Part shown: piece by piece, positions 1 through 23,853 of the stretch
Layout: every line of letters begins with the position of its first letter
Numbering within the stretch: position 1 is the first letter of the stretch
IMG/VR virus record: IMGVR_UViG_3300020463_000132
Coordinates: 1 to 23,853 of that record
Direction: 5' to 3' (one strand)
Length of the DNA stretch: 23,853 bases
From: a virus
The notes under the pieces: generated by a model
Told to the model about the DNA's origin: nothing
The model's database searches: none
What the model saw: only the letters and a program-made list of their open reading frames with translations
Program-made: the position numbers and the translations under genes

Positions 1-78
1 TGGCGGGAGTGAAGGGACTCGAACCCTCGGCCTTCCGCGTGACAGGCGGACGCTCTAACCAACTGAGCTACACCCCCG
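1..78 (-). tRNA. tRNA-Asp (anticodon GTC)
   Basis: Read on the minus strand this folds as a complete cloverleaf with encoded CCA. The acceptor stem CGGGGGT pairs with ACTCCCG, with one G-T wobble. The anticodon stem TCCGC/GCGGA closes the loop CTGTCAC, which gives anticodon GTC for Asp GAC/GAU codons. The T-loop is TTCGAGT. Its CCA lies at the very edge of the window. It follows tRNA-Ala by 9 bases and is probably co-transcribed with it from the sigma70 promoter at 309-337. Confidence 0.96.
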
Positions 79-87
79 TGAGTGGTG

Positions 88-163
88 TGGTGGAGGATAG
101 CGGGATCGAACCGCTGACCTCCTGAATGCAAATCAGGCGCTCTCCCGGCTGAGCTAATCCCCC
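88..163 (-). tRNA. tRNA-Ala (anticodon TGC)
   Basis: On the minus strand the acceptor stem GGGGGAT pairs with ATCCTCC, followed by discriminator A and encoded CCA. The anticodon stem CCTGA/TCAGG closes the loop TTTGCAT, giving TGC, which reads GCN Ala codons. The T-loop is TTCGATC. It lies just downstream of a 33-codon ORF and upstream of tRNA-Asp in one apparent transcription unit. Confidence 0.96.
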
Positions 164-171
164 ACTTACTA

Positions 172-273
172 TTAATTACATCCAGAAATGCAAACTGATA
201 GTAGACTTGGATCTATTTGATGAATGATTCCACCAACTAGGAGTACAATACCCCAAATTTCTAAACCCGTCAT
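172..273 (-). CDS. Small hydrophobic leader peptide or membrane protein (33 aa)
   Basis: ATG at 273 follows a good Shine-Dalgarno sequence (AGAAGGA, 8-9 bases upstream) and opens 33 codons to a TAA. The peptide begins MTGLEIW and has a hydrophobic stretch at residues 6-17 (IWGIVLLVGGII), enough for a short membrane segment. Two cysteines lie near the end (C28, C32). It sits between a consensus sigma70 promoter and tRNA-Ala, so it should be translated from the tRNA precursor transcript. No family is recognised. It could be a small inner-membrane protein or a chance ORF in the tRNA leader; the promoter and ribosome site favour translation. Confidence 0.55.
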   Translation of the reverse strand: MTGLEIWGIVLLVGGIIHQIDPSLLSVCISGCN

Positions 274-308
274 AATACTAGTTCCTTCTAATTATTATTA
301 ACAAGTTA

Positions 309-337
309 ATTATAACACAACGTAACCGTTATGTCAA
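309..337 (-). promoter_or_regulatory. Consensus sigma70 promoter for the 33-aa ORF and tRNA-Ala/tRNA-Asp
   Basis: On the minus strand TTGACA (337-332), a 17-base spacer and TATAAT (314-309) match both consensus hexamers exactly. The -35 box overlaps the stop region of the Rieske-type gene. It implies early transcription of the tRNAs by unmodified host polymerase. Confidence 0.88.
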
Positions 338-1393
338 TGGATTAGATGGGTTTACGTCTAAGTATTTGCCCCATTCTGCATAATAGTGACGCATACCAAC
401 TTCATCATGTATAGTTGAATTCTCGTGTCTACCATGTAAAATGTTCCTACGTTCAGTACCTGGAGCCATTGATGCTCCCTGTCCTGTAACACCTAGCAAG
501 TCTTCATGCAAGTTTCTGCCAAAAGGACCCCAGATAGTATTATGGTGCCTAATACGTGTTTGCCGTTCTTCTGGTGTGTCCTTCTTTAATCCATAACCCC
601 TAAACTCAATTAGTACACTATTAGGTCCTAGTGGAGTAACACTATCTGAACGATAAGCACTACCACGTAGGTTAAAGTTAAAGCCTGGGAACAAGTCTAC
701 CATATACCATTGGTTGGGTGGCAAGTTAGGAAAACTTAACTCTCCTCTATCTCCATCTTTATCAAACTCTGTATAGTTGACAGTAAAAGAACTTACATTC
801 ACATGACCATTATCGAACGCAATATTCTTACGAGCAAAGTATTCATCGTTGAATCCTGTTATACGATTAAAGTAGTGCATGAAGTCATGATAGAATTCAC
901 TGTTGGTATCATGCCACAGTTTATAGTTGGTAGGAATGATTGCTTTGTGATAATGAAACACTTCTAGTTCCTCTGTATCAATAGCATCAGCAATACAATC
1001 AAATGCACCTGCCGTCCATTGTTCTACAGTTTGGTCAGGATCAGGATTAAGTGTTACCCATATCATACCTCCGTGCTTTACTTCCAAATGCAACTGCGGT
1101 TCAACAGTTACAATAGGTGCTTCTAGTGTTCCTGCTGGTGGCCAGCTACCGTAGTTACGATATGCTTTGAATACTTTACCTGTGTTGTACACGATAACAT
1201 TTACACCTGCTATCTGTGTTGTTCTAAAGTCTAACTCGTTTGGTAGTTCACTCTTATGACACATAGGTATCCAAACCTTACTAAAGATTTGTTCTTGTTC
1301 TTGATCGTGTATGTCTTGATTGTTATAGCACTCGCTACTAATATATTCGACGTTTGGTTCTTTTAACCAATTTCTATGATTGCGTGGTGGCAT
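329..1393 (-). CDS. Rieske-type ring-hydroxylating oxygenase alpha subunit lacking the [2Fe-2S] ligands
   Basis: A 354-residue protein with the outline of a Rieske non-haem-iron oxygenase alpha subunit. The start of the Rieske domain is recognisable (VWIPMCHKSELPN, residues 40-52, then a strand like the usual cofactor-domain strand). Where the family has CxH and CxxH cluster ligands, the protein runs from AYRN (77-80) straight to YGSWPPAGTLEAP, an apparent clean loss of about 30-40 residues. The catalytic domain looks intact: the mononuclear iron motif NSEFYHDFMH supplies H169 and H173, and an acidic residue near 297-298 (NLHEDLLG) is a plausible third ligand. A strong Shine-Dalgarno (AAGGAG) supports ATG at 1393, and a late-type promoter lies 29 bases upstream. 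No reductase or ferredoxin gene is nearby. The family call is firm; substrate and activity are unknown. Confidence 0.85.
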   Translation of the reverse strand: MPPRNHRNWLKEPNVEYISSECYNNQDIHDQEQEQIFSKVWIPMCHKSELPNELDFRTTQIAGVNVIVYNTGKVFKAYRNYGSWPPAGTLEAPIVTVEPQLHLEVKHGGMIWVTLNPDPDQTVEQWTAGAFDCIADAIDTEELEVFHYHKAIIPTNYKLWHDTNSEFYHDFMHYFNRITGFNDEYFARKNIAFDNGHVNVSSFTVNYTEFDKDGDRGELSFPNLPPNQWYMVDLFPGFNFNLRGSAYRSDSVTPLGPNSVLIEFRGYGLKKDTPEERQTRIRHHNTIWGPFGRNLHEDLLGVTGQGASMAPGTERRNILHGRHENSTIHDEVGMRHYYAEWGKYLDVNPSNPLT

Positions 1394-1421
1394 TATAATT
1401 ACTCCTTCTCACCTAGCGATA

Positions 1422-1429
1422 TATTTATT
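1422..1429 (-). promoter_or_regulatory. T4-type late promoter box (AATAAATA) for the Rieske-type gene
   Basis: AATAAATA on the minus strand matches the T4 late consensus TATAAATA at 7 of 8 positions. It lies 28 bases before the ATG at 1393, with a Shine-Dalgarno in between. Confidence 0.6.
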
Positions 1430-1473
1430 TGATTTTTTAGTCTAAGCTATTATAGTCGTAGTCTATGTAGTAA

Positions 1474-1795
1474 TAGGCGCAACTTTTCTGTTGCTAGGTA
1501 AGTTGCCAACCCCGAGTGATTATGCCGCTAGGGCAAAATCCTCATTCACCGCAGTAACTGGTGCAGAAAAATCTACAAAAGTTACGTTGGATAGTGCATT
1601 ATCGTTTGCATCTATAACGTTTGTTCGCGTTAACGGAGCTTACATCCCGGTAATCTCGTTCAACCTTAACAAGCCAGTCGATCCTATTTCGCCCCCATCA
1701 TAAGCACACTCGGTAAATGTGTTTATGGTGGAGGCGCCGGGTACCGCCCCCGGGTCCTGTTCTTATGACATACGTTGCTGTCATCAATTACAGCT
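1474..1795 (-). ncRNA. ssrA: Permuted two-piece tmRNA
   Basis: Read on the minus strand, the acceptor piece comes first. It has T-stem CCGGG/CCCGG around the loop GGCGGTA, then CGCCTCC, A and CCA ending at 1726. A 29-base intervening segment (1725-1697) follows. The coding piece then starts at 1696 with GGGGGCGAAATAGGATCGAC, whose first seven bases pair with CGCCTCC (one G-T). Further on come ATAGAT before a GCA resume codon at 1609-1607, an AACGATAAT stretch typical of tags, a stop at 1520, and a hairpin or pseudoknot arm (GGCAACTT with AAGTTGC). This order, acceptor before coding piece, is the circularly permuted form of alphaproteobacteria and some other bacteria, and the odd T-loop is also alphaproteobacterial in style. 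Outer ends are approximate. Role: rescue of stalled ribosomes and tagging of nascent peptides. Confidence 0.9.
1520..1609 (-). other. tmRNA tag reading frame (29 codons plus TAA)
   Basis: From resume codon GCA at 1609 the frame reads ANDNALS at the start and NEDFALAA at the end, closing with TAA. Both ends look like classical proteolysis tags (an ANDN start and an ALAA end), but 20 residues lie between them. Most tags are about 8-15 residues, so this one is long. The alternative is that translation resumes nearer the end, but only the GCA at 1609 has the usual upstream ATAG context. Confidence 0.75.
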
Positions 1796-1818
1796 ATATT
1801 TAACCTATTTAAGTGCAT

Positions 1819-1848
1819 ATATTACTGTTCTGGCATAACTAACGTCAA
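1819..1848 (-). promoter_or_regulatory. Probable sigma70 promoter for the tmRNA
   Basis: TTGACG (1848-1843), an 18-base spacer and TAATAT (1824-1819) on the minus strand place a start near 1812, just before the acceptor piece. The -35 box lies inside the ribosome-binding region of the opposite-strand gene starting at 1859. Confidence 0.5.
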
Positions 1849-1858
1849 AGGAATTACC

Positions 1859-2107
1859 ATGCCCAAAATGAGAACATATACTTTCTACGATGGCGAGAAC
1901 GTAGAAACCAAAGAGTCAACAAGCCTAAGAAAGGCAGTCAAATCCTTCCAAGGCAATACTAAAAGCAAAGAAGTCAGAGTAGAATGGGAAGCCAAAAAAG
2001 GCGGAATGTACGAAATGATACAACGTCTACCACTAGGTAGAAAAATACGCCAGGCGGCACTTGCTGAACAAAAGAGAGCGGCCTTGAAAGCGAAGTTAGG
2101 AAAGTAA
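1859..2107 (+). CDS. Small basic protein of unknown function (82 aa)
   Basis: ATG at 1859 follows AAAGGA about 6 bases upstream, so this start is preferred over an upstream in-frame codon at 1775 that would run through the tmRNA promoter. The protein begins MPKMRTYTFYDGENVET. It has a central GGMYEMIQRLPLGRKIRQAAL segment and ends in a lysine/alanine-rich helix (about residues 66-82). It carries a strong positive charge, so nucleic-acid binding is possible, but no family is recognised. It is the first of two plus-strand genes, with the next starting one base after its stop. These two genes are a plus-strand island among minus-strand genes. Confidence 0.7.
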   Translation: MPKMRTYTFYDGENVETKESTSLRKAVKSFQGNTKSKEVRVEWEAKKGGMYEMIQRLPLGRKIRQAALAEQKRAALKAKLGK

Positions 2108-2108
2108 C

Positions 2109-2306
2109 ATGGCTGGAGTAAAGCAAAGAGGAGTCAAGTCTGAGAACTATAAAAGAACAGTTGTCAGAGATGGCGAAGCTATAGAAATCAAACCCGTAAA
2201 ATATTATGGTCCAGGATCCAACGGTCGTATGTGTGGTGCGTTCTCTGATACTGGTGAATTGGTATTAAGCCCAGACGGAACGCCTAAACCTTTTAAAAGT
2301 ATCTAA
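2109..2306 (+). CDS. Small conserved-looking hypothetical protein (65 aa)
   Basis: ATG at 2109 lies one base after the stop of the preceding gene. Its Shine-Dalgarno (TTAGGAAAG) sits inside that gene's end, indicating translational coupling. The protein begins MAGVKQRGVKSENYKRT and has a glycine-rich middle (YYGPGSNGRMCG) and a C-terminal part that looks like a short beta hairpin (DTGELVLSPDGTPKPF). It ends back-to-back with the cold-shock gene, the two stops being adjacent at 2306/2307. Function unknown. Confidence 0.65.
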   Translation: MAGVKQRGVKSENYKRTVVRDGEAIEIKPVKYYGPGSNGRMCGAFSDTGELVLSPDGTPKPFKSI

Positions 2307-2534
2307 TTATCTATTGAAGTTATCAGGACGTACTAGATTGCCTGCAATCATTCGTCCTCGGTTGTCAACAAGTTCAAATTCTAGCAACATCTTGTTTGCG
2401 ATGTTTGTTATTTGTGCCGCTTCAAAGGCTGATATATGTACAAATACATCTTGACCACCATCATTGGGACTTATAAATCCGTAACCCTTTTTGGCATCAA
2501 ACCATTTTAGCTTGCCTACTATTCTCTCACTCAT
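2307..2534 (-). CDS. Cold-shock domain protein (CspA family, 75 aa)
   Basis: A complete single cold-shock domain of normal family length. RNP1 is KGYGFI (residues 16-21) and RNP2 is VFVHI (30-34), set in the usual KWFDAKKGYGFI context. Such proteins bind single-stranded RNA or DNA and melt RNA secondary structure in the cytoplasm. A late-type promoter box (2591-2598) lies 57 bases upstream, suggesting late expression. The gene faces two plus-strand genes tail to tail. Confidence 0.95.
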   Translation of the reverse strand: MSERIVGKLKWFDAKKGYGFISPNDGGQDVFVHISAFEAAQITNIANKMLLEFELVDNRGRMIAGNLVRPDNFNR

Positions 2535-2590
2535 ATCTTATCTTATTCTATCCTTGATTGTGTTTGTAGAGTAATACTTTTCTACTAGAG

Positions 2591-2598
2591 TATTTATT
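2591..2598 (-). promoter_or_regulatory. T4-type late promoter box (AATAAATA) for the cold-shock gene
   Basis: AATAAATA on the minus strand, 56 bases before the cold-shock ATG and downstream of the H1-like gene's stop, in a non-coding gap (2535-2676). Confidence 0.55.
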
Positions 2599-2676
2599 GA
2601 AATTGTTATATAATTATGTGCATACAAATATAGGACAGAGTCAATGAAGACCCGTCCCATATTAGCTTTAAAAATC

Positions 2677-2856
2677 CTATAAAGAATTTTTCTTTTCTTG
2701 GATTTCTTTTCTACGATCTTTAGCAAGTTTACCAATGTTACCTAAAGCCTTACGTGCTCTTGCCGCCGAGGCTTTTACGTTTTTAGTATCGAAAGACTCT
2801 GACTCTTTCAAGTAATTTTCGTATTCGCTTATGATCTGTTCATGAATAGATGACAT
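2677..2856 (-). CDS. Histone H1-like small basic protein (59 aa)
   Basis: ATG at 2856 follows AGGAGA 7 bases upstream and opens 59 codons to TAG at 2677. The N-terminal third is acidic and helical (EYENYLKESESF). The rest is a basic helix with KASAARARKALGNIGKLAK followed by DRRKEIQEKK. This layout matches small T4-like cyanophage proteins annotated as histone-like, judged from memory of those sequences rather than a search. A role in coating or condensing DNA is an inference. Confidence 0.8.
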   Translation of the reverse strand: MSSIHEQIISEYENYLKESESFDTKNVKASAARARKALGNIGKLAKDRRKEIQEKKNSL

Positions 2857-2942
2857 AATTGTTCTCCTATATTCTATAATAATTATTTGTTTTTGTATAT
2901 ATTGTTAGTAATTGTGGCTTGTAGGTACCGTAATTGGCGAAA

Positions 2943-3230
2943 TTACCCGGCAAATACGTTAGGTGACCCTGCCGCAACCGAAGTACACCCTGCTATTGCG
3001 TCTCCAACCCTGCCCGTTCCTACGTTATTGGTTTTAACTGTTGCTGATCCTGAAGCAATTGGTGCCGAATGTGATGGACATGGTACTGGGGGAAGTAAAT
3101 GTCCTGTGTTAACGTCACCTTGTCTTGAAACTGGAATGTTGTTAGCAAATACATTCGGAGAGCCTACTGCTCTTGTCATTCCACTACAATGGGCAACGTC
3201 GGCGTCACCTACTCTAGTTACTGCTGGCAT
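2943..3230 (-). CDS. PAAR-repeat tail-tip protein (95 aa)
   Basis: A complete PAAR domain: MPAVTRVGDADVAH at the start, the repeated GSPNVFA elements (residues 23-29 and 88-94), and RQGDVNTGHLLPP and RVGDAIAGC between them. H14, H44, H54 and C82 are plausible zinc ligands. PAAR proteins form the sharp zinc-bound cone at the end of the contractile-tail spike and help pierce the host envelope. ATG at 3230 has GGAGAG 5 bases upstream. It overlaps the preceding gene by 17 bases. Confidence 0.93.
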   Translation of the reverse strand: MPAVTRVGDADVAHCSGMTRAVGSPNVFANNIPVSRQGDVNTGHLLPPVPCPSHSAPIASGSATVKTNNVGTGRVGDAIAGCTSVAAGSPNVFAG

Positions 3231-3423
3231 ATGATCTCTCCTTCTTCATTAGTTCTTGCAACTTTGTATTCCATTGTTCAATCTCTTCATGCTGTTCTTC
3301 AGTATGAGGTTCTGGTGGAACTTCAGGTAAGAACTTAATTACATGATCGAACTCATTAGGTATAGCTTCGTACTCTGTGTACGTGACTAATTGGCCTTTG
3401 TCTTTTATAACAAACTCGTGCAT
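3214..3423 (-). CDS. Conserved phage hypothetical protein (69 aa)
   Basis: A small acidic protein beginning MHEFVIKDKGQLVTYTEY, with a proline-rich centre (PEVPPEPHTEEQHEE, about residues 34-48) and a C-terminal helix. A similar small gene occurs beside the PAAR gene in T4-like cyanophages, from memory, so a tail-associated role is possible. The ATG lies only 5 bases after a CATAAATA late box and has no Shine-Dalgarno, so the mRNA may be leaderless. Its end overlaps the PAAR start. Confidence 0.75.
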   Translation of the reverse strand: MHEFVIKDKGQLVTYTEYEAIPNEFDHVIKFLPEVPPEPHTEEQHEEIEQWNTKLQELMKKERSYASSN

Positions 3424-3428
3424 ACTAA

Positions 3429-3436
3429 TATTTATG
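3429..3436 (-). promoter_or_regulatory. T4-type late promoter box (CATAAATA), leaderless spacing
   Basis: CATAAATA on the minus strand, followed by five bases and the ATG at 3423. T4 late transcripts start a few bases after this box, so the predicted start nearly coincides with the ATG. It would drive the 69-aa gene and PAAR. Confidence 0.65.
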
Positions 3437-3441
3437 TAAGA

Positions 3442-3762
3442 TTATTTGCGAACTAGGTCAGCCATGCCGGCTGGTGCTTGTACAATACTGCTTGTTTGTT
3501 TAGTATATGCTTCTGCAAACTCACCTCTTGTTTTATGAACTAGAGTGATAGCATTGTGCTTAATACTGTATGATATTGCCATATCGGCAGTAAACAAGAA
3601 CTGTTGTAATCCAATACCCTTTTCACTAGCAACTAGTGTAAGTGGTTTGTTTATTTTAATCTGTGTGTCGTCACTAGCTTCAAACTTTCCAACAAGCTCT
3701 TCGCCTGATGTAAGTTTAATAGTAACAACATCTCCAACTTTATAAGGTGTTTCAATTAACAT
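3442..3762 (-). CDS. Small beta-rich protein, possibly Sm-like (106 aa)
   Basis: The first half (residues 8-45) reads VGDVVTIKLTSGEELVGKFE then TQIKINKPLTLV. This strand-turn-strand pattern resembles Sm/Lsm or SH3-like barrels, though no diagnostic RNA-binding motif is seen. The second half (IGLQQFLFTADM, then a charged helix ending LVRK) matches a protein conserved in T4-like cyanophages, from memory. Its ATG overlaps the glutaredoxin stop, so it is the last gene of the nrdA-nrdB-glutaredoxin run. Function unknown. Confidence 0.72.
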   Translation of the reverse strand: MLIETPYKVGDVVTIKLTSGEELVGKFEASDDTQIKINKPLTLVASEKGIGLQQFLFTADMAISYSIKHNAITLVHKTRGEFAEAYTKQTSSIVQAPAGMADLVRK

Positions 3763-4049
3763 TAATGTCCTCCGTAACCCAATCCATGATCGTCAATGTA
3801 TTGGAGTAAATTTTCATATCCTCCTACATACTTACCGTGTAGGATAATCTGCGGAGCAGTTCTTGGCATCGGTAAGTTGTTCATTTCAAACTCTTTCATT
3901 AGAGTTTCAACTTGAATATCTTTACCAATGATTGATTCCGTAAATGGAATGTTTTTATTCTTTAATAACATCTTTGCTTTTACACAAGACGGACAATTAG
4001 GTTTGGAGTAAACGACTGTAGGCATTGTCTTAGTTTCCGTTTCATTCAT
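3762..4049 (-). CDS. Glutaredoxin (95 aa)
   Basis: Thioredoxin fold with redox motif CPSC (C19, C22) after the VVYSKPN strand, a cis-proline segment TAPQIIL (about 64-70) and the glutathione-site GGYENL (76-81). It lies 4 bases after nrdB and overlaps the next gene, so it most likely re-reduces the phage ribonucleotide reductase, as NrdC does in T4. A second in-frame ATG at codon 9 (MPTVVYSK) has a weak purine-rich leader and gives a more typical N-terminus; the longer start is kept here but is uncertain. Confidence 0.92.
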   Translation of the reverse strand: MNETETKTMPTVVYSKPNCPSCVKAKMLLKNKNIPFTESIIGKDIQVETLMKEFEMNNLPMPRTAPQIILHGKYVGGYENLLQYIDDHGLGYGGH

Positions 4050-4052
4050 AAT

Positions 4053-5156
4053 TTATAATTTAAATCCTTTAAGCGAGTCTGTACTAACGTCTTGTTTGAT
4101 ACCACCTACAATATACGACTCGACTTCTGTTTCTTGTGGTGCTACTTGTAATCCTGATGAACTCAACCAATGCTGTGTCCAAGGTAACGGATTTTGTGAT
4201 GTTGGTGTATCAAAGATTGGTTTGTATCCTAATGCTTTTAATCTCTTGTTAGCAATAAACTCTACATAGCTACCTAATAGTCTTTCATTAAGTCCAATGA
4301 TTGATCCGTCTTTCATTAAATGATGTGCCCACGCCTTTTCTTCTTCAACGCAAGTCTTCCACATTTCATAAACTTCAGCTTCACACTCTTTTGCAATAGA
4401 GGCAAACTCTTTATCGTCTTCACCACGCATCCAATTCTTTAGAATGTGTAAACTTAATGCTAGATGTTGTGATTCATCTCTAGCAATTAAACTAATAATC
4501 TTTGCTGAACCTTCCATAAGTTTTAGTTCACCAAATGCAAATGTGCAGGCAAAGGAAACATAAAAACGTAGTCCTTCTAAGATGTTTACGTTCATCATTG
4601 CTAAGAATAGTTTCTTCTTAACATCTCGCATTGTTCCTTTTTTAAGATGTATATGATTGTCTGCCGCTTCAGTAAATGCATCATAGTTTTTAGTAACACT
4701 AATTGCACGTTCAATAATCTTATCATCATCTAAGATAGTATCTAATACTTCAGTTGGGTCTGCATACACGTTCTTCATAATATGTGTATATGAACGTGAG
4801 TGAATAGTTTCAAAGAAGTCCCAAGTAACAATACAACCTTCTAGCTCTGGAATACTTACGTGTGGTAAGAAAGCTAAACATGGTCCTCTACCTTGTACAC
4901 TATCTAATAGTGTTTGGTATTTTAAGTTAGCAGTAAAAATATGCTTTTGTTCTGGACGGAAGTTTGCATAATCACTTCTGTCTTTTTGTAAACTTACTTC
5001 TTCAGGTCTCCAAAAATACCCTAGCATTGTTTGATTCAATTTATCAAACACAGGAAACTTAAACACATCATATCTTTGTGTGTTTTGATCTGGTCCAAAG
5101 AACATATGGCTCTTTGTAAAGTCTACTTTTTCTCTATTAAATACTGTCTTACTCAC
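4053..5156 (-). CDS. nrdB: Class Ia ribonucleotide reductase, beta subunit (367 aa)
   Basis: A full-length NrdB close in sequence to the E. coli protein. Di-iron ligands and the radical tyrosine are all present: D85 (in TLLDSVQGR), E116 and H119 (FETIHSRSY) and Y123, with the later ExxxH pairs in LEGLRFY and IARDESQHL. The C-terminus (VSTDSLKGFKL) resembles the peptide that docks on NrdA. The protein generates the tyrosyl radical needed to reduce ribonucleotides, giving the phage its own dNTP supply. It lies 17 bases downstream of nrdA and is followed by glutaredoxin. Confidence 0.98.
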   Translation of the reverse strand: MSKTVFNREKVDFTKSHMFFGPDQNTQRYDVFKFPVFDKLNQTMLGYFWRPEEVSLQKDRSDYANFRPEQKHIFTANLKYQTLLDSVQGRGPCLAFLPHVSIPELEGCIVTWDFFETIHSRSYTHIMKNVYADPTEVLDTILDDDKIIERAISVTKNYDAFTEAADNHIHLKKGTMRDVKKKLFLAMMNVNILEGLRFYVSFACTFAFGELKLMEGSAKIISLIARDESQHLALSLHILKNWMRGEDDKEFASIAKECEAEVYEMWKTCVEEEKAWAHHLMKDGSIIGLNERLLGSYVEFIANKRLKALGYKPIFDTPTSQNPLPWTQHWLSSSGLQVAPQETEVESYIVGGIKQDVSTDSLKGFKL

Positions 5157-5173
5157 TGTTTACTTCCTCTTCC

Positions 5174-7504
5174 CTATATAGCACAAGCTTCGCACTCTTC
5201 TTCGTCCTCTAAAGGCTTACCATCAGGCAAACCAACTTGAGGTTCAAAAGAGTTTGTTGTCTCTGTCTTAATTTCCTCTTCACTCGGATCACTCTTGAAA
5301 TCATAAGTGTTCTGATAGTATGATGTTTTCCATCCATACTTATATGTTTTTAACATATCTTGTAACATAACACTCATTGGAACTTCATTGTTCTCAAAAT
5401 GAGTTGGATTGTACGACCAATTACCACTAATGGCTTGATCAAAAAACTTCTGCATTACTGCAACAATATTTATGTAACCTTCGTTACTTGGCATATCCCA
5501 CAATAAAGTATAGTTATTCTTTAACGTTTGATACTGTGGAACAATCTGCTTAAGAGGCCCTTTTTTTGACTTCTTAACGGACAAGAACCCTCTAGGTGGT
5601 TCGATTCCGTTGGTTGCGTTCGACACAATGGAACTGCTCTCCGAAGGCATCTGTGCGGACAATGTGCTGTGCCGTAAACCGTGCTGTTGAATGTCTGTGC
5701 GTAAAGAATCCCAATCATATTTTAGTTTTATACTGCAAACTTCGTCCAGATCCTTTTTGTAAGTGTCAATAGGTAATATGCCATCACTGTATTTAGTGCG
5801 ATCAAAATACTCACACTTTCCTTTTTCTTTTGCTAACCCATTACTAGCCTTCAGTAAGTAATACTGAAATGCTTCTGTTAGCTCATGCACCTTAGTAAGT
5901 GCCTTCTTATCTGAATACCTAACACCATTCTTTGCTAGATAGTGTGCTAGTCCAATGTAACCTATACCTAAACTTCTTCTTGCTTTAGTAGATATCTCTG
6001 CGGCTTTCACTGGATACTTCTGATAATCAATAATCTCGTCTAATGCTCTAACGGCTAAATCACATAGCTCGTCCATATCATCTAATTCTTTTAGTGTACC
6101 AACATTGATAGCACTTAAAATACATAGTGCAATCTCTCCTTCTGGATCGTCAATGTGTTGTAAAGGTTTTGTAGGTAGTGTAATCTCTTGACATAAGTTG
6201 CTCATGTACACAGTATCTTTAAATGAACTGTGTGTATTAGCATGGTCGACGTTCATAATATAGATACGTCCTGTTTCTGCACGTTCTTTAACTAGAGCAG
6301 AAAATAATTCCATTGCCTTAACTTTGCGTTTTCTTAATGAAGTTTTACGTTCATACTTTTCATATAGCTCAGTAAACTTATCTTGATCAGCATAAAAGGC
6401 CTCGTATAAGTCTGGTACATCATGTGGTGAAAATAAAGTAATATCTCCGTCAGATAAAAGTCTTTCGTACATAGTTTTATTAAGTTGAATAGAGTAATCT
6501 AATCTACGTACTCTATTGTCTTCCGTACCTTTGTTATTTTTTAAAACAAGTATGTCATCGATCTCATAGTGCCAAAGCGGGAAGTGGGTAGTTGCATTAC
6601 CTCCACGTACACCATTCTGTGTACAACACCTTACCGTCGATTCGAATTTCTTTAGAAACGGAATCAAGCCAGTGTGTGCTACTTCACCACCTCTAATCTT
6701 AGAGTTGATTGCTCTAATGCGTCCTGCATTAATTCCTATGCCTGCTCTTTGTGCCGTGTACCTACCAATAGCCATATCGCTTGAAAAGATACTATCAAGA
6801 GTATCGTCGGTATCAACAAGAACACAAGAAGCAAATTGTCTAAGAGGTGTACGTACACCGGCCATGACTGGCGTTGGGATATTGATTTTAAAAAGGGAGG
6901 TCGCATCATAATATTTCCTCACATATGACATTCTAGTTTCTTTAGGGTAGTCAGCAAATAAGGTTGCCGCAATCATCATGTACATAACTTGTGGAGACTC
7001 ATAAATTTCTCCTGTGCTTCTGTCCTGGACAAGATACTTGTCTACAATTTGTCGAAGCCCTGCATACGTAAAGTTCTCATCTCTGTTATGCTTGATGTAT
7101 TTGTTAAGTTGTTTTAATTCTGTATCGGAGTATTTCTCTTTGATGTTAGCATCATATACTCCACTAGCAATATTTCTATCAATAATCTTTGTTATTGGTA
7201 CTGGATTGTATTGACCAAACGTTTCTTTATAGATAGGGTAAAGCAAAAGTCTTGCCGCCGCATATTGATAGTTTGGATTTTCCAACGTAATAAGATCGTT
7301 GGCAGATTTAATTAATATCTCTTGTATTTCTTCTGTGGACATTCCATCATAGAATTGAATGTTAGCTGTCATTTCAATCTGCGATGCACTGGTGCCTGTT
7401 AAGCCGTCGGTGGCTTCTTCAACAACAAAGTGGATTTTACTAATGTCCAGGGGTTCTACCGAACCATCGCGTTTTTTGATTTGTATACCAACGCCATTTG
7501 ACAT
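5174..7504 (-). CDS. nrdA: Class Ia ribonucleotide reductase, alpha subunit (776 aa)
   Basis: A full-length NrdA. An N-terminal ATP-cone (IQIKKRDGSVEPLDISKIH, from residue 7) provides activity regulation. Catalytic residues are in place: C227 (FASCVLV), the N436-C438-E440 triad in SNLCQEI, and C461 (IALCILS). The C-terminal tail ends CEACAI, a CxxC pair that relays electrons from glutaredoxin; E. coli has a wider CxxxxC. No intein or intron is seen. Just upstream, inside the end of the next gene, is an AATAAATA late-type box. With nrdB and glutaredoxin it forms a complete class Ia system. Confidence 0.98.
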   Translation of the reverse strand: MSNGVGIQIKKRDGSVEPLDISKIHFVVEEATDGLTGTSASQIEMTANIQFYDGMSTEEIQEILIKSANDLITLENPNYQYAAARLLLYPIYKETFGQYNPVPITKIIDRNIASGVYDANIKEKYSDTELKQLNKYIKHNRDENFTYAGLRQIVDKYLVQDRSTGEIYESPQVMYMMIAATLFADYPKETRMSYVRKYYDATSLFKINIPTPVMAGVRTPLRQFASCVLVDTDDTLDSIFSSDMAIGRYTAQRAGIGINAGRIRAINSKIRGGEVAHTGLIPFLKKFESTVRCCTQNGVRGGNATTHFPLWHYEIDDILVLKNNKGTEDNRVRRLDYSIQLNKTMYERLLSDGDITLFSPHDVPDLYEAFYADQDKFTELYEKYERKTSLRKRKVKAMELFSALVKERAETGRIYIMNVDHANTHSSFKDTVYMSNLCQEITLPTKPLQHIDDPEGEIALCILSAINVGTLKELDDMDELCDLAVRALDEIIDYQKYPVKAAEISTKARRSLGIGYIGLAHYLAKNGVRYSDKKALTKVHELTEAFQYYLLKASNGLAKEKGKCEYFDRTKYSDGILPIDTYKKDLDEVCSIKLKYDWDSLRTDIQQHGLRHSTLSAQMPSESSSIVSNATNGIEPPRGFLSVKKSKKGPLKQIVPQYQTLKNNYTLLWDMPSNEGYINIVAVMQKFFDQAISGNWSYNPTHFENNEVPMSVMLQDMLKTYKYGWKTSYYQNTYDFKSDPSEEEIKTETTNSFEPQVGLPDGKPLEDEEECEACAI

Positions 7505-7544
7505 TCTACGTGCTCCTGTTAATTTTAATTCCTAATTGATAATG

Positions 7545-7552
7545 TATTTATT
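7545..7552 (-). promoter_or_regulatory. Possible T4-type late promoter box (AATAAATA) before nrdA
   Basis: AATAAATA on the minus strand, 40 bases before the nrdA ATG and overlapping the last codons of the upstream gene. Nucleotide-synthesis genes are usually early in T4-like phages, so it may be fortuitous. Confidence 0.4.
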
Positions 7553-7970
7553 GTAGTGCCGGCATCTTATAAATGCGTTGTGAAACAAAATGTGTGGGTA
7601 ATTCATCCTTTTGAACAACCTCATTATATTTGTAGCACAAAATATTATTTTCGATACAAACAGGATAACAAACGTCCTCATTATCGTAGTCCCTAACTAT
7701 ATGTATCTCGAACTCACTCCGAGAAAACCTATTAGTTAATTGTAAAGTATAGCACACCCCTAAGCTATTTGTCAAGTCGCAAATGCTGTTTTGAGCAAGT
7801 AGTTCCCAAGGAGTAGGCCATGTGTCTATATCCCATGGGTCTATACTTAACTTTGATCGGGGTAGCTTGTTATAATAATCCACAACATCTTGGAATGGGT
7901 TCAGACTTACCTCTAGTTGTTCTCGAAACTTTGTCCAGTTAACAAGCCTAAGCTCGTAATTTTCTTGCAT
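7548..7970 (-). CDS. Conserved phage hypothetical protein (140 aa)
   Basis: It contains the segment FQDVVDYYNKLP, then DPWDIDTWPTPWELL (about residues 44-58), and the strand-rich middle GVCYTLQLTNRF with EIHIVRD. This arrangement is familiar from T4-like cyanophage genomes, from memory, where it is unnamed. The tryptophan/proline motif and two cysteines (C64, C73) are the clearest features. It starts 3 bases after the tail-fibre stop and lacks a clear ribosome site, so coupling to the fibre gene is likely. Function unknown, possibly tail-related. Confidence 0.8.
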   Translation of the reverse strand: MQENYELRLVNWTKFREQLEVSLNPFQDVVDYYNKLPRSKLSIDPWDIDTWPTPWELLAQNSICDLTNSLGVCYTLQLTNRFSRSEFEIHIVRDYDNEDVCYPVCIENNILCYKYNEVVQKDELPTHFVSQRIYKMPALQ

Positions 7971-7972
7971 GA

Positions 7973-9601
7973 TTAGGTTTTGTATCTAACTCTAAATAAT
8001 ATATCGCCTGTGTCACTTGTAGTCGTATTCTTCATTGAAATAACTACGGTGTCGTTAGTTGCATCACTGTTCTCATCTGTTAGTGAAGCACTAAATTCTA
8101 AGTTTAGTTCATAGCTTGATGCACCTGAGTATGTAAAGTCGTCTGTAATCTTTGTTGTACCATCTGCAATATTACATACTATATCTAGTTTACCTTCTCT
8201 AACTGCATTTACCTGTGAACTTTTGTATATGTATTCAACTTCTATATTTCTAGTAGTATAGCCAGGTACTCTTAAAACTCTTGTTGCAACGTTTTGTTGT
8301 GTTACAGGAAACCTATAACTAAATTCGTTGTCAAATACACCCGGGCCTTCTACTTCAGGAATATAAGCATATCCTGATATAAAGTTTTGATCATAACTTA
8401 AACTTGCTGTTCTATCAAACCAATCTGAGTTTGATGAATTAGAAAGAGCAGTACCATCTGTAAACAGTATAACACTATAAACTGCATTACCTTCTGTACC
8501 ACCATTGTTACCTACACTTTTAAATCTGTTATTGTGTGAAGCATTAAATTGTCCTTTGTGTACCCATAATGCTTGTCTATCAATATCATGGAACTCTGAA
8601 TTGTGTACAACATTTCTCTGTGGACCTGTTGCCATACCTTGGCCACCTATGCTTGTAGTTTCTCCCCACACCATTCCGTATCTTAGTGTGTCAAATTCAC
8701 AATGGTCGAACACGTTCTCAACAACATCAAAGTCTGACATAACACCTGTGCTATGTCCTTTGAAGAATACATTTTTAAAAGCATTTCTGTTACAAGACAC
8801 AGCCGTTGATAATGCTATCATCTTAACACCAACTTGATTAGATGCTGGTGTTGATCCACTTGTCCATGTACCACGGATACATAAGTCTTCAAAGATACTA
8901 TTTCTACAAGATGTTAATAGTATACCTGTGTTTGTAGTATTTTGTTCTATTGTTAATCCTTTTAACAATATGTTCTGTGCTTGGTTCAATGTTGTGCTTG
9001 AACTGTCTTGTGCATAACTTCCTGGTGTTGATCCTGAGTTTACAGTTTCAAATACAGGAGCATTGGCACCTTGTGTAATTTTAACTTTGTCTGGTCCTGC
9101 ACCAACGATAGATGCGTTTGGTGGAAGTTTCAAACTTGCACTTAAAAGATATTCACCTGCTGGTATTGTTAATGTAACTCTACTTGCAGTTGAACCTTTT
9201 GTTGCTGAATTTAAATATAATTGATCAATAGCTCTTTGTAATACCACTGTTTGATCTGACCCATCACCTGTTGCACCATATGACTTGACACTTACATCTT
9301 CGTCTAGTCTTTCTTGTAGTGTTCTTGTGATAGGTAACATAGCAGTTGTACCTGTCTGCATTGTAGTAATTTCTTTTTGATATGTATATTGATCTGCGAA
9401 GCTGAATAAGTTATCATGTTGGGTTAATATTTTTGTATTACCAACTGCTGGAGATCCTTCTGATACTGATCCGTTACCAATGTAAAGTTCACGTGTATCT
9501 ACTGCCCAACCAAACTCACCACCTGCTAATTGTGGTACGCCTGATCCAACGTTCTTTTGACCTCTACGTACTTGTATTCTTGAAATTTGTACTATCGCCA
9601 C
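7973..9601 (-). CDS. Tail fibre/tailspike with pectate-lyase-like beta-helix (542 aa)
   Basis: The start is GTG at 9601, supported by AAGGAG 7 bases upstream and a late promoter beyond it. The N-terminal 45 residues (ISRIQVRRG, LAGGEFGWAVDTRELYIGNG) match the attachment module common in marine T4-like fibres. Residues about 104-126 (VKSYGATGDGSDQT, VVLQRAID) are the signature opening of pectate-lyase-superfamily helices, followed by many N- and S-rich coils to about residue 400. The C-terminal 130 residues form a separate beta domain, perhaps for trimerisation or receptor binding. No enzymatic residues can be assigned with confidence. It probably binds, and may cut, a surface glycan. Confidence 0.9.
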   Translation of the reverse strand: MAIVQISRIQVRRGQKNVGSGVPQLAGGEFGWAVDTRELYIGNGSVSEGSPAVGNTKILTQHDNLFSFADQYTYQKEITTMQTGTTAMLPITRTLQERLDEDVSVKSYGATGDGSDQTVVLQRAIDQLYLNSATKGSTASRVTLTIPAGEYLLSASLKLPPNASIVGAGPDKVKITQGANAPVFETVNSGSTPGSYAQDSSSTTLNQAQNILLKGLTIEQNTTNTGILLTSCRNSIFEDLCIRGTWTSGSTPASNQVGVKMIALSTAVSCNRNAFKNVFFKGHSTGVMSDFDVVENVFDHCEFDTLRYGMVWGETTSIGGQGMATGPQRNVVHNSEFHDIDRQALWVHKGQFNASHNNRFKSVGNNGGTEGNAVYSVILFTDGTALSNSSNSDWFDRTASLSYDQNFISGYAYIPEVEGPGVFDNEFSYRFPVTQQNVATRVLRVPGYTTRNIEVEYIYKSSQVNAVREGKLDIVCNIADGTTKITDDFTYSGASSYELNLEFSASLTDENSDATNDTVVISMKNTTTSDTGDILFRVRYKT

Positions 9602-9622
9602 TTACTTGCTCCTTATTACAAG

Positions 9623-9630
9623 TATTTATG
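9623..9630 (-). promoter_or_regulatory. T4-type late promoter box (CATAAATA) for the tail fibre
   Basis: CATAAATA on the minus strand, 21 bases before the GTG start and overlapping the last codons of the nuclease gene. The leader holds a clear Shine-Dalgarno. A structural gene with a late box fits T4-type timing. Confidence 0.75.
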
Positions 9631-10306
9631 CGAAACGGTCATAGTACCTATACACACGATCCCACCATTTTGACTCCCAGCCTTTAAAATCATCTGGCCA
9701 TACATCAAATTGCTGGTATTGTCCATCACGAGAACACATAAAAACGTGTCCTTCACGTATGTTAGTGCCGTATATTTCGTTGTGTGCTAATGCATAGGCA
9801 GTTAATTGTAATTTATAATCATCTACCCATTCTTCCTTTTTAGGCTTGTTTGTTTGTTTAAAGTCCATGATACATTCCACGCCGTTAAACACGCCTACGA
9901 GGTCTGTAGTGCCGGCATAAATCTTAGGATGGTACAATGCTACCTCAGAACCCCATATTTCGTTAATATTAGCTAATGCTTGGTCTTTAATAACTGTAGC
10001 CATGTTGTTTGCTTGTTGGCTATAAGGGTTACTGCCTGCCTTAGGCCATTCACCTGTCTCTACATAGTCCTCTAAAAATTTGTGCATACGAGTACCTACA
10101 CTTGCGGCCTCTGTAACAATTTCCTGTGCTTTCTTTTCACCTACTCTTTTACGCCATTCTATAAGAGCAGTCTTGTCTTTGGTTTTATCTAATATAGTTG
10201 TAACACTAGCAACATGATTACCGTCAGGACAAGCATACAGTCTTTTACCTTCAACTGACTGCTTCTTTAGTTCCTTGTAATCAAACTTCTGTACTATTAG
10301 GCTCAT
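9626..10306 (-). CDS. RecB-like PD-(D/E)XK nuclease (226 aa)
   Basis: The motifs of RecB/Cas4-type nucleases appear in order: H75 (GTRMHKF), E121 (WGSEVAL), D135 (AGTTDLVG), D148-x-K150 (IMDFKQT) and the Q167/Y171 helix (LQLTAY). There are no iron-sulfur cysteines, so it resembles the plain phage exonucleases rather than Cas4. Likely jobs are host DNA breakdown, recombination or trimming of replication ends. It overlaps the preceding 2OG-type gene by 26 bases and is the last gene of the sigma70-driven operon that starts at 12557. Confidence 0.88.
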   Translation of the reverse strand: MSLIVQKFDYKELKKQSVEGKRLYACPDGNHVASVTTILDKTKDKTALIEWRKRVGEKKAQEIVTEAASVGTRMHKFLEDYVETGEWPKAGSNPYSQQANNMATVIKDQALANINEIWGSEVALYHPKIYAGTTDLVGVFNGVECIMDFKQTNKPKKEEWVDDYKLQLTAYALAHNEIYGTNIREGHVFMCSRDGQYQQFDVWPDDFKGWESKWWDRVYRYYDRFA

Positions 10307-10805
10307 CTTTCCATCTCGCTTTAAAATTAATAACTAGAACACTTCTCTTATTGGCACTAGGATATGTTAAATGATTTACGTTACCATTAAGTATTACTAG
10401 TTTGCCAGGGGTTGGGTTTATTTCTATGTGTTGTACTTCAGTATTCGTGTGTCCTAATAACGTTACTAAACTACCATCTGATTCTTCGAAGTACATCACT
10501 GTACTAATAAGTGAATCTTCGTTTGTATGATTGTGTACTTTCTGATACCCATTTGGTTTATAGTCAATGTACCAACTGTGGATAGCATTTATTTGTTCAA
10601 TCGGAATATTGTTGTCTTGTAATTTTTTAATTACGAAATCGCTGAATCCTAAAGAGATGTTATTGATATCACAAGTATTTTGTGTTCTATCAGGATAGTC
10701 TGTAGTTTCCGTATAACTTCTAATCATGACGTGTTTGATATTCTCCCAATCAGGGTACTCTGTTTCAATAACAAATTGTCCTGGAGCGAAGTGACTATTA
10801 TCCAT
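10281..10805 (-). CDS. 2OG-Fe(II) oxygenase-like protein (174 aa)
   Basis: A double-stranded beta-helix pattern with GYQKVHNHTNEDSLISTVMYF (about residues 86-106; H91 and H93 near the metal), GKLVILNGNVNHLTYPS (H145) and R154 for the 2-oxoglutarate carboxylate. The first motif is HxH instead of the textbook HxD, as in its two neighbours. It overlaps the upstream 283-aa paralogue by 8 bases. Substrate unknown. Family members in marine phages are thought to hydroxylate protein or nucleotide substrates; that is an inference from the fold. Confidence 0.8.
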   Translation of the reverse strand: MDNSHFAPGQFVIETEYPDWENIKHVMIRSYTETTDYPDRTQNTCDINNISLGFSDFVIKKLQDNNIPIEQINAIHSWYIDYKPNGYQKVHNHTNEDSLISTVMYFEESDGSLVTLLGHTNTEVQHIEINPTPGKLVILNGNVNHLTYPSANKRSVLVINFKARWKDEPNSTEV

Positions 10806-11649
10806 CTTTGTGCCAATCGTGTCTGTCAGGATCTAGTGTATGTACCAAGCCTGGTATTTCTTCATCAGGTGCATAGTATTCAAAGTCAAAGTCTACAACA
10901 AATGTTCTACGTGGAGCCTTAGCAGGATATACTCCATGCCATACTCTACCATCTAATATTACAGTTCTACCTGGGTAAGGACCAAACTGTGTCATAACCT
11001 GTGTGCCATCTGGATTAGGCATTAAAGTATATAACATACCGTTGTCTGCTGACTGTTCGTTACTTCCTGTCGTAGGTTGTGAATCCATAGCCATTACCAT
11101 ACTAATACACATCGGACCATGATTGTGTATTGCTTGATAGCCACCGTCGTTGTAATCTACACACCAACACTTGCTAACCTTAATACTCTTAACAGGTATT
11201 CTATTTCTTCTAATCTGTTTCATTACCCAGTTTACTAGCTTATCCCAATTGAGCTTGTCAAACTTGTTTTGATCTATTGGTGGAAAGTTGGAACCTGGGT
11301 TTGCTTTGTTTACTTCAAATTCTGTTTCGTTTAATGTTTTTGAACTAGGAAAGCCTACTTGTTCTGGTGTGTCAGGATTCATCTTATCTGAACGTACAAC
11401 TTCTCCTCCCCACTCAGCCAAGTTCTTAGGAGTAACATCATATTGATATCCTCTGAACGTAGTTTTAATCTTACTTTCATCTTCTCCCTTGTACTCATCA
11501 CTTTCAAATAAAGTAAGGAACTCATCATAGAAAGGACACTTCACATCTATGATCCATTGATTACTTGCACTATGAAAGTCTGTGCTTGAATTAGGATTTC
11601 TGTTTGCAAAGTTACTTGGTGCTATGTGTTCAGTCTTTTCAGTTGTCAT
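10798..11649 (-). CDS. 2OG-Fe(II) oxygenase-like protein (283 aa)
   Basis: The C-terminal domain carries GYQAIHNHGPMCISMVMAM (H175, H177), GRTVILDGRVWHGVYPA (H238) and an arginine pair at 247-248, the iron and 2-oxoglutarate positions. The N-terminal 120 residues are an extra region with no recognised fold, which makes this the longest of the three oxygenases. ATG at 11649 has GGGAG 5-6 bases upstream and follows the Nfu stop at once. It is clearly related to the gene at 10281-10805 (shared HNH and HGVYP/HLTYP blocks), which points to duplication. Confidence 0.8.
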   Translation of the reverse strand: MTTEKTEHIAPSNFANRNPNSSTDFHSASNQWIIDVKCPFYDEFLTLFESDEYKGEDESKIKTTFRGYQYDVTPKNLAEWGGEVVRSDKMNPDTPEQVGFPSSKTLNETEFEVNKANPGSNFPPIDQNKFDKLNWDKLVNWVMKQIRRNRIPVKSIKVSKCWCVDYNDGGYQAIHNHGPMCISMVMAMDSQPTTGSNEQSADNGMLYTLMPNPDGTQVMTQFGPYPGRTVILDGRVWHGVYPAKAPRRTFVVDFDFEYYAPDEEIPGLVHTLDPDRHDWHKDG

Positions 11650-11650
11650 A

Positions 11651-11968
11651 CTACTCCCTTTCCCATCCTCCTGGGTTATCCCAACTTGTATAATACGGAT
11701 CGTTAAAGTTAGGATCGTCCATACCCTCTACTGCATTAACTTCGGGTACATAATGTTTAAGCATATTCTCTACGCCTAGCTTCAATGTTACTGTGCTACT
11801 TGCACAACCTGAACAGGATCCACTCATTAACATAAGTGCAACTCCTGTTTCCATATCAAAGTCTTGAAGTTTAACAACACCACCGTGCATCTCTACACTT
11901 GGTTGAATACTCTTCTCAACTATTGATTCAATTTCTTTTATAATTTCTTCTTTTGTTCTATCTGTCAT
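11651..11968 (-). CDS. Nfu-type iron-sulfur cluster protein (105 aa)
   Basis: A NifU C-terminal (Nfu) domain: VEMHGGVVKLQDFD, then the cluster-binding CSGC (C52, C55) followed by ASSTVTLKLGVENML. Nfu proteins receive and hand on [4Fe-4S] or [2Fe-2S] clusters. The start is set at ATG 11968 (MTDRTKEE) because GGGGGT lies about 10 bases upstream; an in-frame ATG at 11995 would extend it by nine residues into the preceding gene. The last 25 residues (from DDPNF) are a phage-specific tail. It sits between two 2OG-type oxygenase genes. Confidence 0.92.
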   Translation of the reverse strand: MTDRTKEEIIKEIESIVEKSIQPSVEMHGGVVKLQDFDMETGVALMLMSGSCSGCASSTVTLKLGVENMLKHYVPEVNAVEGMDDPNFNDPYYTSWDNPGGWERE

Positions 11969-11975
11969 AATTTTA

Positions 11976-12557
11976 TTACCCCCTGTCTCTACCATCGCAA
12001 TTAATAGTAAAGGTTATTCTATTTCCACTGCTTTTACTTGCTTGAGTCTTGTGAGTCATCCAACCAGGAAATAGTAGTACGTCATTTGTATTTACGTTAA
12101 TTTCTCTCCAGTAGTCGTGTATTGTTCCTTCTGGTATCCTTGAGTAGGCACACCATTGTGATCTCAGTAGTTGTTCAAACATTATGTTTCCGCTATCTTG
12201 GGGAACTTGTACATAAGCAGATACCACTACATTAGTTGAACCATGTTCATGAGGTAAAGTATGAGCATCTATATTGTGTATATTGGTCCAACTACCTGTA
12301 GCTACGATATCTGTATACTGAACGTCCCATTCACGTAAACAGATTTCTATCTTTGGCCTTAGCCAAGTCATAAAATCTTTATTGCAGTCCCATTCGTGTG
12401 GAGGATTAGGATGACCGGCAGTTGACTTTCCGCCATCTGCTTCTGTTTGATGTAGTTCAGCTTCTTTAGATTGATAATCCAAGAATTGTTCTATATCGAA
12501 TCCAGGTTCGTAATTATATTTCCATACCAGGTTTGGTAGGACTTTTACTTCGCTCAT
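11976..12557 (-). CDS. 2OG-Fe(II) oxygenase-like protein (193 aa)
   Basis: It resembles the putative 2OG-Fe(II) oxygenase family common in T4-like cyanophages (the PF13759 type, from memory). The HTLPHEHGSTNVVVSAYV segment gives H103 and H105, then NDVLLFPGWMTHK gives H169, and R180 precedes a final strand. Unlike its two downstream paralogues it has a WTNIHN segment before the metal site. ATG at 12557 has GAGG 7 bases upstream. It is the first gene after a consensus sigma70 promoter, so probably expressed early. Confidence 0.85.
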   Translation of the reverse strand: MSEVKVLPNLVWKYNYEPGFDIEQFLDYQSKEAELHQTEADGGKSTAGHPNPPHEWDCNKDFMTWLRPKIEICLREWDVQYTDIVATGSWTNIHNIDAHTLPHEHGSTNVVVSAYVQVPQDSGNIMFEQLLRSQWCAYSRIPEGTIHDYWREINVNTNDVLLFPGWMTHKTQASKSSGNRITFTINCDGRDRG

Positions 12558-12576
12558 TCATATACCTCTTCTACAA

Positions 12577-12605
12577 AGTATATAACAAAATTAGTTAAAT
12601 GTCAA
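12577..12605 (-). promoter_or_regulatory. Strong sigma70 promoter for the 2OG/Nfu/nuclease operon
   Basis: TTGACA (12605-12600), a 17-base spacer and TATACT (12582-12577) on the minus strand, with the start expected near 12570. It lies between the stop of the frameshift ORF (12606) and the first oxygenase gene and indicates early, host-polymerase transcription. Confidence 0.82.
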
Positions 12606-12935
12606 TTAAAGATTGGCGGAGGTTGCTCGTTTTGCCATTTGGTCAACTTCATCTGGAGCATCAGTTTGGACAGGAGCATCACTGTCAGCTTCTTGTTTGG
12701 TGCCAAGTGTGACACCTTTCTCATCAAAGTTCTTAACTAGATTTTGTAAATCAGGGTTGGCATCATACACTTGTTTGAATCCATCGTAATCAAACTGTTG
12801 CATATCCATATTGTTCATTAATTGATTGAGTGCTTCAAAAGAAAGATAGGCAGGCTGACTTTGTGAATCAGCACTACCTATTGTGTTTCTAAAAATATTT
12901 ACGAGTGCTTCTTTGGAATTGGTAGCTTCAGTTAC
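12606..12935 (-). CDS. Downstream -1 frame of a candidate frameshift gene (up to 109 aa)
   Basis: From the -1 frame entry point this frame reads VTEATNSKEALVNIF, then AYLSFEALNQLMNNMD, then a C-terminal part QFDYDGFKQVYDANPDLQNL and an acidic tail to a TAA at 12606. The stretch before its first ATG (12818) is protein-like for 39 codons yet has no ATG, GTG or TTG, and that ATG has no Shine-Dalgarno. The simplest reading is that it is made as a C-terminal extension of the 318-aa protein by -1 frameshifting (product about 427 aa). Alternatives are a separate short protein from 12818 or a sequencing error in an A-run. Function unknown. Confidence 0.6.
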   Translation of the reverse strand, partial: VTEATNSKEALVNIFRNTIGSADSQSQPAYLSFEALNQLMNNMDMQQFDYDGFKQVYDANPDLQNLVKNFDEKGVTLGTKQEADSDAPVQTDAPDEVDQMAKRATSANL

Positions 12936-12958
12936 TTTTTTGGCTGAGCTACTTCCTT
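12932..12958 (-). promoter_or_regulatory. Candidate dnaX-like -1 ribosomal frameshift signal
   Basis: On the minus strand: a Shine-Dalgarno-like AAGGAAG (12958-12952), 10 bases, the heptamer A AAA AAG in the correct phase (12941-12935), and the UAA stop immediately after (12934-12932). Spacing and heptamer match the E. coli dnaX site. A second in-phase A AAA AAG lies in the nine-A run at 12957-12965. A weak 6-bp stem (AGCACT/AGTGCT) may form downstream. Confidence 0.6.
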
Positions 12959-13888
12959 TTTTTTTGAGTCAGTTAACATCTGACCTAATCTTCTGCTTCG
13001 TTCTACTGATTCTCGTTTTTCCCTATCAGCTGGTTCTTCTCCACCAACTGCAGGTTCACTTGCTCCAAACTCATCTGCTACTGGTTCTTCAGCACCTGCG
13101 TCCGCATCAACTGTTGGTTCCATCTCAGCTTCTGGATCTTCTGCTGGAGCCTCTGGGTCTGCACCCATTGTTGCCGGAGCGCCTTCGCCTGTTATAATGG
13201 CTACGCCACCTGTTAGTGCTTCTCTAGTAGTTTCAAAAACTGTGTATAAATTTTCTAATGCTGGTTTTACAGTATTAATGAATTCTTCGCTCTTTTCAGA
13301 ACCAAGTTCGTCTCTGATCTTATCGCCTAATTCTAGCATTGATTCAGTTTGCATTTCTGCTGTGTCTTCCATCCAGCCTGTAACTCTGTCAACCATGTCC
13401 TTTGCGGCCATTGTTAAAGTAGCGGCTTCTTCAGCACCTTCTTTAATGTCTTCCGCATCATCGTCTTTACCTTGCTTTTTAAGTATTGCTTTTTTTAAGC
13501 CTGCTGGTAATTTCTCTTGGCCTTTAGTTAAATCTTCGTCAGCTACATCTTCTTTAGCTTCTTTATCTTTAACAGCCTTTTTCATTGGCTCTTTTTTGTC
13601 GCCATCTTTATCTATATCGATATAGTCTGGCTTTGCTTTAGCTCTTTCGTGCATTTCTTGGTTGATTACGTCTAGGAACATTCTACCTTTTTGGTATGCA
13701 TCACTTGTATGAACTGTATCGAAACTTTCGTTGGTTTCAACTTGACTTAATTGTGTACGTAGTCTATTACGTGCATCTTCAAGCTGTTCATTAGTAAAGT
13801 CCTGCAAACGTAATTTCGTTCCAAAAGTTTTTGCCAATGACTCATTTAAGTCTTTAGCTGATACAATCTTAAGTTCGTTTATTTTCAT
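12932..13888 (-). CDS. Acidic virion-type protein of unknown function (318 aa)
   Basis: It begins MKINELKIVSAKDLNESL, like many proteins in this cluster. Residues 84-102 (AKAKPDYIDIDKDGDKKEP) include an EF-hand-like acidic loop and are typical of a T4-like cyanophage protein family without a name. The centre is helical, with several KK and EE blocks. Residues about 240-300 are a low-complexity Glu/Ala/Pro region. The protein ends at a UAA directly after a slippery A AAA AAG, so part of it may be extended into the -1 frame. A GATAAATA late box lies 25 bases before the ATG. Head scaffold or internal head protein is a guess from composition and context. Confidence 0.8.
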   Translation of the reverse strand: MKINELKIVSAKDLNESLAKTFGTKLRLQDFTNEQLEDARNRLRTQLSQVETNESFDTVHTSDAYQKGRMFLDVINQEMHERAKAKPDYIDIDKDGDKKEPMKKAVKDKEAKEDVADEDLTKGQEKLPAGLKKAILKKQGKDDDAEDIKEGAEEAATLTMAAKDMVDRVTGWMEDTAEMQTESMLELGDKIRDELGSEKSEEFINTVKPALENLYTVFETTREALTGGVAIITGEGAPATMGADPEAPAEDPEAEMEPTVDADAGAEEPVADEFGASEPAVGGEEPADREKRESVERSRRLGQMLTDSKKKEVAQPKK

Positions 13889-13913
13889 AGCTCTCGTTCC
13901 TAACTGTTATAGT

Positions 13914-13921
13914 TATTTATC
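13914..13921 (-). promoter_or_regulatory. T4-type late promoter box (GATAAATA)
   Basis: GATAAATA on the minus strand, 25 bases before the ATG at 13888. It overlaps the final base of the gap next to the upstream gene's stop (13923). Confidence 0.6.
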
Positions 13922-13922
13922 T

Positions 13923-14360
13923 TCAGTCGTCAAAGATATACTCGTCTAATTGGCAGATATAGTTCCAAGTATGGTCTTTAGCCAGTTCAAACCGCATTTC
14001 TGCGGCATCTCTGCGGAATTCATCGTCTGTTTGCTCTATAGTATGCTTGTGGAATAAGCTGTCCATATAGTGCTTACATAGTGTTTGATCCAATCTAAGC
14101 ACCTCATTTGCCACAGTTGGATTGTTCCTAGCTCTAGCTTTGGAATATGCTATTGCTCCACGTTTACTAAATGTAGTAGCTACCCTTTTATGTGTTGCTA
14201 CATCAAATAGTATGAATCCTCCTTCTTTTTTGGATTCTCTAAATATTGTATTCTTAATACGTACTGACTTACCTTTGCCTTTGACATATGGAATATGAAC
14301 CTTCTTAAGGCCACTCTCCATGATCTCATCTAAGTCTGCTTGAAGTTTAGTCGGATTCAT
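13923..14360 (-). CDS. Conserved phage hypothetical protein (145 aa)
   Basis: ATG at 14360 (MNPTKLQADLDEIM) is preferred; a TTG two codons earlier is the only longer option. The first half has a basic strand-rich segment (VKGKGKSVRIKNTIF) and a block FILFDVATHKRVATTF that looks like a small beta sheet. The second half is helical and charged (DDEFRRDAAEMRFELAKDH). The start overlaps the end of the upstream gene by 14 bases, so coupling is likely. LDE at residues 10-12 resembles a prohead protease site. No known family. Confidence 0.72.
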   Translation of the reverse strand: MNPTKLQADLDEIMESGLKKVHIPYVKGKGKSVRIKNTIFRESKKEGGFILFDVATHKRVATTFSKRGAIAYSKARARNNPTVANEVLRLDQTLCKHYMDSLFHKHTIEQTDDEFRRDAAEMRFELAKDHTWNYICQLDEYIFDD

Positions 14361-14553
14361 TAGCAACTACCACTGTCATTCCGTTTCTATCTACTTTAGT
14401 TATAAGAGCTTTTCTTATAAGTGCTTCGATTACGAATTGTTCTCTTTCAGGGAAAGCATTCATAGGAACAGGATGTTTTAGTTTTTCTAATACTTCCTTT
14501 TCCTCATTACTTGTATGAATACTGAACTCGCCTAATAAATCATTTATCTTCAT
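14347..14553 (-). CDS. Conserved phage hypothetical protein (68 aa)
   Basis: Begins MKINDLLGEFSIHTSNEEKEVLEKL. The LGE at residues 7-9 fits the T4 prohead protease consensus. The remainder (PEREQFVIEALIRKALITKV) looks like a small winged-helix or helix-strand domain. The start overlaps the preceding stop as TAATG, and GGAAGG lies upstream. A near-identical layout is familiar from T4-like cyanophages, from memory. Function unknown. Confidence 0.75.
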   Translation of the reverse strand: MKINDLLGEFSIHTSNEEKEVLEKLKHPVPMNAFPEREQFVIEALIRKALITKVDRNGMTVVVANESD

Positions 14554-15008
14554 TATACTACCTTCCCAGCCATTGGGTTAGTACCACCCGTTGCCTGGTC
14601 TGCTTTTTGTTTAACTACTTGATCTAATTCTTTTTTATTGTATACAAATGCTGTGGGTTCGCCCTTTTTGGCTAATGGATTTTTTAATGTAACCATATCA
14701 CCTTTAATATCATCTATATCGAATTCAGTCTCTTTTCCCCCTTGAGTGGGTATTGCTAATTTACTTCCTTTTTTAAGGATAGCCTGTGTGACTTTGTCTT
14801 GTGCTTGTTGAACAGCTTTAACTGCCTTGGTACCTATGCCTTTGGCTTTGTTGGCACCAACCTTTCCTAATTGAGCTCCCATCTTTACTCCAGCCTTGGC
14901 CGCGGCTGATCCCATCTTAGCACCTACACGACCAACGGCCGCTAATGCAGGAACTACTTCAACAATTTCTTGTTCTTGTACGGGTTTTGTAAAATCCTTT
15001 GCTCTCAT
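14553..15008 (-). CDS. Ala/Lys-rich virion-type protein (151 aa)
   Basis: Begins MRAKDFTKPVQEQEIVEVV. Residues 20-75 are a repetitive Ala/Gly/Lys helix (VGRVGAKMGSAAAKAGVKMG and onward), amphipathic and basic, reminiscent of T4 internal head proteins. The C-terminal half holds a compact strand-rich segment (EFDIDDIKGDMVTLKNPLAKKG). IVE at residues 15-17 is a possible protease site. It overlaps both neighbours by one base. Function unknown; DNA- or membrane-contact roles fit the composition but are unproven. Confidence 0.75.
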   Translation of the reverse strand: MRAKDFTKPVQEQEIVEVVPALAAVGRVGAKMGSAAAKAGVKMGAQLGKVGANKAKGIGTKAVKAVQQAQDKVTQAILKKGSKLAIPTQGGKETEFDIDDIKGDMVTLKNPLAKKGEPTAFVYNKKELDQVVKQKADQATGGTNPMAGKVV

Positions 15009-15358
15009 TATTTTCTTCTTCCAGTTTTAAATTTCTTTCTACGTGCCGGAGCCTTTCTATAACGTTTCTGTGTCTGTGGCTTGTTAGCAGTAGTTAGTCT
15101 TTTAGTTAATCCACCAGCTCTTTTAATACGTGCTGTCTTAACTTTCATTACACTTCCTTTACGTGCTTTAGCTCTCTTAATATTTAATGCACTACCAACC
15201 TTCTTCTGTGCATTACAGGTTGCCGGTTGAGCTACAATACGTCCTTTACGTGAGCCAGATGTGCATCTGTATTTGCGAACAAGTTTGCCCTTGTTTCTAC
15301 CCCAAATTTGGATAACACCTTCTTTGATAGATTCAGTCATTATCTCTTTGATAAGCAT
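15008..15358 (-). CDS. Highly basic virion-type protein, paralogue 1 (116 aa)
   Basis: An extremely Lys/Arg-rich protein. After the N-terminus MLIKEIMTESIKEG comes the domain VRKYRCTSGSRKGRIV with a second cysteine 15 residues after the first. A basic tail follows (ARKGSVMKVKTARIKRAGG) and an RRKKFKTGRRK end. The next gene upstream encodes a clear paralogue, sharing WxRxxxKxVRKYRCTxGxRKGRIV. The two overlap by one base. DNA condensation or DNA-protein co-packaging is inferred from charge and the cleavable-looking leader (IKE at 11-13). Confidence 0.8.
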   Translation of the reverse strand: MLIKEIMTESIKEGVIQIWGRNKGKLVRKYRCTSGSRKGRIVAQPATCNAQKKVGSALNIKRAKARKGSVMKVKTARIKRAGGLTKRLTTANKPQTQKRYRKAPARRKKFKTGRRK

Positions 15359-15642
15359 TATCTACCGCCTGCTTTGTTTAACGCCTGTACTCTACGTGAA
15401 GCTGGGTTGGTACGTTTTGTACGTCTAGCCTTCCTCATCATACGAGCACCTACTCTAGCTCTAGTGCGTTTCATTGTTAGTCGTGCTTTCATGTTAGGAG
15501 CCGCAAAGCATTGTGCCATTTGCTTTACGATACGTCCTTTACGTCTACCAACTGTGCAACGATATTTACGCACGACCTTTTTACCAGATCTTGCCCATAT
15601 CTGCTTTTCAGTTAATGATTCATATATCTCACGTACTAGCAT
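15358..15642 (-). CDS. Highly basic virion-type protein, paralogue 2 (94 aa)
   Basis: Begins MLVREIYESLTEKQIWAR and carries the same VRKYRCTVGRRKGRIV block as its neighbour, with cysteines 15 residues apart, then a protamine-like MKRTRARVGARMMRKARRTK stretch. Close relatives occur in T4-like cyanophages, from memory. ATG at 15642 is only 5 bases after a CATAAATA late box and has no Shine-Dalgarno. IYE and LTE near the N-terminus fit a T4 prohead protease site. A role in the virion nucleoid is inferred. Confidence 0.82.
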   Translation of the reverse strand: MLVREIYESLTEKQIWARSGKKVVRKYRCTVGRRKGRIVKQMAQCFAAPNMKARLTMKRTRARVGARMMRKARRTKRTNPASRRVQALNKAGGR

Positions 15643-15647
15643 ACGTG

Positions 15648-15655
15648 TATTTATG
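15648..15655 (-). promoter_or_regulatory. T4-type late promoter box (CATAAATA), leaderless spacing
   Basis: CATAAATA on the minus strand followed by CACGT and the ATG of the 94-aa basic protein. It may drive the whole overlapping run down to 13923. Confidence 0.65.
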
Positions 15656-15688
15656 TTTGTTTTAGGGGAAGTATTATATTAAGGAAGG

Positions 15689-15925
15689 TTAAGTTAATGT
15701 AACTAGTATTACGACTATGGTTGAAAGCAGTCCAGCAACGATTGTGCCAGTAGCACCTATAATAACTTTCACCATTGATTTATTACCATTTGTAATATCG
15801 GCGTGGATATGTTCTACTTTAGTCTCAATTTTAGACAGTCGTAGCTCTAAGTTATTATATCTTTGTTCACACAAATCAACGTGTGCTTCTAAGTTTTCTC
15901 GTTCTAATGTTGTGGCTCTTGCCAT
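15689..15925 (-). CDS. Coiled-coil plus membrane-anchor protein, possibly holin-like (78 aa)
   Basis: ATG at 15925 (MARATTLEREN) has GGAG 6 bases upstream and is preferred over the ATG at 15937. Residues 5-45 form a coiled coil (LEAHVDLCEQRYNNLELRLS and onward). Residues about 54-78 are one membrane helix (VKVIIGATGTIVAGLLSTIV and on). This is the layout of XhlA-like haemolysin or holin-accessory proteins and of small cyanophage membrane proteins. A lysis role is possible but no endolysin is in the window. A late-type box lies about 85 bases upstream. Confidence 0.75.
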   Translation of the reverse strand: MARATTLERENLEAHVDLCEQRYNNLELRLSKIETKVEHIHADITNGNKSMVKVIIGATGTIVAGLLSTIVVILVTLT

Positions 15926-16011
15926 CTCTCTCTCCATTCCTTATTCTATCGTGGAAGGGGCCTATATTTAATCGCCTTTAATTTTAGATGTAATGTTTGC
16001 CTATGCACTAA

Positions 16012-16019
16012 TATTTATT
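16012..16019 (-). promoter_or_regulatory. T4-type late promoter box (AATAAATA)
   Basis: AATAAATA on the minus strand in the gap between the 142-aa gene and the coiled-coil membrane gene, about 86 bases before the latter's ATG. Confidence 0.5.
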
Positions 16020-16025
16020 AGATAC

Positions 16026-16454
16026 CTACGTTTCATTATCTACTAATTTAAAAATAATGTTACGAGTAGCATCATTCTTTGTACGAAACGCATTGTTATT
16101 TATCGTTATAGTTTCTGTCAATCCAGCAATTACTGGTACTAAATCAAAGTCATCTTTGAGGAAATCTACGGATAGTGCGTCCTCTTGTTCAATGGTAAAC
16201 TTGAAGTACCAAAGCCTTTGCTTACCTGTATATTCTGATCCAAACTCACCATTTGTGATATCAACGTCTTCAACACATTTTGGCTTTGTGTCAAAGTAAG
16301 GGTTAGCCCTCAGGCCGATAACTTGTAGAAACGTGTTCCAATTAGCTTGTTGGCTGATAGCAGTTCTATCATCGCTTCTAAATTTAGTCTGTCCTGTTTG
16401 GGTGATGTCTATTAATGTAGCAATCTCAAAGTTCATACTCATACTTATAGTCAT
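16026..16454 (-). CDS. Conserved phage protein, probably structural (142 aa)
   Basis: Contains FEIATLIDITQTGQ near the start, LQVIGLRANPYFDTKP (about 39-54) and GKQRLWYFKFTIEQED, then LVPVIAGLTETITI. The pattern recurs in T4-like cyanophages, from memory, as an unnamed protein. The ATG at 16454 lies immediately after the T-run of a terminator and has no Shine-Dalgarno; later ATGs at 16442 and 16436 are equally possible, while an upstream TTG would lie in the terminator stem. Expression would need read-through or an unseen promoter. Mostly beta strands; a tail or neck role is a guess. Confidence 0.72.
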   Translation of the reverse strand: MTISMSMNFEIATLIDITQTGQTKFRSDDRTAISQQANWNTFLQVIGLRANPYFDTKPKCVEDVDITNGEFGSEYTGKQRLWYFKFTIEQEDALSVDFLKDDFDLVPVIAGLTETITINNNAFRTKNDATRNIIFKLVDNET

Positions 16455-16490
16455 AAAAAAAGGGCGGAACAATAAATGAACCGCCCTTTT
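16455..16490 (-). terminator. Rho-independent terminator after the 120-aa gene
   Basis: On the minus strand AAAAGGGCGG pairs with CCGCCCTTTT around a 13-base loop, followed by an uninterrupted T7 run. It lies 36 bases after the upstream gene's stop and directly before the next gene's ATG. Confidence 0.88.
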
Positions 16491-16525
16491 ATATTAGTTT
16501 CAGTAACTAACTAATTAACTTTGGA

Positions 16526-16888
16526 TTACGCCGCTGTTAATGTAGTTGCCGCAACAACGTCTGAACCAGTAACGTCAATGTCGTTTGGTCCAACTGCTGT
16601 TCCTAAGTGTCTGATTGCCGCTTGTAAAGAAGCCGCGTCCCACTGAGTGTCGTCAACTAAAAGTGTTGCTACACCTGTGTTAGCATCTGCAAAAGATGAA
16701 CCAATTGCATTTGTTGCCATCATGATTGCTTCAACAACTTCGTTAGCCGCGTCGTCTTCTGCTCTAATATCTTGTGCAGAATCTGATGCATTTTGTACTG
16801 TTAATTTGTAAGCGCCAATGTTAGCACTTGATCTGTATGCTCCAACAACGTAGTTGCCGAATCCATTTACTCTTCCTATTCCAGCCAT
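16526..16888 (-). CDS. Ala-rich small virion-type protein (120 aa)
   Basis: Begins MAGIGRVNGFGNYVVGAYRS and is rich in Ala, Thr, Asp and Val (QDIRAEDDAANEVVEAIMMA, then LVDDTQWDAASLQAAIRHLG). Related small proteins occur in T4-like cyanophages, from memory, and are suspected to be structural. It has an AGGAG Shine-Dalgarno, a perfect TATAAATA late promoter and its own terminator, so it is a single-gene, strongly expressed late unit. That expression pattern supports an abundant virion component. Confidence 0.8.
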   Translation of the reverse strand: MAGIGRVNGFGNYVVGAYRSSANIGAYKLTVQNASDSAQDIRAEDDAANEVVEAIMMATNAIGSSFADANTGVATLLVDDTQWDAASLQAAIRHLGTAVGPNDIDVTGSDVVAATTLTAA

Positions 16889-16948
16889 TTTATTTCTCCT
16901 ATTTTCTAATGACCATACACACGTTTCTCTTGTGTGATATGTTACTAG

Positions 16949-16956
16949 TATTTATA
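16949..16956 (-). promoter_or_regulatory. Perfect T4 late promoter box (TATAAATA)
   Basis: Exact TATAAATA on the minus strand, 60 bases before the 120-aa gene's ATG and downstream of the stop of the 288-aa gene. Confidence 0.85.
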
Positions 16957-16977
16957 AGATTTTGGAAAAATAGCTTG

Positions 16978-17844
16978 TTATCGGCGTTTTTTAGCTCGAC
17001 TTTGTAAAGATCTTAACATTTGTACGTATCCTGGCCCTGCTTTTACTATATCGTCTATTACTTTAATGGCAGGTAGGTATTGTTTTACAAAGGTAGATGG
17101 AATACTATTTCCACTACGAGCAAGTTCTAAAAACTTTTTAGTACCTACTAAATTCTTTGAACCAACTAAGAATCTATACATGGAAAGTTCTTGTCCTGAT
17201 ACACCTATGTCAGCTACTGAGATAGTTGGCTCGTTGTCTTTAACTGATCTTGTTTCTAAGTCACGTTCAGCTAATAGTTCTTCCATGTAGATGATTATAT
17301 CACTACTTCTAAGTTTGGCTCTGGTAGCAAGAGCTAATCTAGTTGCTACCTTTTTCTTTTCCATTGTTGACAGTCTATCAAAGTTTCCTAAGTATCTACG
17401 AGTGGCTTTATAATCTGCATTGGAGATCTTGAGTGCAGTTTCTATACTCATAAATGTTTCACCGGCTCTTGATACCTGTCCGCTTGATAGTGTTGTTAGA
17501 TATCTATTGATATTCATTAACGGTAGTGTAGTTCTTCTTGCTACCATTCTAGCACTATCAGGATCTTTAAGTTTTGCTAAGGCTTCGTCATCACCATTCA
17601 CAAAGTAAATGAAGTTATGTAAGTCTGTGCCATGCATTTGAAAACGTTTATAGTTTATGTCTTTAGTTTTCTTTGCATAGGCTCTTGCATAAGGCATATA
17701 CTTTGGATACTTGCTAAGAATTTCAAGCACCAACATAGTTAGGTACAATCGTTCACAGCAATCGTTATAAGTTAGCTTTGCTGTGTCACCCGAGTTACGG
17801 GTCATTCTTGCTTCGTATAGTTCTGATAAAAACTCTAGTTCCAT
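16978..17844 (-). CDS. Helical virion-type protein of unknown function (288 aa)
   Basis: Begins MELEFLSELYEARM; LYE followed by A at residues 9-12 matches the T4 prohead protease consensus, and the start resembles that of the T4 head-packaged enzyme Alt. The rest is almost all helix and strongly basic, with YAKKTKDINYKRFQMHGTDL (about 56-75), LATRAKLRSSDIIIYMEELL (about 171-190) and a C-terminal QSRAKKRR. No enzyme motif is recognised. AAGGA upstream supports ATG at 17844. It is the last of the run 20375-16978. Confidence 0.78.
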   Translation of the reverse strand: MELEFLSELYEARMTRNSGDTAKLTYNDCCERLYLTMLVLEILSKYPKYMPYARAYAKKTKDINYKRFQMHGTDLHNFIYFVNGDDEALAKLKDPDSARMVARRTTLPLMNINRYLTTLSSGQVSRAGETFMSIETALKISNADYKATRRYLGNFDRLSTMEKKKVATRLALATRAKLRSSDIIIYMEELLAERDLETRSVKDNEPTISVADIGVSGQELSMYRFLVGSKNLVGTKKFLELARSGNSIPSTFVKQYLPAIKVIDDIVKAGPGYVQMLRSLQSRAKKRR

Positions 17845-17858
17845 TTGCTTATTCCTTC

Positions 17859-18290
17859 TTAACTTGTATAAGCTGATCTTTCTTTGTTTCCGCCATCACT
17901 CATGTATGCCGCTTTAAACATTCCAATCATTTCTTTTTGATCTTTAGCATCAAGCATCATACCTAGTACTTCATCGTTCTGAATGTCTGTTGTAAACTTT
18001 CTTTTAACATCAGGCTTAACTGCATCTGTAGTTAACATCATCTTAAGGGTCTGTGCTTTCTCAGGAGTAATATCATACTTCTTACCACTATCACTTACAA
18101 CTTTTTTGATTGGGTTAGGGTTTCCTCTGCTGTCTAACACTTTTCCTAATTGTGTAATCATAGGTTCTTTCTTGAACCCTTTATCCATTCCAGCTTCGTC
18201 ATCATCAGCTGGATCCATTTGTTTCTTTAAAGCATCAATGGCGTCTTGATCGACGGCATCAATTTCTTTTATAAAGTCATTTGCTTTCAT
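17859..18290 (-). CDS. Charged virion-type protein of unknown function (143 aa)
   Basis: Begins MKANDFIKEIDAVD; IKE at residues 7-9 fits a prohead protease site. An acidic stretch (DPADDDEAGMD) leads to a helical C-terminal half with KYDITPEKAQTLKMML and DEVLGMMLDAKDQKEMIG. A GGAG Shine-Dalgarno precedes ATG at 18290. It lies between the ligase-like and 288-aa genes in one run. No known family. Confidence 0.75.
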   Translation of the reverse strand: MKANDFIKEIDAVDQDAIDALKKQMDPADDDEAGMDKGFKKEPMITQLGKVLDSRGNPNPIKKVVSDSGKKYDITPEKAQTLKMMLTTDAVKPDVKRKFTTDIQNDEVLGMMLDAKDQKEMIGMFKAAYMSDGGNKERSAYTS

Positions 18291-18302
18291 TGTTTATCTC
18301 CG

Positions 18303-19427
18303 TTATCTTTGTACTGCTCTGTTAGCCGCACTAAAGCCAGCACGATTAACAAATTTAATATCACCAGTTGGATGAGCCAGTACATAACCTTCTCCACCTG
18401 ATTTGTCTCCTATTGATGCTTTTACATCAGCAGGTTGTTGTTCAAGCTGATCAATAATATTATCTTTAACTTTCATAATACCTGATACCACTTGCCATAA
18501 AGCACTAAAGGCTTTAATGTTTGTCTTAACATACTCAGTCATCTTTGCCTTCTTGGGTGCAGAAACCGTACTGTTCTGTAACCACTGCATAAAGTCTTTG
18601 CCTAAGTTATCTAATCCTGTATCTGTTTTACTGTTTACATAATTATATAATACTTGCGAGAAGTCTGTCATCTTCATTTGTCTTAATGTGTTCTTATCAA
18701 GTAATGAATCTATTGCTGACGAATTTTTAGTAACGATTGCACTGATATTATTAACGCCACCCATATCTACTTGTGGTGGCTCTTGTACAGTGACTGGAGG
18801 TAACACTAACAATTCGTTACCTTGAAATATATCATAATCGGTTAAAGGTTTTTCACTACCGTCCGGGTCAACTATTCTATGAATTACAACCCCTGCTTTA
18901 CTAACTGAAATACGTTTACCTATGTCACTGTCTGCTTTTACGGTATAGGAAACAATATTTGGTTTAAAGGTGAATGCACCGTTACTGTCTTCTGGTGTGT
19001 TAAAATATAATAAGTCGCCTTTGAAGTAGCCTCTATAATCTTCTGGTATCGCTTTTTCAAATATTGGAAAAGCTGATTTCATGTTGCCTGCAAATTGTTT
19101 ATAACTATCTGATTTCTCTTGGCCTTTGCCTCTGCCTAAGAGCATCTTCTCAACATCGTCACCTGACTTTGCTTTACCGTCATAACCTTTTGCAACGAAT
19201 CCTGATTTATCTGTAAACACAAACCCACCCTTGTCATCTCTGCCAAATATAACTGCTGGTGAGCCGTCCCATTTGATTGTAAGTGACTGTGTATTTCCTT
19301 TTGTTAATCCTATAATAGAATCAATAACACGTTTCGCTCCTGTACTACCTTCCCAGAAGATAACATCTTCTGCATGATCTATACGAGCACCTTCTCTAAG
19401 GATATTATTGAATTCATTAAATTTCAT
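18303..19427 (-). CDS. Ligase/nucleotidyltransferase-like virion-cluster protein (374 aa)
   Basis: Ligase-type motifs appear in the expected order: K52-W-D-G (TIKWDGSPAVIFGR) as motif I, GYFKGDLLYF (133-142) as motif III, EGYVLAHP (346-353) as motif IV and IKFVN (357-361) as motif V with K358. A long helical insertion (about 225-335) separates III from IV. This order is that of covalent nucleotidyltransferases such as DNA and RNA ligases. Similar cyanophage proteins carry a DUF label (DUF6267, from memory). The N-terminus MKFNEFNNILREGAR resembles T4 internal-protein leaders, with LRE followed by G. Its ATG overlaps the stop of the NTase gene. Adenylation activity is inferred, not shown. Confidence 0.7.
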   Translation of the reverse strand: MKFNEFNNILREGARIDHAEDVIFWEGSTGAKRVIDSIIGLTKGNTQSLTIKWDGSPAVIFGRDDKGGFVFTDKSGFVAKGYDGKAKSGDDVEKMLLGRGKGQEKSDSYKQFAGNMKSAFPIFEKAIPEDYRGYFKGDLLYFNTPEDSNGAFTFKPNIVSYTVKADSDIGKRISVSKAGVVIHRIVDPDGSEKPLTDYDIFQGNELLVLPPVTVQEPPQVDMGGVNNISAIVTKNSSAIDSLLDKNTLRQMKMTDFSQVLYNYVNSKTDTGLDNLGKDFMQWLQNSTVSAPKKAKMTEYVKTNIKAFSALWQVVSGIMKVKDNIIDQLEQQPADVKASIGDKSGGEGYVLAHPTGDIKFVNRAGFSAANRAVQR

Positions 19428-20122
19428 TACGGTAACTGAAGTCCTTCTTTTTCAAAGTAGTCTTTAGCATCTTTAACTAGATTCTCATAGTTAGGATCTG
19501 TTTTAATTTTGTTGTTGATAGTTTCAACACTTCTCATGTCATCAGCACTTGCACTATCACCCATCAAAGTTTTTGCTACTTCGTTTGGATCTTTGGTTAC
19601 AGGTTCGTTAGTAATTCTATCTACTAATCCGTTTGTTGGTGACCACTTGTAACCTTGTGCTTTTGCAATACTGGCTATCATGATCATTCTATGTTGTCCT
19701 TTGAATTCACTGTCAGCCGCACCACGTAGGGCAAACTTCATAAATTTAGGATCACCAAACATTAAATCTGTTTGTACAAATCCTCTCTTTGGATCTCCAT
19801 TGATTGGTGTTTTGAAATGTACACTAATACCTGTCTTTGCTATCCAGGCTCGGTCTTCATCATTAGGTGCGTTTTTATCTTTCCAGGCTTTAAGTTTTCC
19901 TACTAGCTCATCTTTGTTTACAGTTGCTTTATCAACTGCAACATCTAAGTCACCTGATGTATCTTTGATACCAGTTGATCCTAGCATAAAATCTATATGG
20001 TTAAGTCCTGTGATTTTCTCCAGCCATTTAAGTGTAGGCTCTACATCAGCTTTGTTTATTCGCTGTGTTGCTTCGGCACCATCTGCTGTTTTGAATACGT
20101 TACCACCCTCATTTAGTATCAT
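19427..20122 (-). CDS. Pol-beta-type nucleotidyltransferase-like protein (231 aa)
   Basis: ATG at 20122 (MILNEGGNVFK) has AAGGA 6 bases upstream and is preferred over an ATG six codons earlier. The minimal nucleotidyltransferase motif is present: MLGSTGIKDTSGDLDVAVD gives GS at 48-49 and the D-x-D pair at 58 and 60, and a third carboxylate is D119 (FVQTDLMF). The family transfers nucleotides to nucleic acids, proteins or small molecules; the acceptor here is unknown. The gene overlaps the ligase-like gene (TAATG) and the upstream 88-aa gene by 14 bases. LNE followed by GG at the N-terminus may be a prohead protease site. Confidence 0.78.
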   Translation of the reverse strand: MILNEGGNVFKTADGAEATQRINKADVEPTLKWLEKITGLNHIDFMLGSTGIKDTSGDLDVAVDKATVNKDELVGKLKAWKDKNAPNDEDRAWIAKTGISVHFKTPINGDPKRGFVQTDLMFGDPKFMKFALRGAADSEFKGQHRMIMIASIAKAQGYKWSPTNGLVDRITNEPVTKDPNEVAKTLMGDSASADDMRSVETINNKIKTDPNYENLVKDAKDYFEKEGLQLP

Positions 20123-20375
20123 CTGATTTCCTTGCTTCAACTATTTTATCTATACCACGTTTAAACTTACGAGGGTCTCCGCTTCTAATACTGTTGATAA
20201 AACGTCTTTCGATCTCCTGTGCGGTATCCGGATCATAGCTTTCTGTAACCCTATTAAGCAGATTGATAGCACTTTCAATAATGTTATTACCAGTAGATTG
20301 GATAAGAGCATCATTATTGGTAGTTCTATGAATGCTGTTTAACTCTTCTAGTATTGATCGTGTACGTTTTCTCAT
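20109..20375 (-). CDS. Conserved phage hypothetical protein (88 aa)
   Basis: Begins MRKRTRSILEELNSIHR, continues with NNIIESAINLLNRV and DPDTAQEIERRFINSIRSGDP, and ends in a basic helix (RKFKRGIDKIVEARK). The TRSILEEL opening and the spaced helices are familiar from T4-like cyanophages, from memory. A GGGAAC element lies upstream of the ATG. It is the first gene of the minus run down to 16978. Two or three helices; function unknown. Confidence 0.78.
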   Translation of the reverse strand: MRKRTRSILEELNSIHRTTNNDALIQSTGNNIIESAINLLNRVTESYDPDTAQEIERRFINSIRSGDPRKFKRGIDKIVEARKSDDTK

Positions 20376-20395
20376 GGCTTTGTTCCCTTATACTG

Positions 20396-20403
20396 TATTT
20401 AGT
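20396..20403 (-). promoter_or_regulatory. Possible late promoter box (ACTAAATA)
   Basis: ACTAAATA on the minus strand, 20 bases before the ATG at 20375. It differs from TATAAATA at two positions. It is the only candidate found for the long run 20375-16978. Confidence 0.35.
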
Positions 20404-20434
20404 GTTATCAAAATAAAAAGTTTCACAAAATCGG

Positions 20435-20463
20435 TTGACAGGTACATTGTTATATAGTAGTAT
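20435..20463 (+). promoter_or_regulatory. Sigma70-type promoter for tRNA-Gly
   Basis: TTGACA at 20435-20440, a 17-base spacer and TAGTAT at 20458-20463, putting the start just before the tRNA at 20485. The -35 is perfect and the -10 matches at 4 of 6. Confidence 0.65.
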
Positions 20464-20484
20464 AAGTAGCATACAACTTAATAT

Positions 20485-20558
20485 GCGGGTGTCGTATAGT
20501 GGTAATACCTCAGCCTTCCAAGCTGATGCTAGGAGTTCGATTCTCCTCACCCGCTCCA
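20485..20558 (+). tRNA. tRNA-Gly (anticodon TCC)
   Basis: The acceptor stem GCGGGTG pairs with CACCCGC, with discriminator T and encoded CCA. Anticodon stem TCAGC/GCTGA closes the loop CTTCCAA, giving TCC for GGA/GGG codons. The T-loop is TTCGATT. It is on the plus strand, apart from the other two tRNAs, behind its own sigma70-type promoter. Confidence 0.96.
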
Positions 20559-20581
20559 ATTACATATAAATTATATTAGCA

Positions 20582-20589
20582 GATAAATA
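20582..20589 (+). promoter_or_regulatory. T4-type late promoter box (GATAAATA), plus strand
   Basis: GATAAATA on the plus strand, 26 bases before the ATG of the DUF1353-like gene, with a Shine-Dalgarno in the leader. This is the only late box found in front of a plus-strand gene here. Confidence 0.6.
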
Positions 20590-20615
20590 TACTTGCAGAA
20601 GGAGAGGGCAAGTAT

Positions 20616-21101
20616 ATGGGAACATTTAATAATAAAATAATGGCAGAGTTTAATCCACCTCGTAAATGGGTATTAGGAAGAGACTTGTCATACACTTCAG
20701 CGGACTTAACAGTTGATGAGATAGATTCGTTGAAAGGTGTAGGTGTCAAAGTTAAAAGAGATACTAATAAAACTGAAACAATAACTGTACCAACAGGCTT
20801 TGTTACTGACCTAGCTTCAGTACCAAGAGCTATGTGGGCCTTTATTGCTCCATTTGATGTAGCCAGAGCGGCAATCATTCACGATTTGTTATACAAGACT
20901 ATCAGACAATATCGTTGGAAGATGAAGGACAAAGAAGATACAGATCTTATAGCAAAGGCTAAGAAAGCTTCTGATAAAGTATTTTATCATGCTATGAAAG
21001 ATGCACAACCTTCAATTCCACATTGGAAGATATATTCATCTTGGAAAGCAGTTGACCTATTTGGTAAGAGTTCTATAGTACCAAACAAAGATAACATCTA
21101 G
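20616..21101 (+). CDS. DUF1353-family protein (161 aa)
   Basis: The family signature is clear: VPTGFVTDLASVPRAMW (about residues 58-74), then ARAAIIHDLLYKT (83-95), the conserved TDLASVPR and HDLLY blocks of DUF1353. The family is common in phages and its biochemical role is not established. The C-terminal half adds a lysine-rich helix and WKIYSSWKAVDLFG. The Shine-Dalgarno GGAGAGGG precedes ATG at 20616. It lies downstream of a late box and of tRNA-Gly. Confidence 0.88.
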   Translation: MGTFNNKIMAEFNPPRKWVLGRDLSYTSADLTVDEIDSLKGVGVKVKRDTNKTETITVPTGFVTDLASVPRAMWAFIAPFDVARAAIIHDLLYKTIRQYRWKMKDKEDTDLIAKAKKASDKVFYHAMKDAQPSIPHWKIYSSWKAVDLFGKSSIVPNKDNI

Positions 21102-21110
21102 AAACAGCCC

Positions 21111-21374
21111 GTGAAGACTTGGTTAGTATTCTATTTCTTACTTAACGGCCTCTGGACACCCGGAGACTTTGCTCAACCAGATGGTTGGTCAAGCATAGCC
21201 TATGAGTCAATGGAAGAATGTTTAGAACGCAAACAATATGCTGACACTAACTTTATCCCCTCACTTCGAGAAGACCTACGTGTGTATGTGAAAGTTTCTT
21301 GTCAAGCACTTGATCCTAAGATCTATTGGAAACGTTCTGTAGAGAGACCGACGATACCTGCGTCAGTAAACTAA
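21111..21374 (+). CDS. Small protein with N-terminal hydrophobic segment (87 aa)
   Basis: GTG at 21111, nine bases after the DUF1353 stop, opens a protein beginning MKTWLVFYFLLNGLW, which may be a membrane or export segment although it lacks a clear cleavage site. The rest has a DGWSSIAYESMEEC segment and a second cysteine in VKVSCQALDP. It meets the minus-strand gene 21375-21560 stop to stop. That protein has a similar plan (hydrophobic start, a tryptophan, then two spaced cysteines), suggesting distant relation. Function unknown. Confidence 0.65.
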   Translation: MKTWLVFYFLLNGLWTPGDFAQPDGWSSIAYESMEECLERKQYADTNFIPSLREDLRVYVKVSCQALDPKIYWKRSVERPTIPASVN

Positions 21375-21560
21375 CTACCAACTTAAGATATTATCTCTGT
21401 ACTTAATATAGTGTGCAGAATCAAAACAAGCAAATGCCTTGAACTCAGGTTGTGTGTTTATAGCAAACTCATATGCTTCGTCACAAGTTTCCCATGCACC
21501 TATTTCTTTAGGGTTGTCATAGTTATACCCTAACCATATCACTACCATAAACTCAATCAT
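21375..21560 (-). CDS. Small protein with N-terminal hydrophobic segment (61 aa)
   Basis: Begins MIEFMVVIWLGYNYDNP, then IGAWETCDEAYEFA and FKAFACFDSAHY. Its ATG overlaps the stop of the 44-aa gene (ATGA), so translation is coupled. Layout matches other tiny phage proteins with a WxxCxEAxxxA helix; none has a known role. It is third in a run of three overlapping minus genes. It lies stop to stop with the plus-strand gene at 21111. Confidence 0.65.
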   Translation of the reverse strand: MIEFMVVIWLGYNYDNPKEIGAWETCDEAYEFAINTQPEFKAFACFDSAHYIKYRDNILSW

Positions 21561-21691
21561 TTGTCCACCACTACTTCGTTAACTGCGGGTGGTAGTTCGA
21601 CTTCTTCCTTATCGAACCATGAAGTAATTTCTATTAAGATATTGTAAGCTAACCAGCTAAACAATACTAATTCTAAACTGTATGTTTTCAT
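21557..21691 (-). CDS. Small single-pass membrane protein (44 aa)
   Basis: ATG at 21691 overlaps the previous stop (TAATG) and has GGGAG 9 bases upstream. The 44 residues begin MKTYSLELVLFSWLAYNILI, a likely membrane helix, followed by an acidic tail (DKEEVELPPAVNEVV). Four-base ATGA overlap with the next gene. The tight overlaps on both sides are the main support for this short gene. Function unknown. Confidence 0.62.
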   Translation of the reverse strand: MKTYSLELVLFSWLAYNILIEITSWFDKEEVELPPAVNEVVVDK

Positions 21692-21891
21692 TATAGTAAA
21701 CTCCCAGGTTGAGGTTGATTCCATGTGCCATGTTTTTCATATTGTTTTTTAAAGTTTCTCATAGTTGCTCCATGATGGTTTTGCATTTCAAAAAACTTAT
21801 TAAGCATTTTATTATTAGGATCTAACCTTAGAACTTCACAGGTTAGAACTTCTTGGATATGCCAATCCAAAGGTTGCTTGGTACTTTGCAT
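21691..21891 (-). CDS. Small hypothetical protein (66 aa)
   Basis: ATG at 21891 (MQSTKQPLDWHIQEV) is chosen because AAAGGA lies 9 bases upstream. An in-frame ATG at 21909 sits four bases after a strong hairpin and has no ribosome site. The protein has an LTCEVLRLDPNNKMLNKFF helix and a polar C-terminus ending QPQPGSLL. It is the first of three overlapping minus genes and follows a sigma70-type promoter with a leader hairpin. No family recognised. Confidence 0.62.
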   Translation of the reverse strand: MQSTKQPLDWHIQEVLTCEVLRLDPNNKMLNKFFEMQNHHGATMRNFKKQYEKHGTWNQPQPGSLL

Positions 21892-21912
21892 CCTTTCCGG
21901 TCCTTTCATAAC

Positions 21913-21942
21913 AAAAGGCCCAAACTACAGCTCGAGCCTTTT
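21913..21942 (-). terminator. Strong hairpin with T-run, terminator or leader attenuator
   Basis: In minus-strand RNA, AAAAGGCUCGAGC pairs with GUUUGGGCCUUUU around a UGUA loop, 13 bp including several G-U pairs. In plus-strand RNA the wobble positions become C-A mismatches, so the minus-strand structure seems to be the selected one. It lies downstream of both pqqA and a sigma70-type promoter. Confidence 0.65.
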
Positions 21943-21959
21943 TTCTTGATTAAAATTAT

Positions 21960-21988
21960 AATATACTATCTTTATATTATAATGTCAA
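21960..21988 (-). promoter_or_regulatory. Sigma70-type promoter for the three small genes
   Basis: TTGACA (21988-21983), 17 bases and TATATT (21965-21960) on the minus strand, starting a transcript near 21953 whose first 40 bases contain the hairpin at 21913-21942. Confidence 0.65.
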
Positions 21989-21989
21989 C

Positions 21990-22067
21990 CTAAACTTCTG
22001 CACAGGCATAAGAGTTAATCTCTAAGCCAACAGAAACTTCTTTGATCACGGGTTTAGTCCATTCCAT
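21990..22067 (-). CDS. pqqA: PqqA-like PQQ precursor peptide (25 aa)
   Basis: ATG at 22067 has GGAG 7 bases upstream and opens 25 codons to TAG. The peptide begins MEWTKP and has VGLEINSYACAEV at the end. Aligned by eye with Methylobacterium PqqA (MKWAAP, VGMEVTSYESAE) it keeps W3, P6, E10, V13-G14, E16, S19-Y20 and A23-E24 without gaps. E16 and Y20, spaced E-x3-Y, are the residues that the host enzyme PqqE cross-links to build pyrroloquinoline quinone. No pqqB, C, D or E is in the window, so host enzymes would be needed. It lies 149 bases downstream of the AlkB-like gene, after a terminator, with its own putative promoter. Confidence 0.85.
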   Translation of the reverse strand: MEWTKPVIKEVSVGLEINSYACAEV

Positions 22068-22113
22068 TGTTAATCTCCAAGTAAGTTTGAAAGTTAAGTG
22101 CCGGTTGTCTCAT

Positions 22114-22123
22114 GACCGCGGTC
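22114..22123. promoter_or_regulatory. Perfect GC-rich palindrome upstream of pqqA
   Basis: GACCGCGGTC is a perfect 10-base palindrome in an AT-rich leader, between the putative promoter at 22141-22169 and pqqA. It could be an operator or part of a leader fold. Confidence 0.35.
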
Positions 22124-22140
22124 CACAGTAGAAAATATCT

Positions 22141-22169
22141 ACTATAATATATATCAATTAGACGATGAA
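22141..22169 (-). promoter_or_regulatory. Possible sigma70 promoter for pqqA
   Basis: TTCATC (22169-22164), 17 bases and TATAGT (22146-22141) on the minus strand, between the AlkB terminator and pqqA. The -35 is weak and the region is generally AT-rich. Confidence 0.4.
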
Positions 22170-22179
22170 CATAGTATGA

Positions 22180-22208
22180 ACAAGAAAGGGCGCCTATAAA
22201 AGACGCCC
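22180..22208 (-). terminator. Rho-independent terminator after the AlkB-like gene
   Basis: On the minus strand GGGCGTC pairs with GGCGCCC around a 7-base loop, followed by TTTCTTG. It starts 8 bases after the stop codon at 22216. Confidence 0.75.
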
Positions 22209-22215
22209 CCAAGTG

Positions 22216-23280
22216 TTAAGCTAATTTCTTAGCTATCTCTATCTCTGCTTCTGTGGCAAAGTTTTTATCCCAGTCATCTAAATGTTTCTTCATGAAAGCA
22301 TTAAACACTGGAGGTATTAGTGCGAGTGCAAACAACGTGAAGTATCCTACTCCTGTGTTTGGTGCACCTACTTCATCTAGTTCCCAGAAATGAGTTTCGC
22401 CTCTGTCATGATGATCAGCTTGACGACCTATCTCTATAAAGAACCATGAAGTGAATAGTGTTGAGTTATCCCAAGAATGTCTATAGTCTATTGGCTCGCT
22501 TTTAACACGAATCAAACCATAGTGTTCTAGATAGTTAAGTGCTTCTAACTCAAAGTTTGATATTACCCAAACAAGAGCCAAACACGCAACACCTAACCAA
22601 CCACCTGCAAAGAAGAACAATGCAAGTGAAGGAACACTCATCATATAACCTCTTATCCATCTGTTACCAATAGATATGAAAGGCTTCTGTAAACGTTTCA
22701 ATCTTTGCTTCTCCATCTCAAACAAGAACTTAGATTGACCTAAGTGTGATTTGACATAGTGTGAATAGATATCACGTCCTCTAGGTGCAGTTGCAGGATC
22801 ATCTTCACTTGCTAATTCCAAGTGATGATTGTACACATGAGCATAACAGAAATGTGCTGAACCTGATAACGCCATCATCCAACGACTGATTACGAATGCA
22901 ACGCCTTTGGTGTGCGATAGTTCATGCCCATAGATTATACCTATGCCTGCAAATATACCTGTTGATAATACAGCACCTAACAGTTCTGCACCTGCCATAC
23001 CATTATATATTTGGTAAGCAAGAGCTAACTGAAGTGCTACAAAGACTGGCAACATCATATACATTACTGTATTCTGTAACCAGGGGATACCTAAGGTCTC
23101 ACCATTCTCATCAACTGCTCCACGAGTCTGTACGTTGATAAGGGTATCAAGTATAATGCCTACTCCCAATAGGCCCACACCTGTCCAAGCCCATGCTCCA
23201 CCTGCCAACACTCCTGCGAGTGTTACAAGTATTAACAATGGTGCTATGAAGTACCTTATGTTTACGAAAAGTTTATTCAT
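22216..23280 (-). CDS. alkB: AlkB-like membrane di-iron alkane/fatty-acid hydroxylase (354 aa)
   Basis: An integral membrane protein with hydrophobic helices at about residues 10-28, 33-50, 72-92, 98-118, 212-240 and 308-328. AlkB-type histidine boxes are present in order: HELSH (H119, H123), HVYNHH (H148, H152, H153) followed by the familiar ASEDDPATA, NYLEHYGLIR (H253), and RQADHH (H290, H291). In AlkB the last box is normally RHSDHH, so its first histidine is Q287 here, leaving eight of nine. The closing GVGYFTLFALALIPPVF also matches AlkB. It would hydroxylate alkanes or similar chains at an inner-membrane di-iron site, using electrons from a rubredoxin; no rubredoxin gene is in the window. 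GGGAGA 6 bases upstream supports ATG at 23280. It has its own late promoter and terminator. Confidence 0.9.
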   Translation of the reverse strand: MNKLFVNIRYFIAPLLILVTLAGVLAGGAWAWTGVGLLGVGIILDTLINVQTRGAVDENGETLGIPWLQNTVMYMMLPVFVALQLALAYQIYNGMAGAELLGAVLSTGIFAGIGIIYGHELSHTKGVAFVISRWMMALSGSAHFCYAHVYNHHLELASEDDPATAPRGRDIYSHYVKSHLGQSKFLFEMEKQRLKRLQKPFISIGNRWIRGYMMSVPSLALFFFAGGWLGVACLALVWVISNFELEALNYLEHYGLIRVKSEPIDYRHSWDNSTLFTSWFFIEIGRQADHHDRGETHFWELDEVGAPNTGVGYFTLFALALIPPVFNAFMKKHLDDWDKNFATEAEIEIAKKLA

Positions 23281-23364
23281 TGCGTTCTCCCGTCTTTCGA
23301 CTGTAGTTAATCACAATGTATTACTATATTAACACAATGACAAATAATGTCAAGTGCATATTAT

Positions 23365-23372
23365 TATTTATA
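23365..23372 (-). promoter_or_regulatory. Perfect T4 late promoter box (TATAAATA) for alkB
   Basis: Exact TATAAATA on the minus strand, 84 bases before the ATG at 23280 in a non-coding gap. It places the hydroxylase under phage late control. Confidence 0.82.
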
Positions 23373-23408
23373 TTACCAAAAGGATTTGTTAGTTCTTATA
23401 AGGTTATT

Positions 23409-23426
23409 AGCATATTATAATATGCT
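23409..23426. repeat. Perfect 18-base AT-rich palindrome
   Basis: AGCATATTATAATATGCT is a perfect inverted repeat starting in the stop codon of the 82-aa gene. Without a T-run it is a weak terminator at best. It could protect a 3' end or bind a protein, upstream of the alkB late promoter. Confidence 0.5.
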
Positions 23427-23674
23427 TATGGCTTTAGCCACTTTTTAGATAGTTCGTACCAATACTGTCCACCTTCACGTAGAAGTTCGTTGTCAGTACG
23501 TAGCTTTTCAAGTCTACGAACTATTACATCGTGTTGGTATTGTGTCATAACTTTATTTTTATCTTGGTGTTTTTCTAAACGTGATATTATATCGTCAATG
23601 ATAGGGCAAGTTATGTCCGGCACCTTAGGTGACTTACGTTTTAACTTCTGCCATGCTTTATTCTCTAGTGCCAT
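23426..23674 (-). CDS. Small charged helical protein (82 aa)
   Basis: Begins MALENKAWQKLKRKSPKVPD, with an ITCPIIDDIISRLEKHQDKN segment and a coiled-coil-like HDVIVRRLEKLRTDNELLRE (about 48-67) before WYELSKKWLKP. No Shine-Dalgarno is visible; a TTTAAATA late-type box ends six bases before the ATG, so the transcript may be leaderless. No family recognised. Confidence 0.65.
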   Translation of the reverse strand: MALENKAWQKLKRKSPKVPDITCPIIDDIISRLEKHQDKNKVMTQYQHDVIVRRLEKLRTDNELLREGGQYWYELSKKWLKP

Positions 23675-23680
23675 ATAAAT

Positions 23681-23688
23681 TATTTAAA
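23681..23688 (-). promoter_or_regulatory. Late promoter-like box (TTTAAATA), leaderless spacing
   Basis: TTTAAATA on the minus strand matches TATAAATA at 7 of 8 and is followed by six bases and an ATG, the same geometry as at 3429 and 15648. Confidence 0.4.
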
Positions 23689-23724
23689 TGTAATGACACT
23701 AGAGTTCTAAAGGTGTTTAAAAGA

Positions 23725-23853
23725 TTACCAACCGTTTGGAACGATTACGTAATGAATTGCTAAAACTACTCCTACCGATGCTCCTAATCCTACGATCATC
23801 TTAAAGAAGTCTCTTCCTATCAAAGGAAAAACAGTTTTAAACTTTTCCTTACC
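23725..23853 (-). CDS. Partial small membrane protein, C-terminal 42 aa
   Basis: An open frame runs in from the window edge and ends at TAA 23725. The visible residues include KEKFKTVFPLIGRDFFK and a membrane helix (about VGLGASVGVVLAIHYVIV) closing with PNGW. The start lies outside the window. It lies two genes upstream of alkB and may share its locus. A small anchor or respiratory-chain accessory protein is possible, but no family is recognised. Confidence 0.6.
   Translation of the reverse strand, partial: GKEKFKTVFPLIGRDFFKMIVGLGASVGVVLAIHYVIVPNGW

Follow-up and report, generated by a model that had tools for sequence, protein, structure and literature searches.

How is a protein domain translated when it lies behind the stop codon of another gene, in the -1 frame, with no start codon in its first 39 codons? 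The question is raised by the minus strand of the window, a stretch of virus DNA of 23,853 nt (IMG/VR record IMGVR_UViG_3300020463_000132). The original prediction, made from these letters alone, was a programmed -1 frameshift of dnaX-like architecture yielding two nested virion proteins. From a comparison with relatives, we conclude that recoding into a fusion almost certainly takes place, and we place it at another site.

Anatomy of the junction

The elements originally described are all there. The Shine-Dalgarno-like AAGGAAG, the 10-nt spacing, A AAA AAG and the immediate UAA can be read on the minus strand, the -1 frame runs for 109 codons, the first ATG (12818) coming only after 39 of them, and the second in-phase heptamer noted upstream is in fact part of a longer A9G run. 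The features are as follows.

13888..12932, minus strand: upstream 0-frame gene, 318 aa, with an N-terminal capsid-targeting-like peptide (MKINELKIVSAKDLNE, followed by S), helical domains and an acidic linker
12967..12985, minus strand: hairpin GGUCAG-AUGUUAA-CUGACU, 1 nt 5' of the A9 run; its stem covaries in relatives
12965..12956, minus strand: A9G run, the conserved slip site by comparison (A9 = 12957-12965; 0 frame TCA AAA AAA AAG)
12958..12952, minus strand: Shine-Dalgarno-like AAGGAAG, 10 nt before the terminal A AAA AAG
12922..12952, minus strand: predicted hairpin 3 nt 3' of A9G (-9.3 kcal/mol, z -4.0 in the window)
12941..12935, minus strand: terminal A AAA AAG, a possible second slip site, found in 5/68 marine junctions
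12934..12932, minus strand: 0-frame stop UAA
12935..12927, minus strand: V-T-E in the -1 frame, then A; a prohead-protease-like [ILVM]-x-E directly behind the shift
12935..12606, minus strand: -1-frame extension, 109 codons, with a winged-helix-like C-terminal domain (C-domain)

The 318-aa gene ends ...TCA AAA AAA AAG GAA GTA GCT CAG CCA AAA AAG TAA, and the A9G run itself contains an in-phase A AAA AAG. A -1 shift at either heptamer would give a 427-aa product, the two versions differing only between the sites (GSSSA or EVAQP). The predicted hairpin at 12922..12952, whose loop includes the second heptamer and the stop, is weak in relatives and not consistently present in the window's clade.

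Conservation of the slip site

Relatives were taken from IMG/VR (~200 related loci), and their junctions were read by script. This gave 123 distinct frameshift junctions, counted as distinct sequences and not as independent events: 68 from a first, marine set, which reduce to 36 representatives at <70% C-domain identity, and 55 out-of-sample junctions, mostly freshwater, retrieved with a profile headed by a distant relative. One locus, L002, was left out of both classes, as the script misplaced its junction owing to an early stop; this stop (24-38) falls at codon 5 of the upstream gene, unlike in its relatives.

The downstream domain lies in the -1 frame in 68/68 first-set junctions and then in 55/55 new ones, where the extension spans 99-131 codons. 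In all 68 first-set junctions, the upstream gene closes with an in-phase slippery run; in the second set, the run has nine A's (48) or ten (7). Overall, the run counts at least nine A's in 118/123 junctions, eight in two and six in three, and at least nine are kept even where the register differs (three junctions) or another base follows (7 A9C, 12 A10T). It ends in an in-phase A AAA AAG in 99/123. Across 1.07 Mb of these loci, at least nine A's occur once on that strand outside the junctions, and the 80 other Lys-Lys-Lys triplets of the same upstream ORFs never use AAA AAA x. The pattern goes well beyond what chance would give. A sequencing or assembly error, or a decayed gene, is suggested by the homopolymer at the junction but is refuted by this comparison: the same frame relation recurs in all 123 junctions, of which two come from MAG contigs, so that the probability left to it is negligible.

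The conservation in relatives that the original prediction called for was thus found for the frame but not for the heptamer on which it relied. The terminal A AAA AAG is present in only 5 of the 123 junctions, all marine and always beside the main run; it is absent from 63/68 marine junctions and from the 55 others, although every one of them shares the -1 frame. Nor is there any Shine-Dalgarno enrichment upstream of the conserved site across relatives (duplex energy -3.1 against -3.35 in shuffled sequences), and the AAGG of the window is partly a by-product, because A9G is followed by G. A dnaX-like shift at the terminal heptamer driven by AAGGAAG, for which the two elements at a 10-nt spacing and the second heptamer of the five marine junctions speak, is therefore very unlikely. 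Judged from these junctions, it is the A9 run further upstream that is conserved and that is very probably the main slip site; the first reading had picked the wrong one.

Some loci carry further repeats. In L007, the upstream gene ends (~5820-5873) in two tandem A9G runs, of which only the second lies in an open stretch of the -1 frame. In L064, L066 and L080, TCA AAA AAA AAG occurs once more ~45-60 nt before the main run, where the -1 frame is not open. L079 contains the junction and C-domain twice in one contig (5729-6076, 6945-7295), with identical C-domains.

Coding status of the extension

The median distance from the stop to the first ATG of the extension is 113 nt. The stretch between them has a pN/pS of 0.27 (62 close pairs), and its changes fall on codon positions 1/2/3 as 359/177/657, a third-position excess. 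This substitution pattern indicates that the stretch is under purifying selection and, at the level of sequence comparison, that the -1 extension is genuinely coding and conserved. The impression that the -1 frame is protein-like is hence borne out, and a conserved downstream ORF without a start of its own is kept together with a slippery site, as in programmed recoding. The predicted pair of nested products, probably virion proteins, is likewise supported; as originally suggested, the two may be made in a set ratio.

In thirteen further junctions, which form one clade, the A-run is absent and the domain is encoded by a gene of its own, whose ATG mostly follows TAAGGAT. All of these fall on the same side of one branch in the tree of the upstream protein (SH-aLRT 100); when this tree was rooted with Paride and Atu_ph07, the outgroup branches were too long to order the frameshift and separate-gene arrangements. 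Relatives with a normal ATG had been named as grounds for giving up the frameshift. Such relatives do exist, but as the A-run is gone from them they back the finding rather than refute it, and they are a natural control. The C-domain might still be initiated inside the -1 frame, independently or coupled to the upstream gene, as the separate-gene relatives and a GTG overlapping the UGA stop in a few junctions (L047, L059, L116) would allow. However, the stretch preceding the distant first ATG is itself under purifying selection, and no A-run is retained outside the frameshift arrangement, which makes such initiation most improbable.

RNA structure and the slipping machine

In the window's clade, 23 loci called by threshold have a hairpin at 0-3 nt on the 5' side of the run, each with p<0.05 against synonymous shuffles. 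Its stem covaries (0.324 versus 0.184 shuffled, with 90.6% of cells paired versus 81.3% shuffled), and sliding the partners destroys the covariation. A homopolymer of ~9 A's or T's with an adjacent 5' hairpin is the anatomy of stem-loop transcriptional slippage: runs of nine A's slip efficiently on bacterial RNA polymerase (RNAP), and a 5' adjacent nascent stem-loop stimulates this slippage (PMC5009743). The same group shows no structure 3' of the stop (z 0.0). Most other clades are without the 5' hairpin, and many have 3' structure instead. In freshwater relatives, a hairpin 3' of the stop reaches a mean z of about -3.4 to -3.9 against synonymous shuffles (control about -0.3, other positions mostly near 0) and shows some two-sided changes; its stems begin about 9-23 nt from the run. 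A clade that has only A6G (L060, L062, L070) retains the heptamer, and its 3' structure is strong (z about -4).

For the window's clade, these sequence features make RNAP slippage somewhat the likelier agent, and the preservation of at least nine A's despite changes of register or next base is more in keeping with polymerase slippage than with the need for a heptamer. The main competitor is ribosomal -1 frameshifting on the A AAA AAG within A9G, helped by the long A-run and by 3' hairpins, which would give the same 427-aa product. It would explain why the in-phase heptamer ends the run in 99/123 junctions, and A_AAA_AAG is the shiftiest of such heptamers on E. coli ribosomes (PMC5009743). The freshwater structure directly behind the stop, which stands out against a synonymous-codon null (z -3.9, control about -0.3), counts against RNAP slippage because 3' structure cannot act on the polymerase; so does the A6G clade, whose run is too short for known RNAP slippage and which retains both heptamer and 3' structure. 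These three observations are why we hold RNAP slippage to be only somewhat favoured, and in the other clades with a strong 3' hairpin ribosomal slippage is possible.

Yet a heptamer does not need three extra A's, and at least nine A's are kept where AAG is lost (A9C, A10T or another register). The relatives show no Shine-Dalgarno enrichment, the window's clade has a z of about 0 behind the stop with weak 3' structure only inside the overlap, and even the freshwater stems are far from the run for a stimulator of programmed ribosomal frameshifting (PRF). In addition, an upstream hairpin abutting the site is reported to attenuate -1 PRF in human cells (PMC6321510). Ribosomal slippage is a tentative alternative to RNAP slippage, although a substantial one.

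The upstream protein and the C-domain

The upstream protein is homologous to Paride_0034, annotated as a virion structural protein (hhalign E 1e-9), an annotation carried by its isolate homologues, and the two genes share a neighbourhood of nuclease, ribonucleotide reductase and PAAR genes. In Atu_ph07, the homologue lies in the region of CDS 31-76, which holds 29 virion proteins identified by mass spectrometry (PMC6102473); the main text of that paper does not name the homologue. A tblastn search of isolate phages with the upstream protein gave no match at E 1e-5, and a divergent relative as query matched only the jumbo phages Phosso, Atu_ph07 and Paride-type (E 1e-3 to 3). Neither the upstream protein nor the C-domain matched a meaningful family in Pfam or PHROGs, and a literature search of partial coverage found no earlier report of the gene pair.

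Near the N-terminus of the upstream protein, L14 N15 E16 are invariant in 50 sequences. By analogy, this N-terminus is like a T4 capsid-targeting peptide, being a short peptide that ends in [IL]-x-E before a putative mature start; the exact T4 consensus is [LI]-x-E. The T4 targeting peptides and their protease, gp21, have been described (PMC9958956, PMC9026906).

The model of the C-domain is winged-helix-like (pLDDT 76). A fold search of the PDB returned weak, many winged-helix matches (best E 0.06), and the matches in a viral library are uncharacterised phage proteins. No match was found by tblastn against isolate phages at E 1. The isolate homologues that can be detected are those of the upstream protein only. 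Paride_0035 and Atu_ph07 gp043, which occupy the matching place, were considered as C-domain homologues and rejected, as hhalign found no homology.

A protease-like motif at the junction

Directly behind the slip, [ILVM]-x-E is found in 122/123 fusions. The hydrophobic residue of the motif follows in part from the stop codon, which in the -1 frame is read as NTA or NTG. The E is not forced in this way, and it lies two residues behind the stop-derived codon in 43/68 junctions against a background of 0.9%. Where the C-domain is a separate gene, it starts with MKVSEILKE, MLMSDIINE or MKVFELYEE, a short peptide with the same kind of motif. A gp21-type protease (PF03420) is encoded by two long relatives, G020 and G023, and gp23 scores over the family cut-off in three of the longer relatives; the gp23 of G020 and G023 has LLE followed by S or LME followed by S near residue 41. 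No gp21-type protease was found in 5/7 longer records or in 18 marine relatives, all perhaps fragments, nor on the window fragment. From the motifs, we infer that the shift lends the winged-helix-like domain a head address and that a protease then frees it, a combination of capsid address and release that we consider fairly probable.

Neighbouring genes

Several neighbouring genes of the window (14347-20140, minus strand) also begin with capsid-targeting-like peptides: MKINDLLGE, MLIKEIMTE, MLVREIYESLTE, MKANDFIKE, MKFNEFNNILRE and ...ILNE. Two genes of this block, 15008-15358 and 15358-15642, encode very basic products that resemble each other, and the block possibly encodes internal or ejected head proteins. 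The contig further carries, on the minus strand, genes like those of a ring-hydroxylating oxygenase alpha-subunit and a fatty-acid desaturase (329-1393 and 22216-23280), as well as a NifU-like gene and two 2OG-Fe(II) oxygenase-like genes.

Proposed mechanism and its meaning

We propose that programmed recoding at A9 yields, besides the head-type protein of 318 aa, a fusion of 427 aa that ends in the winged-helix-like domain. In the window's clade, the hairpin that forms in the nascent RNA immediately before A9 would help RNAP to slip there; a fraction of the transcripts would gain one extra A, and normal translation would take them into the -1 frame. Slippage of the ribosome at the A AAA AAG within A9G may contribute as well or act instead, most probably where a clade has a 3' hairpin. 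The fusion would then reach the prohead by means of the capsid-targeting-like peptide at the N-terminus of its upstream part, and there a gp21-type protease would probably cleave after the [ILVM]-x-E of the junction, setting the domain free. Taken as a whole, from recoding at A9, with RNAP as the likelier agent, to capsid delivery and release, we favour this account by a cautious judgement.

More tentatively still, the arrangement may follow a Gag-Pol-like logic in a tailed phage: a small cargo domain would be joined by recoding to a capsid-targeted head protein and freed at the junction by the prohead protease, while the slipping machine would have switched within the family between RNAP (5' hairpin and A9) and the ribosome (3' hairpin or A6G), and one clade would use a separate gene with its own targeting peptide. 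The recoding is conserved in abundant marine and freshwater T4-like phages of a large uncultured family, and ORF callers would split or miss the recoded gene. It suggests that phages may dose cargo into the head by recoding. Because the relatives arrive at one outcome by several routes (5' hairpins, 3' hairpins, a short heptamer or a separate gene), they also offer natural material for separating transcriptional from ribosomal slippage, both by comparison and in reporter tests.

Comparison with known systems

Among transcriptional cases, a close likeness is to the transposase of IS1447 (IS3 family), in which nine A's directly 3' of a hairpin likewise fuse a second frame to the first, with ~16% slippage each way (PMC6211511). 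However, IS1447 is a transposon, its productive shift is +1 and its slippage was shown experimentally, whereas that of the phage is predicted. Citrobacter rodentium tssM1 (PMC4256274), which has a transcriptional frameshift on A11, likewise carries its A-run near the end of the short form; the longer form is a minor share, and both forms are needed. Unlike here, tssM1 is a secretion gene, has no nearby hairpin or Shine-Dalgarno signal, and its run is uncommon among tssM genes.

The -1 ribosomal frameshift of E. coli dnaX shares the in-phase A AAA AAG, but it truncates its product where the phage shift extends it, and the phage has no conserved Shine-Dalgarno stimulator. Lambda G/GT and the A2 and T7 tail or capsid frameshifts similarly produce a minor, C-terminally extended virion-assembly protein by -1 recoding. 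The proteins are different, and the present junction is set apart by its A9 run, its capsid-targeting-like N-terminus and its protease-like motif. Finally, the T4 internal proteins cut by gp21 (PMC9958956, PMC9026906) have a short N-terminal peptide that ends in a protease site with a glutamate before the cut, much as is predicted here. In T4, each cargo has its own targeting peptide, whereas here the cargo would borrow one through recoding.
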